Assembly: GCF_007992435.1 (NCBI RefSeq)
Contig: NZ_BKAG01000001.1
Span: 310,001-374,000, forward strand
Source of the DNA: Prosthecobacter gellanilyticus
GTDB lineage: Bacteria > Verrucomicrobiota > Verrucomicrobiia > Verrucomicrobiales > Verrucomicrobiaceae
Length of the DNA: 64,000 bases
Direction: 5' to 3'
Shown here: positions 1 through 64,000 of the stretch, in pieces
Numbering within the stretch: the first letter of the stretch is position 1
Layout of the letters: every line of letters starts with the position of its first letter
Program-made: the position numbers and the translations under genes
Notes under the pieces: generated by a model
The model's database searches: none
Seen by the model: the letters and a program-made list of their open reading frames with translations, nothing else
What the model was told of the DNA's origin: nothing

Positions 1-486
1 AACAAAGCGGCTGACGCAAAGGAGCTGAGCTACGATGCAGGCTTTGCCGCCCCGCTGCAGGTCACCTCGATCGTCGCCCCCCTTCCGCTGGAGGCAGTGA
101 AGACCTCCACGGACTTGGCGACCGCGCTCGGCCTCACGGCTTCCACACTGCAGGTGGAGATTGAAGGCGCTGGTCTGAGCAACGGTCCGGAAGCTGCCTT
201 CCTCCTGCCGACGGCTTTCGGTCTGGATTCTAAATTTGCCCTGACCCTCTCGGCACCTGCCAGCGGTTCCGCTGCGTGGACCGGTACGGTGGCCAAAGCG
301 GACGAAGGTTTCAGCGGCACGCTGACCCTGCCCGCCACGGGCGAGATCCTTGCCGGGAAAACCGCTGTCAGTGGTGTGCTGCTCCGTGGTCTGCCGAATG
401 GCAGCGTCGGTGCCGGCTGCATCCGTGTCCCTGTGACTGGCAAGAAGGGCCAGTTCCGAACTTCGTCCCTGCTACTTGAAAAATAA
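1..486 (+). CDS. C-terminal part of a surface/secreted protein (5' end outside window)
   Basis: The frame is open from the first base of the window to a TAA at 484-486, so this is the last ~161 residues of a longer protein. An internal ATG at 97 is probably not the start, because the upstream codons read as normal protein. The segment is rich in Ala, Gly, Ser, Thr and Leu and has no catalytic motif. Its end (…TGEILAGKTAVSGVLLR…GAGCIRVPV…) resembles the C-terminus of the 1598-residue surface protein at 15227-20023 (…TGLISGDFTH…WQGVLLQ…GGHGYF). I read this as a shared terminal module of Verrucomicrobia surface proteins. Only 87 bases separate it from the pseudopilin cassette, which makes it a candidate partner or substrate of that cassette (inference). 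Confidence 0.75.
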   Translation, partial: NKAADAKELSYDAGFAAPLQVTSIVAPLPLEAVKTSTDLATALGLTASTLQVEIEGAGLSNGPEAAFLLPTAFGLDSKFALTLSAPASGSAAWTGTVAKADEGFSGTLTLPATGEILAGKTAVSGVLLRGLPNGSVGAGCIRVPVTGKKGQFRTSSLLLEK

Positions 487-573
487 CCCCTGATGTTGAT
501 CCCCCCCCAGACCGATTCCCACCGCAGCCACGCAAAGCCTGAAGGACTGCAGACACTCACAGGCACGGCATCC

Positions 574-3500
574 ATGCGTCCGCAAGACGGGCGCCGCCTA
601 ACAAAAAACGGGTTCACACTGGTCGTGACCCTCGTCATCCTGGCAGCGGTGACCATTCTGGTGGTGGGGCTCTTCGGCATCGTGTCACGTGAGCGGCAGA
701 CCTCTGCCAGCTATGATGCGGTGGATCAGGCGGACCTGGCCGTGCAGGCGGGTTTGGACCGTGCCGGTGTCATGCTGAAGGGGGCGCTGGCAGATGAGCT
801 GGGGGTCATGTTCTCCGTGCCCCTCACACCTGCGCTGGATGACAAGCAGCGTCCGCGTGAGATGCTCATGGCGGCGAATTATGATGCCACGGCCAAACTG
901 TGGAAGTACCAGCCCCTGGCCTCAGGCGTGGCACGTCCGGTCGATGGTGCCAACCTGGAGATGCCGGCGGTGGCTTTTGAATCCAAGCCTGCCACGGACA
1001 AGATGGTGGGCCCGGCCGTGGATGCCAACGCGATCGAGGCCAGGCGGCTTCCCACACCCACTCCCTGGGCGGCGCGCGTGCCCCGCTTCTGGATGCAGAT
1101 GCGCCTGTCAGGCAAGAAAGTGGGCGGGCAGGAGGACGAAGGCGAGCAGGAGGAGGAAGAGCAGCCTGAACAAGACAAGGTCGTGGCCCGCTACAGCTTC
1201 TATGTCGAAGACCTGCAGGGAAAGCTCAACCTGGCCAACGTGGGTGTCCACGATAGCGACAAGAATCTGCCGTATCGTGAGATGGACATGACCCAGACGG
1301 TCATTCCACCTGCGGTTCCTTTTATCCCGGGCTTCAAAATTGACAAGGCCGCCCGCTGGCGTCGCAGCCCAGCCTCTGTCTGGACGCTTCTGCGCCCTGA
1401 CCTGGAGCCGCTCACCAGCAATTCCATCCCGGCTGATCTCAACACCATGCATCACCGCCTGACGGCCGTGAACTCCAAGCGTCTCGCCTTCAGCCCGGAA
1501 ATGTGGAGGGAGCTGCTGCTGGCGCCTGATCCTCTCACGGACTGGCCCGGTCTGGAGCTGGTGCGGCTGAACGGTCCTGCCGCTCGGCTGCCCAACGGCT
1601 CGCTCGCCGATGTACAGCTGCGGGCTTTGGAGGAAAACACCACCGGTTACCTCGCGCCTTATGATGAGCTGGCGCTGGTTCCTCATGGACCCGGCCTTGA
1701 GTTTGGCGGTGAACGCAAACTGAACCTCAACAAGATCCTCGTCGACACAGGTGGGGCGGCGGGCCCTGCGGACCATCAGAAGATGACCGCCGCGGTGAAT
1801 GAGATGGCCACGCACATCAACCGTCACCTGCCTAACTTTAAGTTGCGTGCGGGTGGCTATCCGCTGCCGCGCACTGCCGGCAACCGGGAGATCCGCCAAA
1901 TGGCCTATCTCAAAAACCTGGCGGCCGGCATGCTGGACTACGCTGACAAGGACGGCCTGCCCTCGGTCAACATTCCGTCGGGCGGCGCAGCCTCCCCCGG
2001 CGATGAGGCAAACATCGAGTACCGCGGCGGAGACTCCTATCCCATTGTGAACGAGTACTGGCAGCGCTACCGCTTTGATGAGTTCCTCGGCCGTCATGTC
2101 AAGGTGTCCATCACGGACTACGTGGAGCTCTACAATCCCACGAACCATGTCGTCACTGGTGATGTCACCTGCTGCTTCGAGGCCAAGGGGCGCTTCAGCC
2201 TGGGCTCCCGCAGCTATCCGGTGATGTCCTCCCTCCACATGGTGGATGAAGAGGATCCGGACTGCAAGAAGCCGCAGCCCATTGACGGCCTTCTGGGGTA
2301 CTGGTTCCAGCCGCAGTCGGTCACTCTTCAGCCTAACGAAATCAAGGTTCTGGCATTTGCTCCCGTGATCTTCAAGCTCGACGGCGGTGAGCTGGGGAAT
2401 GTGACCGGTGTGGCCTACTACGGAACGGCGGTGAACAACAACTACCAGGATGATCGGGACAGCCGCTACCGCCTGGCCTTCCGTCCCACGGATGAATCCG
2501 GTGGCGCCGTGCTGCCGACTTACACGGTGGTGGACCTGCCGTTCACTCCCCTGGAGCGCTACGAAAAGAAGGTCAACACCAGCTCACCCAAGCAGCTCTT
2601 CAACGTCAACGAGCCTGGACTGGCCTATCGTCTCCGCCAGAAGGGCTTTGCCTGGAATGTCGGTGACTCCAGGGCCGCCTATTACATCGACTACCATCAG
2701 GAGGAGATCTCCTACACCGCCGGCTCCAGCCCTGGCGGCCGAAATTTCCGGAGCAACATGGACTCCTACCTCCCGGGTGAGTCCAGAACCTACCTGTGGC
2801 CGGATGGCGGTCACAACACCGTTCCGTGCACTGATCACATCAACAACCGCAACCTGGACCCGGACAGCCTCGATCTGGCACCCACGGTCAACCCAACCAA
2901 TAGTCTGGCAGAGCGGCAGAAGTTTGTGCAGCGCATCTCGAATGCCGGACGCTACTACAGCATGACCGAGCTGGGGCACATCTTTGACCCCATCATGTGG
3001 AATCCCAATGGAGACACCTGGTTTGACAAGGCGGTGACGTATACCCAGCACGCCGACCTCGATGCGGCCACCCTCAAACTCAATCCGAGCCAGCAGGAGC
3101 TGGATGCGCACAAGCTCTTCTGCGGCGGCAACACTCTGCGCATCGGTCGCGTGGAGCACAGCCTGTTCCGTCCTGACTATCGGATCCGGCCGGACGCCGG
3201 GCGCCCGAAGAACCGCGGGGTCGCCGCCTCCACTCTGCTGGACCTGTTTCACTGCGGTGATGCGAACGCCGTGGAGGCCGCGAGCTACACGGGACCGCTC
3301 GTGCGGATCGACGGCCATGTGAACATCAACACCGCCAGCCGTGAAACACTGCGTGCCCTGATTGCCGGCAGGCTCTCGGCCGACCCGAGGCTGAAGCGCC
3401 AGAGCGGCGATGCTGAACCGGATGCCGCGACACCCGTCGTCATGCTGCCGGCCAGCCGGAGCCGCACGGAGGCCCAGGCAGATGTCATGGCGTCCGCCAT

Positions 3501-3912
3501 CATTCAGAACCGCCCGTATGTCACTCCGGCCGAGGTGGCGGAGAAGGCCGTGCTGTCTCGCGCGGACGCGGACAAGATGACCAAGGAACCGGCGCTGCTG
3601 CCGCTGGCGGAAAATATTCCTGTTTTTGGTTATACCAAGCGTGATCCCTCCGATGACCGCAAGGTCACGCCGGAGTGGAGTGATGCCGGGGCCGAGGAGC
3701 TCTTCGCCCGCCTCTGGAACAACAGCACGGTACGCAGCCGGCACTTCCAGGTGGTGGTGTGCGGCCAGGCGCTCAAGACCGACCGTGACGGCACGACCCA
3801 CGTGACCGCCACACGCTCACGCATTTTCCATGTTTTTGTTAGGCCGGTGCGTCGTGCAGACGGCACGATCGAGCGCCAGGATGTGGAGATCACCTATTCG
3901 CGGGCGCTCTAA
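574..3912 (+). CDS. Verru_Chthon cassette protein A (GspK-like minor pseudopilin)
   Basis: Large envelope protein of the Verru_Chthon pseudopilin cassette. After a short basic leader it has a prepilin-type segment (KNGFTLVVTLVILAAV, about residues 11-26) that continues as a hydrophobic helix. The usual Glu at +5 is replaced by Val, as in the type II secretion minor pseudopilin GspK. Near residues 916-934 a VNINTASRETLRAL stretch matches the helix-hairpin-helix-like LNVNTA motif of GspK. A very acidic run (Glu/Asp/Gln) sits at about residues 184-202. An in-frame ATG at 493 would add 27 residues that do not look like protein, so 574 is preferred; neither start has a good ribosome binding site. 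At about 1112 residues it is much longer than GspK. It is the first gene of the A-D-B-C cluster. Confidence 0.88.
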   Translation: MRPQDGRRLTKNGFTLVVTLVILAAVTILVVGLFGIVSRERQTSASYDAVDQADLAVQAGLDRAGVMLKGALADELGVMFSVPLTPALDDKQRPREMLMAANYDATAKLWKYQPLASGVARPVDGANLEMPAVAFESKPATDKMVGPAVDANAIEARRLPTPTPWAARVPRFWMQMRLSGKKVGGQEDEGEQEEEEQPEQDKVVARYSFYVEDLQGKLNLANVGVHDSDKNLPYREMDMTQTVIPPAVPFIPGFKIDKAARWRRSPASVWTLLRPDLEPLTSNSIPADLNTMHHRLTAVNSKRLAFSPEMWRELLLAPDPLTDWPGLELVRLNGPAARLPNGSLADVQLRALEENTTGYLAPYDELALVPHGPGLEFGGERKLNLNKILVDTGGAAGPADHQKMTAAVNEMATHINRHLPNFKLRAGGYPLPRTAGNREIRQMAYLKNLAAGMLDYADKDGLPSVNIPSGGAASPGDEANIEYRGGDSYPIVNEYWQRYRFDEFLGRHVKVSITDYVELYNPTNHVVTGDVTCCFEAKGRFSLGSRSYPVMSSLHMVDEEDPDCKKPQPIDGLLGYWFQPQSVTLQPNEIKVLAFAPVIFKLDGGELGNVTGVAYYGTAVNNNYQDDRDSRYRLAFRPTDESGGAVLPTYTVVDLPFTPLERYEKKVNTSSPKQLFNVNEPGLAYRLRQKGFAWNVGDSRAAYYIDYHQEEISYTAGSSPGGRNFRSNMDSYLPGESRTYLWPDGGHNTVPCTDHINNRNLDPDSLDLAPTVNPTNSLAERQKFVQRISNAGRYYSMTELGHIFDPIMWNPNGDTWFDKAVTYTQHADLDAATLKLNPSQQELDAHKLFCGGNTLRIGRVEHSLFRPDYRIRPDAGRPKNRGVAASTLLDLFHCGDANAVEAASYTGPLVRIDGHVNINTASRETLRALIAGRLSADPRLKRQSGDAEPDAATPVVMLPASRSRTEAQADVMASAIIQNRPYVTPAEVAEKAVLSRADADKMTKEPALLPLAENIPVFGYTKRDPSDDRKVTPEWSDAGAEELFARLWNNSTVRSRHFQVVVCGQALKTDRDGTTHVTATRSRIFHVFVRPVRRADGTIERQDVEITYSRAL

Positions 3913-4041
3913 GCGCGTTTTCGGAGGAGAGAAATCATTTTCAGGGCCAGGTCGGGCATCCTTATCTAACAAGGTTGACACACAGCATGAGTTGCCGTTT
4001 CACGTGTTGAAGCCGACTTGGTGCCCTCGCGAAAAGCGAGC

Positions 4042-4746
4042 ATGTCAACAATGCAAACAAAGCATCATTTGTTAGGCGATAAAACCTCCATCCGGCTTGT
4101 GAAGCTGCCACGCGGCGGCTACACACTGGTGGAGATTCTTGTCGTTGTCGGCATCATCGCCTTCATGATCGCGCTTGTGGGCAGCAGCACCGGCGTGATC
4201 GGCAAGACCCAGGGCCTGACCGCGGTGACGGAGATCACCGCGCTGTGTGATCTCGCCCGCAGTCGTTCCATGGACGGGGAAGGCCCTGTCATGGTGGCCT
4301 TTGCCACCAGCGGTGATTTCGTCACGGGCGAGCCTTATCGCTCCGCCATCCTTTGTGCGGAGGACACCTCCACCGAGGCCCCGGACGACTACATGGCCAT
4401 CGCCGAGTGGTTCTATCTCCCCACCGGTTACGTCTTCAGCAACATCGCCGCAGCCACATCGACCGCCGGTGGCAATGTGCTGACGGCCCCGAATTCAATC
4501 CGAAGGGTGAAGCTGCCGGGGAGTGATGAGACGGTGGAGCTTCCCTGCCTGGGCTTTGGTTCCCTCGGCGAGGTCGTCTTTCCTGAACCTGACACCACCT
4601 CCCAGGACACGCTGCTGATCGCCATCGCGGAAGGTACTGCGAGCTCCAACGGACCTGTTTCTCAGCGTGGCGGAGCCCACCAGCCGGGTGAGTGCCGCTG
4701 GGTGGCTGTGCGCAGGAACTCCGGCACGCCCATGATTTTGCCATGA
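4042..4746 (+). CDS. Verru_Chthon cassette protein D (GspH-like pseudopilin)
   Basis: Pseudopilin of about 234 residues. The prepilin motif GGYTLVEILVVVGIIAF starts near residue 24, with Gly before the cleavage point and Glu at +5. It is followed by a soluble domain and a C-terminus ending in RWVAVRRNSGTPMILP. The ATG at 4042 is preferred over an upstream TTG at 4018; ATG 4051 is also possible. A small hairpin (CTCGC/GCGAG around a GAAAA loop, 4026-4040) abuts the start and could mask it. The 129-base gap after protein A holds a GGAGGAGAG string with no start nearby and a TTGACA at 3974 without a convincing -10. The stop overlaps the start of the next gene (ATGA), so the two are translationally coupled. 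Confidence 0.88.
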   Translation: MSTMQTKHHLLGDKTSIRLVKLPRGGYTLVEILVVVGIIAFMIALVGSSTGVIGKTQGLTAVTEITALCDLARSRSMDGEGPVMVAFATSGDFVTGEPYRSAILCAEDTSTEAPDDYMAIAEWFYLPTGYVFSNIAAATSTAGGNVLTAPNSIRRVKLPGSDETVELPCLGFGSLGEVVFPEPDTTSQDTLLIAIAEGTASSNGPVSQRGGAHQPGECRWVAVRRNSGTPMILP

Positions 4747-5261
4747 AAACATCCCCCCCCAAACAACACACCTCCGCGGCACGCCGCACCAAGCACTCAC
4801 GACGATGCCAGCAGGGCTTCAGTTTAGTGGAGTGCATTCTCTCCATCGCCATCACCGCCACCAGTCTCCTGGGCATCATCGGCATGCTGGCCGGCTCTTT
4901 GAGCATGGCCAAGGACTCGAAGGAAGTAACCATCTCCGGCGTGCTGATCCGCCAGCTGGCCGGAGAGCTGCGTGATCTGCCGCGGCCTGCTGAACCCGGC
5001 GCCCAGGCGCAGCCCCTGGTCGTGCTGCTGGATGAGTCCATGCGGATTCTCAAGCACAGCAGCGTGCCTGCGGACAACGTCCTGGCCATGTATGACTCCG
5101 GGACGAGCCTGCCCAGCGCGACTTACTTTGCGCGTGTGGATCGCGTGGTCGATCCAAACGACCCGTTGATGGACAGCGTCGTCATCCGTGTGGAGTCCCC
5201 TGCCTCGGGTCCCGCTGGCGGACGCACGGTGCGCCGGTACGCCTCCTTGATCCCGAAATGA
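4743..5261 (+). CDS. Verru_Chthon cassette protein B (GspI-like pseudopilin)
   Basis: Pseudopilin of 172 residues. A basic, Lys/Arg/His-rich leader precedes the prepilin motif QQGFSLVECILSIAITATSL at about residues 23-42, with the canonical Gly, Phe and Glu+5, then a soluble domain containing DLPRPAEPGAQ and ending RRYASLIPK. The ATG is chosen because it overlaps the stop of the D gene by four bases (ATGA), the usual sign of coupled translation. Gene order and size fit Verru_Chthon protein B. By analogy with type II secretion it corresponds best to GspI, an inference from size and position. Confidence 0.88.
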   Translation: MKTSPPKQHTSAARRTKHSRRCQQGFSLVECILSIAITATSLLGIIGMLAGSLSMAKDSKEVTISGVLIRQLAGELRDLPRPAEPGAQAQPLVVLLDESMRILKHSSVPADNVLAMYDSGTSLPSATYFARVDRVVDPNDPLMDSVVIRVESPASGPAGGRTVRRYASLIPK

Positions 5262-5268
5262 TGCCGGC

Positions 5269-6213
5269 ATGCAAGGAACTCTGACATATCATTCTGGTCG
5301 TTCGCCGCAGTGCTTGCACCGTCAGGCGGGCTTTTCCCTGGTCGAGCTCATCGTCACCATGGCGGTGGCGCTGATCTTGATGACCGCGCTCATGCAGAGC
5401 ATGGTCTCATCCCTGGACTCCTGGACAAAGCAGGACAAGCAGTTCTCCAGCCAGCGTGAAGCCCGCGCGGCTTTGCGTCTTCTCGCGGATGATCTCGCGT
5501 CCATCGTGGTGATTCCTGGTGGCGGGCCTCTTGAGCTTGATCCTCAGGCGGTGTCCGGCCTTCAGCCCACGCGCTTCCTGGTCCAGCCCGGCACCGCCAA
5601 TTCGGTGTCCACCTGCCGGCTGGCCTTCCTCCGCTCTGCCAAGCGTGTGGCCACGGGTTCGGGCAGCGGCCGGGGAGACCTCCAGCTGGTGCTCTACGGC
5701 GTGGCCCTGACCCAGGATGGTGGTGCGAGCGGGCTGGAGCTCGATGCCCGCAGCCAGAAGCTCGTCCGCCGGGAGTTCACCCCTGCGGAGACCTACCTCA
5801 GGCTCCAGGGACACCGAGTCACCGGGCAGCCCCTCGTCTTTGAGGACGACTGGGTGAAGCTGGAGACTCCGCCTGAAAGCGCCCCCGCGAGCTCCTCCGG
5901 GGCACCTCCTGGAGCCCGCAACTCCATCCTGGCCCATGACGTCATGCGCTTTGACTGCAAGGCGCTGGAGAGTCTGGCCCCGAATCAGACGCCCTTGCCC
6001 ACCTGGCCGCAGCATCGCCTGCCCAACTGGGTGGAGGTGACTCTGCGCGTGACCAACCGCGCGACTGGACGTCAGCTCAAGACAGCCCTGGACTGGCGTG
6101 GTGAAGGCATCCTGGCCCGTGAGTTAAACAACGGCACTCCGGATGACTATGAAGATGACCGGGAGGTCCGCACCTTCTCCATGCGCCTGCGCCTGCCCAC
6201 CATGGCTCTGTAG
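5269..6213 (+). CDS. Verru_Chthon cassette protein C (GspJ-like pseudopilin)
   Basis: Pseudopilin of 314 residues. RQAGFSLVELIVTMAVALIL at about residues 18-37 is a textbook prepilin cleavage site plus N-terminal helix (Gly-Phe-Ser-Leu-Val-Glu). The following region (SSQREARAALRLLADDLASI) resembles the post-helix stretch of GspJ-type minor pseudopilins. The gene starts 7 bases after protein B stops, so the D-B-C trio is one transcription and translation unit. The C-terminal part (EDDREVRTFSMRLRLPTMAL) is typical of Verru_Chthon protein C. With A, D and B it completes a set matching the four minor pseudopilins H, I, J and K. Confidence 0.88.
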   Translation: MQGTLTYHSGRSPQCLHRQAGFSLVELIVTMAVALILMTALMQSMVSSLDSWTKQDKQFSSQREARAALRLLADDLASIVVIPGGGPLELDPQAVSGLQPTRFLVQPGTANSVSTCRLAFLRSAKRVATGSGSGRGDLQLVLYGVALTQDGGASGLELDARSQKLVRREFTPAETYLRLQGHRVTGQPLVFEDDWVKLETPPESAPASSSGAPPGARNSILAHDVMRFDCKALESLAPNQTPLPTWPQHRLPNWVEVTLRVTNRATGRQLKTALDWRGEGILARELNNGTPDDYEDDREVRTFSMRLRLPTMAL

Positions 6214-6257
6214 CTTTCGCCACTCGTTCCATTTTTTCCTGCTGCTTTCCGTTTCCC

Positions 6258-6992
6258 ATGACCCCTTCTGCTCAAAGCTCCCCTTCCCTGCCACGCCGCC
6301 GTTTCCTAACCAATAGTCTGGCTTTGGCCGCCTCGGCCCTGGCGCCTCTGCCGCTGCGTGCCTTGGAGGTTCCCACGGACTTCGCCTTTCTCCGTCTGGT
6401 GGATGCGGTGGAACTGCCCGGTCTTCTGTTCATGCGCGTTGATGGCATTGAGGCGGATCCAGCAGGCTTCAAGCAGGGCTTCGCCACGGAGGGCATCGCC
6501 CTCGCCCCCAAGACTTACCAGGTGGAGCTGGAGCATGAAACGCTGGGCAAGGAAAAGCTCACCGTGACGCTGGAGACTGGAAGGATCAGCACCATCGTCG
6601 CTTACAAGACCGAGAAGCCGCCGGAGGAGCCGAAGGTGGCCAAGGCGGCCGCCAAAGCCGAGCCGAAAAAGGACGGCCCGCGCCTCGTCTGGCATCTCGA
6701 TGAGTCACCGGCCAGCATTGCGCGCTCGAAGGATGTCAGTGTCACCATCGTGCAGCTCACCGCCAATGATGTGATGGAATTTCAAGTCGCCGGCACCCCT
6801 GCGACTGCCCGGGCTGGCGAACCCGTCCGTGTCCCGATCACCCGCTCCATGGGCACTTTTCCCACGATCAATCATCAGGGCAAGGAGGTCTGCGTGCTCA
6901 ACTTCGATGTTCGTGCTGACAAGTTCGTCGTCTTCTTCACCGGCACGGATGGCAGCCTCAAGTTCGCGCAGCTGCGCAACGACGTGCAGTAA
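6258..6992 (+). CDS. Exported protein of unknown function at the end of the Verru_Chthon cluster
   Basis: A 244-residue protein with an N-terminal export signal (LPRRRFLTNSLALAASALAP): two or more Arg then a hydrophobic stretch, close to a Tat motif but lacking the full consensus. It was not recognised as a named enzyme. It has two beta-rich halves separated by an Ala/Lys/Glu/Pro-rich linker at about residues 115-137. The gene begins 45 bases after cassette protein C and ends just before a terminator, so it is probably the last gene of that transcription unit. It may assist or be handled by the pseudopilin system, but nothing in the sequence proves this. Confidence 0.75.
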   Translation: MTPSAQSSPSLPRRRFLTNSLALAASALAPLPLRALEVPTDFAFLRLVDAVELPGLLFMRVDGIEADPAGFKQGFATEGIALAPKTYQVELEHETLGKEKLTVTLETGRISTIVAYKTEKPPEEPKVAKAAAKAEPKKDGPRLVWHLDESPASIARSKDVSVTIVQLTANDVMEFQVAGTPATARAGEPVRVPITRSMGTFPTINHQGKEVCVLNFDVRADKFVVFFTGTDGSLKFAQLRNDVQ

Positions 6993-7035
6993 GGTCAGGC
7001 GAGACGCACCAAGATTGGAGTTGGTATCAAAGGAA

Positions 7036-7069
7036 AAGGGGCGGATCTGCGATTGGCAGTCCGCCCCTT
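7036..7069. terminator. Bidirectional terminator between convergent genes
   Basis: A 10-base-pair GC-rich stem (AAGGGGCGGA at 7036-7045 with TCCGCCCCTT at 7060-7069) lies between the plus-strand gene ending at 6992 and the minus-strand gene ending at 7084. Read on the minus strand it is followed by TTTTCCTTTGATA, a reasonable U-tract. On the plus strand the tail is short (CTTC). Confidence 0.75.
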
Positions 7070-7083
7070 CTTCATGCTCACAT

Positions 7084-10000
7084 TCACTCCGTCACACTGA
7101 GCCGGAAGAACACTTTTCCAGGCAGCGGGCCTCCGCCGGTGGTCGTGGCGGTGCCGCGCATCACCTGGGGATCATCGGATGGCAATGACTGAGTGCTGAC
7201 TTGAATGTCGAGCGTCACGGCCCCGTTGCTCTGACCGCCGCGGAACCAATGAACGAGATCCGTGGACCACTCCACCTCTCCCGTGACGTCTTCGCGGTTC
7301 AAGGCGCGCTTGAAGGTGAAGACGGCACTGGACCCCGTGGTGGTGACAGACATCCCTCCGCCGTTGTTGCCATCCTCAGGCGGCGTTCCCATGAAATACT
7401 CCAGAAGGTTCGAGAGGCCGTCACCATCGGCATCGGCGGAAGGGCTGCGTTTGTCTGGATTGCTGATATTGGCAAGAGACCAGTCTTGGGCGGGGTTGTC
7501 GGCAATGCTGGCGGAGGCGATGGCGGTCGCGCCTAACGAATAGTTTGCATCGCTGGCGATGTTGATTTGAACCGTCTCCGTGCCCTCGGCGATGTCATCC
7601 GCAAGCACGGTGAGGGGAAGGCTGGCGGAAGACTGGCCTGTGGGAATCACAAGACTGCTGCTAAAGCCGGTGTAGTCAGCCTCAGGGCTGGCGGTGCCGC
7701 CTGCGGCGAGAGCGACTGTGAGTGCCGCGCCTGTGCTGCCACTGCGGGAGACGGTGAAGCTGAGGGACTTGTCGGAACCATGCTCACCTGCGGTCGCATC
7801 TGGAGCACTGATGGTGACCGTGTTCGCAGGCGGGGAGACAGGTGGCGCGAATGGAATGACCAGGATGCGAACATCAATCGCCTGATGCGTGCCGCTGACC
7901 TGCGGCAGGTCCTGGCTGAAGATGCGGAACTTGCTGCCGTTGGCGGACCAGGCCACGAGGTTGTCCAGGGCATTGGTGGCGCGCGTGGAGTCTGCGGTCA
8001 CAAAAAGCGCGGCAGTGCTTGGATTGATCACCGAGCCATCACCGAACTGCAGGTCCAGTCCGTCAGTGCCAGGAGTGGCTGTCAGCGTGCCGAAGCTGGT
8101 GAGGCCGGCATTCATCCGCGAAACCACTCCCGCGCTGCTGACGGCTGCGGCAAACACCCCTGGAGTCGTCGCGGGGATGTAGACAAAGCAGAAGTCACCG
8201 TCTTGCTCGGAGGCACCGTTGTCACGGACCTCCACCAGCCATCGGCCCTCCTGGATGCGAACGGAGCAGACGTTGTCACCGGAAGTGCCGCCATTGCCAT
8301 TTGGCACCGCCAGCAAGTTTCCAGCCGTGGAAAGCCCGTCGATGGAGTAGATGCCTGCTTCTCCGAGTTTGGAAATCGTGACGCCGGCAGGAAGATTCCC
8401 GCTCAACACGACTCCAGCACCGCTCACGCTCGCTCCTGTCCAGCCTGCGGCGTAGGGGAGATGGGCCACGCTGACGCCGGAGGTCTGCTCGGACGTGGTG
8501 GGATTGTCGTCACTGGCGTTGTTGTTGCTGTTGTCCAGCACGCTGATGTTCGCGTTGCCATCCGCACCGGCAAAGGGCAGCGAGAGGTTGTCATAAGAGT
8601 CCACATTCCCCGCGATGCTGGCCGGGCTGTTCCAGCTCGCTGCCAGAGTGATGCCGCCACTGAAAGGCACAGCGGCTCCGGCGATCTTGAGCGCGACATC
8701 ACCATCGTTGCTGCCAGGCAGATTGAAATGATAAGGCGCCGGACTGGTGGCCACCACGGTCCATGCAGGCGGGTCAAACAGACCGACGGATCGCCTGGAA
8801 ACATCGGACGGTGCGGTGGCCTCGACAAAGACGGAAACGATGACAGGATCCGAGGTGACCACCTGGCCGATGCTGTCCGTGACCTTTGCGGTGAAGGTGT
8901 AGGTGCCCGGAGCCAGGTTAGTCACATTGCGGCTGAAGGGAGCCTGAGTATCCACGCCGAGCAAGGTGCCGCCGGAAAAGAACTCCACCTTGTCCACCGG
9001 ACCTTCCGCATCGGTGGCCGTGGCAGTGAGGGTGATGCTGGCTGGAGCGGGAAGAGCCGTCCCGTTCGTGGGCGCGGTGATGGCAATGACCGGAGGCTCA
9101 TCACCCACCACCACAGTGATCTTGGCGATGTTGGACATGGTGACCGCCTTGTCGTTGTCCACGGCCACGGCCACGATGTTATGGGTGCCCACGGTGGCGT
9201 TGCTCCAGGTGTGAGAATACGGAGTGGAGGTGTCCTCGCCAAGTTTGGTGCCGTCCCGGTAGAACTCCACGCGCTGGATGCTGCCGTCCGAATCTGCCGC
9301 CGTGGCTGTCATGTCGATGTTCACCGGCGTGCCAAACACAGCCTGGTGGGCGGGAGTGACGAGGCTCACCGTGGGCGCGGCGTTGGGAGCGCGGGTGAAG
9401 CGGCGTGCTGCGGAACTGCTGGTTAGGCTGCCGTCTGACACCGCCGCATACCACTCGTAGTTTTTGCCGTCCTCCAGGCCGGTCCAGTTCAGGGCGGCGT
9501 TGTGACCGCCTGCCGCCACACTGACGGTTCCCAGCGGCAGCCAGCCCATCACCGGGGTCTGCATGTTGTAAGGCAGGTTCACCGTGTTTTCCCAGGATGG
9601 GATCGAGTCGCTCGCATTCACAGCACGGTCTAGAGTCGGTGAATAGCTTTCGAGTTTGATGGAGTTGGTGGACGGGGAGAAGGTCAGCGTGCGGAGGAAA
9701 CCATTGCCGCCATTGGTGGCGCCCTGGTAGTCGGAGAGCACGGAGTAGACTGTGCGGCCCTGATACACATCCGCTCTGCGGCCTTCCGCGTGGATGTGGC
9801 CGCAGAGCATGAGGAAGAAGTTCGGATTGTTTTTCAGTGCATCATAGATGCCGCGGCCCTGGGCGCTGAAGCTGGCCGGATTTCCGCCGCCGATGATGGA
9901 GTGGCTGGTGGCGATGGCCCGGCGGTGCGGATGTGCCTTCAACAACGCATCGGCCCAGTTCAGGATGGCCGCGTTGGGCGTGGTGTCATACGCGAAATGA

Positions 10001-13000
10001 ATGGCGATGAAGTCCAGTCCGCTGGCGGTGAAGAGCTGGTAGTTGTTCGTGTTGTCGCTGCCGTAGTTGCCGCCCCAGTAGCTGCGCTTGGCAAAGCGGC
10101 TCGTGCCAAAGAACTGGTTATAAAACGAGGTGGAACCGTCATCATAATCTCCGATGGGCGAGATGTCATGATTGCCCGGTGCCACGCCAAAGGGCACACC
10201 GTGCCCGAGCAAGGTGGTGATGGGGTTCTCCAGCTTCGCCATCGCCGCGGAAGCGCGGGTCCATTCGATGTTGTTGCCGCCGTTGTTGCCCTTTTGCACG
10301 ATGTCACCCATGTGACTGACAAAGGCGATGTTTCGCGTCTTCCGGTTCTCCACGACCCATTCAGTCTGGGCGCCAAAGGTGGCGATGAGCTGCTGCACGG
10401 AGATCGTGTCAGCATGTCCTGCGGCGCCTTCCGAATAGAACTGCGTGTCCGGGATCTGGACGATCTTGAAATCCGGCCCCGGTGTCGCCGGCACGGTATG
10501 GCGGCCGTAGAAGGTCACGGTCATGGCATCGCCATTCGGATCAAACACCTGCGCCTGAAGATTCGCGGTGCCACCTGTCACTGAGCCACCATCCGCCGGA
10601 GATGTCAGAGACACAGCGGGATGGTTGGCCGTCGGCATCACATAAAGTGTCGCAGCATCACTTTCCTTGCTGCCGCCCAGGTCATCCAGAGCTCGGGCGC
10701 GAAGCGTGTATTGCCCGGTCGCCGGCGGTGTCCAGGTGAAGCTATACGGAGAGCTCGAGTCCTCGCCGACCTCGACTCCATCCACCAGGAACTCGACATT
10801 GACCACCAGACCATCAGCGTCCGTCGCGGCCGCCTGCAGTGTGACGGGGGCAGACACCGCGCTGCTGGAAACCGCCGCAGGCGCAGTGAGCGCGACTGTT
10901 GGCAGGGTGTTGGCGGCGCCGAAAGGCATGCCCTCCACCCAAAGCGGTCCGTTGGTGAGTGTGCCGGTGTGGGAACCTGTGGAACTGGTGGTGGAGGTGC
11001 CAGTGCCTTCATTCAAACCGAAGCGGCCGATCAGCCCTGGCGCCGTGCTCACAGGTTGATCCTTGCTTGCCACGATCTGGGACGCGCTGCGAGCATAGTT
11101 CCACACACGCGCTTCATCGATGCGTCCACGGAACGCACCATCGGTAACACCCGTGGAGTTCAAGGCCGTGCCGATCGCAAAATGCTGAATGCTGTCCAAA
11201 CGCGGACGTGCATTCGCCGTGACGGTGATGCTGCCGGCTGGAACACCATCCAGATACATCTTCCAGGTGCTGGTTGCGTGATCGTAAGTCACGGCGGCAT
11301 GGTGCCAGGCGTTGTTGGTCACCGGGTCATGCGTGGCGGTGATGGGGAAGTTGTCTCCAGCAGTCACACCCGTGGCAGGCTGGGCTTCAAAGTCTGCCAC
11401 AAGCCGGCCTTCGGCGTTGATGCCGAAGAAGATGTTGCAGTCCACATTGCTGCCATCGCTTTCGCCACGGCCTTTGCCAAACAGAGGCGTTCCATTGACA
11501 CCTCCTGAGCCGGACCCTGAGGTGATACCCGCGCCTTCGCGGTTGAACCAGCACTCCAGAGTGAACCCCGCATCACTCATCTGTCCCACGTTAAGTGTCG
11601 GCGCGGCTCCCATGGTCACGTAGTCATTCGTGCCATCGAAGGACAGGGCGGTGTTCGCCGGGATGCTGGCGGGTGCGAGGGTCACCCGGACTTGGTTCAC
11701 GGCGGTCGTGGCCATGTTGCCTTCATTGTCGGTGGCACGCGCCTGATAGTCGTGATGACCTGCCCGGAGGTTGTTATCCTGAAAGGTGTAAGGGGCCGTA
11801 GCGTCGGTGGCGATGACCAGTCCGTTGCGCAGAAACTCCACCTGGGTCACGCTGCCATCTGCATCTGTGGCCGTGGCTTCTAATGTGACACCAGCCGGGG
11901 CTGCGCCAGCGCTGCCAGCAGCAGGAGAGGTCAGCGTGACGACCGGCAGCACCGGCGCGGTGAAGAACGCGAAGCTGAAGACATCATCCGCAGCTGCCGA
12001 GGCATTCTGCAAGCCCGGCGTGGCACCCGGCAGATCGCGTGTTTCGATGACCCACCGGCTGCCTGCTTGGTCCCAACCGCAGGTGACGATGTTGTCCGTG
12101 GTGTTGCCGACTCCACCTTCCGGACTCACCAGCATCGTGCCGGTGGCCGGTGACTCACCACTGATCTGCAGATACCAGATTCCGGTGGCACCCTTGGTCA
12201 CCGTCGTCGTTTTGCCAGGGATCTTCGCGGAGACATCCATGCTGGCGTCATTGTTCACGCGACCGATGGCGGTGAGATGCTCCGTGCCCACCTTCGCCGT
12301 TGGCACATACACAAAGCCGACGCCGTCATTCTCATAGGTGGCGCCGTCCACTCCGTTGTCGTGGCAGTAGATCGTGAAGCTGCCGTTCGCGTTCGCCTGT
12401 GACAGCGCATAGTTGTCCTCATTGCGCGCGCCGGTGACGAGCAGAATGCCGTTCTGCGAGGCATTGTTTCCGGTCAGGGTGTTGATGCTCAGCGTGTACT
12501 GGCCGCCTGGAGTGGCCAGATCCGTGAAGTGTGTGTTCAGCACCAGTCCGGAGCTGCCTGAGAGCTCGGTCAGCTCGCCATTGTTCGCCGCATTGCGTGC
12601 GTTGCCGCCGATCCACTTGCTGTACGGGAAGAAGCCAAAGTTCACATCGATGTTCACCTCATCCCCGGCAGGCGCGCTGAAAAGAGCGATGGTATAATCT
12701 GACAGACCATCGTTGGGCCCGGTGGCTGCTGTGGCAAAGAAGCGTCCGACCGTGTCCCCCTGGGCGGTGTTGTCTCGGGACAATTGCGATACATACGGAA
12801 TGAGCACGCCAGCCTGCGTGTCCACTCCCGTGCCGAAGTCCAGACCATAGTCCCCGCGGTTGCCGCCCGTGAGGGTGAAGTACGGCGAGCTGCCTGGAGC
12901 CTTCGTGAGGGTGACGGAGGCTTCCGTGTTCTCGGAATTGTTCTGGATGACGGTGATGCCGCCAAACTCGGTGGTCTGGGCGCGGATGCCCGCAGGCATA

Positions 13001-13047
13001 ACCAAAAGAAAGGAAACGGAGGCCAGGAGGCTGGACAAACGGTGCAT
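7084..13047 (-). CDS. Giant secreted metallophosphoesterase with Ig-like, LamG and Calx-beta domains
   Basis: Extracellular calcineurin-like phosphoesterase of about 1987 residues. MHRLSSLLASVSFLLVMPAG…AQ is a Sec signal peptide; an upstream in-frame start at 13128 would bury it. In order: N-terminal beta modules; an Ig-like domain; a LamG/concanavalin-like domain (about 464-705); two more Ig-like domains; the phosphoesterase (about 860-1135) with PDTQ, GDIVQ, GNHD, SHSI and GHIHAE metal-ligand motifs; a fibronectin-III-like stretch; two Ig-like domains (LTSPA…, TATDADG… type); two more beta modules; a Calx-beta domain (about 1740-1840); a DADGDGLSNLLEY calcium-binding motif; and a terminal domain ending FFRLSVTE. 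Substrate unknown. All metal-binding motifs look intact. A terminator lies immediately downstream. Confidence 0.92.
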   Translation of the reverse strand: MHRLSSLLASVSFLLVMPAGIRAQTTEFGGITVIQNNSENTEASVTLTKAPGSSPYFTLTGGNRGDYGLDFGTGVDTQAGVLIPYVSQLSRDNTAQGDTVGRFFATAATGPNDGLSDYTIALFSAPAGDEVNIDVNFGFFPYSKWIGGNARNAANNGELTELSGSSGLVLNTHFTDLATPGGQYTLSINTLTGNNASQNGILLVTGARNEDNYALSQANANGSFTIYCHDNGVDGATYENDGVGFVYVPTAKVGTEHLTAIGRVNNDASMDVSAKIPGKTTTVTKGATGIWYLQISGESPATGTMLVSPEGGVGNTTDNIVTCGWDQAGSRWVIETRDLPGATPGLQNASAAADDVFSFAFFTAPVLPVVTLTSPAAGSAGAAPAGVTLEATATDADGSVTQVEFLRNGLVIATDATAPYTFQDNNLRAGHHDYQARATDNEGNMATTAVNQVRVTLAPASIPANTALSFDGTNDYVTMGAAPTLNVGQMSDAGFTLECWFNREGAGITSGSGSGGVNGTPLFGKGRGESDGSNVDCNIFFGINAEGRLVADFEAQPATGVTAGDNFPITATHDPVTNNAWHHAAVTYDHATSTWKMYLDGVPAGSITVTANARPRLDSIQHFAIGTALNSTGVTDGAFRGRIDEARVWNYARSASQIVASKDQPVSTAPGLIGRFGLNEGTGTSTTSSTGSHTGTLTNGPLWVEGMPFGAANTLPTVALTAPAAVSSSAVSAPVTLQAAATDADGLVVNVEFLVDGVEVGEDSSSPYSFTWTPPATGQYTLRARALDDLGGSKESDAATLYVMPTANHPAVSLTSPADGGSVTGGTANLQAQVFDPNGDAMTVTFYGRHTVPATPGPDFKIVQIPDTQFYSEGAAGHADTISVQQLIATFGAQTEWVVENRKTRNIAFVSHMGDIVQKGNNGGNNIEWTRASAAMAKLENPITTLLGHGVPFGVAPGNHDISPIGDYDDGSTSFYNQFFGTSRFAKRSYWGGNYGSDNTNNYQLFTASGLDFIAIHFAYDTTPNAAILNWADALLKAHPHRRAIATSHSIIGGGNPASFSAQGRGIYDALKNNPNFFLMLCGHIHAEGRRADVYQGRTVYSVLSDYQGATNGGNGFLRTLTFSPSTNSIKLESYSPTLDRAVNASDSIPSWENTVNLPYNMQTPVMGWLPLGTVSVAAGGHNAALNWTGLEDGKNYEWYAAVSDGSLTSSSAARRFTRAPNAAPTVSLVTPAHQAVFGTPVNIDMTATAADSDGSIQRVEFYRDGTKLGEDTSTPYSHTWSNATVGTHNIVAVAVDNDKAVTMSNIAKITVVVGDEPPVIAITAPTNGTALPAPASITLTATATDAEGPVDKVEFFSGGTLLGVDTQAPFSRNVTNLAPGTYTFTAKVTDSIGQVVTSDPVIVSVFVEATAPSDVSRRSVGLFDPPAWTVVATSPAPYHFNLPGSNDGDVALKIAGAAVPFSGGITLAASWNSPASIAGNVDSYDNLSLPFAGADGNANISVLDNSNNNASDDNPTTSEQTSGVSVAHLPYAAGWTGASVSGAGVVLSGNLPAGVTISKLGEAGIYSIDGLSTAGNLLAVPNGNGGTSGDNVCSVRIQEGRWLVEVRDNGASEQDGDFCFVYIPATTPGVFAAAVSSAGVVSRMNAGLTSFGTLTATPGTDGLDLQFGDGSVINPSTAALFVTADSTRATNALDNLVAWSANGSKFRIFSQDLPQVSGTHQAIDVRILVIPFAPPVSPPANTVTISAPDATAGEHGSDKSLSFTVSRSGSTGAALTVALAAGGTASPEADYTGFSSSLVIPTGQSSASLPLTVLADDIAEGTETVQINIASDANYSLGATAIASASIADNPAQDWSLANISNPDKRSPSADADGDGLSNLLEYFMGTPPEDGNNGGGMSVTTTGSSAVFTFKRALNREDVTGEVEWSTDLVHWFRGGQSNGAVTLDIQVSTQSLPSDDPQVMRGTATTTGGGPLPGKVFFRLSVTE

Positions 13048-13384
13048 GGAATCGGGAGGGATGTGGGCGAGCCGGTCTTGGATCCGGCTAAAGTGCCGAA
13101 GCTGAGAGTGAGCTGCCCTGAAGGGCACGCGCAGCGTTCACGACCACCACGCACAGAGTCTCACGCCATCATAAGTGACCCGCTTCACGCCTTCGTCACA
13201 TCCTGCGTCTCAACGATTTCGGCAGTGAACATTTTGTCACACGAATGGACTGCGCACCTTGTGCGCAGTCCATTTCGCCACCTGCCGCTGCTGCTCGGCG
13301 AGAACCTTCTGGAGGTCTGCGATCCGCAAGCGTCGAGAGTTCCAACTCAAGTAAGTCCTTCTCTTCGATCCACCGGCGTGACCC
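13048..13384. other. Intergenic gap with a strong 14-bp hairpin at 13244-13274
   Basis: No gene is apparent in these 337 bases. They hold a perfect hairpin: 14-base arms at 13244-13257 and 13261-13274 (AATGGACTGCGCAC and its complement) around a 3-base loop. It lies downstream of the dehydratase gene on the minus strand and upstream of the phosphoesterase gene. It may terminate the dehydratase transcript, but no U-tract follows on either strand, so a REP-like element is equally possible. Confidence 0.6.
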
Positions 13385-15055
13385 TCACCGTCCCATCACC
13401 CAGGCGGAGACACATCCGTCGTGCGCTTGCTGCGCGGTCGCGGCGAAGTCCGCCAGATAACCACGCTGATAGTTAGGCTTCGGCCAGGAGGTTGAGCGTG
13501 CATCAAGATCCGCGTGCACCTGCACGGTGCCTGCCATCACATCGAACTCGATCTCATCACCATCCTGCACGGCGGCGATGGGTCCGCCCACCACGGCTTC
13601 CGGCGAGCAATGAATGCCCATGACACCATGCGAGACACCGGACACACGGCCATCCGAGAGGAAGGCCACCTTGCCATCCAGCTCCGGCACGGCCAGAGCA
13701 GCACTGGCGACGAGAAGCTCCGGCATGCCGGCCGCGATGGGACCCACGCCACGCAGCACCACGACGTGTCCAGGCTGGATGCGCTTCTCAGCCGCCGCAT
13801 CAGACACTTCCTTCACGCTGGTGAAGCAGATGGCACGACCGCGGAACTTCGGATCCGAGCGCGAGGACACTTTGAAGACCATGCCGTGCGGCGCGAGATT
13901 GCCGAAGCAGATCTGCAGATCTGCATAACCTTTGAAGGGCTGTCCCAATGGTGCGACGAGATCCTGATCCGCAGGCACATCGGGGCAATGCGCCACGTTT
14001 TCCGCCAGGGTCTGTCCGGTGACGGTGATGCATGAGCCATCCAGCACACCGGCTTTGAGGAAATGCTTCAGCAGCATGGCCGTGCCGCCGATGCGATGCA
14101 GGTCTGCCATGGTCCCCTTGCCACGCGGAGCAAAGTTGCAATACACCGGCGTCCTGCGGCAGATGACCTGCACATCACGCAGTGTGAAGTCCAGCCCCAC
14201 CTCATGCGCGAGCGCGAGGATGTGCAGCACACCATTGGTGGAGCCGCCCATGGCGGCGATCGCTGCCATGGCATTGGTTAGGGCAGCTTTGGTCAAAATG
14301 TCGCGAGGACGCAGGTTCAGCTCTAGCAGGCGGCGCATGGCCGCGCCGACACGTGCGCAATCATCCAGCTTGCCAGCATCCACCGCAGGAATGCTGGAGG
14401 TGTCTGGCAGGCTCAGGCCCATGGCTTCGAGAGCCACACCCCAGGTATTGAAAGAAGCTGCGATGCCGCAGCCACCCGCTCCAGGACAGGCATGACGGAT
14501 GACGGTTTCAGATTCCTCGATGGTGATCTGGCCGCTGTTCGCCTGCGCCTGTGAATCATAGGCATCCAGGATGGTCAGCGAGCGGCCCTGATGACATCCG
14601 GGGAGGATGCTGCCGCCATTCACGATGAGGCCCGGGCAGTTCATGCGTGCCAGCGCCATGGCAAAGGCAGGCCCGTTCTTGTCACAATGATGCAGGCCGA
14701 TCATGCCATCATAGCGATGCGCGCTGCACACCATCTCCGCACCGTTGGCCATGAGATTGCGCGAGACTAGAGATGAGGCACCGCCCTCATGGCCCTGGGT
14801 GATGTTGTCACTCACCGGGCTGACGCCGAAAGGAAACGCGATCAGTCCCGTCTCCGCGCAACTTTGCTGCAGAGCCTTGGCCAGCTCATGCGCGCGCAGA
14901 TTGCACAGGTTCCCGTCCAGCAACGGTGTGGCGATGCCGATCTGCGGCTTGTCGAAGTCCGCCTCGCTAAAGCCAAGCCCCCAGTAGAAGGATTTGACCC
15001 CACGCTGCCAGCCGTGGGTGAGAGAGGAGGAGTTCCAGTTGAGAGGTTGGGACAT
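13385..15055 (-). CDS. IlvD/Edd-family dehydratase (second dihydroxy-acid or sugar-acid dehydratase)
   Basis: 556-residue member of the IlvD/Edd family, which dehydrates dihydroxy acids or sugar acids using an Fe-S cluster. The three cluster cysteines align with those of true IlvD: Cys51 (LLDGNLCNLRAHEL), Cys124 (HHCDKNGPAF) and Cys196 (CPGAGGCGIAASFNTW). The motif surroundings differ from the canonical ilvD at 46476: GGCDKNMPG becomes HHCDKNGPA, and GGMYTANTM becomes GIAASFNTW. I infer a paralogue with another substrate, possibly a sugar acid, although a branched-chain role cannot be excluded. The ATG at 15055 is chosen over 15151 because family similarity begins there. No branched-chain amino-acid genes lie nearby; its neighbour is a divergent surface protein. 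Confidence 0.85.
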   Translation of the reverse strand: MSQPLNWNSSSLTHGWQRGVKSFYWGLGFSEADFDKPQIGIATPLLDGNLCNLRAHELAKALQQSCAETGLIAFPFGVSPVSDNITQGHEGGASSLVSRNLMANGAEMVCSAHRYDGMIGLHHCDKNGPAFAMALARMNCPGLIVNGGSILPGCHQGRSLTILDAYDSQAQANSGQITIEESETVIRHACPGAGGCGIAASFNTWGVALEAMGLSLPDTSSIPAVDAGKLDDCARVGAAMRRLLELNLRPRDILTKAALTNAMAAIAAMGGSTNGVLHILALAHEVGLDFTLRDVQVICRRTPVYCNFAPRGKGTMADLHRIGGTAMLLKHFLKAGVLDGSCITVTGQTLAENVAHCPDVPADQDLVAPLGQPFKGYADLQICFGNLAPHGMVFKVSSRSDPKFRGRAICFTSVKEVSDAAAEKRIQPGHVVVLRGVGPIAAGMPELLVASAALAVPELDGKVAFLSDGRVSGVSHGVMGIHCSPEAVVGGPIAAVQDGDEIEFDVMAGTVQVHADLDARSTSWPKPNYQRGYLADFAATAQQAHDGCVSAWVMGR

Positions 15056-15226
15056 GACGTTGGGTGGGTAAGTCCCTTCATAGTCATGCACAGGCCCGGG
15101 CTCAAGCTCGGGAAGCTGTCTGTCCACCTCCGACCAAGGTCCTAGAGCCATGGTCGGATACCGCGATGCGGGGTTCAGGCGCAGAATGAGGTCATCAAGT
15201 TAACAAACCTCCATCGCGACACGCTC

Positions 15227-18200
15227 ATGAAGACGACCCACCTCCCTTACGCACTACGGACGCTCCGTCTCAGCATCAGCCTGTTGCTGGGGCTGCTCAT
15301 GGCCACCAGTTCCCATGCGCAAGTGCCGCCTTTTTTGCTCCGGGAGTCTCTGCTGCCACCGCCTGGCCTTCAGACTGGCCGATACCTGGGCTATGGGGTC
15401 GCCATGGACGGCGCGCTCATGGCTGTGGCAGTGCCTGCATTCACCACCGTCGTCCCCGGGCCGGGTTCAGTTAGAGTTCTGAACAGGAGCACCGGTGAAT
15501 TACTGCATGTCATTCCCAATCCCAACCCGACCGCTAATGACGCGTTCGGATTTTGCATCGCCCTCGTCGGCACGCGCCTGGTCGTGGGAGCCTCAGGCGA
15601 GGCCTCCAGCGCGGGTGCGGTCTATGTGTATGATCTGGCAGGTGCCACCCCGACAGTGCCGGCGCTGACGATCAACAACCCAGCGCCAGCGAACCTGGAC
15701 AACTTCGGCAATGCGGTCGCGCTCTCCAGCACGCACCTGGTGGTGGGCGCCTTCAATGATGATACCGCGGCCACGGATGCTGGCTCGGCCTATGTGTTTG
15801 ATCTGGGCAGCGGCACGCCCGCCGTGCCCGTCCTGACGCTGGCCGACCCGGCTGCCGTGGCCAGCGACCAGTTCGGCTATGCCGTGGCGATCTCAGGCTC
15901 ACGTGTGGTCGTCGGCGCCCGGTTGGACGACACCGGGGCGAGCAGCTCTGGCACGACCTATGTGTATGACATGACCAGCGGCACCCCCACGGTGCCGGTG
16001 ACCACCCTGAACAACCCCGCCCCTGGATCCGGCGACCAATTTGGATTCGCGGTGGCCATCTTGGGAGATCGTGTGGCCGTGGGTGCCGCAGGGGACAGCA
16101 GTGCCGTCAACAATGGTGGCAATGTCTTCGTCTATGATCTGGCCAGCGGTACGCCCACCGTGCCGGTCCACACGCTCACCACTCCAGCCACCAGCCAGGG
16201 GGCCTTCGGTTCCTCTCTTTCTCTCCACGGCAGCCGGCTTCTGGCCGGAGCATACGTCAACAGCGTCGGTGCCATGGCGGCGGGCAGTGCCTTCTTGTAC
16301 GATCTCAGCGGCGGCACGCCCACCGTGCCCGTGCGTGCTTTTCATAACCCGACACCGCAGGTTCAGGACCGCTTTGGGCATGCCTGTGTCCTTTCTGGTG
16401 ACCAGATTCTCATCGGGGCACCTTATGACAATACCGGTGCGCCGGACGCCGGCAGTGCCTATCTCTATGATCTGACCTCCGCCACACCCACGACACCGGT
16501 CTCTAGCATTAATGCCCCGGAGGTCGAGACGGACCTCCGCTCCGGATCGGCGGTAGCAGTGTCCGGCAGTCTCGTGGCGGTCGGCACCCCGCGCCAGCGT
16601 CTGGCGGTGGACAATGTCTACTCAGGCTGCGTGAAGATCTATGACCGGAACAGCTCCACGCCCACCGTGCCTGTCTTCACTCTCGTCAATCCCCTCCCGG
16701 CCAATAACGGCCTCTTTGGTACCTCCATCTCTTTCTCGGGCAGCAAGCTGGTGATCGGCACTCCGGGTGACTTCACTGGCGCACCCTCCGCCGGTATCGC
16801 CTATGTGTATGATTTGAGCAGTGGCACGCCCACGGTGCCGGCCTTCACTCTTACCAATCCTAATCCTACCCAGGGAGACAATTTCGGAACTACGGTCGCC
16901 ATCTCCGGCATGCGCGTTGTCGTGGGCACTCCGAATGAGGATGTGGGCCAGACCAACTCCGGTTCCGCCTATGTCTATGACCTGGCTGGTGGCACGCCCA
17001 CCGTGCCCATGGCGACCCTGAACAACCCGGACGCAGGCCTGAGTGACCTCTTTGGCGCGGCCGTCGCCATCTCAGGCACGCGGGTGGTGATCGGTGCTCA
17101 CAACGATGACACCGGGGGCACAGACGCAGGCAGCGTTTATGTGTATGACATGACCAGCGGCACGCCCACCGTGCCGGTGACCACGCTCAGCAACCCCGGC
17201 TCCGGGTCTCTCGCGTCCGATCACTTTGGCACATCGTTGGCCATTGAGGGCGCTCGCGTGGTCGTCAGCTCCCCGTCGGATGACACGGGTGCGACGGATG
17301 CCGGCTGCGTGTATGTCTATGATGTCAGCGGTGGAACACCCAGTGTGCCGGTGCTTACCCTCACCCACCCAAGCCCCGCAAGCAGTCATGCCTTTGGCAC
17401 GATGATCGCGCTCTCCGGCAACCGCCTGGTGGTGGGCACTCCCAACAATGACAGCGGTGCGACGGATGCTGGCAACGTCCACATCTATGATCTGAGCAGC
17501 GGTACCCCCGGCACTCCCATCGCCACGCTCCTCAATCCCACACCCGTGGCTGCGGACAAGTTCGGCACGGCGGTCGGCCTGGACGGAACCACCGTCGCGG
17601 TTGGCGCGCCCCTCGCCGAGGCCGCCGGTGCTGACCAGGGCGCGGCCTATGTCTATACCCCGCCGAAGACGAACGCGGATCTCTCGGCGCTGACACTCAG
17701 CTCCGGTGGGCTCACGCCTGGCTTTGACGCGGCTACCACCAGCTACACGGCGGACATCCCTGCCGGCACAGTCTCCATGACCGTCACCCCGACGAAGGCG
17801 GACTCCGGCGCGACCATCAAGGTCAATGACAACGCGGTGGCCTCCGGCAGTGCCAGCGGCAGCATCACCCTTCAGGTGGGCGACAACGCGATCAACATCC
17901 TGGTCACTGCCGAAGATGGCGTGACGACGAAATCCTACACAGTCACCGCGCACCTGCCTGGAAGCGGCATGCTCGCTTTTGCCAGCCCGGTCTACATCGT
18001 CGCCAGCAGTGCCGCAGGCAGCGCGGCGGACATCATCATCAGTCGCAGCGTCAGCAACGCCGGAGCCATCAGCTGCACCCTCAGCAGTAGTGATGGCAGC
18101 GCCACGGCACCCGCGCTGTACACCGCGCAGAGCGGCACCGCCGTTCCTCTGGCGGACACCGTCAGCGAAGCGCATGTGATGATCCCCATTGCCGCCGGAG

Positions 18201-20023
18201 CCACCACGACCACCGCGAAAGTCTTCACCATCTCGCTGGCCAATCCCAGCGCAGGAGCATCACTCGGCGCAGCCACCACTGCTACGGTCATCATTCTTCC
18301 ACCGGCTTCAGCGACGGAGACCACCAAGCCTGCGGTCGCGATCACTTCCCCAACCAATAATGCAACCATTGTGGACACGCTGCCTGTCATCATCTCAGGC
18401 ACCGCCACGGACAACATCGGCGTGGCAAAGGTGCAGGTGTCCGTCAACAACGGCGTGAGTTTCACGGATGCCACGCTTGCCAGCATCGGTGGCACAAGCA
18501 CGACCTGGACGATCAACGTCACTCCTCTGAACGGCCCGAATGCCGTCAAAGCCCGTGCTCTGGACTTCAAAGGCAATGTCTCCGCGCCGGCCACGCGCTC
18601 GTTCACGCATCTGCGTACCCTCACTGTGGGAGTGAGCGGCCCGGTGAATTCGGGTGGAGTCGATGCCGGCTTCGTGCCCACGTCCGCACGTCAGAGCGGC
18701 AAGAGCTACTCGATCACGGCCAAGGCCAAGGCTGGCCACGTCTTTGACGGCTGGACCGTGAACAACATGGCCGGCACGTGCATCACTCCCGCCAGCGCGG
18801 AATTGCCGAAGCTGACCTTCATCATGCAGCCGGGCCTCACGCTCACCGCGAAGTTCATCATCAATCCCTTCAAACCGGAGCTCACGGGTGATTTCAGCGG
18901 TCTCATCCTTGCCTCCGGCACCCAGCCTGCGGGCGGCACCGTGATGAGTCATGCCAGCACCGGTCTCTGCACTGCCAAGCTGACCACCACCGGTGCGCTG
19001 AGCGGCAATGTGAAGCTGGATGGCCTCACCCTTCCATTCACTGCCCAGAGTGATAACACCGGCGTGGCTCGCTTCGGCCCCACCCGGGCCACGACCATGA
19101 CTCTGGTCCGCCCCGGCAAGCTGCCTCTGCTGCTCGCGCTGCAGGCTGATCTGACCGGCGCGACCAAGACGATCACGGGCACACTGACTGAGATGTATCG
19201 CGGAGACATCACTGCCGAGTTCAAGGTCACCGCCGACCGTCACGCCTACAATGGCAAGAACGCCAGCGTGCCCGTCAGCTACGTGAAAAGCTACACAGGA
19301 CGGCTCAAGGCACGCGCCAGCCAGGGCGCGGGTTTCACCCAGCATGATTATCCGGCTGGCGATGGCTTCGTCTCTTTCAAAGTGCAGGCCAACGGCCTCG
19401 TGAGCATGGCCGGCAAACTCGCGGATGACACCCCCGTGACCTTCAGTGGCAATCTCTCCCAGGCCAACCACTGGCCTGTGTACCAGTCCCTGTATTCTAA
19501 CAAAGGTTGCATCGCCGTGGATGCCGTCCTCGATGAAAGCCAGACGGACAGTGATGCGACTGCGATGAACATGCTGTGGTTCCGCCCTTACCAGCCTGCC
19601 CAGTGGTATCCGTATGGCTGGAGCGAGGGCATCTTCGTGGACATGCTGGCCAGCAAATACACCCCGCCGCCTGCTTCTGTCTTCACCGGTCTGGGTGCGG
19701 TGGATGCGACCCTGGGCAACACCAACCTCATCTTCACCGGCGGCCTGCTCAGCAATGGCATCACCAAGTTCGTCAACCTCACCCCGGACGACAAGACCTC
19801 CAATGCCCCGCTCAGTGACAAGAGCTTCAGCCTGAAGCTGGTCCCCGCCACCGGCCTCATCAGCGGTGACTTCACCCATACCGACGGCAGCAAGCCCAAG
19901 TGGCAGGGCGTACTCCTGCAGAAAGGCGCGAACAAAGGTGGTCATGGTTACTTCATGAGCTCCAAGCCTGCCACGCTGAACTACCTCGGTGAGAGCGGCC
20001 TGGTAAGCTGGCAGGCGAAGTGA
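15227..20023 (+). CDS. Very large surface protein with 14 propeller-type repeats
   Basis: 1598-residue secreted protein with a Sec signal peptide (residues 1-32, ending SSHAQ). Residues about 45-820 hold 14 repeats of roughly 55 residues with the pattern FGxAVAISGxRVVVGA…DAGSAYVYDL…GTPTVPV…NP, like FG-GAP/integrin-type propeller blades. Fourteen is twice seven, so two seven-bladed propellers are plausible. Next come a cadherin-like beta-sandwich (NADLSALTLSSGGLTPGFD), a Calx-beta-like stretch, an Ig-like domain (AITSPTNNATI), an InlB-repeat-like domain (AGHVFDGWTVN) and a terminal region with related beta modules ending in the type seen at 1-486. No enzymatic motif. Probably anchored or secreted as an adhesin or scaffold. 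Confidence 0.88.
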   Translation: MKTTHLPYALRTLRLSISLLLGLLMATSSHAQVPPFLLRESLLPPPGLQTGRYLGYGVAMDGALMAVAVPAFTTVVPGPGSVRVLNRSTGELLHVIPNPNPTANDAFGFCIALVGTRLVVGASGEASSAGAVYVYDLAGATPTVPALTINNPAPANLDNFGNAVALSSTHLVVGAFNDDTAATDAGSAYVFDLGSGTPAVPVLTLADPAAVASDQFGYAVAISGSRVVVGARLDDTGASSSGTTYVYDMTSGTPTVPVTTLNNPAPGSGDQFGFAVAILGDRVAVGAAGDSSAVNNGGNVFVYDLASGTPTVPVHTLTTPATSQGAFGSSLSLHGSRLLAGAYVNSVGAMAAGSAFLYDLSGGTPTVPVRAFHNPTPQVQDRFGHACVLSGDQILIGAPYDNTGAPDAGSAYLYDLTSATPTTPVSSINAPEVETDLRSGSAVAVSGSLVAVGTPRQRLAVDNVYSGCVKIYDRNSSTPTVPVFTLVNPLPANNGLFGTSISFSGSKLVIGTPGDFTGAPSAGIAYVYDLSSGTPTVPAFTLTNPNPTQGDNFGTTVAISGMRVVVGTPNEDVGQTNSGSAYVYDLAGGTPTVPMATLNNPDAGLSDLFGAAVAISGTRVVIGAHNDDTGGTDAGSVYVYDMTSGTPTVPVTTLSNPGSGSLASDHFGTSLAIEGARVVVSSPSDDTGATDAGCVYVYDVSGGTPSVPVLTLTHPSPASSHAFGTMIALSGNRLVVGTPNNDSGATDAGNVHIYDLSSGTPGTPIATLLNPTPVAADKFGTAVGLDGTTVAVGAPLAEAAGADQGAAYVYTPPKTNADLSALTLSSGGLTPGFDAATTSYTADIPAGTVSMTVTPTKADSGATIKVNDNAVASGSASGSITLQVGDNAINILVTAEDGVTTKSYTVTAHLPGSGMLAFASPVYIVASSAAGSAADIIISRSVSNAGAISCTLSSSDGSATAPALYTAQSGTAVPLADTVSEAHVMIPIAAGATTTTAKVFTISLANPSAGASLGAATTATVIILPPASATETTKPAVAITSPTNNATIVDTLPVIISGTATDNIGVAKVQVSVNNGVSFTDATLASIGGTSTTWTINVTPLNGPNAVKARALDFKGNVSAPATRSFTHLRTLTVGVSGPVNSGGVDAGFVPTSARQSGKSYSITAKAKAGHVFDGWTVNNMAGTCITPASAELPKLTFIMQPGLTLTAKFIINPFKPELTGDFSGLILASGTQPAGGTVMSHASTGLCTAKLTTTGALSGNVKLDGLTLPFTAQSDNTGVARFGPTRATTMTLVRPGKLPLLLALQADLTGATKTITGTLTEMYRGDITAEFKVTADRHAYNGKNASVPVSYVKSYTGRLKARASQGAGFTQHDYPAGDGFVSFKVQANGLVSMAGKLADDTPVTFSGNLSQANHWPVYQSLYSNKGCIAVDAVLDESQTDSDATAMNMLWFRPYQPAQWYPYGWSEGIFVDMLASKYTPPPASVFTGLGAVDATLGNTNLIFTGGLLSNGITKFVNLTPDDKTSNAPLSDKSFSLKLVPATGLISGDFTHTDGSKPKWQGVLLQKGANKGGHGYFMSSKPATLNYLGESGLVSWQAK

Positions 20024-20121
20024 GTTGAATGCAAAAGACTCGAGGCTTGATTCCGGCACTCTCTGTCTGCACCATCCCGCGGTCAGAGTGTCAGCCGGAT
20101 CAACCTCTCTCTTTTCGCATC

Positions 20122-20400
20122 GTGAAATATAAGATCAAAAACGCCGACGCGAGCGGCTCCGAGTTCATCAACACGAACCTCCAAGGATCCAGATTCCATG
20201 ACGTGAATCTCTCCAGCGCCGAGTTCGTGGACGTCAACCTCTCCAACACCAACTTTGAGGATGTCGCGCTCACGAATGTGACCATCCGCAACGCCAACTG
20301 CTCCCACATGGTCCTTGAGGACGCCTGCTACGAAGGCATGCTTATTGATGGCATTCCGGTCACGGAGTTGCTGCGGGTGTATCAGAACCAGCAAGCTTGA
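20122..20400 (+). CDS. Small pentapeptide-repeat protein
   Basis: About 92 residues containing tandem pentapeptide repeats of the A(D/N)LxX type (SEFINTNLQGSRFHDVNL, then SSAEFVDVNLSNTNF), which fold as a right-handed quadrilateral beta-helix. Function unknown. The GTG at 20122 is preferred because an ATG at 20029 would prepend about 31 residues (Cys/Pro/Arg-rich) that do not look like protein. No clear ribosome binding site precedes either. It follows the large surface protein by about 100 bases. Confidence 0.7.
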   Translation: MKYKIKNADASGSEFINTNLQGSRFHDVNLSSAEFVDVNLSNTNFEDVALTNVTIRNANCSHMVLEDACYEGMLIDGIPVTELLRVYQNQQA

Positions 20401-20459
20401 GTCTGACCATTACATGATGCGCCCGACAGACTGACTCCCATTTGATCGATCACCCATCC

Positions 20460-20930
20460 ATGAAGCACTCCATCTTTGCTGCCATCCTTCTCGCTGGAAC
20501 CACCGGCCTCACCCTTGCCGAAGACAAGGTCAAAAAGCATCCCGAACGGGAAGACGTGGCAGGGATTGATTCGAAGGACCCGGAGATGATCGCAGCTCAA
20601 AAGAAAGCACGCGATACTCTGATGACCTTTGTCCGCGCCATCCAGAGGCCAGAGGCCAACAAACGCTACCTGTTGAAGGTGAAGATCACCGAGGGCGGCG
20701 AGACAGAGCATGTCTGGCTGGAGCCCGTGAAATGGAATGATCCCGGACTGCTGGGCCGTCTGGCCGTGGAACCAGTGGCCATCAAAAAGCACAAGAAGGG
20801 AGACATCATCGCTCCCCTGCCAGATGAGGTCAGTGACTGGGTGATCCTCTCCAAGGACGGCGCCAAGCAAGGAGGCTACACCACAGATGTGGTGGAAAAG
20901 CGTGAGACTGAGTCTGCGAAAGAGAAGTGA
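20460..20930 (+). CDS. Exported DUF2314 (YegJ-like) protein
   Basis: 156-residue protein with a signal peptide (MKHSIFAAILLAGTTGLTLAE). The mature part resembles the DUF2314 family: an Ala/Lys-rich helix (AAQKKARDTLMTFVRAI), YLLKVKITEGGETEHVWLEP, then PLPDEVSDWVILSKDG and a terminal GGYTTDVV. The function of the family is unknown. The ATG at 20460 begins the signal peptide. Confidence 0.75.
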   Translation: MKHSIFAAILLAGTTGLTLAEDKVKKHPEREDVAGIDSKDPEMIAAQKKARDTLMTFVRAIQRPEANKRYLLKVKITEGGETEHVWLEPVKWNDPGLLGRLAVEPVAIKKHKKGDIIAPLPDEVSDWVILSKDGAKQGGYTTDVVEKRETESAKEK

Positions 20931-20970
20931 GCTCTTTGCTTTCGCGGAAAGGGTGCTTGCCCCACATTGT

Positions 20971-21426
20971 ATGAAAAGCTCGCTGAACTCGGACGACATC
21001 AGAATCAGTCACCTCTATCTTGGCCCCGGAAAAGGTTCCACTATGGAAGCCACCCATGTGCCCACCGGCATCTCAGTCGCAGAGCATGTGGCAAAGGATT
21101 CTGCTGAATCCAAGACGGTCATCCAAAGTCGGTTGCTTGTGGCTTTGGAAGCCAAGATTCAGCGACAAGGCAGCCACTGCGACAGCGATCTGCCGGCCCA
21201 TCACTACCTGAAGGTTTATAGGGGACGTGTGAGCTTGGCCGAGCGGGGAATCTCGAAACCTCATCCGGAAGTGGTCGACTACATGCGCCGGTTGGTGGCA
21301 GCTTTTCAAGCCATGGACCCGCAGGCAAAGGTAAAGCTGGAAACAAGAGGAAGTTGGGTCCGCTTCAGCGTGGCCGCCACGGATGCCTTGATTGCGGAGA
21401 TTGATTTCGCTCCCTATCAGGAGTGA
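20971..21426 (+). CDS. Small protein with a release-factor-like PTG motif
   Basis: 151 residues, no signal peptide. Near the N-terminus GPGKG is followed by THVPTGISV and then a Ser/Leu-rich helix (SRLLVALEAKI). The THxPTGxxV phrase and the helix are reminiscent of the class-I peptide-chain release factor domain, but the catalytic GGQ is absent and the spacing is shorter. I would not call it a release factor. The C-terminal half (PHPEVVDYMRRLVAAFQAM…) is unrecognised. The ATG at 20971 is taken because upstream codons overlap the previous gene in another frame. The next gene starts 8 bases after its stop. Confidence 0.65.
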   Translation: MKSSLNSDDIRISHLYLGPGKGSTMEATHVPTGISVAEHVAKDSAESKTVIQSRLLVALEAKIQRQGSHCDSDLPAHHYLKVYRGRVSLAERGISKPHPEVVDYMRRLVAAFQAMDPQAKVKLETRGSWVRFSVAATDALIAEIDFAPYQE

Positions 21427-21434
21427 TTCTCTGC

Positions 21435-21848
21435 ATGTCCCAGATCCAGCAATCTCTCGGCTTGGTGTCCCTCGTTGTTCGTGACTATGACGAGGCGCTG
21501 GCGTTCTTTGTGGGCAAGCTGGGGTTTCAGCTCATCGAAGATTCGTATGTGCCGCAGCAGGACAAGCGCTGGGTGGTGGTCTCACCTCCAGGGGCGGTGG
21601 AGTCGCGCTTGTTGCTCGCCAGAGCTTCCACGTCTGATCAAGAGGCTCGTGTCGGCACGCAGACAGGCGGGCGGGTGTTCCTGTTTCTCTACACGAATGA
21701 CTTCCGGCGCGACTATGAGCGCTACAAGGCACAGGGCATCACTTTTGTGCGCGATCCCGTGGAGCATTCGTATGGTACGGTGGCGGTGTTTCAGGACCTT
21801 TATGGCAATCTCTGGGACCTGCTGGAACCGAAGTGCTCCAAAGCCTAA
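21435..21848 (+). CDS. VOC (glyoxalase/bleomycin-resistance) family protein, first of a tandem pair
   Basis: 137 residues with the two beta-alpha-beta-beta-beta modules of the vicinal oxygen chelate fold: LGLVSLVVRDYDEALAFFVGKLGF at the N-terminus and VAVFQDLYGNLWDLLEP at the C-terminus. Family members are metal-dependent lyases, isomerases, dioxygenases or drug-binding proteins; the substrate cannot be told here. The start ATG at 21435 is just before the first strand. A second VOC gene follows 20 bases downstream, so the two are likely co-transcribed. Confidence 0.85.
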   Translation: MSQIQQSLGLVSLVVRDYDEALAFFVGKLGFQLIEDSYVPQQDKRWVVVSPPGAVESRLLLARASTSDQEARVGTQTGGRVFLFLYTNDFRRDYERYKAQGITFVRDPVEHSYGTVAVFQDLYGNLWDLLEPKCSKA

Positions 21849-21868
21849 CGAATAACATTTTCATACCC

Positions 21869-22291
21869 ATGAAACCACGCATCACCGTCATCACCCTGGC
21901 CGTGGAGGACCTCGAGCGTTCGCTGCGCTTTTATCGCGACGGCCTCGGTTTGCCCACGCCGGGCATCATCGGGCAGGAGTTTGAGTATGGCGCGGTGGCG
22001 TTTCTGGATCTGCAGGCTCATGTGAAGCTGGCCCTCTGGCCACGCGACAGCCTGAGTCATGACACGGGCATACCAGTCAGCCAGACGATCTCGGTCAATG
22101 GTTCGCTCGGTCACAACGTGGCCAGCAAGGCTGAGGTGGACGAGGTGATGGCGCAGGCCAGTGCGGCGGGTGCCACCATTGTAAAGCCTGCCCAGGACAC
22201 TTTCTGGGGCGGCTACTCTGGCTACTTCCAAGATCCCGACCAGCATCTCTGGGAGATCGTCTGGAATCCGCAGCTTCTGCCAGAAGAGTAA
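21869..22291 (+). CDS. VOC (glyoxalase/bleomycin-resistance) family protein, second of a tandem pair
   Basis: 140 residues with a VOC fold: ITVITLAVEDLERSLRFYRDGLG opens the first module and YFQDPDQHLWEIVWNP closes the second, with the Asp-Pro-Asp…Glu pattern common in the family. It is only distantly similar to the preceding VOC protein, so the pair is not a recent duplication. The ATG at 21869 is used because the codons before it overlap the end of the upstream gene in a different frame. Substrate unknown. Confidence 0.87.
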   Translation: MKPRITVITLAVEDLERSLRFYRDGLGLPTPGIIGQEFEYGAVAFLDLQAHVKLALWPRDSLSHDTGIPVSQTISVNGSLGHNVASKAEVDEVMAQASAAGATIVKPAQDTFWGGYSGYFQDPDQHLWEIVWNPQLLPEE

Positions 22292-22317
22292 GTTGACGGC
22301 CATACTCTGCTCCCGAA

Positions 22318-22992
22318 ATGAAGTGTGCAGCCTTGCTTATGATCACCGTTCTTCTCGGTGCTCTCCCATCATGTGACGACAAAGCTACGAATCGCCAAGA
22401 CACCAAGACGGCCATGGAACAAGAATGGAACGACACTGACAAATACATCCTGAATGCCATCCATAGCTGGGTATGGTCAGGTTTTTACGATCGCGACGAG
22501 GTCGACTCAATGATCGACGACATTCTCGAAGAAGATGCCCACGAGGAACAGCTACGTGGAGCAGTCGGCCCCGAATTCGCAAAGAAACAGGAGGCCGAGA
22601 AAACGTGGCCTGCACAGACAGACTGCGATCGCCTGGATGCCGCCTTCCGGGCCTTGGAACAGCGCGGTGTTCTGGGTTTGCAGAATGCGGGGTACACCAT
22701 GTCAGACGGCCATCAGGATGCGTTCGAGATTTTATCAGCCAGGCCGGGGCACAAATATATCGGCTACTGTTTTTACCATGGTCAGGACCTTGAGAGAGCT
22801 GTCTGCGGTGGCGGCCTCATGATTGCGTTTGACCACCTGGACAAGGCAAGTCCTGAGAAGATCAAGATTGGCATGGCTCTCAAAGAAGAACTGGAGCGGG
22901 TGGGATTCGTGCTGGAGTGGAGCGGCTCATCAGAACAGCGGATCCACATTCCCGCGATCGAGTGGAGGCGACGATATCGCGGAGGCCGGTGA
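22318..22992 (+). CDS. Lipoprotein, probably DUF6891-type
   Basis: 224 residues. MKCAALLMITVLLGALPSC carries a lipobox (LPSC), so it is probably lipid-anchored. The body has IHSWVWSGFYDRDEVDSMI, WPAQTDCDRLDAAF, GLQNAGYTMSDG and GYCFYHGQDLERAVCGGG, which I recall as the pattern of the uncharacterised DUF6891 family (assignment from memory, moderate confidence). No catalytic residues can be named. It starts 26 bases after the second VOC gene. Confidence 0.75.
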   Translation: MKCAALLMITVLLGALPSCDDKATNRQDTKTAMEQEWNDTDKYILNAIHSWVWSGFYDRDEVDSMIDDILEEDAHEEQLRGAVGPEFAKKQEAEKTWPAQTDCDRLDAAFRALEQRGVLGLQNAGYTMSDGHQDAFEILSARPGHKYIGYCFYHGQDLERAVCGGGLMIAFDHLDKASPEKIKIGMALKEELERVGFVLEWSGSSEQRIHIPAIEWRRRYRGGR

Positions 22993-23086
22993 GGCTGGAG
23001 GCTGCCGATATAGCCGACAGGACTTCCTTCACTCCGTCCTTTCTTTTCGGAGAACTCTTTCGAGAGTCGACGTCTACCTTACCACT

Positions 23087-24313
23087 ATGCGTTTGCCGCT
23101 CGCCGCTTGTCTTGTCCTCACCGCCCACTTTGCCTCTGCTGCTGACTGGCCGCAGTTTTTTGGGCCGCAGCGCAATGGCCATGCGGACGCGAAAGAGAAA
23201 GCGCTGCCAGATAGTTTGTCAGGCGACTTGAAGCCGCTGTGGGAGAAGTCCGCAGGCTCAGGCTTCGCGGGACCTGTGGTTGTGGGTGGCAAGGTGATCC
23301 TGTTTCACCGCGAGGGCAGTGACATGACCGCCGAGGCTCTGGATGCAGCCACCGGCAAGCCGCTCTGGCGCACCGTCTACATCACCGATTATGTGGATAG
23401 CTTTGGCTTCGACAACGGTCCGCGTGCGGTGCCTGCGGTGGCTGGAGATCGCGTGTTCACCTTCGGTCCCGAAGGCCGTGTGACGGCGATGAGCTTGAAC
23501 GATGGCAAGGAGCTTTGGATTTTTGACACCGCCTCAGCACTGCAGTCTGGCCAGGGTTTCTTTGGCCGTGCGCCATCACCGTTGGTGGTGGGAGACAAGG
23601 TGATCATCGCGGCTGGTGGCACCAAGGATGGCAAACCCGCCGGGCTGGTGGCATTGGACACTGCGAGTGGCAAGGTGGCCTGGACGAGTGTGGAGGATGA
23701 GGCGGGCTATGCCTCTCCGGTGATGGTGGATGACAAGCGTCTGCTGGCCTGGATGCGTAACCAACTTTGGTTAGTAGACACGACAGACGGCAAGGTGATC
23801 ACCTCACGCAAGCTGCGCTCCAGCATGGATGCCTCTGTCAATGCGGCCACGCCGGTGGCTTGTGGCGATGACCGCTGGCTGGTGTCCGCAGGCTATGGAG
23901 TCGGCGCGCATCTGCTCGGGGTCATGCAGAGCAGCTTTGCCGAGATCTGGCAAAAGGAGGACACGCTGGACTGCCACTATGCCACCCCGGTGCGAGTCGG
24001 AGACTATCTCTACGGTTTCCACGGCCGCCAGGAGAGCGGCATGAAGCTGCGCTGCATTGAAATCGCCACCGGCAAAGTTGCCTGGGAAGATGAGGAAGAA
24101 GTGCGCGGTGGAACGATGATCGTGGTGAATGACAAGCTGCTTGTGTTTACCGAAATGGGCGAGCTCTGGCTGGTGCGCGCCAACCCGGCAAAGTATGAAA
24201 AACTTGCGGCGGTGCAGGTCACGCGTGCGGGGCATCGCTGCCATGCAGCCCTTGCGGATGGTGTGCTGTATTTGCGCGATGCCGAGAAGCTGGTGGCACT
24301 GAAGCTGAACTGA
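23087..24313 (+). CDS. Secreted PQQ-type beta-propeller protein
   Basis: 408 residues with a signal peptide (MRLPLAACLVLTAHFASAA) followed directly by DWPQFFGPQRNG, the usual opening of PVC PQQ-binding-like propeller proteins. Repeats of the LDAATGKPLWRT and LDTASGKVAWTS type recur through the chain and build an eight-bladed-type propeller. These proteins are often annotated BamB-like, but they usually lack a demonstrated cofactor or enzyme activity. The ATG at 23087 defines the signal peptide; the longer in-frame extension overlaps the previous gene. A paralogue lies at 43600-44880. Confidence 0.87.
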   Translation: MRLPLAACLVLTAHFASAADWPQFFGPQRNGHADAKEKALPDSLSGDLKPLWEKSAGSGFAGPVVVGGKVILFHREGSDMTAEALDAATGKPLWRTVYITDYVDSFGFDNGPRAVPAVAGDRVFTFGPEGRVTAMSLNDGKELWIFDTASALQSGQGFFGRAPSPLVVGDKVIIAAGGTKDGKPAGLVALDTASGKVAWTSVEDEAGYASPVMVDDKRLLAWMRNQLWLVDTTDGKVITSRKLRSSMDASVNAATPVACGDDRWLVSAGYGVGAHLLGVMQSSFAEIWQKEDTLDCHYATPVRVGDYLYGFHGRQESGMKLRCIEIATGKVAWEDEEEVRGGTMIVVNDKLLVFTEMGELWLVRANPAKYEKLAAVQVTRAGHRCHAALADGVLYLRDAEKLVALKLN

Positions 24314-24330
24314 TCTATAGCGCTCAGAGA

Positions 24331-24711
24331 ATGATCACGATCGATACCCTGAACCAGCATGTGGGTGAGGAAAAACTCCGCGCCACCGTGGCCGCGTTTT
24401 ATCGTCGTGTGCGTGAGGATGCGCTGATTGGTCGCATGTATCCGCAGGATGACTGGGCAGGTGCGGAGAAGCGTCTGGCGGACTTCATCGTCTATCGCTT
24501 CGGCGGACCGCAGACCTACATCGAGGAGCGCGGTCATCCACGCCTGCGCATGCGGCATATTCCTTTCTCCATCGGTATGGCGGAGCGTGACCAATGGCTG
24601 AAGCTCATGGGCGAGTCCATGCGCGAGACCGGCATCTCTGAAGAGGCCGCGGAGGTGATGATTCCTTTCTTCACGCAGGTGGCGGACATGATGCGTAACC
24701 GGCCGGAGTAG
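24331..24711 (+). CDS. Group II truncated haemoglobin
   Basis: 126-residue single-domain globin. AFYRRVREDALIGRMYP contains the B-helix Tyr, HPRLRMRHIPFSIG holds the proximal-His region in the HPxLRxRH form typical of group II truncated globins, and the Trp in RDQWLKLMG matches the conserved G8 Trp. Such proteins bind O2 or NO and are linked to redox or nitrosative stress. It begins 17 bases after the propeller gene, so the two are probably co-transcribed, though a functional link is not obvious. Confidence 0.92.
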   Translation: MITIDTLNQHVGEEKLRATVAAFYRRVREDALIGRMYPQDDWAGAEKRLADFIVYRFGGPQTYIEERGHPRLRMRHIPFSIGMAERDQWLKLMGESMRETGISEEAAEVMIPFFTQVADMMRNRPE

Positions 24712-24756
24712 GTGTTAGAGTTCTCCTGGCGTGGAAATCGCGGAGCGTCCCGGAGT

Positions 24757-24880
24757 GCGGTGGCAGAGATGCAAGGGCACCCTTGCATCGTCGACACCGC
24801 TCTTGTGCGCACACAATGCCACCTAACTACAAAGACTTTTCTGCGCAGACAGCGGTGTCGCGCTTGAGCGTCCCACCGCT
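24757..24880. repeat. Pair of palindromic (REP-like) elements between convergent genes
   Basis: Two GCGGTG…CACCGC palindromes lie in the 198-base gap between the convergent globin and ABC genes. The first (24757-24800) nests a perfect 10-base-pair hairpin, GATGCAAGGG/CCCTTGCATC, at 24768-24789 inside the outer arms. The second (24851-24880) has AGCGGTG/CACCGCT arms. GAGCGTCCC occurs next to each. There is no U-tract, so this looks more like a repeated palindrome family than a terminator. Confidence 0.6.
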
Positions 24881-24909
24881 TTCCACGACGCTTCGCGCAG
24901 ATCGTAGCA

Positions 24910-26649
24910 TCACTCCCACTGGCTGCCCTTGCTGCCGACATACGTCATGCTGAGGCCGATGATGATGTGGGCCAGGAGCACAAACGCAGCGAGTTCCGAT
25001 GAGACGAGGCTCGTTTCCGTGACACGCTTCACGGCATCGTAAAAAGCCGTGTCACTCATGCTGCGGAGACTGCCGGACCACGCCCAGAACGCGGCGATGA
25101 AGGGATTCACCGCTCCCTCGATCCAATCCGGAAGACTCAGCACAGCCCCGGAAAGCGGAAGCTGAAAACCGACGAGGTAGATGCTGAGGATGGTGGCCTT
25201 CTCCGGCGTGCGGCACATGGCGCTGATGCCAAGGCAGACACTGGTCATGGCCGCGGAGACGAGCACGAGCAGCACGAGCTTTGTCAGCAGGTGCCCGGGC
25301 AAACCACCGGTGACCATGTCGACAAAGATCCCCATCCACACACTCTGCGCGAGCACGAAAACCCCGAGAAAGAACACCTTGCTGATCACATACGCCGTGG
25401 TGCTGAGCCCTCCGAGTTTTTCGCGCTCAAGGATCAGGCGCTCACCGGCAATCTCACGCGCGGCATTGTTGCTGGCCATCAAGGTCACGAGGACCACCTG
25501 CAGCATCACGAGACCGCTGACGAGGCCGCCAGCATTGAGCTGCTGCACCATGTGTTCACTCTTCTGCTGCAGCTCATAGAGCATGTTGCTGTCCTGACGC
25601 TGGCTGAGCTGTTTTAAAGGCTTGATGCCATCGAGCGCAAAGATCACCACCAGCAGCGGGAAGCCAAACAGCATGGCCAGATGCAGCCATACCTGGCCTG
25701 AGTCACGGCGGAAGATCGTCCAGCGGCGATGCAAAAGGGTGAAGACCTGGCTGAACAAACCGGGGAGTTCTTCCGGCGAGATGGTTTCATCTTCAGGCTC
25801 TCCGTCATCCCTTCGCTTTGGCTGCTCGGGCGCGCTCTCGAGCAGCATCTTTTCATAGTATTCACGCTTCTTCTGCCAGGACTCATGCCAGGCCTGGGTG
25901 TCACGCTGTGTGAGGCGCAGATACACCTCCTCCGGATGATCGACCGTGAAGTAATGCGTCAGCAGTTTTGGCGGGCCGTGATACACAAGCCGGCCCTTGT
26001 ACATTACGAGGACGCTATCAAAGGCCTCAAGGCTGGCGAGGCTGTGCGTGACGTTGATCACGAGACGGCGCGGGTTCTCACGTGACAGCACCTTCAGCAG
26101 ATCCGTGATCTCGCGCTCTGATTTGGGATCGAGGCCGCTGGTGACCTCGTCACAGAGCAGCAGGCAGGGATTCGTGACGAGTTCCAGTGCCAGACCCAGC
26201 CTTCGCTTCTGACCGCCGGAGAGCACCTTGACACGTCTTTCGGCTAACTCGGTTAGGCCGGTCAGCTCCAGAACCTTGTCCAGCTTCGGCTCAAACTCAT
26301 CCGTGCCGGGAAGCTGCGTGCGGAGGGACATGCTGTTCGCCACGCACTCCTCCACCGTGAGCAGATCATGGGCGACACTGAACTGCGGCACGTAGCCAAG
26401 CTCTCCCGGATGCAGGTCTTCCTCTTCCTTCAGGTCCCTGCCCTCCCACTTCAGCTCACCGTTCGTCTGCTCCACGATGCCGGCAATGACCTTCAGCAAC
26501 GTGGTCTTGCCGCAACCGGATGGACCCACGATGGCCATGAGATGCCCCTGCGGCACGCTGAAGGCCACCTCCTGCAAAAGATGCAGACTCTCCTCCTCGG
26601 ATCCGGGAGGAGCATCCACTTCGAGACCGACATTGTTCGCTTCGAGCAT
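24910..26649 (-). CDS. ABCG-like transporter: ATPase fused to ABC-2 permease
   Basis: 579-residue half-transporter with an N-terminal nucleotide-binding domain and a C-terminal membrane domain, as in eukaryotic ABCG proteins. Walker A GPSGCGKTT is at 42-50, signature LSGGQ at 143-147, Walker B LLLCDE at 163-168, and NVTHS is the switch His. A charged linker (Glu/Lys/Asp/Arg) precedes about six hydrophobic segments of ABC-2 type, starting with LAMLFGFPLLVVIFAL. It probably works as a homodimeric exporter; substrate unknown. No adjacent partner. The start at 26649 follows from the family N-terminus. Confidence 0.93.
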   Translation of the reverse strand: MLEANNVGLEVDAPPGSEEESLHLLQEVAFSVPQGHLMAIVGPSGCGKTTLLKVIAGIVEQTNGELKWEGRDLKEEEDLHPGELGYVPQFSVAHDLLTVEECVANSMSLRTQLPGTDEFEPKLDKVLELTGLTELAERRVKVLSGGQKRRLGLALELVTNPCLLLCDEVTSGLDPKSEREITDLLKVLSRENPRRLVINVTHSLASLEAFDSVLVMYKGRLVYHGPPKLLTHYFTVDHPEEVYLRLTQRDTQAWHESWQKKREYYEKMLLESAPEQPKRRDDGEPEDETISPEELPGLFSQVFTLLHRRWTIFRRDSGQVWLHLAMLFGFPLLVVIFALDGIKPLKQLSQRQDSNMLYELQQKSEHMVQQLNAGGLVSGLVMLQVVLVTLMASNNAAREIAGERLILEREKLGGLSTTAYVISKVFFLGVFVLAQSVWMGIFVDMVTGGLPGHLLTKLVLLVLVSAAMTSVCLGISAMCRTPEKATILSIYLVGFQLPLSGAVLSLPDWIEGAVNPFIAAFWAWSGSLRSMSDTAFYDAVKRVTETSLVSSELAAFVLLAHIIIGLSMTYVGSKGSQWE

Positions 26650-26810
26650 GAGGTGATCTTAGGCCAGAAGGCCAATTCAGAGGCAAGCACGATTGTTGCG
26701 GATCGTTGCTGGGATGATCGCAATCCTGATCCGGCCAAGGTCGGATGGCATGTGGGACGAGGAAGCGCAGATTGAAAGGGTTCCACCTCACCCTGTCTTT
26801 TCCGCCCGTC

Positions 26811-27302
26811 ATGAAATCCACTTCACCTCCGCCCCGCTGGATGCGCCCCTTCTTCGGCACCCTGCTCCTGCTCTGCGGCCTGGGCTGCATCGCGTCATTA
26901 GTCAGCAAGGAAGGCAGGCTGCTGGCCTCCGGACAGCGCACGGAAGGCGTGGTGGAGGAGGTGATCGAGAAACACAGCCGCACCACCACGGACCGGGTCT
27001 ATGACAGCAAGACGGGCACCACGCGCTATGTGAAGAGAGGCGGCGGCGTGACCTATGACATGATGATGCGCTTCACCACGGCAGGGGGGAAATCCGAGCT
27101 GACCAAGATCTCCGCCATGTTTTACAACGTACCGAAGGTAGGGGACAAGCACCCCATTCTCTATCTGGCCTCCAACCCCAAAGTGGCCAAGGTGGAATCC
27201 TTTCGTCAGCTCTGGGCGCCGATGTTGGTGGGCCTGACCGTGACGACGCTTTCTCTGGGAGGTGCCTTCTGGCTCCTGCGTCGGCGCAAAAAGCCAAGGT
27301 GA
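26811..27302 (+). CDS. DUF3592 membrane protein
   Basis: 163 residues with two membrane helices: PFFGTLLLLCGLGCIASLV near the N-terminus and LVGLTVTTLSLGGAFWLL near the C-terminus, followed by a basic RRRKKPR tail. The extracytoplasmic domain between them (GQRTEGVVEEVIEK… GDKHPILYLASNP) has the DUF3592 pattern. Function unknown. The ATG at 26811 is taken; the longer frame would start inside the intergenic region shared with the divergent ABC gene. Confidence 0.78.
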   Translation: MKSTSPPPRWMRPFFGTLLLLCGLGCIASLVSKEGRLLASGQRTEGVVEEVIEKHSRTTTDRVYDSKTGTTRYVKRGGGVTYDMMMRFTTAGGKSELTKISAMFYNVPKVGDKHPILYLASNPKVAKVESFRQLWAPMLVGLTVTTLSLGGAFWLLRRRKKPR

Positions 27303-27426
27303 TACCCGGAATACTGAGGAATGGCAGGTCTCTCATTCACCGAAACCTCTTTCATCTGAAAGGATGGTGACCTTCGTAACGGTTGTGTTGTCGTCTGAAC
27401 GGTGAACAACCTCCCCCCTCGCGACC

Positions 27427-28056
27427 ATGAAAAAGCTCCTTACCCTCTTCTCCGCCATGTCCCTCCTTGCCTCGTCCGCTCTAGCCGCAGATGCCCCTTC
27501 CTCGGGCAAAACCGAGTCTGCCATCATCGGTGGCGGCTGCTTCTGGTGCACAGAAGGCCAGTACAAGATGCTGAAAGGGGTGAAAAAGGTCATCAGCGGC
27601 TATGCCGGCGGCAACGTGGACAACCCGACCTACAAGCAGGTCTGCACCGGCGAAACTGGCCACGCGGAAGTGATCGAGATCCAGTACGATCCGGACATCA
27701 TCAGCTACAAGGACATCATCGACCTCTTCTGGCTCGCCCATGATCCGACCACGCTGAACCGCCAGGGTAATGATGAAGGCACGCAGTACCGCTCCACCAT
27801 CATGTACACCAGTGAGGAGCAGAAGAAGATTGCCGAGGCGTCCATGGCCGAAGCGGCAAAGGATGCCCCCGGCAAGATCGTCACGGAGATTGTGCCGCTG
27901 AAGAAGTTTTATCCTGCCGAAGACTACCACCAGGACTACTTCGCCAACAATCCCAACGCCGGTTACTGCCGCGTGGTCGTGGGCCCGAAGGTGGCCAAGT
28001 TCAAGAAGAAGCTCGAAGAGAAAGCCAAGCTGAACGAAGCGGCGAAAACACACTGA
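27427..28056 (+). CDS. msrA: Exported peptide-methionine (S)-S-oxide reductase
   Basis: 209 residues. Residues 1-21 form a signal peptide, so this MsrA acts outside the cytoplasm to reduce methionine-S-sulfoxide in envelope proteins. The active-site motif GGCFWC has the catalytic Cys at 38. Other family hallmarks are SGYAGG, GETGHAEVI, LFWLAHDPTT, GTQYRS and FYPAEDYHQDYF. A Lys/Glu-rich tail (KFKKKLEEKAKLNEAAKTH) ends the protein. It is monocistronic, closed by a terminator at 28106-28142. No MsrB partner is adjacent. Confidence 0.95.
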   Translation: MKKLLTLFSAMSLLASSALAADAPSSGKTESAIIGGGCFWCTEGQYKMLKGVKKVISGYAGGNVDNPTYKQVCTGETGHAEVIEIQYDPDIISYKDIIDLFWLAHDPTTLNRQGNDEGTQYRSTIMYTSEEQKKIAEASMAEAAKDAPGKIVTEIVPLKKFYPAEDYHQDYFANNPNAGYCRVVVGPKVAKFKKKLEEKAKLNEAAKTH

Positions 28057-28105
28057 GAGCAGCCCGCATAACCTTCTTTGCGGAACGAGCGCAGATCTAA
28101 AACAA

Positions 28106-28142
28106 GAAACCCCAAAGTGCCGAGATCGGACTTTGGGGTTTC
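28106..28142. terminator. Bidirectional terminator between msrA and a convergent hydrolase gene
   Basis: A 13-base-pair stem (GAAACCCCAAAGT at 28106-28118 with ACTTTGGGGTTTC at 28130-28142) has an 11-base loop. It is followed on the plus strand by TCTTTATA and on the minus strand by TTGTTTTAG, so it can serve both the plus-strand msrA and the minus-strand gene that ends at 28166. Confidence 0.88.
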
Positions 28143-28165
28143 TCTTTATAGGGGTGTCGCCTGGA

Positions 28166-30169
28166 TCACTTCTTCCACTGCCAGGCCTCATCAAAGAAGC
28201 CCGCATCAGGAACGCCACCCGGAGCACGGCTGCTCTTCGGCTGGGTGAAGTCCACCACCGCCCAATCTGGCAGCTTGGCCACCTGGCGCGCGTTGTTCAG
28301 GTAGTCATATTCGCGATACGTGAAGCTGCTGTTGATGACGACATAGCGCTTCGGATTCAGCGGGTTCGGATACACCAGCACAGGCGCATGCGTGGTGGCG
28401 TCATAGCTTTTGCCATTCGCCTCGAGCTTGCCGTCCGCCCACTTGATAGGCAGTTTGGCGATGACCTTGGCCAGCACGGCATTGCTCTGCGGATCGCCCC
28501 AGAGAATGAGGTTGTTCGCGGCGATGTCGGCATCGGTGATGGCCTTGTCATCCTTCGCAGGAGCATCGCCACGGAACTGGCGGCGCCATTCGAAGCTCGC
28601 GCGTTCCATCTCAGCCTTGGTCCAGGCACCCACCTTGTCATTGATCGCTGCGCCCGTGGGCTTCACGAAAAGGAAGCTGTCCATGAAGGCATCATCGATC
28701 GGGCCGGAGAGACCGTGCTGTTTGACGAGTTTGCCTTCTTCATGAGCCGTGAGTGCCTGCTGCCACTTGCCACCGACGCGGCGGAGATGAACGGTCCAGG
28801 AGCGATCCGTTTTCGGGCGCACGACTTCCAGAGTGGCACCGTCAATCTTCACGCTGGGCTTCTCACGCACGCTGAAGGGGCAGTGACCGGGAGCCATGTC
28901 GATGGTGATGGCGGTGACGTTCTGCGTCTTGAGGGTCACTTCGTTTTCACCGGTGATCTCGGCATGCACACGAGTGCGCTCCCAGTGCTTCTCCAGCTCA
29001 TCCACGGTGATCCAATGCATTTTGTTATACCGGAGGAACCAGGTGGCGAAGTGGATCTCCTTCGGTGTCCGATCACGACCCACCGCAGCAATGGCTGCGA
29101 GACGCTTTTCGATCTCGATCAGCGAGTCCGGATGGATCTTGTGCGCGGTCTGCGGGCCGATGATGTGCTCGAGCTCGATGTTCTCCATGCGGAGATACTT
29201 CTCCATGATGTCCGCCGCCTGCTTCTGGCGGTCGATCTCACCACTGTAAGCCACGGTGGGCAGGTTGAAGAGGTTCAGCGCGCTGTCGGTGGCATTGTAC
29301 CAATGCCAGAGCGTCTTCTCATACACCGGGATTTTTGACACGTCCTCGCTCTGGAAGACATTGAGGAACTCCGGTGTCTCGGCAAAGCCGGCACCAGGGT
29401 TCGCGGCACACCATTTGTCCGCATGGTTCACGGCGAACTGCCATGCGGCAGCACCGCCCATGCTGAAGCCGCGGATGATGGTGCGGTCTTCATCAATAGC
29501 GTAGAACTTTTTCGCGTGATCGATGGCCTCAATGAGGTCCACTTCACCAGCAAACTTGTTCGCGCAGCAGTAGCGACCATAGGGATGCAGCACGAGCGCA
29601 TTCGCCGGAGCCACATTGCCCACCTGCTTGCGACGCTGGTCGAGAAAGCTGAGCTCGCTCAAAGTCTCGCCACGGCCATGGCACCAGGCATCGAGACGTG
29701 AGGGAGCGCCGCTGTAGCTCTCGGGAATGACCATGCCATAAGGCTGCACAGAGCCATCGACCTTCGAGCGATAGCCGCGCACGACGAGGCCCTTCTGAGT
29801 GGTCCACGGATGCTGGCCGTTCTTGAGCTGCTCGGCACGCAGCTTGCCTTCGGCGATGATTTCCTGCGCGGACTTTACCTCGGGCAGTTTATGCACTTCG
29901 TTGTACTTCAGCGCCCAATCGACAGCCTTGTGATACACTTCCACGTCCGGCAGCAGATCCGCGAGCTTCGGGTTCTTCGCCTGCGCTTTGACCGCCGCAT
30001 CGATGGCAGTGCGCAGTTCGCTCAAGCCCTGCTGCAGGGCCTTGGCATCGGCTTCGGGAACCGCGACTCCTGGAGGCGGAATGGGGCGGACATTATCGGT
30101 GGCGTTGTCTTTGGGACCGTCAGCGAGAGCGGTCGAAACGATGAGCAAGGGTAGGATTCGGAAGGTCAT
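28166..30169 (-). CDS. Secreted alpha/beta-hydrolase (prolyl-oligopeptidase-like)
   Basis: 667-residue exported hydrolase. MTFRILPLLIVSTALADG is a signal peptide (start at 30169; the in-frame start at 30208 adds 13 residues). After a helical N-terminal region, the catalytic domain shows YGMVIPESYSG, LDAWCHGRGETLSEL and the nucleophile elbow GFSMGGAAAWQ. An Asp in AYSGEIDRQKQ and a His in HIIGPQTAHKIHPDS are likely triad partners. The C-terminal third (IDMAPGHCPFSVREKPSVKI… then SFTYREYDYL) is a beta-rich accessory domain often found in planctomycete/verrucomicrobial S9-like enzymes. Substrate unknown, either peptide or ester. Confidence 0.85.
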   Translation of the reverse strand: MTFRILPLLIVSTALADGPKDNATDNVRPIPPPGVAVPEADAKALQQGLSELRTAIDAAVKAQAKNPKLADLLPDVEVYHKAVDWALKYNEVHKLPEVKSAQEIIAEGKLRAEQLKNGQHPWTTQKGLVVRGYRSKVDGSVQPYGMVIPESYSGAPSRLDAWCHGRGETLSELSFLDQRRKQVGNVAPANALVLHPYGRYCCANKFAGEVDLIEAIDHAKKFYAIDEDRTIIRGFSMGGAAAWQFAVNHADKWCAANPGAGFAETPEFLNVFQSEDVSKIPVYEKTLWHWYNATDSALNLFNLPTVAYSGEIDRQKQAADIMEKYLRMENIELEHIIGPQTAHKIHPDSLIEIEKRLAAIAAVGRDRTPKEIHFATWFLRYNKMHWITVDELEKHWERTRVHAEITGENEVTLKTQNVTAITIDMAPGHCPFSVREKPSVKIDGATLEVVRPKTDRSWTVHLRRVGGKWQQALTAHEEGKLVKQHGLSGPIDDAFMDSFLFVKPTGAAINDKVGAWTKAEMERASFEWRRQFRGDAPAKDDKAITDADIAANNLILWGDPQSNAVLAKVIAKLPIKWADGKLEANGKSYDATTHAPVLVYPNPLNPKRYVVINSSFTYREYDYLNNARQVAKLPDWAVVDFTQPKSSRAPGGVPDAGFFDEAWQWKK

Positions 30170-30305
30170 GAACGGAAGCGCTAGTATACGCAGATGAATC
30201 CGAATCATTCGGGATTTGTGCGGTGAGGTGGAATCCTGCCCGCCTCATGCCTTCACCACGTTGAGCTTGCCACGCACCGGCTTTTTCAGGCAGTCTACCG
30301 TTCAC

Positions 30306-30746
30306 ATGAACGCGACCCTCATCCAGCAGCCCGCCTTGCGTCTGATCACCGCGAGATCCAAGCAGTTCCCGGAAGGCAATCGCGAGGCTTTCACGTCGAT
30401 CGAATCACACCTCAAAACCCTCAAAGGCCGCCGCTTTTACGGTCTGGTGTATGAGAAGGACGGGGCTCTGGACTACCACGCTGGTCTCCTGCCTGACAGC
30501 GAGATCGAGGAGCGCAGATTCGCCGCGCTGGGCTTCACCATCACCGAGATCGCCGCCGGCCCCTGCGCACGCCTCAAGATGCTCGACTGGACCAGCAAGA
30601 CCGACCAGATCGGCCCCAGCTTCGGCGCCATGATCCGCCAATACGGCATCGACCCCTCGCGCCCCCAAATGGAATACTACCGCAGCCTCACCGAGCTCCA
30701 CCTCCTGCTGCCCGTGCCAGCATCCAGCGAAACAAAACCTTGTTAA
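30306..30746 (+). CDS. GyrI-like small-molecule-binding protein (putative)
   Basis: 146 residues. PALRLITARSKQFPEGNREAF, FYGLVYEKDGALDYHAGL and a C-terminal beta-alpha stretch resemble the GyrI/AraC effector-binding (SOUL/GyrI-like) fold, but no HTH domain is attached. It could bind a ligand or be a stand-alone GyrI-like protein; the assignment is tentative. The ATG at 30306 begins the conserved region. Its stop codon lies within the repeat region that follows. Confidence 0.65.
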   Translation: MNATLIQQPALRLITARSKQFPEGNREAFTSIESHLKTLKGRRFYGLVYEKDGALDYHAGLLPDSEIEERRFAALGFTITEIAAGPCARLKMLDWTSKTDQIGPSFGAMIRQYGIDPSRPQMEYYRSLTELHLLLPVPASSETKPC

Positions 30747-30821
30747 CCGCTGATGGGCACTAATGACCAAGCATCAGAGGGTTTGGACCATTAGTGTAAA
30801 TCAGTGTCCATTAGTGGTTAA
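30744..30821. repeat. Inverted pair of 10-bp-period repeats (ATTAGTG units)
   Basis: The right arm (30790-30819) reads as three 10-base units, ATTAGTGTAA, ATCAGTGTCC and ATTAGTGGTT, followed by AA. The left arm (30744-30765) is the reverse complement of the same design (TTAACCGCTGATGGGCACTAAT). Together they form an imperfect inverted repeat of tandem repeats. The stop codon of the upstream gene is inside the left arm. The motif resembles short ATTAGTG/ATTCGTG arrays I recall from intergenic DNA of other bacteria. Confidence 0.7.
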
Positions 30822-30854
30822 AAGATCTGGGGGTCACCCACCCACCCGCGAACA

Positions 30855-30886
30855 AAAAAGCGGACCCGAAACCGGATCCGCTTTTT
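30855..30886. terminator. Terminator of the rplU-rpmA operon (bidirectional)
   Basis: A 10-base-pair stem, AAAAAGCGGA (30855-30864) with TCCGCTTTTT (30877-30886), around a 12-base loop gives a U-rich end on both strands. It lies 23 bases beyond the rpmA stop on the minus strand and downstream of the plus-strand GyrI-like gene. Confidence 0.88.
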
Positions 30887-30909
30887 AAAATGCTATTGAG
30901 CGAGGCGAA

Positions 30910-31167
30910 TTAAGCCTCAAGCACAGCTTCGTCCACGTTCACGCGGCGACCGTCCTGGTCGAAGCGCACGCGGCCTTCCACGAGGGAGAAGATGGTGTGG
31001 TCCTTGCCGATGCCGACATTGCGACCTGGGGTCCACTTCGTGCCACGCTGGCGGATGATGATGTTGCCGCCGATGACGACTTCACCACCGAATTTCTTCA
31101 CGCCGAGACGCTTGCTGTTGCTATCGCGACCGTTTTTGACGGAACCTTGACCTTTCTTATGAGCCAT
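30910..31167 (-). CDS. rpmA: 50S ribosomal protein bL27
   Basis: 85-residue ribosomal protein of the large subunit, next to the peptidyl-transferase centre. The N-terminus [20 protein letters not shown] matches bL27 except for minor changes (Gln for Gly at 7, SVKN for STRN). The core [21 protein letters not shown] and [14 protein letters not shown] are canonical. There is no extra N-terminal pro-sequence of the kind cleaved in Firmicutes. It is the second gene of the rplU-rpmA pair, 39 bases downstream of rplU. Confidence 0.98.
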
Positions 31168-31206
31168 GAGTGTGTTCTCCTGAGTAAGTGTTGAATTGAA
31201 AAAGGA

Positions 31207-31521
31207 TTACGCGTTGATCGCGGTGACCTGCACCTTCGTCAGCGGCTGGCGGTGGCCCTTGGTCTTGTGGTAGCCCTTGCGCTTCTTGAACTTGAAGGCG
31301 GTGACCTTCTCGCCCTTGAACTGGCTCAGCACCTTCGCCTGCACGGTGGCACCAGCGATGATCGGAGCGCCGATCGTGAGGGAGGCGCCTTCGCCTGCGG
31401 CGAGGACCTGATCGAAGGAGGCGATTTCGCCCTCGGCAACTTCGAGCTTTTCCACGTCGAGCTTGTCGCCCACGGAGACTTTATACTGCTTGCCGCCGGT
31501 CTTGATGATTGCGTATGCCAT
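31207..31521 (-). CDS. rplU: 50S ribosomal protein bL21
   Basis: 104-residue large-subunit protein. MAYAIIKTGGKQYKVSVGD is the bL21 opening, and FKFKKRKGYHKTKGHRQPLT followed by the terminal VTAINA is the rRNA-binding end. First gene of the classic rplU-rpmA operon; the third gene often found there (obgE) is not present. The 174-base gap upstream must hold its promoter, but I could not pick a convincing -35/-10 pair. Confidence 0.98.
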   Translation of the reverse strand: MAYAIIKTGGKQYKVSVGDKLDVEKLEVAEGEIASFDQVLAAGEGASLTIGAPIIAGATVQAKVLSQFKGEKVTAFKFKKRKGYHKTKGHRQPLTKVQVTAINA

Positions 31522-31695
31522 AAACTGTGACTTTTAGAAGGGTGAAAAAGCCGCAGAGCAGGGGGGAACGAGTGCCCAGGCGGCAGGGGGCGCGCATAGT
31601 GCCATCAAAGATGGTTACGGCAACCAGTTTTTTACGTACAAGGCTTCCTCCCCTCTTGCCAGCCCCTCCGGACCACTCCAAAGGAGGGCGAAATC

Positions 31696-32802
31696 ATGCT
31701 CCGTGGCGCTCAACAGTGGCTGCTTCCTTACCTGCGTTTTCGCAGGCATCCCGTCCGCATCTCCCCGGACCGGCCCCTGCACGCCTGCATCGCCGTCTGC
31801 GATCACTACGAGCCTCTGCACGATACCGATCTCGCCGGGGCTCAAAAAGCGGTCGCCCACTGGCAGGCCACCTGGCCCGGACTGGTGAGCAGTCACCAGG
31901 ACAGCTCCGGGCGCGGCCCCCGGCACTCCTTTTTCTACCCGATCGAGAAGTACGAGCCCTCTCTGCTCGCCCCCCTGGCGGATCTTTGCCACCAAACCGG
32001 CAGCGAGGTGGAGATCCACCTCCACCACGACAACGACACGGAGGCCACCCTCATCGCGAAGCTGGAAAAAGGCATCGCCGACTTCGCCAGCCACGGTCTC
32101 CTGAGCCGGGATGCCGCCTCGGGCCGGGCCAAATACGCCTTCATTCATGGGAACTGGGCCCTGGACCACTCCCACCCCAGCGGCCGGAAGTGCGGCGTGC
32201 CCAATGAGCTGGAGGTTCTGCGCCGCACCGGCTGCTACGTGGACATGACCCTCCCTTCGGCGCCGGATCCCTGCCAGACCAGTACCATCAACGCCACCTA
32301 CTACGCCCGCGAAGACGGCCTGCCCAAGTCCCACGACACCGGCACACCGGTGGAGGTCGATCAAACCGCCAAGCTACGCAATCTGGAGGACCATCTCCTG
32401 CTCATCCAGGGTCCCCTCGGCCTGAACTGGCAGCGCCGGAAATGGGGCCTCATTCCCCGCCTGGAAAATGGCGATGCCTCCGGCAGCAACCCGCCCACCT
32501 TGGAACGCTTCCGCCTCTGGCTGGAACTCTGCCCGAGAGTGAAAAACGGCGCCCCCTGGATCTTCATCAAGCTGCACACCCACGGCGGAATCTCAAAGAA
32601 CTACAAGATCCTCCTCGGTGAGGCCATGCAGCGCTTCTACCGCGATCTTGCCAGCTTTGCGCAAACGACTCCCGGCTTCCACTACCACTTCGTGACGGCT
32701 CGTGAGCTGACGAACCTCGTCCACGCCGCCGAAGATGGTAAAACCGGCTCACCTTCTCAGTGGCTGGACTACCTGCACGCGAAGCCACCGGTGCTGGGTT
32801 AG
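31696..32802 (+). CDS. Polysaccharide-deacetylase-like protein
   Basis: 368 residues, no signal peptide. The motifs ACIAVCDHYEPLHD, SGRGPRHSFFYPIEKYEP, EVEIHLHHDNDTEATL, YAFIHGNWALDHSH and VDMTLPSAPD belong to a conserved family I associate with polysaccharide-deacetylase-like (NodB/WalW type) proteins of surface-glycan clusters. The His/Asp clusters are suitable metal ligands. The C-terminal WIFIKLHTHGGISKNYK…FVTARELTNLV is also conserved. No glycosyltransferases are adjacent, so its substrate is open. The ATG at 31696 follows AAAGGAGGGCG, a good ribosome binding site. Confidence 0.75.
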   Translation: MLRGAQQWLLPYLRFRRHPVRISPDRPLHACIAVCDHYEPLHDTDLAGAQKAVAHWQATWPGLVSSHQDSSGRGPRHSFFYPIEKYEPSLLAPLADLCHQTGSEVEIHLHHDNDTEATLIAKLEKGIADFASHGLLSRDAASGRAKYAFIHGNWALDHSHPSGRKCGVPNELEVLRRTGCYVDMTLPSAPDPCQTSTINATYYAREDGLPKSHDTGTPVEVDQTAKLRNLEDHLLLIQGPLGLNWQRRKWGLIPRLENGDASGSNPPTLERFRLWLELCPRVKNGAPWIFIKLHTHGGISKNYKILLGEAMQRFYRDLASFAQTTPGFHYHFVTARELTNLVHAAEDGKTGSPSQWLDYLHAKPPVLG

Positions 32803-32837
32803 AGCACAAACGCTCGCAAGAGACTCCTCTGCCTAGC

Positions 32838-35600
32838 TTACTTCAGCGTCTCAATGTACAGGATGAGACTCTCAATCTGCGAGTCATTCAAGATGCCGTT
32901 ATAAATCGGCATCCCGGTGTCGAACTTCTCAAAGCCCTTCACCACCTTTGCGCTCGGATTCAGGATCGACTCACGCAGATACGTCGCATCCGCCTTGAAC
33001 TTCCCCTTCGCGCCTTTGGCGATCTCGCGCTCGCTGCCAAACAGACCCTTCCAGCTCGGTCCGACTTTGCCCACCAGACTGCCATCAATGCTGTGACAGG
33101 CCATGCAGCCAAACATCTGGTATAGCCGTGCCCCTTCCTCCGCCGTGGGTTTCACCGCGACAACAGCAGCGGCGGCGCGTGGTGTCAGATCGACCTCAAT
33201 CTTGCCAAAGCCTTCCTTCACGCCATCAAACGGCATGAGCTCCCAAGGCGTGAAATACGCCGTGTTCTCCGCCTTTGATCCATCCACGCTCTTCAGGCCC
33301 CAGCCTAACCGCATTTGATTCACCGCCTTCATCGCGGGAAAGCCCACCAGCACGCTCATGCCATCCTCGCTGAGATAGGCACTGCTCGCCGTCATGAACT
33401 CCTGACCGGCGCTGCCGTCTAACTTTAAGTGCGGACTGCCATATTCCGCCGTGCGCTGGTAGTTCCAGCGCTCCGCGCTGTAGCTCGCGGGATCCGTGGC
33501 CAGCTTTGGATCCAGCTTCGCGTTGAAGCGCATCAGGATGCCCTTGTCCGTCGGCGTCAGATCCTTCAGCAGCACACGCTCCTTGCCCGTCCAGCGCACA
33601 CGCGTGAGACCACTGAGTTTCGTTGCCACCGTGCCCCACACCTGGAAGCCCACCACATAGAGCTGGCCATCCGCCGGATTCACCTGCGCATTCAGCGGCG
33701 GGATCTCCAGATCACGCGTGAAACTCACCACGGTTGTTGTCGGACGATGCGCACCTTCCACTTGCAGCTCAGGAACCTTCATCAGCACACGAAACAACTC
33801 CGGCCGGTGATACCCCACATGAATGAGCTCATCATTCAGCGGCCCCATCTTCGCGCCCACCATCCACGTTTGTGTAGCACCGCTGGGATTCACCGGATGC
33901 GGGATCCAGGTCAGCGGTTCCGTGATCGCCTCAGGATACTTTTCCTTCTTCGCGATCGTCGGAATGTGCCCATAGAAGTGATGCTTCTGGATGAGCTGCA
34001 GCGGTGTCGAAGGCACATAGTTGCCCTGCTGATCACTCGCCGTGACCATGCCCGTCTGCGGATGCACGCCAATGAACGGCTGCCGCAAGCCATAACCAAT
34101 AATGTCGAATGATTTTCCATCCGGCGCGATCTTGATCACCGTGCCATTGTGCTTGCCGCGTGTGGCACCTTCCTGTCCGCCTTTGGAAATGTAGAGCTCA
34201 CCATTCGGCCCCAGCTTCATCGAGTTCGGAAACTCCCGCGTCTCCGCCGTCTGCGCGAAGAGATTGCAGAACATCTCATACCGGTCGCACTCCTTGTCAC
34301 CATTCGTGTCCATCAGCTTCCAGATCCCGCTGCGGTCGAAGACGAACAATTCCTGATCTTTGATTCCTGATTCCTGATTCGCTGGGCGTGCCACGATGCT
34401 CATGGGTTCGTGCAAGCCGCTGGCGAAGCGCTTCCACGTCACCTTCTCCAGATCACCCTTCAGCCCTGAGATCAGCCAAACATCCCCATCAAAAGTCACC
34501 CCGGCCGCATCCCCGTGATCATTGAGAAAGGCAATGTCCGCGAGCCGCACATTCCGCTTCCAAGGATTCGGCACCGGTAGCGGGATGGTATCCACCACGT
34601 AGGCGTCCGTGGATTTGGAGAGCTCGCCCTGGGTGGCGACGACCTCGGTCCAGCGTGGCTTGCCGTCCGCCTCCTTCGCCTCATCACTGACAATCCCCGG
34701 TTTGCCATCCACCAGACTGATATCAAAGATGTGCCCTTCCTCCGAAGGGGGAAGTTCTAGCCAAAAGTAACCATCGGCAGAACGGCGGAGCGTGCCCTTC
34801 GGACCCGAGGTCATGCTGATCTGGAGAGAGCAGAACTCGTCATACTTCGCCAGCAACGGGCCGAGGTTGTTCACCTCAAACTTCTCAGCCGTAAGTTTGC
34901 CCTCTCGATAATCGCGAGTTCTCCCGATGCACATCACCAGCGGTTGCTTGTGGTCGGGCAGCTCCCAGGTCTGACCAAAGAAGCTCGCTTCTGGAAGGCC
35001 CATCACCGTGCACTGAGCTTCGAGACCAAACAGGCGGACACCGATTTCCACGCCACCCTCGAAAGGACGCACGCGAGTAAAACGAACGTCCGCCATCGGC
35101 CCCCTGCCCACCTCCTCCTGGCTCGGCGCAGGCTCACGTGGATCTGTGAAGGTCGGCTTGTCACCCAACTGCCAGCCCGGATACAGACCATTTGCCAGCC
35201 ACACCTTCCCCACCGGCTTTGGCAGATCCTCCTGGCCGTCCTTCGTCTTCTGACCGGCGACATAGTAGGATCCCGTCGCCAGCGCCGTCATGGTGATCGG
35301 CGGCTTGCCCGCCTCGCCCTCCCAGATGCAGGCAATGCGCAGCAGTTCCGTGTCGTAGCAGGCCCACAGATTGTGCCCGAGATTCAGGATCAGCCCACGC
35401 GGTGTCAGGTTGTCCTTCGGAAAACCTTCCCCCAGCTCACGGCAGTCCAGCACACTGCTGAAGAACGGAAAATCCGGCTCCACCCACTCTCCCCACGGCG
35501 AGGGATTCCCCTTGGCGTCGAGATGAGGTGCTGACTGACCTCGTGCTGGAAGGACAGAAAGGACGCAAAGGACAGAAAGTACGGCCGGAACAAAACGCAT
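32838..35600 (-). CDS. Large secreted DUF6797-type protein with C-terminal cytochrome c domain
   Basis: 920 residues. A signal peptide (MRFVPAVLSVLCVLSVLPARG) leads into WVEPDFPFFSSVLDCRELG, the DUF6797-type opening. The middle is a propeller-like region (GNVAFLND-like, LFVFDRSGIWKLMDTNGD, NSMKLGPNGELYISKGG, IKIAPDGKSFDIIGYGLRQP) as in PVC membrane-bound dehydrogenases. The last ~100 residues are a cytochrome c domain with heme motif CMACH near residue 830 and a likely distal Met in FDTGMPIY. Probably a periplasmic electron-transfer or sugar-oxidising protein; substrate unknown. Two low-complexity DNA repeats lie inside the gene, one encoding the signal-peptide core. Confidence 0.85.
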   Translation of the reverse strand: MRFVPAVLSVLCVLSVLPARGQSAPHLDAKGNPSPWGEWVEPDFPFFSSVLDCRELGEGFPKDNLTPRGLILNLGHNLWACYDTELLRIACIWEGEAGKPPITMTALATGSYYVAGQKTKDGQEDLPKPVGKVWLANGLYPGWQLGDKPTFTDPREPAPSQEEVGRGPMADVRFTRVRPFEGGVEIGVRLFGLEAQCTVMGLPEASFFGQTWELPDHKQPLVMCIGRTRDYREGKLTAEKFEVNNLGPLLAKYDEFCSLQISMTSGPKGTLRRSADGYFWLELPPSEEGHIFDISLVDGKPGIVSDEAKEADGKPRWTEVVATQGELSKSTDAYVVDTIPLPVPNPWKRNVRLADIAFLNDHGDAAGVTFDGDVWLISGLKGDLEKVTWKRFASGLHEPMSIVARPANQESGIKDQELFVFDRSGIWKLMDTNGDKECDRYEMFCNLFAQTAETREFPNSMKLGPNGELYISKGGQEGATRGKHNGTVIKIAPDGKSFDIIGYGLRQPFIGVHPQTGMVTASDQQGNYVPSTPLQLIQKHHFYGHIPTIAKKEKYPEAITEPLTWIPHPVNPSGATQTWMVGAKMGPLNDELIHVGYHRPELFRVLMKVPELQVEGAHRPTTTVVSFTRDLEIPPLNAQVNPADGQLYVVGFQVWGTVATKLSGLTRVRWTGKERVLLKDLTPTDKGILMRFNAKLDPKLATDPASYSAERWNYQRTAEYGSPHLKLDGSAGQEFMTASSAYLSEDGMSVLVGFPAMKAVNQMRLGWGLKSVDGSKAENTAYFTPWELMPFDGVKEGFGKIEVDLTPRAAAAVVAVKPTAEEGARLYQMFGCMACHSIDGSLVGKVGPSWKGLFGSEREIAKGAKGKFKADATYLRESILNPSAKVVKGFEKFDTGMPIYNGILNDSQIESLILYIETLK
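34349..34380. repeat. Short direct repeats (CCTGATT) inside a coding region
   Basis: ATTCCTGAT, TTGATTCCTGATTCCTGATTC: three to four copies of a 7-base GATTCCT unit. In the encoded protein this gives NQESGIKDQELF, a polar stretch interrupting an otherwise conserved propeller sequence (ARPA…LFVFDRSG). The frame is preserved. Confidence 0.55.
35550..35583. repeat. 9-bp tandem repeat encoding a signal-peptide core
   Basis: AAGGACAGA, AAGGACGCA, AAGGACAGA, AAGTAC: a 9-base tandem repeat on the plus strand. Read on the minus strand it encodes VLSVLCVLSVL, the hydrophobic core of the signal peptide of the cytochrome protein. Confidence 0.7.
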
Positions 35601-35649
35601 CCCCTGAGAACACCCGAAACCTGCCCTCTCTGTCAATGCCTTGAAACCG

Positions 35650-35886
35650 TTATCGCGAGGAACCCACCACGAACATGAGATAGATGGTGCTCATGATCGC
35701 CGAGAACATGCCCCGAGGCAGGAAGATCAGCATGGCCCAGGCAGCCGCCAGATGACGGGAATGCCTGAGCTGCCAGACGATGAGACCCCAGAGCAGCGCC
35801 ACCAGCCAGCCCCAGCGCCCTGAGAGCAGGCACAGAAAGACGAAGCCCCATCCGCTGATGTCAGCGAACAGGGCTCCAGAAGTCAT
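35650..35886 (-). CDS. Small membrane protein of unknown function
   Basis: 78 residues with three likely membrane segments (SGWGFVFLCLLSG, WLVALLWGLIVWQL, AWAMLIFLPRGMFSAIM) separated by a few Arg/His. No family recognised. It lies 25 bases downstream of the helicase gene on the same strand and 49 bases upstream of the cytochrome gene, so it may ride on the helicase transcript. The hydrophobic pattern and absence of a better frame support it being real. Confidence 0.6.
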   Translation of the reverse strand: MTSGALFADISGWGFVFLCLLSGRWGWLVALLWGLIVWQLRHSRHLAAAWAMLIFLPRGMFSAIMSTIYLMFVVGSSR

Positions 35887-35911
35887 AAGACAAGGAGAGG
35901 GTGGGTATCAA

Positions 35912-37972
35912 TCAATCCCCAGCACCCTGACCGCTGTCCCAGCGACGAGGCTTGAAGCCGCCAGCACCTGGGTTGTTTCCAAAGCGCCTGCCGCCGCCAA
36001 AGCCGCCACCCGCATCGTCACGACGTGGGCCGTAGGGCTTCTTGAAGCCACCACCAGGGCCGCCTTTGAATCCGCCGCCGCCACCACCACCGTAGCCGCC
36101 GCCTGGCTTGCCACCATAGCCACCGCCACCACCGCCGAAGCGTGGTTTGCCACCGTAGCCGCCGCCACCACCACCGCCGTAACCGCCACCCACATCTTCA
36201 CGACGCGGGCCTTCGTCACGTGCCGGGCCTTCATCACGACGAGGAGGGCGTGGGGCCCAGTTGGCTGCGCCAGCGCTGCCTTCACGATCGGCCATGTCCA
36301 TCCGCACGTCACGACCACGGAAGGTCGCGCCTTCGATGCTCGTCAGCACGGCCGGAGCCAGTGCCTCAGGGATCTCCACGAAGCTGCACTTCGGCAGCAC
36401 ATCGATGCTGCCAATGCTGCCCGCCGGGATCTGGCAGGTGTTGTAAATGATGCCGGCGATGTCGCCTGGGCGGGCATTGTCCATGCCGCCGATGTTGATG
36501 AAGAGGCGCTTCATGCCTTCAGCCGCCGGACGCGGGCCTGCAGGACCTGGGCGGGCGGGGCGGGGCGCGCCATCACCGCCTTGCTGGGCGCCTTCAGCAC
36601 CACCTTCACGCGGAACGAATTCGCGCTGCGGGCGGTCTTTCTTCGCGGAAGCACGGTCTTCCATGATCTGCTCACCTTCACGGGAGCCTTCCTTCATCCA
36701 CAGATCCAGCAGGGCGCTGACCACATCCGTCATGTCAAAACCCGCGTCCAGCAGGCGCTGGGTGGTGTGTTCATGCTTCGTGTAGGTGCCGGCTTCCAGC
36801 GTGGCCTTGAGCTTCTCAAAGCTCTGGTCCACGAGCTTCGTCTCCACCTCTTCCTGGGATGGCACCTTCGTGCGGTCCACCTTCGCATTCGTGAAGCGCT
36901 GGATGCGCTGCATGAGGTAGATCTCACGGCCTGCCACTAGGCTCACTGCGGTGCCCTTGCGTCCCGCACGGCCTGTGCGTCCGATACGGTGCACATAGTC
37001 TTCCGTGTCATACGGCAGCTCATAGTTCACGATGAGGTCGATGTCGTTCACGTCGAGACCACGTGCGGCCACGTCCGTGGCCACCAGCACTTCCACGTTG
37101 CCGCTGCGGAAGTTCCGCATCACGCGCTCACGCATCATCTGGTTCAAATCACCATGCAGACGGTCAGCGGCATAACCACGGGCCATGAGGGAGTCCACCA
37201 CATCATCCACCGCCTTCTTCGTGTTCGCGAAAACGATGGTTAGGCGCGGGTCTTCCAGGTCCAGCACGCGGCAGAGCACTTCCGTTTTGCTGCGGCCCTG
37301 CACTTCATAGTAGCGCTGCTCGATCGTCGGCACCGTCAGCGCCTTCTGCTGGATCGTGATCGTTGCCGCGTTGTTCGTGTACCGGTCGATCAGGCGGCGG
37401 ATGCGTGGGTCAAAGGTGGCGGAGAAGAAGATCGTCTGGCGCTCCTTCGGCAGAGATTCCATCAGCTTCTCGATGTCTTCGGCGAAGCCCATGTCGAGCA
37501 TCTCGTCCGCTTCATCAAAGACCAGCACTTTCAGGCCGTCGAGGCGCAGGGTGCCACGGTCCACGAAGTCCTGGATACGGCCCGGAGTGCCGACCACGAT
37601 CTGGGATCCGGCCTGCAGGGCGCGGATCTGGCGGTCATACGAGGCGCCGCCGTAGACCGGCGTGGCGCGCAGACCTTCTTTAAAGCTCACCACCTTGTGG
37701 ATTTCCGCGCAGACCTGCATGGCCAGTTCACGGGTGGGGCACAGGATCAGCACCTGCGTGCGGCGGTCTGTGGGATCAGCGAGCTGGATGGCGGGCAGGC
37801 CAAAAGCCAGCGTTTTGCCGGAGCCGGTCTGGCTCTGGCCCACCACGTCACGGCCGGTCAGGGCCACGGGGATGGCCTCCGCCTGGATGGGGGAGGGTTG
37901 TTCGAAGCCCTGGGCCTGGATGGCCGCGAGCAGTTCAGGGGAGAGGCCGAGATCGGCGAATGTCTTTTCCAT
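35912..37972 (-). CDS. DEAD-box RNA helicase with DbpA-type RNA-binding domain and glycine-rich tail
   Basis: 686 residues. Two RecA-like domains carry Q-motif GFEQPSPIQ, Walker A SQTGSGKT (47-54), PTREL, TPGR, DEAD (153-156), SAT (184-186), LIVNYELP and HRIGRTGRAG. A linker rich in Glu/Arg/Pro/Ala leads to a DbpA-type RRM (MKRLFINIGGMDNARPGDIA). The final ~90 residues are glycine-rich with GYGGGGGGG and FGGGGGG runs plus Arg/Lys, an RNA-chaperone-like tail. Likely roles are ribosome assembly or mRNA structure resolution, perhaps at low temperature. The start ATG at 37972 matches the family (MEKTFADLGL); an in-frame start at 38077 adds nothing protein-like. Confidence 0.95.
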   Translation of the reverse strand: MEKTFADLGLSPELLAAIQAQGFEQPSPIQAEAIPVALTGRDVVGQSQTGSGKTLAFGLPAIQLADPTDRRTQVLILCPTRELAMQVCAEIHKVVSFKEGLRATPVYGGASYDRQIRALQAGSQIVVGTPGRIQDFVDRGTLRLDGLKVLVFDEADEMLDMGFAEDIEKLMESLPKERQTIFFSATFDPRIRRLIDRYTNNAATITIQQKALTVPTIEQRYYEVQGRSKTEVLCRVLDLEDPRLTIVFANTKKAVDDVVDSLMARGYAADRLHGDLNQMMRERVMRNFRSGNVEVLVATDVAARGLDVNDIDLIVNYELPYDTEDYVHRIGRTGRAGRKGTAVSLVAGREIYLMQRIQRFTNAKVDRTKVPSQEEVETKLVDQSFEKLKATLEAGTYTKHEHTTQRLLDAGFDMTDVVSALLDLWMKEGSREGEQIMEDRASAKKDRPQREFVPREGGAEGAQQGGDGAPRPARPGPAGPRPAAEGMKRLFINIGGMDNARPGDIAGIIYNTCQIPAGSIGSIDVLPKCSFVEIPEALAPAVLTSIEGATFRGRDVRMDMADREGSAGAANWAPRPPRRDEGPARDEGPRREDVGGGYGGGGGGGYGGKPRFGGGGGGYGGKPGGGYGGGGGGGFKGGPGGGFKKPYGPRRDDAGGGFGGGRRFGNNPGAGGFKPRRWDSGQGAGD

Positions 37973-38277
37973 GTAGTGTCCTTGTCTAAAAACCGGCAGA
38001 AAGGCTCCAGTGAATGGGCAACCCGTCCGCCGTAAAAGCGTCCTGCACGCAGCGGGACGGGGACACCGCCAAACCATGGCGGGCTACAAGGCAAACATCG
38101 GCCCCAAAAGGGTAGAAGCCGGAAAAACCGGTCGCGATATTCCCACACATCCTCATAAAAGCAAGCCCGCAATTGTCCGGCGGCCTTCCACGCGGCTTCC
38201 ACAGGTGTTGTTAGACTGAACAGCAGCGGAAGGAGTGAGGGTCCGAAAAGCGTTATCTCTCCCCTGACCTGCCCCAG
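37973..38277. other. 305-base intergenic region between divergent genes
   Basis: No gene seen. It must hold the promoters of the helicase (minus) and of the DUF1549/DUF1553 gene (plus). A long helicase 5' leader is possible, as for cold-shock helicases, but I could not assign promoter boxes or a riboswitch. A short plus-strand reading frame at 38010-38219 lacks protein-like composition and was not called. Confidence 0.5.
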
Positions 38278-41200
38278 ATGTCTCCCCACCGCCCAACGCT
38301 CATCTTCCTCCTGACCGCTGCCACCCTGGCAACAGTGCCAGCCTCAGCCCAGGACAAGCCAACCTTCAACCGTGACATCCGGCCCATCCTCTCTGAAAAC
38401 TGCTTCGCCTGCCACGGCTTCGACTCCAAAAAGCGCGAGGCCGATCTCCGTCTCGACACCCCCGAAGGCGCCTTCACAGAAACCGACGGCATCTTCCCCA
38501 TCAAACCTGGCGACCTAACCAAAAGCGAGGTCTGGCAGCGCATCATCACCACGGATGAGGACGACCTCATGCCGCCGAAGGACTCGCACAAAAAGCTCAC
38601 CCAGGCCCAGAAGGACACCCTCAAGCGCTGGATCGAGCAAGGCGCCACCTACCAGAAGCACTGGGCCTTCGAGTCCCCTGCCCTGCCCCCGATTCCATCG
38701 GCACAAGCCCCGTCAAACTCGCCCATCGATGCCTTCCTCGCCGCTCGCCAAAATCAGGACCGCCTGAACTTCGCCGACGAAGCCCCCAAGGAAACCCTCA
38801 TCCGCCGCGTCGCCTTCACCCTCACCGGCCTGCCGCCCACTCTCGCCGAGGTCGATGCCTTCCTCAAAGACACCTCACCGAAAGCTTATGAAGCCATGGT
38901 CGACCGCTACATGCAGTCCCCACGCTATGGCGAGGAGATGGCGAAGCACTGGCTGGACGTCGCACGTTATGCCGACACCCACGGCCTGCATCTCGACAAC
39001 GAACGCACCATGTGGGCCTATCGCGACTGGGTCGTGCGTGCCTTCAATGCGAACCTGCCCTTCGATCAATTCACCGTCTGGCAGCTTGCCGGTGACTTGC
39101 TGCCGAATGCCACGACCGATCAAATCACCGCCACCGGCTTCTCCCGCTGCAACGTCACCACCAGCGAGGGCGGTGCCATTGATGAAGAGTATCGTCATCT
39201 CTATGCGATTGATCGTGCCTCCACACTCACCACCGCCTGGATGGGCCTAACCGGAGGTTGTGCGCAGTGTCATGATCATAAATACGATCCTCTGACTACC
39301 GCTGAGTTCTACTCGCTCTACGCCTTCTTCTACAGCGGCGCCGATCCCGCGATGGACAAGAACATCGCCACCACGGAACCCTTCCAAAGACTGCCGAAGG
39401 ACAACCAGCAAAAGACGCTGGAAGCCGCCATCCAGGCTGAAGCAGAGGCCTTGAAGGCTCTCGATGCCTCCGCGCAAAACGTCGCCTACGCCGATCCCGC
39501 CACGCTCAAGCCAGCCCCTGAGCCGCAACCCTCCACGCAGGTCCTTTTTGACGATGCCTTCCCCATCGGCACTGACGTGCGCAACACCTCCCGCAACCCC
39601 AGCGCCTGGGTCTCTGCACCCGACTACGGCACCAAGTCCGGCAGCCGCGTGCTCACCCACACCGGCGGCCAGTTGATGGAAGACGTGATCACCCTGGCCC
39701 TCACACCGCTGACCGTGCCCGAGTCCCCGCGCATCAGCGTCTGGGCACGCACAGATCCGCAGAGCCCGCCGCGTGTGCTCAGCATCGTCAGCGGCGGTCG
39801 CCGCGTGTTTTGGGGCGAAGAAAATGCCCTCGCAGACATCCCTGCCGGCCCCATCACCCAGGTGACTCATGCCGGACCTCTGCCAAAACCCGGCACCTGG
39901 ACGCAGCTCAGCTTCGACCCCTCCGTTCTTGAACTTAAAGTTGGTTCGCGCATCAGCACTCTCTCCATCCAGCAGTATGGCGGCATCGTCGCCTGGGACC
40001 TGTGCACACTCACGGGCAATCTACGAAAGTCGGAAGACACTCTCGCCTCCTTCAGCCTCTGGTGGAAAGCCGTGAGCAGCGGCAAGAAAGTCTCAGCCGA
40101 TGTGCCCGCTGACCTGCTCAAGCCCCTGACCACCGATCCAGCCAAGCACACCAAGCTCCATATTGCCGATGTGCGGGCCAAAGCACCGAAACCCGCCGCC
40201 CCGCTGACTCCGGAGGAAGAAGCCAAGGCTGTAGCAGCCGCCAAGCGCGAAGCCCAGCCCACGATCGACAAAGAGCGTGAGGCACTACTGGGCTTCTACC
40301 TCGCCCGCATTGCACATCCAGCGAATGAGGACATCGCCACCAAGCGCAAAACCTGGGAAGCCGCGAAGGTCGCACGCTCCACCGCAGACTATGCCATCTC
40401 CGGCACCTTCGTCTTTCGTGACATGGAGACTCCACGCGAAACCTTCGTTGCCATGCGCGGTCAGTATAATAAGTTAGGCGATAAAGTCGTCCCCTCCACA
40501 CCCGCCTTCCTGCCCAAGCTCGCTCAAAGCACCGAAAGAGCTTCACGCCTTGATCTCGCCAAGTGGCTCGTGGCACCCGAGCATCCTCTCACCTCACGCG
40601 TGACCGTGAACCGCTTCTGGCAGCAGATTTTTGGCATCGGCCTCGTGAAGACCAGTCATGATTTTGGCTCGCAGAGCGAACCCCCGAGCCACGCCGAGCT
40701 GCTCGACTACCTCGCCGTCAGTTTCCAAAAGAGCGGTTGGGACATCAAAAGGCTCATCAAAGAGCTCCTCATGACCCAAGCCTTCCGCCAGGACTGTAAA
40801 ACGAGTTTTCCAACTCGTTCCGGTAGCGGTTCAGACAACGGGTTGGAAAACCCGTTCTACACCGACCCCGAAAACCGCCTGCTCGCACGTGGCCCGCGCA
40901 TCCGTCTGGATGCCGAGCAGATCCGTGACAACGCGCTCTTCGTTAGCGGCCTCATCAACCTTGAAGTCGGTGGCCGCGGCGTGCGCACCTATCAGCCGCC
41001 AAACATCTGGGAACCCGTGGGTTATGGCGATAGCAACACCCGCTACTACCTCCAGGATCACGGCCCGTCGCTCTATCGCCGCAGCCTCTACAGCTTCCTG
41101 AAGCGCACCGCCCCACCGCCCTTCATGAGCAATTTTGACGCACCGAACCGCGAGCAAAGCTGCACCCGCCGCGAGCGCAGCAACACCCCCTTGCAGGCCC

Positions 41201-41532
41201 TTCAGCTCATGAACGACGTGCAGCATTTTGAAGCCGCCCGTGCCTTGGCTGAGCGCACGCTCCAAGAAGGTGGCAAAGACGACGCCGCACGCTTGAACTG
41301 GCTCTTCCGCACGGTCCTCAGCCGTGATCCCGATGCCCAGGAATCCACCATGCTCACCGCCGCCCTCCTCAAGCAGCGCGAACTCTACAAAGCCGACCCC
41401 GCCGCCGCCGAAAAAGCCATCCACACCGGCGAATCCAAGCCCAAAGGCATTGCATCACCCATTGAAACCGCCTCCTGGACCCTCATGGCCAACTTGGTTC
41501 TGAACCTGGATGAGACCGTGATGCGAAACTGA
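38278..41532 (+). CDS. PVC-type DUF1549/DUF1553 protein with cytochrome c motif
   Basis: 1084 residues. Signal peptide (residues 1-25), then a planctomycete-type cytochrome C domain with heme motif CFACH at 42-46. Next come the DUF1549 domain (LIRRVAFTLTGLPPTLAEVDAFL…WLDVARYADTHG), a second CAQCH motif near residue 328, a beta-sandwich concanavalin-like insertion, and the C-terminal DUF1553 domain (LTSRVTVNRFWQQIFGIGLVKTSHDFG…LLARGPRIRLDAEQIRDNAL). Function unknown; often linked to polysaccharide utilisation. Two oddities: no DUF1501 partner gene follows, and a 67-base palindrome at 40795-40861 adds about 22 residues to the DUF1553 domain without breaking the frame. Confidence 0.9.
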   Translation: MSPHRPTLIFLLTAATLATVPASAQDKPTFNRDIRPILSENCFACHGFDSKKREADLRLDTPEGAFTETDGIFPIKPGDLTKSEVWQRIITTDEDDLMPPKDSHKKLTQAQKDTLKRWIEQGATYQKHWAFESPALPPIPSAQAPSNSPIDAFLAARQNQDRLNFADEAPKETLIRRVAFTLTGLPPTLAEVDAFLKDTSPKAYEAMVDRYMQSPRYGEEMAKHWLDVARYADTHGLHLDNERTMWAYRDWVVRAFNANLPFDQFTVWQLAGDLLPNATTDQITATGFSRCNVTTSEGGAIDEEYRHLYAIDRASTLTTAWMGLTGGCAQCHDHKYDPLTTAEFYSLYAFFYSGADPAMDKNIATTEPFQRLPKDNQQKTLEAAIQAEAEALKALDASAQNVAYADPATLKPAPEPQPSTQVLFDDAFPIGTDVRNTSRNPSAWVSAPDYGTKSGSRVLTHTGGQLMEDVITLALTPLTVPESPRISVWARTDPQSPPRVLSIVSGGRRVFWGEENALADIPAGPITQVTHAGPLPKPGTWTQLSFDPSVLELKVGSRISTLSIQQYGGIVAWDLCTLTGNLRKSEDTLASFSLWWKAVSSGKKVSADVPADLLKPLTTDPAKHTKLHIADVRAKAPKPAAPLTPEEEAKAVAAAKREAQPTIDKEREALLGFYLARIAHPANEDIATKRKTWEAAKVARSTADYAISGTFVFRDMETPRETFVAMRGQYNKLGDKVVPSTPAFLPKLAQSTERASRLDLAKWLVAPEHPLTSRVTVNRFWQQIFGIGLVKTSHDFGSQSEPPSHAELLDYLAVSFQKSGWDIKRLIKELLMTQAFRQDCKTSFPTRSGSGSDNGLENPFYTDPENRLLARGPRIRLDAEQIRDNALFVSGLINLEVGGRGVRTYQPPNIWEPVGYGDSNTRYYLQDHGPSLYRRSLYSFLKRTAPPPFMSNFDAPNREQSCTRRERSNTPLQALQLMNDVQHFEAARALAERTLQEGGKDDAARLNWLFRTVLSRDPDAQESTMLTAALLKQRELYKADPAAAEKAIHTGESKPKGIASPIETASWTLMANLVLNLDETVMRN
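40795..40861. repeat. Palindromic element inserted in frame in the DUF1553 domain
   Basis: Two 25-base arms, 40795-40819 and 40837-40861, are inverted copies of each other with a few mismatches, around a 17-base spacer. Each arm is itself a smaller palindrome (ACGAGTTTTCCAACTCGT; AACGGGTTGGAAAACCCGTT). The encoded residues (CKTSFPTRSGSG…GLENPFY) interrupt a stretch that in this family normally runs directly from the MTQAFRQ helix to the DPENRLLARGPR motif. Confidence 0.75.
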
Positions 41533-41571
41533 CTGCTCCTGTCACTTCCAACTCACCAGGACTCCCCCACT

Positions 41572-41634
41572 CCACCCCATCGGAATGGGGTGGTACGACT
41601 GCTCCCCACGTACAACCCCATTCCAATGGGGTTG
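41572..41634. repeat. Doublet of GGGGT/ACCCC palindromes (BIME-like)
   Basis: Two palindromes 19 bases apart in the 281-base gap downstream of the DUF1553 gene. The first has 9-base arms (CCACCCCAT/ATGGGGTGG, 41572-41593) and a 4-base loop; the second has 10-base arms (CAACCCCATT/AATGGGGTTG, 41613-41634) and a 2-base loop. The repeated unit, doublet layout and lack of a U-tract suit a REP/BIME-like family. Confidence 0.65.
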
Positions 41635-41813
41635 CATCCCGATCTTCCCTAGAGTCCGCAGAACTCAAGGTCATCCACGATGAAGCTTCCAGAAAAATCA
41701 TCCTGCCCCTAATCATCCTGTCTGGTTTAAGGCTCTGTTATTCTCCCAAGATTGACAACACCCCGCCTGTCCGCTTGAACCTTCACCTACTCTTGTTTGT
41801 CATCACCCCCCGC

Positions 41814-42695
41814 ATGACCCCGTCTTTCTCCCTCTCCCGCATCTGGACCCTGGCCACCGCCACGGTGACCCAGCTCCTGCGGATGAAGATCATGGCCTTT
41901 CTGCTGATCTTCTGCGTCATCGTCGTGGCCGCCGGCTTCGCCTTCCCGGTGATGAACCCTGAGCAGCAGCTGAAGCTGCTCAAAGACGTCTCTTTCGGCG
42001 CGCTGCAGCTCTTCAGCATCGTCATCGCCGTCTGCGCCACCGCGCTTCTGCTGCCGCGTGATCTTGAGGACCGCACGCTCTACACCATCCTCTCCAAGCC
42101 CGTGCCACGCTTTGAATACCTGCTCGGCAAGCTCTTCGGGGTGCTCATTCTCATCGGCGCCGGACTGCTCATCATGGACATCGCCTTCAGCGGTGTGCTG
42201 TGGCTGCGGCAGTCATTTGTTCTGACACAGTCCGTTTCCGCGCTTCAGCAGGAAGGTGCAGCCACTCCGGAAGCCATCGCGCAGTTGAATGCTTTTGTGG
42301 GGAAGCAGGGACTCACCTGGAACCTGCACCTCGGTGTGGTGGCTATCTTCTTCAAAGCCGCAGTGATCACGGCCCTGACGCTGATGATCTCCTGCTTTGC
42401 CAGCAGCACCTTGTTCACGATTGTGATCTCCTTCTTCGTCACCATCGCCGGACATGGCCAGGGGCTGATCCGCGAATACTTTTTCACCGGGCAGGGAGGT
42501 GTGGTCAAGAAAGTCTTGTCCGCGCTTCTGGCCGTTGTGACACCGGACATGGCCGTCTTCGACATCATCGACAACGTCATCAATGGCGAGCTCGTGACGC
42601 TCGCGGCCTTTGGCATGATGGCCGGCATCACCGCCACCTATCTCGTGGGTTACTCCGTGGTCTCTCATCTGCTCTTCGTGGAGAAAGAACTTTGA
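41814..42695 (+). CDS. ABC-2 type transporter permease subunit
   Basis: 293-residue integral membrane protein with about six helices (LLIFCVIVVAAGFAFPVM, FSIVIAVCATALLLPRD, GVLILIGAGLLIMDIAF, ALTLMISCFASSTLFTIV). The cytoplasmic signature LPRDLEDRTLYTILSKPVPRFEYLLGK is typical of ABC-2 permeases of the NosY/ABC2_membrane_2 group. No ATPase gene is adjacent in the window, so it must use a distant ATPase. Substrate unknown. The next gene starts 19 bases downstream, so the two are probably co-expressed. Confidence 0.88.
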   Translation: MTPSFSLSRIWTLATATVTQLLRMKIMAFLLIFCVIVVAAGFAFPVMNPEQQLKLLKDVSFGALQLFSIVIAVCATALLLPRDLEDRTLYTILSKPVPRFEYLLGKLFGVLILIGAGLLIMDIAFSGVLWLRQSFVLTQSVSALQQEGAATPEAIAQLNAFVGKQGLTWNLHLGVVAIFFKAAVITALTLMISCFASSTLFTIVISFFVTIAGHGQGLIREYFFTGQGGVVKKVLSALLAVVTPDMAVFDIIDNVINGELVTLAAFGMMAGITATYLVGYSVVSHLLFVEKEL

Positions 42696-42714
42696 CTGGA
42701 TCTGCTCTGACGAC

Positions 42715-43518
42715 ATGAAACGGAAGCTCCAGGCTCTCATCGTGCTCCTGCTCCTCGGCGCAGTCCGCCTGCCCATGGAGCAGTATGTCACGCACTACTA
42801 CCGCACTACCGGCCTGCTCAGCGCGCCTCTGAGCCTGGGCCTGCGGGACAACCTCAGCCAGATGGGCTTTGCGGCTTCGCTGGGCGGCCTGCGCTCGTTG
42901 GTGGCCACGATCAGCTACCTTCGCGCTTATCGTGAATGGGAGAATGTGAACTGGGCCAAGGTGGACAGCCTCATGCAGCTCACCACCAACCTGCAGCCAC
43001 GCTATGAAAACTACTGGGACGAAGCCGCCTGGCACATGGCTTACAACGCCGCCTCGGCCTACCTCTACGATGAGAAGATCGAGACCGATGTCCGCACCTC
43101 ACTCTACAAAGAGCATGTCCAGCGGGGCATTGATATCCTGAAAAGGGGCCTGCAGTTCACGCCGGAGAGCGCCCGCCTGTGGAGCACTCTTGGGGACATC
43201 TACGCGAACCGAACCGAGAACCCACGTGAAGCCACTCTTGCCGCCGAGGCTTATCTGCAGGTGTTTCGTCTCAGTCGAAACGAGCGCTACGCACGCTTTG
43301 CGGCCCACCAGTATTCGCTGACCCCGGACCCCGCCAAATGGCGCAAAGCGTATGACATGCTCTCCGCTTTCTACCAGAAGAAGCGGGTCAGCGCCACCTT
43401 GCTCGACGACCTCAAGAAGCTGGAGGTAAAGCTGAACATTCCCTTTCCCCAGCGCATTCCGACTCCCGGCATCCCGATCGAGGCCCCTGCCGATCCTTAC
43501 ACGGGAGTGTATAGGTAG
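42715..43518 (+). CDS. TPR-like exported or membrane-anchored protein
   Basis: 267 residues. An N-terminal hydrophobic stretch (ALIVLLLLGAVRLPM) can anchor or export it. Helical repeats follow, including AAWHMAYNAASAYLYDE, HVQRGIDILKRGLQFTPESARLWSTLGDIYANR and EATLAAEAYLQVFRLS, in the style of TPR motifs. Function unknown. Tight spacing to the ABC permease suggests a shared job, for example an accessory protein for the transporter. The operon is closed by a terminator at 43536-43566. Confidence 0.75.
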   Translation: MKRKLQALIVLLLLGAVRLPMEQYVTHYYRTTGLLSAPLSLGLRDNLSQMGFAASLGGLRSLVATISYLRAYREWENVNWAKVDSLMQLTTNLQPRYENYWDEAAWHMAYNAASAYLYDEKIETDVRTSLYKEHVQRGIDILKRGLQFTPESARLWSTLGDIYANRTENPREATLAAEAYLQVFRLSRNERYARFAAHQYSLTPDPAKWRKAYDMLSAFYQKKRVSATLLDDLKKLEVKLNIPFPQRIPTPGIPIEAPADPYTGVYR

Positions 43519-43535
43519 GCAGGCGAGGTCTAACA

Positions 43536-43566
43536 AAAAGCCCGGAGCTTCACGCTCCGGGCTTTT
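43536..43566. terminator. Bidirectional terminator between convergent genes
   Basis: A long perfect stem (AAAAGCCCGGAGC, 43536-43548, with GCTCCGGGCTTTT, 43554-43566) around a 5-base loop, with A-rich upstream and T-rich downstream flanks. It serves the plus-strand permease/TPR operon and the minus-strand propeller gene that ends at 43600. Confidence 0.92.
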
Positions 43567-43599
43567 GATTGATTCACTTTAAGGGATGTAACCGATCAC

Positions 43600-44880
43600 T
43601 CACTGAAACTCCAGGCACACACCCTCGGTCGTGCTACGAGCAAACAGATGGTTATACGCCAGCACCGGGTAGCTCCACACCTTGCCGCCGAGCACGTCAT
43701 CGCGCTTCAGCTCGGTGTATTTGTCAGGCTTGGCCTCGACGACCACCACTTCACCCTTGTCGCTGAGGGCGATGATCTTGTCACCAGAGAGGATGACCTG
43801 GCCAGGGCCGAAGCCGCCTTCCTTCCACTTGTCCTCGCCGGTCTTGATGTCCACGCAGGCCAGGGGGCCGTTGCCGTATTCCTTGAAGCTGAACATGCCG
43901 TAGAGATAGCCATCTTTGACGACAGGCGTGCTCCAGTGGTTGAAGCACTCGTTCTCGCGACGCCAGATCTGCTCAGCGCTCAGACCGCTGCCGCTCTTGC
44001 TGATCTTGAAGGCACCGGCACCCACGCCGTAACCAGCGGAGCAATACACGATGTCCTCATAAACAACCGGGCTGGCCGCAGTCGAAACTTTAAAGGGGAA
44101 GGGGGCCCGCCAAAGCACCTTGCCATCCGCAGGCGTCACGGCCACGAGGCCTGTCTGCGTGAAGAAGATGCACTGATGAATGCCATGGATGTCCGCGATG
44201 ACCGGCGTGGCGTGGGTCATCTTGTCGTCCTCGCCCTTCCAGATGATCTCGCCGCTGTTCTTGTCGAGACCCAGCAGCGCCTGGCCGGAACCACCACCGC
44301 ACATCATGAGCACATTGCCATCGATGACAGGAGACGCGGCGTTCTGCCACTTGATCTGCACTCCGGCGTTGTCCTTCATCACATCACGGTTCCACACGGG
44401 TTTGCCCGTGGCTGCATCAAAGCAGAACACGCCGAGGTTCGCATCGATCGCATACACCTTGCCACCATCCACCACCGGGGAGGAGCGCGGGCCATCACCG
44501 CCCTTGTTGTCGTTGGCACCGGCATCACCACCGCCGTCATACTTGTTGATCACAGTCAGCGGCTTCTTCCAGACTTCCTTGCCGTTCTTCACGTCCAGGC
44601 AGACCAGCACCTCGCCCACGTTGCCATCGGTTTCACCCGTGACGATCGTGTAAGCCTTGGCACCTGCGACCGCGAAAGAGCTGAAGCCCGCGGGTGTGTC
44701 AGCCTTCCACAGGGTCTTCACCTTGGCGCTCTTCCAGTTCGCCACCTTCAGCACAGGGGCCGTGCCGTCGTTGTTAGGGCCGCGAAACTTCCCCCATTCA
44801 GCAGGGGCGGCGGTTTGGGCGGAAAGACTGGCCGCGGCGAGCAGCGAGCCACTGGCGAGAAGAAGCGAGGAACGGATCAT
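43600..44880 (-). CDS. Secreted PQQ-type beta-propeller protein
   Basis: 426 residues with a signal peptide (MIRSSLLLASGSLLAAASLSA) followed by EWGKFRGPNNDGTAP, the usual start of PVC PQQ-like propeller proteins. Blade motifs recur, such as LDVKNGKEVWKKPLT, FDAATGKPVWNRDV, VTPADGKVLWRAPF and VDIKTGEDKWKE. It is a paralogue of the protein at 23087-24313. Ligand or partner unknown; annotation as an enzyme would be unsupported. It follows the TauE/rhodanese pair on the same strand after a 127-base gap. Confidence 0.87.
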   Translation of the reverse strand: MIRSSLLLASGSLLAAASLSAQTAAPAEWGKFRGPNNDGTAPVLKVANWKSAKVKTLWKADTPAGFSSFAVAGAKAYTIVTGETDGNVGEVLVCLDVKNGKEVWKKPLTVINKYDGGGDAGANDNKGGDGPRSSPVVDGGKVYAIDANLGVFCFDAATGKPVWNRDVMKDNAGVQIKWQNAASPVIDGNVLMMCGGGSGQALLGLDKNSGEIIWKGEDDKMTHATPVIADIHGIHQCIFFTQTGLVAVTPADGKVLWRAPFPFKVSTAASPVVYEDIVYCSAGYGVGAGAFKISKSGSGLSAEQIWRRENECFNHWSTPVVKDGYLYGMFSFKEYGNGPLACVDIKTGEDKWKEGGFGPGQVILSGDKIIALSDKGEVVVVEAKPDKYTELKRDDVLGGKVWSYPVLAYNHLFARSTTEGVCLEFQ

Positions 44881-45007
44881 GGAGGAGGGTGGTATGAGAT
44901 TTTCCTAACGAGACGGAGCCTCCCAGTCTTGCTCGCACGCATCCGTGGACAAATGAAATCCTCGCCCCAACCAAACATGCTATCCGAGGCATATATATGC
45001 TGAGGCT

Positions 45008-45427
45008 CTAGTTGGCCACCCTCCGCCACCACAGGTAGCCGCGGTGCATGTGCTGGATGTTTTCAAAACCGAGTGCCTTGAGTTTCTCCACCGCTTTGCG
45101 GCTGCGATAGCCCCCCGCGCAGTAGACGAGCACGGGTTTGTGGCGGTCTAAAGCACTGACTTGTTGGTCGAAGTCCTCGCTTCCTGTGGAAACATTGACC
45201 GCTCCCGGCACCGCTCCACCGGAGAACTCCCGCGCTGAGCGTACGTCCAGCACCTGGGTGTCTGGGTGCTCGCGCAACCATTCGACGGATTGCGTGGCGT
45301 CAAGGTTGGCACAGACCCGCCCTGGCTCCGCACGGAACAAGGCGGCATCCCATACAGACTCATAGATGAACCATCCGACGATAGCGGCCACAAACAGTGG
45401 GACGAGCCAGACCATGCGGCGGAACAT
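45008..45427 (-). CDS. Membrane-anchored rhodanese-like protein
   Basis: 139 residues. An N-terminal membrane helix (MVWLVPLFVAAIVGWFIYES) precedes a rhodanese domain with DVRSAREFSGGAVPGAVNV and the active-site loop YCAGGYRS (catalytic Cys103). Such proteins transfer sulfane sulfur or act as thiol-phosphatase-like modules. The start at 45427 defines the membrane helix. It begins 14 bases after the TauE gene ends, so both are likely one operon dealing with sulfur compounds. Confidence 0.88.
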   Translation of the reverse strand: MFRRMVWLVPLFVAAIVGWFIYESVWDAALFRAEPGRVCANLDATQSVEWLREHPDTQVLDVRSAREFSGGAVPGAVNVSTGSEDFDQQVSALDRHKPVLVYCAGGYRSRKAVEKLKALGFENIQHMHRGYLWWRRVAN

Positions 45428-45441
45428 GAAGGAAATCGATC

Positions 45442-46224
45442 TCAACCGCCAGCGCTCATTGGCCCAAACTGCCGCCAGAACATGATCGCCGAGATCGTCA
45501 GCCCGATGAAGGTGATCAAATGCCGCACCCGCTGCGGGGCGATGCGCTGTGAAAAATGCGCGCCGAGGTAGTAACCCACCAGCGCCCCGCTCGTCAGCGC
45601 CAGTGCCTGCGGCCAGCTCACCATCCCCGCCGCGATGAACCACGTCGCCGCGATCACATTGATCAGCGAGCCCAGCAGGTTCTTCATCGCATTCATCTCA
45701 TGGATGTTCGTCATGCCCATGAAGCCAAACGACGCCAGCATCAGAATGCCGATCCCCGCGCCAAAGAACGCGCCGTAAATCGCCACCGGCAGTTGCAGTG
45801 CCAAGGAGAACCACGCCGCTTTCGAAACACTCTCCGCCGCATGATTGCGCGAATACTTCCGCAACACGTTCTGCAGACAAAACAGCACCGTCGCAAACAG
45901 TACCAGGAAGGGCACCAGCTTCGAAAACTGGTCATCATTCGTCTTCGTCAGCAGCCAGCTCCCGATGGCCGCACCGACCAGACACACCGGCACAAACTGC
46001 CACAGCAGCTCGCGGATCGCCTTCAAGTGACCGCGAAAACTCACAATGCTGCCTGCGGTGCCAATCACCAGCCCCACCGTGCTCGTCGCATTCGCCAGCA
46101 CTGGCGGCGTGCCGCACATCAGCAGCACCGGAAAGGTCAGCAGCGTCCCGCCACCCGCCACCGCATTGATCGCCCCCGCCGTGCAGCCGGCAGCGACAAG
46201 CGCAAGAAGCTCGAGGTGGGTCAT
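45442..46224 (-). CDS. Sulfite exporter TauE/SafE family permease
   Basis: 260-residue membrane protein with eight or so helices. The conserved opening LELLALVAAGCTAGAINAVAGGGTLLTFPVLL and the internal repeat GAFFGAGIGILMLASFGFMG are hallmarks of the TauE/SafE (DUF81) family, which exports sulfite, sulfoacetate or related anions. The start at 46224 begins the first helix. With the rhodanese gene downstream, it suggests handling of sulfite or thiosulfate; the actual substrate is inferred. Confidence 0.93.
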   Translation of the reverse strand: MTHLELLALVAAGCTAGAINAVAGGGTLLTFPVLLMCGTPPVLANATSTVGLVIGTAGSIVSFRGHLKAIRELLWQFVPVCLVGAAIGSWLLTKTNDDQFSKLVPFLVLFATVLFCLQNVLRKYSRNHAAESVSKAAWFSLALQLPVAIYGAFFGAGIGILMLASFGFMGMTNIHEMNAMKNLLGSLINVIAATWFIAAGMVSWPQALALTSGALVGYYLGAHFSQRIAPQRVRHLITFIGLTISAIMFWRQFGPMSAGG

Positions 46225-46327
46225 AGGCAGGTTGAAAGGGCAGGGGACCTTGCCTGCCAAACCCTAACTCCGCCACATCGAAGATACTGCCAAAATTGTC
46301 GAGCACAGCGCAGACCCCAAAAAGCCC

Positions 46328-46412
46328 CAATCTTTCTACCCCTAAATTTTTCTACCAAAACCCATCACCACCCTCTCCGTGTCTTCCCCTCTCCGTGTCT
46401 CCGCGTCTTCCC
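46328..46412. repeat. Two short-period repeat patches upstream of ilvD
   Basis: Patch one (46331-46356) holds two TTTCTACC copies 16 bases apart in CCCAATCTTTCTACCCC and TTTTTCTACC. Patch two (46373-46412) holds three copies of CTCCGTGTCT/CTCCGCGTCT-type units with TTCCCC between. Both lie in the 251-base gap before ilvD and look like low-copy intergenic repeats rather than promoter sites. Confidence 0.55.
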
Positions 46413-46475
46413 CAGCCCCCATCACTCCCTTCTTGCGTCCTGGGGAAGCGAAGGCAGGTTAAAAGTCCACCCATC

Positions 46476-48197
46476 ATGGCCAAGAAAGCAGCATCCAAAA
46501 CCCCATTGTCCCTTCACCGCAAACACAGCTCTGCCGTCGTGGACGGAGTGGAGCGCGCAGCCAGCCGCGCCATGCTTCATGCTGTGGGCTTCAAGCGTGA
46601 GGACTTCAAGAAGAACAAGATCGGCATCGCCAGCACCTGGAGCATGGTCACCCCGTGCAACATGCACATCGACCGTCTCGCCAAGGAAGCTGCGAAGGGC
46701 GTGGACGCTGCCGGTGGCAAGAGCGTCATCTTCAACACCATCACCATTTCCGATGGCATCTCCATGGGCACGGAGGGTATGAAGTACTCCCTCGTCTCCC
46801 GTGAGGTCATCGCCGACTCCATCGAAACCGTCGTCGGTTGCGAAGGCATGGACGGCTACGTCGCCATCGGCGGTTGTGACAAGAACATGCCCGGCTGCAT
46901 CATGGTCATGGGCCGCATGAACCGCCCCAGCGTCTTTGTTTATGGCGGCACCATCCTTCCAGGTTGCGTCGGCGTGGAGAAAAAAGACGCGGACATCGTC
47001 ACCGTCTTTGAAGCCGTCGGCAAGCGCGCCAACTGCCAGATCACCGACAAGGAACTCATCGACATCGAAGAGCACTCCATCCCTGGTGAAGGCTCCTGCG
47101 GCGGCATGTACACCGCCAACACCATGGCCAGCGCCATCGAGGCCATGGGCATGTCCCTGCCAAACTCCGGTGCCCAGGCCGCCGTCTCCAATGAGAAGCT
47201 CATCGACTGCTTCGATGCCGGCGCTGCCGTCATGAACATGATCAAGCGCGGCATCACGCCACGGGACATCATGACGAAGGAAGCGTTTGAGAACGCCATC
47301 ACCCTCATCATCACGCTCGGCGGTTCCACCAATGCCGTGCTGCACCTCATCGCCGCCGCGCACAGCACCGGCATCAAGCTTGGCATCGAGGACTTCGTCC
47401 GCATCGGCAAGAAGACCCCCGTGCTCGCGGACCTCCGTCCGAGCGGCAAATACTTCATGAACGACCTCGTGAAGATCGGCGGCACCGTCCCGCTCATGCG
47501 CCTGCTCATCGAGGAAGGCCTCATGAATGGCGACTGCCTCACCGTCACCGGCAAGACGATGCGTGAGAACATGAAGAACTCCAAAATCTTCTGGCCCAAG
47601 ACCCAGACCATCGTCCGTCCGCTCAGCGACCCGATCAAGAAGGACAGCCATCTCGTCATCTTCAAAGGCAATCTCTGCCCTGGCGGCGCCGTCGGCAAGA
47701 TCACCGGCAAGGAAGGTCTCAAGTTCGTCGGCAAGGCCATCGTGTTCGAGTCCGAGGAAGCTGCGTTGCAGGCCATCCTCAATGACAAGGTCAAGAGTGG
47801 CCACGTCGTCGTTGTCCGCCGCGAAGGCCCGAAAGGCGGCCCCGGCATGCGTGAGATGCTCTCCCCCACCTCCGCCATCATGGGCAAAGGCCTCGGCAAG
47901 GAAGTCGCCTTCATCACCGATGGTCGCTTCAGCGGCGGCAGCCACGGCTTCGTCGTCGGTCACGTCACTCCAGAGGCCTTCGTTGGCGGCCCCATCGCCG
48001 TCATTAAAAACGGCGACCCCATCACCATCGATGCCGTCAGCCGTGAGATCACCCTCGGCATTCCTGCCAAGGAGCTCAAGGACCGCCTCGCCAAGTGGAA
48101 GCAGCCCAAGCCACGCTACACGCATGGCGTGCTGGCCAAGTATGCGAAGCTCTCCAGCGACGCAAGCCATGGCGCTGTGACCGACATGGGCCTGTAA
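46476..48197 (+). CDS. ilvD: Dihydroxy-acid dehydratase
   Basis: 573 residues. Catalyses the dehydration step of isoleucine and valine synthesis with an Fe-S cluster. The cluster Cys are in place: VTPCNMH (Cys61), GGCDKNMPG (Cys134) and [14 protein letters not shown] (Cys208). Other hallmarks are [17 protein letters not shown] and the C-terminal [19 protein letters not shown]. The ATG at 46476 opens a basic leader ([19 protein letters not shown]); an upstream in-frame extension from 46296 runs through the repeat patches and was rejected. No other ilv genes are adjacent. A second family member is at 13385-15055. Confidence 0.97.
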
Positions 48198-48230
48198 AGC
48201 GCCTAACCATCGGTTGATTCACAAATCATT

Positions 48231-48265
48231 ACCTCCGAGGGCCTCACGGCTCTCGGAGGTTTTTG
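48231..48265 (+). terminator. ilvD terminator
   Basis: ACCTCCGAG (48231-48239) pairs with CTCGGAGGT (48252-48260), with a nested GCC/GGC pair in the loop, followed by TTTTTGTTT. It sits 33 bases after the ilvD stop. Confidence 0.9.
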
Positions 48266-48303
48266 TTTCGTGACGGACTGGTTCTCAAAACGAATGACAA
48301 AAG

Positions 48304-48339
48304 ACGACCGACGGATGCTCTGCGTCATCCGTCGGTCGT
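48304..48339 (-). terminator. Terminator of the DUF1800-DUF1501 operon
   Basis: A perfect 14-base-pair stem, ACGACCGACGGATG (48304-48317) with CATCCGTCGGTCGT (48326-48339), around an 8-base loop. Read on the minus strand it is followed by CTTTTGTC. It lies downstream of the minus-strand gene ending at 48408. A second hairpin (CCCTGGC/GCCAGGG, 48352-48371) is close by. Confidence 0.78.
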
Positions 48340-48407
48340 GCACCCCACTCGCCCTGGCATACCGGCCAGGGAAATTTGTCTTTTTAGTTAGGCTGGTTCC
48401 TCACTTC

Positions 48408-48992
48408 TCACTGAATGGCATCATCGGAAGTGAAGAACTGCCGGTCCTTTCCCGCAGAACGGATCTGCCAGTTGTCTCGGCTCAGCGGATGAAAGAAGAA
48501 GGGCGTGCCCCAGCGATCCAGCAGCCGACCACCATCATCGATCGCGGAATGATCCGCCGCGATGTAAGTCACCTTGGCCGCATTCTGCCCGCGAAGCTGC
48601 TCCACGACCTCCACGTTCTCTCCGCTGATCGGAGGCGCGCCGCCGTTGGACTGGCGGAAGGCATCCAGCAGCAGATGCAGAACCTCAAAGTCATGCTCGA
48701 TGGTGCTGTCCGGCGCATTGAGCTGCCGGCTGACCTCCACCAGTTCCTGGAGCTGCACTTTCCCCTGGGCATCCGCATGCAGCACGGTCGCATCACCCAC
48801 AGGTACATTTGGACGCAGCAACGCAGGTTTGACCGGCGTGGTGGAAAACAGACCGGCAAAGGTCCGGTCCACCCCGAGGGATGGACCGGACGCGAGCTGC
48901 CAGATCCAGGTCACCACCGCGGCCGTCAGCACGACGACCGCGAGGATGCCTTTTCGCCAGGTGAAGGCGAACTGCTGGCGGGAATGGCTCAT
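48408..48992 (-). CDS. Single-pass membrane protein with GspG-like C-terminus
   Basis: 194 residues. One membrane helix (GILAVVVLTAAVVTWIW, about residues 15-31) without a classic prepilin GFTLxE motif. The C-terminal LLDRWGTPFFFHPLSRDNWQIRSAGKDRQFFTSDD matches the pattern of the C-terminal part of the major type II pseudopilin GspG (D-WG-P-F … I-SAG-D … DD). The start overlaps the stop of the DUF1501 gene by four bases, so the two are translationally coupled. Function unknown; it may be a pseudopilin-derived partner of the DUF1800/DUF1501 proteins. Confidence 0.8.
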   Translation of the reverse strand: MSHSRQQFAFTWRKGILAVVVLTAAVVTWIWQLASGPSLGVDRTFAGLFSTTPVKPALLRPNVPVGDATVLHADAQGKVQLQELVEVSRQLNAPDSTIEHDFEVLHLLLDAFRQSNGGAPPISGENVEVVEQLRGQNAAKVTYIAADHSAIDDGGRLLDRWGTPFFFHPLSRDNWQIRSAGKDRQFFTSDDAIQ

Positions 48993-50503
48993 AGGAAGCC
49001 GAGGTTGGCAGAGCCACCGAAGGGATCATTGAAGCGCCCCAGGTTCGGGAAGATGTCCGGTAGCAGTGCATTGCTGACGCCTAACCATTTGGCTGGCACA
49101 GCCGCGTATTGATCCACCGCCGTGGTCGGAATCCACCGTCCACGATTGCTCGTGCCGGCATCCTGGTCCTGGCCGAGCTTCAGGCTTGGGAAGGATCCAT
49201 AGACCTGGCCGCCATTCACCGCGCCCCCGAGCACGATCTGATGACCGCCCCAACCATGGTCAGAGCCTGCAGTGTTCGGATCTGTGCCATTCGGAGTCAG
49301 CGTGCGGGTGAAATCAGAGTGAGTGACCGTGGTCACACTGTCATTCACCCCCAGGGCAATTAGCGTGTTGCTGAAAGCCTGCAGCGCGCCACTGAGCTCG
49401 CCGATGAGGTTCGTTTGCGCATCGATCTGATCCTGATGCGTGTCGAAGCCACCAATGCTGGCAAAGAAGATCTGCCGCTTGTTGTTCAGCGTGTTTCGTC
49501 CGGCAATGAGCTTGGCGATGGTCTTGAGCTGGTCTCCCAGATTCGTCTGCGCATTGATGAACTGCGCATCAAAGTCCACACCACTCGTCGCCGCTTCAGT
49601 GAAGGCCGCGCCCACCAAAGCCTCATTGGCCCGGGAGCGCTTCACCACATTGGCGTGATCACTTTCCAGCAGATGCTGGAAGGTGTAGTTCGTGATGTCA
49701 TCAAAGGCCTTCAGGCGCTTGCCTTGCAGGGTCGTTTTGTAGCTGCCATCCGTGTTCAGCGCATTGCTGTAGGGTGTGGCATTCGGACCATAACCCTCCA
49801 GCGGCACCGCGCCCGCCGTTGTCACGGCATACTGAATCTCATTGTGACCCACCTGCAGGCTGTTGATGCCGGCCAGACTCACGGAGAGTGAGACCTGTCC
49901 ATCTGCATAACCTTGAGAGGCCAGCAGATCCGCCACGCGGCCTCCCCAGCCGCTGCTGAAGGGCTGGTCAGGCACGGAGCTCTGCCACTGGACCTGCTGG
50001 TCCGAGTGGGAGAAGAGCTGCGGCGGCAGCGGCACCGAGCCTGCCTGGAACTGCGCCCGTGTGGTCGGATACAGCAGCGTGCCCACATTGGCCACAAAGG
50101 CCAGCTCACCCGAGTTGAAGAGCTGCTGCAAACCCGTGGCCGCCGGATGCACCCCATAGTCACCGCTGCTCGAGGTGAGCGGCAGGGAGGCAGGCTGGCC
50201 CGCCACATAGGCAGAGTCCGTCGGATCCAGAATCTTCAGCACACCACGGCCGCTCTTGTAGTCGGCATAGGCAGGATGATTCTTCTGCGGCACCAGCAGG
50301 TTGTTCGAGTCATTCCCTCCGAAGAGGAAGAGCACCACCAGGGCCTTGTAGTCTGCCAGCGGACCCGCCTGGGCGAGCGCTGAGTTGACGAGGCGGAGGT
50401 GGGCCAGGGTGTTCACCACACCGGTGATGCCCAGGGCCGAGCAGGCGGACTGCCGGAGAAAGCGGCGGCGTGAGGAGGCGAGCTCAAAGTCATTGTGTTT
50501 CAT
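48989..50503 (-). CDS. DUF1501 protein
   Basis: 504 residues. A Tat-type signal (SSRRRFLRQSACSALGITG) indicates folded export. The body has the DUF1501 features: LVVLFLFGGNDSNNLLVPQ near the start, then YGVHPAATGLQQLFNSGELAFVANVGTL, and FTRTLTPNGTDPNTAGSDHGWGGHQIVLGGAVNGG near the end, a sulfatase/phosphatase-like fold. These proteins are usually encoded next to DUF1800 proteins, as here, and their activity is unknown. It lies 32 bases after the DUF1800 gene and overlaps the next gene by four bases. Confidence 0.93.
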   Translation of the reverse strand: MKHNDFELASSRRRFLRQSACSALGITGVVNTLAHLRLVNSALAQAGPLADYKALVVLFLFGGNDSNNLLVPQKNHPAYADYKSGRGVLKILDPTDSAYVAGQPASLPLTSSSGDYGVHPAATGLQQLFNSGELAFVANVGTLLYPTTRAQFQAGSVPLPPQLFSHSDQQVQWQSSVPDQPFSSGWGGRVADLLASQGYADGQVSLSVSLAGINSLQVGHNEIQYAVTTAGAVPLEGYGPNATPYSNALNTDGSYKTTLQGKRLKAFDDITNYTFQHLLESDHANVVKRSRANEALVGAAFTEAATSGVDFDAQFINAQTNLGDQLKTIAKLIAGRNTLNNKRQIFFASIGGFDTHQDQIDAQTNLIGELSGALQAFSNTLIALGVNDSVTTVTHSDFTRTLTPNGTDPNTAGSDHGWGGHQIVLGGAVNGGQVYGSFPSLKLGQDQDAGTSNRGRWIPTTAVDQYAAVPAKWLGVSNALLPDIFPNLGRFNDPFGGSANLGFL

Positions 50504-50535
50504 AATCGTTGTTAGGTAGAGGTTTCCTGGGGCAG

Positions 50536-53500
50536 TTACTTTTGATGGATGTATTCCGGCGAGGCCACGAGCAGGTAGAGCAGCTCCTTCACCCGTGCGG
50601 CGCTGGTGGGCGGGCCTGGCAGCGTGGACACCGCCTCCAGGATGATGCTGCGCGGATTTGGCGTGGCTGCGGACGCGTAGCGTTCCTTCAGATTGCCGGA
50701 GGTGAGCACCACATCCAGCTGGTCCAGCACCGTGGTCAGCGCCTCGGTGACGGTCTTGCCATTGGTGATCTCGCTGTCGTAGAGCTGCACGAAGGCCGTG
50801 CGGTCCAGCTTGATGTTGTCCTCCAGCGCATCGGTGGCACCGAAGAGCGGATTGCCGTTCTGGCCGTTGTCCACATGCGTCTGTGTGTAGTGATAGTTGA
50901 TCACACGCACCACGCTCGTTTCCGTGCTGAGCTGCAGTTCTGGAGCCACCAGGCCTGCCGCGGCCACATCACCACCTGGGTTGAAGTCCGGCAGGAACCA
51001 GTTGAACACGCTCGGCGCGGCCTGCGGTGTCTGGCCCAGCGTGGCATCCGTGTCACCGAAGCGATAACGGGTGGTGCCAGTCGGGAAGTTATTGAGCTGC
51101 GCGGCAGGATAACCAAAGCTGGAGAGCGAGGTCAGCGGGATGTCCGAGGTGGCACCCACGGCGCGCAAAAGCTGCACGTAGCGGATGATTGGCTCCTTCT
51201 GCTTGCCGTAACCAACATTGCTGATCACATCGAGGCTGCGGGCTTCATAATCCGTGAGGATGGCGCGAACGACGGCCTTCAGATTGCCACGCACTCCGCT
51301 GCCATTGTCCTCAAACTTCTGAGCCACACGGTAGATGTAGCCATTGCTCGGGTTCGAGGTCACCAGACGCTGGATGAGCAGGCGGCTGATGAACGGCGCG
51401 ATGTTCGGATGAGCGAAGATGATGTCGAGCGCGGCGGTGAGATCCTGCTGGCCATTCAGACCAGCGGCGATGTTGCTGCCGAGCACCGTTTTCGCGGCGG
51501 TGTCATGATAGGCGGCGAAGTTCTTCAGCGGATTCGTCCATGAAGCCTGGAAGTAGGCGGGGCCATTGCCCTGGAAGAAGTTCGTGTTGTCCTCCACAGG
51601 ATACCCATTGCCCGCGCTGCCATGCTTCTTGCTGAAGCTCCAGCCAGTGAAGACACGGGCCAGGTTCGTGATGTCATTGTTGCTGTAGGTCTGGATCGGC
51701 AGACCATCGGAGCCCAGCTTCAGGGTGCCGTCGGGATGACGGGCCACGAGACCGATGGAGAAGAGCTGCAGGATCTCACGAGCATAGTTTTCATCCGGGC
51801 TGAAGAGCACATTGCCCTGACCATCGAGCACCGTCTTCTGGTTCTGCAGGTGGCTGAGATACTTGCCCTGGATGGGGCTCTTGCTCACCTCTTCGAGCAG
51901 CGTGCGGTAGTTGCCATCTGCACGTGTGGCGAGGAGGTCATAGTAGTTTGCCAGACCGTAGTGGCGCTGACGCAGCGTGGTCAGTTCTTCCGAGGTGACC
52001 AGGATCTGGCTCAGCGCAAAGGCCACGCGCTGACGCAGCTGGTCATGCGCCTTCGTGGAGATCAGCCACCAGGCGCGGCGGCGGTTGTGATGACGAGGCT
52101 CCTCGTTGTTCACGAAGTTACTGGGGGAAGTGCCGCGCAGATCCCACTCTTCCGCGTCCGCCGCCTGGGTGTAGTCGAGCAGCTTCGTCTGATCGAGCGC
52201 GAACTGCGCATCGATCCAGGCATTGTATCCCGCGATGCGGTTGCCGCTGTGCGTGGTGTTGATGGCATTCACCAGCGCGGTGATCTCGGCCTGGGTTGGG
52301 CCATAGGTCGCCTGGGTGAGGAAGCGAGCCACATCGCGTGTCAGCGCATCACCCGTGAGTGTTGGCAGAGACGGTGGCGCTGGCGGAGCTGTGAAGCCCG
52401 TGGAGCCAGTCTGGCGTGAGAAGATGCCAGTGATCTCACCTGCGGGATAGTTGCCCGTGCCGATGTTCAGATACACCCACTTGCCACCGTTTTGGAAGAG
52501 ACCTTCGATCTGATCCTGGCCGGTGATCGCGCCGACTTGAGTGAGGCTCCAGGTTTCGTTCGTCACCTGGCCGATCGGCAGCGTGGGCCGCAGCTCAGGT
52601 CCGACACCGGAGGTCACGCCATAGCGGATGTAGGCATTGGTCTGGTTTGAGGTCAGGCCGCTGAAGCTGAGGTTCACACGGGCTGCATTCTTCGGACCAT
52701 TCAGGTAGAGTGTGGCAATGCCAGAAGCAAAGGTGTTGGCCGATCCCTGTTTCGTCAGGAAGGCGACGAAGAGCTGCTCGTTCGCCGCGATGTGCGAGGC
52801 ATCGTTGACGTTCACCGTGGCCACGCCGGGCGATCCGAGAACATACTTGCTGTTAGTGCTCAGCGTGAGGTTCACGGTTTCAGGATACTCATTCACTGAG
52901 TCCGTGACCGGAACAATGACCACATCATTGGAAGCGGCATTGAAGCCGATGGTGATGCCACCGCTGAGCGCACCGCCGCTGTTGTTCTGCACCAGATAGT
53001 CCGTGGTGATCGTGGCACGGCCGCTGAGCGTGAAGTTCACGGTCACTGGCACCGTGCCGCCTGTGCGGTTGATGCGGAACTTCGCCGCAGTGCCTTCCAG
53101 TTCGAAGCCATCCGCCACCAGAGGTGTCACCGTGATGGTGCCGCCGCTGTCAAAGCTGTTCGGATTCGTGCTGTAGGCATACTCATTGATGTTTGTGATG
53201 CCGTCTCCATCTGGATCCAGCGTGGCATCCGTCGCGTTGGAGGGGCTCAGCCCGTTCGCCACTTCCCAGGAATCCGGGAGACCATCCTCATCAAGGTCGA
53301 CCGCGCCAGCGATCGCGAGATAGCCCGCGCTCTCGGCAGCATGCGTGGTCTCAGCATTCAGCGAGACTTCATCCTGCGCGCGCAGGTCCACTTTGTTGTG
53401 AGCCAGATTGCGCTGACGTGGCACCACAGGGTCGACTTCATTGCGGGTCTGGAAATCGGCGAGCAAGAAGGCATCCGCCAGCTTGCGGGTGAAGTTCACC

Positions 53501-54981
53501 GCCGTGAAAGCATCCGTCACGGAAGCTGTGGTGGCATTGGCCTCGAAGAGGAATTGGTTAGACACCAGACGTCCGCTGCCTTTCTCAACCGCCAGGTAGT
53601 GCACGGTCTCGCCGGCATGCGTTTGATTCGCCGCCTCTTCTTCATCCAGCTTCAGGGTGAAACCGGTGCTCGTCACATTGTAGATGCGCTCGATCACAGC
53701 GCTCGTCTCAGCCGTGGTCGCCACTTGGCCGAGCACCACAGGCGCTGCGGTGAAGGCTTCCGCAAAGGTGCGTGCAGCAGCGGTGTTCGTCACACCGGTC
53801 ACACGGTTGAACTGCCAGCGCAGGCCGCCGATCACATAGTTACCCTGCTCACCCACGATGTAGTGCAGAGTCTCTTCCGGATGCGCACCACCGAGGTAGT
53901 CCCAGCGGTCCACCTGATACTCAAAGCCGGTGGTCGTCACATTGCGTACACGCACTGCCGCAGGCTGGCCATTGTTCTGGGTCAGCGGGCCAAAGACCAC
54001 CACGGGTGTGGTGTAGGTCTTCGCAAAGGTCACCGGTGTCCAGGTGGTTGCATTCGTCTGCGTGTGCACCAGCTCGCCGACTTCCAGCTTGGATCGCAGC
54101 TCACCGAGCGACTCACCGAGCACGAGGTAACCCACATCCTCAGCGGCGTGGTTCGTCTCAGTGGCGCTGGACTGCTCTTCCTGCAGGAAGATCTCCGCAC
54201 CTGTGTTGGTCAGATTGCGCTGGCGAATGGTGATGGGATCACCACCGTTCTGCGTCAGTGCCTGCGCGAAGAACAGCGGCTGCCGGTAGGTGGCACCGAA
54301 GGCCAACGTGCTCCAGGCATGGGTCACGCTCGCTCCCGTCTTCGCCACTTTGAAGGCAGCACCATCGAGCGTGCCCGTGCCGGTCGCGATCGCGATCCAG
54401 CCCACGGACTCGCCAGACAGCGTGGCAGTGTCCCCCTCCTGCGCTTGCAGCTTCAGGCCGAAACCGGTGGTCGTCACATTGCGCACACGGGTGGTCAGCG
54501 CCTTCGCATTCACCACGGATTCCGCCTGGGCCAGCACCACGGGAGCAGCCCCGAAGGTGATGCCGAAGGCTGCCGTCTGCTCGGTGTTAGTCACACTTGT
54601 GGTTCGGCCCGCACGCCAGGTCACGCCACCGAGAGTGTGCGTTCCAGGCTCGAGCGCCAGATAATGCACACTCTCGCTGCCATGCACTCCGTCGAGGTAG
54701 TCCCACTCGTCCAGTTGATACTGGAAGCTGGTGGTGGTGACGTTGCGCACTCGCGTGGTCACGGCCTCCGCATCGTTGTAGGTCTTGGTCCCCAGCACGA
54801 CCACGGGAGCCGTGCTGAAGGGACTGGCGAAGTTCACCGTCCGCCACGTGGTGGCATTCGGCTGGTTGTTGGTGAGCACGCCGGACTCATAAGTCGCGGC
54901 GAGTGAGGTTGCCGTCGTCAGCGCAATCGCTGGGAGGATGAATGCGGCCAGCAAGGACCGCTTTGGGTGGACTGATTTCAT
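50536..54981 (-). CDS. DUF1800 protein with six H-type lectin-like domains
   Basis: 1481 residues with a Sec signal peptide; start at 54981 (an in-frame start at 55107 lacks a signal pattern). Domains: six H-type lectin-like repeats (about 25-570) with VRNVTTTGFEYQ and similar phrases; a DEDGLPDSWEVANGLSPS/DPDGDGITNINEY calcium-type linker; a Calx-beta domain; a CHRD-like domain; and the C-terminal DUF1800 domain (TRDVARFLTQATYGPT…RRRAWWLISTKAHDQLRQRVAFALSQILVTS…DENYAREILQLFSIG). The lectin repeats form a triplet that is duplicated. It heads the operon with DUF1501 and the GspG-like gene, probably acting at the cell surface. Confidence 0.9.
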   Translation of the reverse strand: MKSVHPKRSLLAAFILPAIALTTATSLAATYESGVLTNNQPNATTWRTVNFASPFSTAPVVVLGTKTYNDAEAVTTRVRNVTTTSFQYQLDEWDYLDGVHGSESVHYLALEPGTHTLGGVTWRAGRTTSVTNTEQTAAFGITFGAAPVVLAQAESVVNAKALTTRVRNVTTTGFGLKLQAQEGDTATLSGESVGWIAIATGTGTLDGAAFKVAKTGASVTHAWSTLAFGATYRQPLFFAQALTQNGGDPITIRQRNLTNTGAEIFLQEEQSSATETNHAAEDVGYLVLGESLGELRSKLEVGELVHTQTNATTWTPVTFAKTYTTPVVVFGPLTQNNGQPAAVRVRNVTTTGFEYQVDRWDYLGGAHPEETLHYIVGEQGNYVIGGLRWQFNRVTGVTNTAAARTFAEAFTAAPVVLGQVATTAETSAVIERIYNVTSTGFTLKLDEEEAANQTHAGETVHYLAVEKGSGRLVSNQFLFEANATTASVTDAFTAVNFTRKLADAFLLADFQTRNEVDPVVPRQRNLAHNKVDLRAQDEVSLNAETTHAAESAGYLAIAGAVDLDEDGLPDSWEVANGLSPSNATDATLDPDGDGITNINEYAYSTNPNSFDSGGTITVTPLVADGFELEGTAAKFRINRTGGTVPVTVNFTLSGRATITTDYLVQNNSGGALSGGITIGFNAASNDVVIVPVTDSVNEYPETVNLTLSTNSKYVLGSPGVATVNVNDASHIAANEQLFVAFLTKQGSANTFASGIATLYLNGPKNAARVNLSFSGLTSNQTNAYIRYGVTSGVGPELRPTLPIGQVTNETWSLTQVGAITGQDQIEGLFQNGGKWVYLNIGTGNYPAGEITGIFSRQTGSTGFTAPPAPPSLPTLTGDALTRDVARFLTQATYGPTQAEITALVNAINTTHSGNRIAGYNAWIDAQFALDQTKLLDYTQAADAEEWDLRGTSPSNFVNNEEPRHHNRRRAWWLISTKAHDQLRQRVAFALSQILVTSEELTTLRQRHYGLANYYDLLATRADGNYRTLLEEVSKSPIQGKYLSHLQNQKTVLDGQGNVLFSPDENYAREILQLFSIGLVARHPDGTLKLGSDGLPIQTYSNNDITNLARVFTGWSFSKKHGSAGNGYPVEDNTNFFQGNGPAYFQASWTNPLKNFAAYHDTAAKTVLGSNIAAGLNGQQDLTAALDIIFAHPNIAPFISRLLIQRLVTSNPSNGYIYRVAQKFEDNGSGVRGNLKAVVRAILTDYEARSLDVISNVGYGKQKEPIIRYVQLLRAVGATSDIPLTSLSSFGYPAAQLNNFPTGTTRYRFGDTDATLGQTPQAAPSVFNWFLPDFNPGGDVAAAGLVAPELQLSTETSVVRVINYHYTQTHVDNGQNGNPLFGATDALEDNIKLDRTAFVQLYDSEITNGKTVTEALTTVLDQLDVVLTSGNLKERYASAATPNPRSIILEAVSTLPGPPTSAARVKELLYLLVASPEYIHQK

Positions 54982-55164
54982 GGTTGCTAATGCAAGGGTG
55001 TGGACATGGACTGCCCTCCTTGAGTGAAGGGTCGGTCGATCAGGTGCCTCCAGCGGTCGCTGGTGGGCGGGGAGGATGCGCGCCGGGCTCGTGGGTGCCT
55101 CCAGCATGCGGATGCTGGTCGGTGGCCGGGGTGGGTGGCGAATCCGAAAGTGTTGTTGGTTAGG

Positions 55165-55671
55165 TCAGGCGCTCAGCACGACCTTGGACTGCTCGTCATG
55201 CCGGAGGATGCTGAGGATGTGATGCACATGCGCGATGACATCATTCGCGCTCTCCGTCTCGCTGCGGAACTCATCGTGCGAAGGGGCACCTTTGGTGCTG
55301 GAGATGCTGATGGAAGCAGGGCGAAAATCGATCTGGCCTGGCAGCCTGCCCTGAAAGGAAAAGGTGCCGGAGATGCGAATCTGAAAGGGAGCCCGCACCT
55401 GCTGTTTCAAAGGAGTGACACACAGCTGCACCGGGCGGCCAGAAAGCGATTGAAGCGGCTGGCTCGGAGTCAGGATCAGCACTTCATAGTCGGGCGCGAG
55501 CTTCCGCAGGCTCTTCTTGAACTCGTCCAGTTTCATCCATGAGGTGACCGGTGCCGGATGAGAATCCTGAAGCATTTGCTCAAGCAGCAACTCGCGGGCG
55601 ATGGCCTTTTGCAGGGTGTTCATGGGGGGAGGTGTTTGAAGATGATTCCGAGGAAGATCAGACATAATCAT
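55165..55671 (-). CDS. Hypothetical protein
   Basis: About 168 residues, no signal or membrane segment. The start is uncertain: ATG 55671 (after GAAGGAAGG), ATG 55623 (MNTLQKAIARELLLEQML), or further upstream at about 55752. The sequence has a helical N-terminus, a mid beta region (YEVLILTPSQPL… RAPFQIRISGTFSFQGRLPG) and a C-terminal helix (ESANDVIAHVHHILSIL). It is not recognised as any family. It lies upstream of the DUF1800 operon on the same strand, with no clear functional tie. Confidence 0.6.
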   Translation of the reverse strand: MIMSDLPRNHLQTPPPMNTLQKAIARELLLEQMLQDSHPAPVTSWMKLDEFKKSLRKLAPDYEVLILTPSQPLQSLSGRPVQLCVTPLKQQVRAPFQIRISGTFSFQGRLPGQIDFRPASISISSTKGAPSHDEFRSETESANDVIAHVHHILSILRHDEQSKVVLSA

Positions 55672-55736
55672 GTGGAACTGGCCTTCCTTCGTGGGATGAG
55701 CCGCAAACCGCAGGTCGCGACGGGTTTCCTGTTTGG

Positions 55737-55749
55737 GGATCACCTCCTT
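55737..55749 (-). promoter_or_regulatory. Perfect 13-nt complement to the 16S rRNA 3' tail
   Basis: The minus strand reads AAGGAGGTGATCC, an exact complement of the canonical 16S 3' end (GGATCACCTCCTT on plus). No ATG, GTG or TTG lies 5-10 bases downstream in any frame, so it is not an ordinary ribosome binding site. It overlaps the longest possible 5' extension of the hypothetical gene that ends at 55165. Confidence 0.55.
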
Positions 55750-55873
55750 CATGACGAAGGATGCTCGCAACGCTTATATCATATTGATCCGGTAGGATTA
55801 TGGGCGCAAGCAAAAAGATGGTCTCCTTGCGAGAGATTTACAAATCGGCCTCAAGCGCGACGGATCGAGCAGA

Positions 55874-57361
55874 CTACTTCGCCAGTGCCTCATCAAACCT
55901 CGCGATGAGTTCCGCGCTATCCTCGAGACCTGCTGACACGCGGATCAAATGCTTCGGCACACCGCAGCTCGCGGCCCAGGCCAGTTCATCATAGTGCGCG
56001 AGCAGCGTGTAAGGGCACACCAAGGTAAAGTTTGTCCCCAGGCTCGGTCCCTTGCACACACGCAGTGCATCATAAAAACGCTCGCTCGTGTACTCAGCAT
56101 CCTTGAGCAGGAAGGAGAACAGGCAGCCATGACCACCGCCTTCACGACGGATGAACTCATAGCCTACACCACCGTCCTGCTTCGCATGCCAGACCTTCTC
56201 GACCTTCGGATGCGAACTCAGATACTCGGCGAGAGCCAGCGCATTGCGGCTCATGCCTTCGGCACGTTGCACGAAGTCGCGGCTGTTCCGTTCCAGCGCC
56301 ACGGCATCACCACGCCAGAGAATGTGGTCCGCGTTTTCCGTGAGGAAGGCGGAGAAGGCCGCATGATGCGGCGAGGCGCGGTTCAAGATGACACCGCCTG
56401 CAAGCACATCACCCTCACCTGAAAAGGTTTTGGTTAGGCTGGTGGTGGTGAGGTCGGCCACCTTCAGCGCATTCGCATGCACCACCGTGGAGATGGTGTC
56501 ATCGATGATGATTGGCACACCGGGCTGCGACTGCGCACGGATGGCGAGCAGTCGCTCAAGATCCACACAGCGGAGCAGGGGATTGCTCGGCGCTTCGCAG
56601 AAGAGGCCCGCGATAGGCTCGGATTTCAGCAGTGTTTCCAGCTTGCCATATTCCTGATCATCAATCATCGGCAGGAAGTGCGCTCCGCTGCCAAACATCT
56701 CCTGCAGCTTCAGCACATCCACATACGGGAAGTCGAGCTGCACCGTTTTGCGCCCCGGGAAGAGCGTGGTGAGCATACGGTGCACCGCAAAGTTCGCCGC
56801 CATGCCGGAAGGGAAAAGAAACACATCCTCCGCCTGCTGGCCGGCAAGCTCCGCCAGCCGCTGACGAATCGTTTGGTTGGCCGCTAGGCCTTCGGCTTCT
56901 GTCGCCTCGGTCTTGCGTGTGCCCAGTGTCTCACAGGCCTGACGCGTGCTCACGATCTCACCGCAGAAGCGCCAGAAGCGACGAGCCTTCACATAGGCAT
57001 CAGCCGGGAACACGACCACGCCCAGTCCATCGCGCCAGGTTTCCGCACGCCCCGTGAATCCATCACGCGCGATGAACTCCACGCACCTCTGCGCATGCAG
57101 CACTTTCGGGGACACCAGGCAGCGTTCACCTTCGTGGGCGAGATCCTTTTCCGCTGCTGCAAAAAGCTGGCTAACCGCAGGCGGGCAGCAGAAGCGCGGA
57201 TACCCCGAGCGAAATTTGGAAACGATCTCCTGATCCCCCTCCTCATAGCCAATGACATGCTTCCACAAAGGCAGGCTGACACTGACACCGAACTCGTCAT
57301 CAGGCAGCGGACTGCCCAGCGAGTCGGCCTGCCAGAGAGGGTGGTTCAAGAGGTCGGACAT
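55874..57361 (-). CDS. Cystathionine gamma-synthase-like PLP enzyme with N-terminal extension
   Basis: 495 residues. The C-terminal ~330 residues are a Cys/Met-metabolism PLP enzyme: SGMAANFAVHRML, LDFPYVD, CEAPSNPLLRCVDL, IIDDTISTVVHANAL (Asp for PLP N1), and SLTKTFSGEGDVLAGG with the Schiff-base Lys at 311. An N-terminal extension of about 150 residues (LPLWKHVIGYEEGD…) makes it resemble fungal-type STR2 cystathionine gamma-synthase rather than typical bacterial MetB. It probably makes cystathionine or another trans-sulfuration product. The 126-base leader contains a two-hairpin structure next to the start codon. Confidence 0.85.
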   Translation of the reverse strand: MSDLLNHPLWQADSLGSPLPDDEFGVSVSLPLWKHVIGYEEGDQEIVSKFRSGYPRFCCPPAVSQLFAAAEKDLAHEGERCLVSPKVLHAQRCVEFIARDGFTGRAETWRDGLGVVVFPADAYVKARRFWRFCGEIVSTRQACETLGTRKTEATEAEGLAANQTIRQRLAELAGQQAEDVFLFPSGMAANFAVHRMLTTLFPGRKTVQLDFPYVDVLKLQEMFGSGAHFLPMIDDQEYGKLETLLKSEPIAGLFCEAPSNPLLRCVDLERLLAIRAQSQPGVPIIIDDTISTVVHANALKVADLTTTSLTKTFSGEGDVLAGGVILNRASPHHAAFSAFLTENADHILWRGDAVALERNSRDFVQRAEGMSRNALALAEYLSSHPKVEKVWHAKQDGGVGYEFIRREGGGHGCLFSFLLKDAEYTSERFYDALRVCKGPSLGTNFTLVCPYTLLAHYDELAWAASCGVPKHLIRVSAGLEDSAELIARFDEALAK

Positions 57362-57367
57362 GGAGGG

Positions 57368-57417
57368 GCATCTTCGTTAAAGGGACTTCGGCGAGTTGGC
57401 AAGATGCGGTTCAGCCG
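57368..57417 (-). promoter_or_regulatory. Two adjacent hairpins in the leader of the PLP enzyme gene
   Basis: On the minus strand GCATCTT (57407-57401) pairs with AAGATGC (57374-57368) across a 26-base loop and ends a few bases before the start codon. Directly upstream CGG…CCG (57417-57407) makes a second short hairpin. There is no good Shine-Dalgarno sequence between. A regulatory role (translational switch) is possible; it does not match the SAM-I/SAM-II consensus I know. Confidence 0.35.
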
Positions 57418-57487
57418 AGCCCGTTTTCCAGTATGGTGGAAGCCCTAGCGGGGTGAGACAAAAGCATTTGTTCCGGGAACTCTGTAT

Positions 57488-57949
57488 TCACAACGGGGTG
57501 TTGTCACTCCGGATCCAGGTTGGCGAGGAATGATCCCCCTCGCTGAACCTAACATACCAATGATCATACCAATCCGGGTGATCTCCCGGCGTCTGGTCGC
57601 CAGGCACATGCAGCCGGTGGCCGGTGGAAAAGATGATGTCTAGTTCACCATCCTCTTGGGCGCGTATGGATTCCACGCTTGAACCCAAAACCGGGCGGAA
57701 GTGCTCCCACCAGCTTTGTTCGAAAGCCTGAAACTGCTGTTCGTCAGGAATCGGATAGCTCGCAGAGTCCGTGATCAAGGTTTGCCCAATGCCAAACTGC
57801 CAGGGAGGATCGATCCAAAGATAGTCACCCTTCTTCCTGTTCTCACTCCGATGCAGTTTGATTGAATTGCAAGCCAGGGTGAGAGACCATGGATGGCCGA
57901 TCCACTGATGCAGTTTTCCACCATCGCGCCGGTAGTCGTTGGCAGACAT
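57488..57949 (-). CDS. Hypothetical protein translationally coupled to aroC
   Basis: 153 residues, no signal or membrane segment. Starts one base after the aroC stop (57951), so it is co-translated with aroC. The sequence is rich in Trp, His, Asp and Pro (WIGHPWSLTLACNSIKLHRS, WEHFRPVLGSSVESIRAQED, DHPDWYDHWYVRFSEGDHSS). Family not recognised; similar Trp/His-rich small proteins are sometimes immunity or binding proteins. No evidence here for a role in shikimate metabolism beyond position. Confidence 0.7.
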   Translation of the reverse strand: MSANDYRRDGGKLHQWIGHPWSLTLACNSIKLHRSENRKKGDYLWIDPPWQFGIGQTLITDSASYPIPDEQQFQAFEQSWWEHFRPVLGSSVESIRAQEDGELDIIFSTGHRLHVPGDQTPGDHPDWYDHWYVRFSEGDHSSPTWIRSDNTPL

Positions 57950-57950
57950 T

Positions 57951-59030
57951 TTACCCGCACTGCGCCCGCTGCCGCAGGAAATGGTCCGCCAGCACCAGAT
58001 GCACCATGGCCTCGACCATCGGCACGGCTCTCGGCAGCACGCAGGCATCATGGCGACCGCGCGCGGCCAGCGTGGTTTCCTGCTTATCATTCGTCACAGT
58101 GTTCTGCTCGCGCAGTACGGTGGCGGTGGGCTTGAAGGCCACACGGAAGACGATCTCCTCGCCATTGCTGATGCCACCCTGGATGCCGCCGCTGCGATTC
58201 GTGCGGGTGCGGACGTTGCCGCCATCCATGTAAAACTCGTCGTTGTGCTCCAGGCCGGTCATGAGCGTGCCGGAGAAACCGCTGCCGATCTCAAAACCCT
58301 TCGTCGCAGGCAGGCTCATCATGGCCTTGGCCAGATCCGCCTCCAGCTTGTCAAACACCGGCTCACCCAGCCCTGTCGGCACGCCACGGACCACGCACTC
58401 GACGACTCCGCCGACGCTGTTGCCCTCGCTGCGCACCTTCTCGATGAGCTCGATCATGCGCTCTGCGGCTTCAGGATCACAGGTGCGGACGATGTTGGAC
58501 TCGATGCCCTCGGCCGTGAGATTCGCCGGAACCTTCGCCTCGATGTCCTTGATGGTCTTCACATAGGCCAGGCACTCGTAACCCGGCACGCTGTGCTGCA
58601 GCACCTTGCGCGCGATGGCGCCTGCGGCGACTCGGCCGATGGTCTCGCGGGCGCTGGAGCGACCGCCACCGGACACCGCACGGATGCCGTACTTGGCATC
58701 ATACGTGTAGTCCGCGTGGCTGGGGCGGTAGGCCTGCTGCATCTCCGTGTAGGCGGAGGGGCGCTGGTCGGTATTGCGGACAAAGAGACCGATGGGTGTG
58801 CCCAGGGTCTGGCCATCCAGCACGCCGGAAAGGATCTCGGCGGTGTCGTCCTCCTTGCGCGGAGTCACGATCTTGCTCTGGCCCGGGCGGCGGCGGTTCA
58901 GCTCATGCTGGATGTCTTCCACCGTCAGCGGAATACGCGGCGGACAGCCGTCCACGACAACCCCGACGCCGGGGCCATGGGATTCACCCCAGGTGCTGAT
59001 GCGAAAAAGTGTGCCGAGACTGCTGGACAT
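57951..59030 (-). CDS. aroC: Chorismate synthase
   Basis: 359 residues; makes chorismate from EPSP with reduced FMN as cofactor. Landmarks: [18 protein letters not shown] at the start, then [49 protein letters not shown] and EYCMDGGN-like [26 protein letters not shown]. The start at 59030 is the family start; an in-frame start at 59066 adds 12 residues. It lies 95 bases after a GNAT gene on the same strand and is followed by a one-base-spaced hypothetical gene. Confidence 0.97.
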
Positions 59031-59125
59031 AAGTCCTTTAGATAAACGGAACCCGGCCCTGTGCAATCAATCCATGCCATCAATGGCAGCCAGTGCTGTT
59101 CAGGCGATTTTAGGCCCGCCCCGGG

Positions 59126-59644
59126 TCACACCTCCACCGGATGCTCCGGAGTCGGCAGCACCAGCTGATACATTGCCAGATCCAGCCAGCGGCCAAATTT
59201 ATACCCCGCCTCGCGAATCTGCCCGCAAGGCGTGAACCCCGCCTTCTCATGCAGCGCGATGCTCGTGGCATTCTGCGCATCGATGACCCCGATCATCATA
59301 TGAAAATCCTGGCCCCTGGCGCGCTCGATGAGCTTCTGCAGCATCAGCTTCCCCAGGCCCCGGCCCCGAAAGCGCGTATCCACGTAGATGGAGTGCTCCA
59401 CGCTGTATTTATAGGCCGCATGAGCCCGCCAGGGTCCATAACTGCCAAAAGCCATCAGCTCGCCCTTCTCATCCAGCACCCCGATCACCGGCAGGTTCTT
59501 CTCCTCCTTCACCTCAAACCAGGACTCCATGTACTCGCGCGAGCGCGGCACATAGTCGTAAAGCGCCGTCGAGTTCACGATGGCTTCATTAAAAATGGCA
59601 CGGATGGGCTCGAGATACTCACGCCCGCAATCAATCCAGGTCAT
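59126..59644 (-). CDS. GNAT N-acetyltransferase (phosphinothricin-acetyltransferase-like)
   Basis: 172 residues of the GNAT fold. The AcCoA-binding loop is VDTRFRGRGLGKLMLQKLIE (R/Q-x-x-G-x-G/A), and the conserved alpha/beta unit IGVIDAQNATSIALHEKAGFTPCGQIREAG matches the PAT/methionine-sulfone acetyltransferase subgroup. Likely an amino-acid-analogue or antibiotic-resistance acetyltransferase; the true acceptor is unknown. It precedes aroC on the same strand, possibly in one transcript. Confidence 0.9.
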   Translation of the reverse strand: MTWIDCGREYLEPIRAIFNEAIVNSTALYDYVPRSREYMESWFEVKEEKNLPVIGVLDEKGELMAFGSYGPWRAHAAYKYSVEHSIYVDTRFRGRGLGKLMLQKLIERARGQDFHMMIGVIDAQNATSIALHEKAGFTPCGQIREAGYKFGRWLDLAMYQLVLPTPEHPVEV

Positions 59645-59687
59645 GCCCTCAGGCTAGGCGGCCCATCTTCGGCTGGCAATACTAGTG

Positions 59688-61823
59688 TCACTTTCCCTTC
59701 ACCTCGAACCGCGGATCCTCCCACTTGAAGGCCGCTCGCTTGCCCATGAGCAGGTCGTAGATGGTGTGGTTCGTCTTCATCATCTCCGCCACCATGTCCT
59801 TCCAGGGACGGTCCGCCACGCTGATGAGACCGGTGTTGTAGCTCTCGCCATTGTACTTGCTGAACCAGCGGCCCGTGGTCGCTTGGTCCACCAGTGTGAA
59901 CCACTCGATGCCGATCACAAAACCTAGCGCGGCACTCTGCTCGACGTAGTTGCGATAGGCCAGACCACGTTCCTGCTGGCTGCTGACCTCACGTCCGCCG
60001 ATGAGCCCGCTGTCCTTCGGTGAAGACCAGAAGAACTCGCTCAGCATCATCGGCTTGCCACCGGTCCATTCATGATAGCGCTTCAGCGCCACGGTATCGA
60101 CGCCTAACGTGTAGTAGTTGTAGGACACCACATCGAGGTGCTTGCCCATGATGCGGCAGAGCTGCTCGTCCTCGATCGTGATCGGCTGCAGGCGGCTGCC
60201 GATGAGCAAATGATTCGCGTCATGCTGGCGATATAGCTTCTCGATCTGAGCAAAGTAGGTCTCGAGGAACTCACCGACAAACGCCTTCACATCCGCCTTC
60301 GCTGCATCGGTGGTCACGGCCAGACCCGCGTCCAGCAGTTCCTCAAAAGAGCCCGCCTTGGCGTGCCAGGAAGTGTTGTAAGCCTCCACCGTCTTATACT
60401 TGTCCTTCAACACAGCCACCAGGCGCTGCTTGCAGGCATGCTTGCCCGGTAGTGAAGGGATCACGCGCGGCAGTTCGTCATAACGCGGCTCGTTCACAAT
60501 GAACCAGCCAATCAGCAGCGGATCATTCGCACGCTGCGGCACCTCGCGGGCGATGTTCTCCGCCAGCTTCGCCGCCGTGGCCGCATCATATGGATCCCAC
60601 ACCTCATGCGCCCCCGGAATGCGCGGCACACCTTCCCACTCATTGATCGGCAGATGGGTCACATAGGGGAAGCTCGCCATCACATGCGCGGATGACGGGA
60701 TCGGACTGAAGGCACCGATGGAATTGAAGCCCCACTTGCGCACACGCTCGATCATCCGCGCCGCATGAGTGTCATAGTCATAGGCCGAACCAAATTTGCG
60801 GATGACATTCGAGAGATAGAAAGAGAAATGCGCATCGCCATCCCCCGGACGGAAGGCGCTGGCATATTCACCCTCGGCCTTTGGGAGCCATTCATAGATG
60901 CCTTCACGACCTTTGACATAGGTGTAATCATCGTTAGGAGCGAAGCCGCAAAGACCGAAGTGGAAAAACGCATTGCCCTCCGGATCCACCAGCCACCACT
61001 TCTCCTGCTTCTGCTCCACGTGGAAGAAGCCCGTCTTCTTCAGCCCCAGCGCCTCACCGCTGCCTGGCTGGCCGCCAAACGTGTCCAGCTTCGGCGTCTC
61101 GATGCCCGCATAGTAAACTTTGTCCACCTCCACATCGGCCTTTAGATCTTCGAGACTCTTGAGCTTGTTCGGGAACGTGTCCTTCAAACTCTGTCCGAAT
61201 GGATCAATGAGCTTCGCCACCGATGCGAGATCCGAGGACACCTTGATCTTCGCCGTCGGATGATCGGCATTGTAAGGCACCACAAACATCCAGTGATACA
61301 CCGCCCAGTTCCATTCGCGGTTATCCGTCAGTTGTTGGAACGCATAGTCCGGCGTGGTGAAGCTCACACTCTGCCCCTGCGCATTCTTCACCAGAAAGCT
61401 CGTCGCGTTCAGGCTCGCGATCTGCGGCGGCGTGGACTTCTCCGCCGGAAACACCCCCTCCTTCTCCGCGATCTTCCACGAGCCACCCTTGGCAAACCCG
61501 ATGTCGATCAGCGTCGTCATCTTCCACGACTTCACATCCGCCGGGATCCCCTTGAAGCTCACCTCGATCTCATCCTTCACCACCGACACCGCGCACTCCG
61601 CCCCACCTTCATAGCGCACCGTCGCGCTTGAGCCCGCTGTCTTCACCTCGATCTGCTTGTGCACAGGCCCCTGACTGCCATCGACAAACTCCGGATAAGT
61701 CAGAATAAAGCTCCCCAAACTCCCCGCGCCGACTTCAACACCAGCGCCGGTGGTTTTCAAATCAGCGGCGGAAAGAGATGACGTCAGGAGAGCTAGGCCA
61801 AGGCAAAGAAGCGTGCGGAGCAT
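59688..61823 (-). CDS. Secreted GH-A clan glycoside hydrolase (agarase/GH50-like)
   Basis: 711 residues with a signal peptide (MLRTLLCLGLALLTSSLSAA). After a beta-sandwich N-terminal part, KWWLVDPEGNAFFHFGLCGF opens the TIM-barrel. The acid/base Glu is in GWFIVNEPRYDELP (about residue 444) and the nucleophile Glu in MMLSEFFWSSPKD (about 596), which is the arrangement of GH-A enzymes. The overall layout resembles GH50 agarases or GH42-like enzymes of the phylum. The substrate (a plant or algal polysaccharide) is inferred. No sugar transporter is adjacent. Confidence 0.85.
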   Translation of the reverse strand: MLRTLLCLGLALLTSSLSAADLKTTGAGVEVGAGSLGSFILTYPEFVDGSQGPVHKQIEVKTAGSSATVRYEGGAECAVSVVKDEIEVSFKGIPADVKSWKMTTLIDIGFAKGGSWKIAEKEGVFPAEKSTPPQIASLNATSFLVKNAQGQSVSFTTPDYAFQQLTDNREWNWAVYHWMFVVPYNADHPTAKIKVSSDLASVAKLIDPFGQSLKDTFPNKLKSLEDLKADVEVDKVYYAGIETPKLDTFGGQPGSGEALGLKKTGFFHVEQKQEKWWLVDPEGNAFFHFGLCGFAPNDDYTYVKGREGIYEWLPKAEGEYASAFRPGDGDAHFSFYLSNVIRKFGSAYDYDTHAARMIERVRKWGFNSIGAFSPIPSSAHVMASFPYVTHLPINEWEGVPRIPGAHEVWDPYDAATAAKLAENIAREVPQRANDPLLIGWFIVNEPRYDELPRVIPSLPGKHACKQRLVAVLKDKYKTVEAYNTSWHAKAGSFEELLDAGLAVTTDAAKADVKAFVGEFLETYFAQIEKLYRQHDANHLLIGSRLQPITIEDEQLCRIMGKHLDVVSYNYYTLGVDTVALKRYHEWTGGKPMMLSEFFWSSPKDSGLIGGREVSSQQERGLAYRNYVEQSAALGFVIGIEWFTLVDQATTGRWFSKYNGESYNTGLISVADRPWKDMVAEMMKTNHTIYDLLMGKRAAFKWEDPRFEVKGK

Positions 61824-61873
61824 GCTTCAGATTGGATGGGTGCCCGCGAACGTGCAACATCGAGAAGAGCACC

Positions 61874-63010
61874 TCACAACCAAGCCTTCCGCCGGAACCA
61901 GATAAACATCCCGGTCACGATCCCAAGACACAGTGTCCAGAATCCGATGGGGTAGCACCAGGGATACGCCCAGGACGCCTTGACCTCCGGCATGTGCTCA
62001 AAATTCATGCCAAACACGCCCGCGAGGAACGACAAGGGCATGAAGATGGTGGCGATGATGGTGAGCACCTTCATGACCTCGTTCATGCGGTGGCTCATCG
62101 CGTTCATATAAGTCTCGGTGAGGCCGATCGCGACCTCGCGGTAGGTTTCCATGAGGTCGATGACTTGCACGCTGTGATCGTAGACATCGCGAAGGAACAA
62201 GGAGGCCGTGGTGGAGAAGTTCGCATGATCCACGCGCTGCAGGGCATGGACCATCTCGCGCATGGGCCAGAATTCGCGGCGCAGCAGAAGCAGCTCATGC
62301 TTCACCTGATGAATGCGGCGGATGACTGCGGGCGTGGGCCGGTCCAGCACCTCGGTCTCGATGTCCTCCAGCCGCTCGCTGTAGTGCTCCATGACCGGAA
62401 AGCACTGGTCCACCACGGCATCGATGAGCGCATAGAGGAGGAAGCTCACATCATTCGTGCGCAGGCGTGAGCCATCTCGCAGGATGCGTGTGCGCACAGC
62501 ATCCCAGACATCCCCATGCGTCTCCTGAAAGGTGAGAAGGGTGTGCTGGCCGAGGAAGAAGCAGACCTGCTCACAGTGGAGTTGCTTCTCCACCAGGAAA
62601 ATCATGCGCGCGAGAATGAAGAGGCGCGAAGGCATGTCTTGCATGCCTGGATAAGACTCGATCTTCGGCCGCGTGCCAGGATGCACGAGGTCCTCGATGG
62701 CCAGCGGATGCAGGTCATACTTCTTCGCTAGCGCATGGATGATGCGCATGTCCGTCAGGCCATCCACATTGATCCAGCGCACCGTGGCCCACTCGGGACG
62801 GTGACAGGAAAGGAAGTCATCCACATCCAGCACGTCCACCGCCTGCACCTGCGAAGGCCCGTAGTCGATACAGGTCAGCACCACGCGCTGCGGCCCGCTG
62901 GGCATCTGCTGGAGCTGGTCCAGTTCGATGCCAGATGCCTTCCCCGGCTGCGGATGATGCAGCCGCGGCATGCCGAACTTTTTCTTGCCACGCGAGGAGG
63001 AGCCGAACAT
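61874..63010 (-). CDS. corA: CorA-type Mg2+/Co2+ channel
   Basis: 378 residues. A cytoplasmic alpha/beta domain (WINVDGLTDMRIIHALAKKYDLHPLAIEDLVHPGTRPKIESY) leads into the long stalk helix (RIHQVKHELLLLRREFWPMREMVHAL) and two C-terminal helices with the selectivity motif GMN in FLAGVFGMNFEHMPE. The start at 63010 (MFGSSSRGKKK) is chosen; later in-frame Met codons are possible. Forms a pentameric Mg2+ channel. It lies 43 bases after the PEP-CTERM gene, so read-through from it is possible. Confidence 0.95.
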   Translation of the reverse strand: MFGSSSRGKKKFGMPRLHHPQPGKASGIELDQLQQMPSGPQRVVLTCIDYGPSQVQAVDVLDVDDFLSCHRPEWATVRWINVDGLTDMRIIHALAKKYDLHPLAIEDLVHPGTRPKIESYPGMQDMPSRLFILARMIFLVEKQLHCEQVCFFLGQHTLLTFQETHGDVWDAVRTRILRDGSRLRTNDVSFLLYALIDAVVDQCFPVMEHYSERLEDIETEVLDRPTPAVIRRIHQVKHELLLLRREFWPMREMVHALQRVDHANFSTTASLFLRDVYDHSVQVIDLMETYREVAIGLTETYMNAMSHRMNEVMKVLTIIATIFMPLSFLAGVFGMNFEHMPEVKASWAYPWCYPIGFWTLCLGIVTGMFIWFRRKAWL

Positions 63011-63053
63011 GCCAGACCATGGAGCAATCCGCAGACCATGCCAGGAGGAAGAC

Positions 63054-64000
63054 TTAGCGGCGACGGCGCATGAACAGGCCAAGCAGGCCCAGCATCAGCA
63101 GCAGCGTACGGCTCGGCTCAGGAATGACCACGATGACACCAGAGGTGGTGAAGCGGCTCACATCCCAAACCAGACCGCCGCTGAGCGCAGGCAGATCGAA
63201 CTGCAGCAGATCGTCATCGGCACCGCTGCGGTAGTTCGTCCCGACATTGAAGCCGCTGAAGTCAGCGCCGACCAGCGTGCCCCAGTCCAGCAGATTGAAG
63301 ACCTGACCATACGAAGCGTTGAAGGATGTGCCAGGGCGCACGCTCAGACGACCGCTGAAGGTCAGCGTGGAGCCCGCCGCGCCGTCAAAGGTCAGCAAGT
63401 CATGCGAGCCACTGCCCGTGCCGTTGAAGGCATCCACATAGGCATTGTAACCGGCGCTGCCGATCACATTGCCACCGAAGCTGGTGTCGATGGTGGCCTG
63501 GTTGGTCGGGCTTCCGAGATCAAGCATCACCAGCGAGCCATTTTGAATCTCAAACGAAGCAGCCGCCGTGGTCTGGAAGGCCAGCGTGCCGATGTTGGAA
63601 GCCAGCGTGCCATTGCCCGCATGCATCGTGGCATTGTTCGCGAGCGTGAAGCTGGAACCCTGCACCACACCGCTGCCCATCAGAACAGCGTTGGCAGCCA
63701 CCGTCACAGCGCCAGTGCCAGTCTTGCCCGTGGCGCTGACAAGCAGCGAGCCTGCGTTCACCCGTGTGGCGCCGGTGTAGGTGTTCACAGCACTGATCTC
63801 GAGGCGACCCGCGCCTTCTTTGATCAGGCTGCCGCCAGCTCCGCTGAGCACACCGGTGAGGCGGGCATCCAGATTGCTAGCATTCACACCATCTGCCACC
63901 TCGATGCGGCGCTCACGCGCGCCGAGATTGATGGCATTCTGGAACTCTAGCGTATGCGTGGAGCTCGCCGAGCCTAACATGAAGGTGTAATTGTTGTCGC
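63054..64000 (-). CDS. PEP-CTERM protein with autotransporter-type beta-strand repeats (5' end outside window)
   Basis: The reading frame is open to the edge of the window, so the N-terminus is missing; about 315 residues are seen. LIKEGAGRLEISAVNTYTGATRVNAGSLLVSATGKTGTGAVTVAANAVLMGSGVV is the autotransporter-associated beta-strand repeat (passenger-like) pattern. The end VIPEPSRTLLLMLGLLGLFMRRRR is a PEP-CTERM anchor: the PEP motif, one membrane helix and a basic tail. Such proteins are sorted by an exosortase and displayed on the surface or in exopolysaccharide. No exosortase gene is in the window. Confidence 0.92.
   Translation of the reverse strand, partial: DNNYTFMLGSASSTHTLEFQNAINLGARERRIEVADGVNASNLDARLTGVLSGAGGSLIKEGAGRLEISAVNTYTGATRVNAGSLLVSATGKTGTGAVTVAANAVLMGSGVVQGSSFTLANNATMHAGNGTLASNIGTLAFQTTAAASFEIQNGSLVMLDLGSPTNQATIDTSFGGNVIGSAGYNAYVDAFNGTGSGSHDLLTFDGAAGSTLTFSGRLSVRPGTSFNASYGQVFNLLDWGTLVGADFSGFNVGTNYRSGADDDLLQFDLPALSGGLVWDVSRFTTSGVIVVIPEPSRTLLLMLGLLGLFMRRRR

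Follow-up and report, generated by a model that had tools for sequence, protein, structure and literature searches.

The window analysed, a 64,000-nucleotide stretch of a Prosthecobacter gellanilyticus contig, opens in the tail of a very large gene: according to the open reading frame list and the domain scans, bases 1..486 on the forward strand are the last 161 codons of an exported protein of 2,930 codons, whose start lies about 8.3 kb upstream of the window. Then come, also on the forward strand, A (493..3912), whose 1,139-aa product is a giant minor pseudopilin resembling GspK and lacking Glu5, and three prepilin-like genes, D (4018..4746, with a likelier start at ATG 4042 or 4051), B (4743..5261) and C (5269..6213), which occupy the GspH, GspI and GspJ positions, respectively. 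Next comes E (6258..6992, forward strand), encoding a small exported protein of two tandem beta-sandwich domains, and then, on the reverse strand, a convergent gene for a giant protein (7084..13128), which in its N-terminal part is a paralogue of the giant preceding A (48% over 787 aa). The listed frame of B starts at 4692; ATG 4743, which forms an ATGA overlap with the D stop, is the most likely start. With these small corrections, the cassette positions given by a previous sequence-only reading were borne out. A promoter and terminator scan yielded no more hits than were found in shuffles.

Prepilin N-termini and relation to Verru_Chthon

The prepilin-like N-termini reported for A, D, B and C are present in all four proteins. 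In a whole-genome search, D, B and C scored above the curated cut-off of the N_methyl model (E 5.5e-4, 1.1e-4 and 3.2e-7, respectively), so that these N-termini are not a matter of chance; in a single-protein scan D fell just below it (19.4 bits against 21.2). The residue at mature position +5 is Glu in D (GYTLVE), B (GFSLVE) and C (GFSLVE) and Val in A (GFTLVV), as had been noticed, and the pattern extends to related proteins, where Glu5 occurs in 18/18 D, 18/19 B and 18/18 C sequences and in none of the 25 A rows with a residue at this position, one further row being gapped.

The name Verru_Chthon, under which the cassette had been described, proved too strict. All four genes score under the curated cut-offs (A 23.1 against 332.3 bits, D 26.2 against 70, B 23.7 against 51.4 and C 32.8 against 256.5), which rules out exact membership and makes the cassette a sister type of Verru_Chthon, the models for which are old. 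A is homologous to the TIGR02600-type A with an hhalign probability of 99.5%, over 200 N-terminal columns only. Both types (TIGR02600, TIGR02596, TIGR02598 and TIGR02599 for Verru_Chthon) combine a giant prepilin-like A with prepilins B, C and D, often with a giant exported protein adjoining; the window type differs in its usual order, D-B-C-A-E, as well as in its scores, and the TIGR02600-type loci that were searched gave no E. Searches of a partial literature collection found no functional paper on the Verru_Chthon genes. TIGR02597 was considered as a partner and rejected: of its four matches in this genome, not one is at a cassette, and the closest lies about 19 kb from the cassette on C8.

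Assignment of the four subunits

A is predicted to fold like a GspK. It matches XcpX/GspK (6utu_C) with Z 15.2 and rmsd 3.5 over 231/261 aa and chain 9a1f_T of a pseudopilus model with Z 13.9 over 260/295, and the next-best row after the GspK-type matches has Z 6.7; confidence in the A model itself is moderate (mean pLDDT 66), and its plain Foldseek comparison returned no PDB match at E ≤ 0.001. In the predicted fold about 600 residues beyond GspK are inserted between two GspK halves, and A is 3-4 times the usual size (1,139 aa vs 320-330 aa for the GspK proteins of the same genome). The stretch absent from normal GspK holds a beta-sandwich (residues ~517-710, 2041..2622), for which C2-like domains were the best, weak match (Z ≤6.7). 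The helix-hairpin motif VNINTA reported earlier was found at residues 943-948 (3319..3336), where it forms a second GspK-like motif, and it is conserved as [VI]N[VIL]N[TS][AT] in 12/12 window-type A proteins among those listed.

Sequence comparisons were less specific. The N-terminus of A matches the GspK and PilX_N models, both below cut-off; A missed the curated cut-offs of the GspK models NF037980 (37.9 against 130 bits) and PF03934 (T2SSK, 15.1 against 24.2 bits, with matches at E ≤ 0.1 in 4/26 A family members), and PilX_N gave 23.1 bits against 25.5, with 7/26 members matching at E ≤ 0.1. Among PDB sequences the A profile detected no pseudopilin, and an hhalign comparison of window-type A with three T2SS GspK proteins of the same genome was not significant. 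The assignment of A to GspK consequently stands on structure, motifs and gene order and, given the predicted fold, the motifs, the missing Glu5 and the synteny, is well supported. The absence of Glu5 is, however, not exclusive to GspK: a passage of PMC7541494 describes PilX of type IV pili as likewise lacking this residue.

The corresponding putative equations of D with GspH, B with GspI and C with GspJ are based on gene order and Glu5; structure predictions covered A and E. In 14/30 related loci, those with all four genes called, the order D-B-C-A equals gspH-I-J-K, and no contrary order was seen among the remaining loci; the window itself differs from its relatives in that A stands first (A-D-B-C). 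Profile comparison, in which seven of the rows used were badly trimmed, let D lean to GspH by alignment length, hardly separated B from GspG (55 columns with GspI, 53 with GspG) and could not place C as GspJ. In the PDB, the D, B and C profiles align mostly with the N-terminal helix of pilins, with major pilins best for D and FimU at E 0.011 only. B matches the PilV model below cut-off.

Exported proteins beside the cassette

E adjoins A in 26/30 related loci (11 of these 26 seeded the profile and 15 did not; the match in L128 is weak, 8.7e-4), and in the remaining four either the contig stops at most 711 bases from A or A is incomplete. The exported neighbour that had been noticed at 6258-6992 is thus constant wherever this could be checked. 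The window E has no Pfam match, and DUF4397 is matched by 6/27 members of its family. Its fold resembles PepT ectodomains (Z 15) and AlgF (Z 10), a likeness of shared fold only; a cytolysin-domain match of one E domain was set aside as a clue to function since the beta-sandwich is common. We regard E as a candidate cargo of the putative tip.

The 2,930-codon giant, itself preceded by a 2,478-codon paralogue, carries a choice-of-anchor I domain and 5'-nucleotidase-like parts; in its last 1000 aa Pfam recognised only 5_nucleotid_C and He_PIG, and no PilY1 domain. It ends in an unnamed C-terminal module of about 250-300 residues, which had no Pfam match at E ≤ 0.01 in 17/17 members scanned and whose profile found nothing below E 0.86 in the PDB. 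In this genome the module profiles gave 87 matches, spread over about 80 frames, and recovered the copy before the C8 cassette that a single-sequence search (31 places) had missed.

The proposal of a surface-protein partner held in part, the partner being supported as a recurrent neighbour. A module gene stands directly before 3/4 A genes of this genome (the gene at C14, a normal-sized GspK with a weak TIGR02600 match of 15 bits, is excluded from the four), but C9 has a full cassette without a surface-protein neighbour, and the giant was seen beside the window-type cassette only in this genome, G024 and G033, all of the same genus; when 30 window-type loci, several of them cut, were read by eye, in none did a giant surface gene directly adjoin the cassette. 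In a separate scoring of two candidates per genome, the count of 11/288 is a lower bound. More widely, a gene of at least 1000 aa lies directly upstream, on the same strand, of 26/53 sampled A genes, against 9/241 non-adjacent genes that reach this size, in simple ORF calls and for loci many of which are from the same genus and so orthologous and not independent. The 53 comprise 4 from this genome, 9 from the A search (L069-L077) and 40 picked loci, and 50 of them exceed the TIGR02600 cut-off, the exceptions being L072 (131.9 bits), L074 (36.1 bits) and the A of the window.

These data make the upstream giant a candidate cargo in this lineage. They could also mean that several general tips are interchangeable, the cassette being one of them, and that giants lie beside them by chance or for co-regulation and not as cargo, and we give this alternative a real, if lesser, chance: it would account for C9 and for the window-type cassettes elsewhere, where no surface neighbour was seen, for the commonness of the module (87 matches), most module proteins having no cassette, and for large A neighbours that are ordinary enzymes such as topoisomerase III or an RND permease. 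Against it, large genes occur much more often immediately upstream of A than at other positions in these loci, and three of the four A genes here directly follow a module gene.

Core machinery and putative function

Core genes had been reported as lacking nearby. The contig that carries the cassette (C1) indeed gave no T2SSE or Secretin match, but in G024, of the same genus, about 2 kb separates an E-E-F-G core from the orthologous cassette. The orthologous genes of this genome are on C28, where E-E-F-G and a secretin form a core; the stretch read there showed no H-K genes, and a PilN-like gene of C28 is matched in 59/59 family genomes, in some by paralogues only. For the C28 prepilin and secretin the top matches are GspG and GspD, both below cut-off; of the two ATPases, the first has its highest score with PilB, and for the second GspE and PilB score nearly alike. 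In G006, D-B-C-A is directly preceded by a prepilin gene that fits the GspG family best (37.1 against 88.85 bits). This genome also carries G-H-I-J-K at C14 and two T2SS with tips of their own, so the C28 core may use those tips.

With moderate confidence we favour a reading in which A-D-B-C form a K-H-I-J-type tip that uses a shared core encoded elsewhere and carries E, and here also the giant, out; the earlier interpretation, taken as a whole, is partly supported. The four proteins would prime and cap a type II secretion-like pseudopilus, with A as the outermost subunit and its roughly 600 extra residues as an enlarged head, while the ATPase, platform, major pseudopilin and secretin would be supplied from elsewhere in the genome. 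The head would bind its partner in the periplasm and carry it to or through the secretin, the partner being E and, in this lineage, the giant as well, a phosphoesterase-like surface protein with its module ending immediately upstream of A. Such a tip would resemble GspH-I-J-K (XcpUVWX) in its four minor subunits, one of them without Glu5 and with a predicted GspK fold, and in the gene order of its relatives; it would differ in the length of A, in a contig without core genes and in the constant exported neighbour E.

A retractable type IV pilus offers another explanation, possible but doubtful, in which the cassette would be a priming and tip complex (FimU-PilV-PilW-PilX together with a PilY1-like adhesin) that serves adhesion, the sensing of surfaces or DNA uptake instead of secretion. 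The PilX_N matches in the A family, the sub-threshold PilV match of B, the Glu5 missing from PilX and the C28 ATPases all lend it some weight, as does the architecture: a passage of PMC7541494 describes in M. xanthus three clusters, each of four minor pilins and one PilY1, and four minor pilins beside a large exported surface protein, in several clusters per genome, are found here as well. The top subunit of the window, however, is GspK-like in predicted fold and carries VNINTA, the scanned part of the giant has no PilY1 domain, and the C28 prepilin and secretin lean to GspG and GspD. That A instead works filament-free, as a membrane-anchored chaperone, or an anchor, serving the product of the gene immediately upstream with D, B and C as accessories, seems improbable: A does stand alone at C5 and in L144, and in both its start and the stop of a module gene overlap (at C5 D, B and C are missing, so the four genes are not always together), but it keeps the prepilin helix and both GspK halves, and prepilin genes accompany it in most loci read.

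A wider form of the favoured tip reading, which we consider rather unlikely, is that Verrucomicrobiales use swappable tips, each giant GspK being dedicated to the adjoining giant surface protein or small exported protein, on a shared type II-like core without H-K, with the module as a docking signal read by the K head. Cargo choice by type II systems is still unsettled. If this were true, the Verru_Chthon genes would gain a concrete role, and single A deletions could test tip-cargo specificity in a genome with several tips; three of the four giant-K genes here adjoin different very large exported proteins.

A giant GspK-like protein within a four-gene cassette

ORF calls placed the four prepilin-like genes A (493-3912), D (4018-4746), B (4743-5261) and C (5269-6213) on the forward strand of window 1-6992, preceded by the 3′ end of a gene for a large exported protein, the giant (+), and followed by E (6258-6992, +), encoding a small exported protein. 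At position +5 of the mature proteins, D, B and C carry Glu and A carries Val. This pattern, noticed in the sequence-only reading, proved sound and is kept across related cassettes, Glu being found in D (18/18), B (18/19, the exception being Asp) and C (18/18) and in none of 25 A sequences, with one further row gapped.

The proposal that A corresponds to GspK is well supported, with A being a giant form. In the predicted model of A (mean pLDDT 66, pTM 0.74), the closest structural neighbours were XcpX/GspK structures (Z 15.2 with 231/261 residues aligned; Z 13.9 with 260/295), the third-ranked neighbour having a Z of 6.7. As the GspK structural alignment spans residues 77 to 1139, the GspK parts of A are predicted to flank a long extra stretch on both sides, and a beta-sandwich lies inside this stretch at about 517-710. 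A has both GspK-like motifs, EDLQGKLNL at about residue 240 (by eye) and VNINTA at 943-948, with a spacing of about 700 residues; the corresponding distance is about 100 in GspK from the T2SS on contig C2 of the same genome. The curated GspK scores, however, left A under cut-off; plain Foldseek gave no match at E ≤ 0.001 and hhalign against the GspK proteins of the P. gellanilyticus genome was not significant.

The equation of D, B and C with GspH, GspI and GspJ was borne out in part. The order D-B-C-A was found in 14 of 30 related loci, those in which all four genes were called, the remaining 16 showing part of it or A alone and none a contrary order. This matches gspH-I-J-K, an order present in P. 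gellanilyticus in the T2SS on C2 and C11 and also on C14; A in front of D, B and C was seen only in P. gellanilyticus and in genomes G024 and G033. In profile comparisons D gave its longest alignment with GspH (70 columns), but B was barely closer to GspI (55 columns) than to GspG (53), and C was not assigned to one pseudopilin.

Relation to Verru_Chthon cassettes

The label of Verru_Chthon cassette given earlier did not hold against the curated models, as A, D, B and C all scored well under cut-off, three matching near the N-terminus only and the match of D extending over positions 1-114 of 196. The genome has three TIGR02600 genes (Verru_Chthon A) above cut-off, on C9, C8 and C5, and profile comparison linked the two kinds of A with 99.5% probability across 200 N-terminal columns. 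Given these scores under cut-off and the N-terminal link, the window cassette is a sister type of the Verru_Chthon cassette. Window-type A was matched in 13/59 family genomes, including G002 with weak matches only, to A genes above the TIGR02600 cut-off; TIGR02600 was matched in 54/59. A broader sampling of the phylum (288 genomes) yielded the window type in at least 11, among them G223 with a short N-terminal stretch only.

The small exported protein and the giant as candidate partners

A profile search found E directly downstream of A in 26/30 related loci, 11 of which had seeded the profile and 15 of which were independent of seeding, L128 among these being weak. Of the E-less loci, L102, L111 and L116 end 513, 70 and 711 bases past A, respectively, and in L112 A is incomplete. 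E was not found in 12 other A loci of the same search (L016-L018, L069-L077). The protein has a signal-peptide-like N-terminus and is predicted, with good confidence (mean pLDDT 79.7), to form two beta-sandwich domains, similar in fold to PepT ectodomains (Z 15) and, at Z 10, to AlgF domains; DUF4397 was matched in 6 of 27 family members, the window E not among them. Tandem duplicates of E occur in some relatives (L104:11569-12988, L105:13086-14481, also L060).

The giant comprises 2,930 codons, with a signal-peptide-like start, a choice-of-anchor I domain and 5′-nucleotidase-like parts, and has a tandem paralogue of 2,478 codons. It precedes the window-type cassette in P. gellanilyticus, G024 and G033, and was not seen before it in the remaining three carriers from the genus (G049, G055 and G054, the last cut upstream). 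The window cassette is flanked by related large genes, since the convergent gene at 7084-13128 (-) is paralogous to the giant in its N-terminal part.

The C-terminal module of the giant (about 250-300 residues, encoded by window 1-486 and codons further upstream) gave 87 matches in about 80 frames, many of them large proteins of P. gellanilyticus, and no Pfam match in 17/17 members scanned. Genome-wide, the suggested surface-protein partner was there for three of the four A genes (window, C8, C5), which directly follow a module gene, but not for A on C9. The chance of this is about 1 in 100,000, assuming 80 module genes among some 6,000, the latter our own estimate; duplication as a linked pair would weaken the figure. 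On C5, a TIGR02600-type A (G000:C5:188318-192202; L018:6304-10254) is alone, with no adjoining D, B or C, and its start overlaps the stop codon of an exported-protein gene that bears the module and is itself preceded by a second such gene, an arrangement also seen in L144.

In 53 sampled A loci, 17 module genes were found, 13 directly upstream of A (13/53 loci) and 2 one gene further up. A same-strand gene of at least 1000 aa lies directly upstream in 26/53, versus 9/241 non-adjacent genes. The 35 large genes adjoining A (600 aa or more, either side) include 14 with a match to the autotransporter beta-strand repeat, 12 with one to PEP_CTERM and a few ordinary enzymes. Since 50/53 loci are above the TIGR02600 cut-off, the association with large exported proteins belongs chiefly to TIGR02600-type cassettes, and the window lineage has it too. 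The surface partner is a real tendency and no rule, and E is the more reliable partner.

Proposed tip complex and candidate machinery

A, D, B and C likely form a tip complex, which would prime a pseudopilus with A outermost. The enlarged head of A could hold E and, in the window lineage, the giant, and move them to a secretin. PMC6211770 describes recognition of secretion substrates by T2SS minor pseudopilins, resembling this cargo holding. The proposed tip also resembles the arrangement described in PMC7541494, in which PilY1, likened there to a T2SS substrate, sits on minor pilins, among them PilX, which like A is without Glu5. The cassette may instead serve a type IV pilus, as sequence alone is compatible with both roles.

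The absence of core machinery nearby stood for the window's contig, where T2SSE and secretin gave no match, but not for G024, in which two genes and about 2 kb separate the cassette from E-E-F-G genes orthologous to those on C28 of P. gellanilyticus. The C28 core (L132, L133) comprises two adjacent GspE/PilB-type ATPases, GspF, a GspG-like subunit, PilN-like and GspM-like genes and a secretin; no H-K genes were seen in C28:66000-89883 and N_methyl had no match on the contig. Its PilN-like gene was matched in 59/59 family genomes, in some by paralogues only. In G006, a prepilin gene directly before D-B-C-A has GspG as its best match (under cut-off). On these two single cases, G024 and G006, the leading candidate for the machine is the C28 core. 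Besides its T2SS on C2 and C11, each with a tip of its own, the genome has a G-H-I-J-K set on C14, an alternative source of a tip for the C28 core. This cluster (G000:C14:39828-42885; L019:7829-10886) has no adjoining ATPase or platform genes and lies, by eye, near a putative penicillin-binding protein gene.
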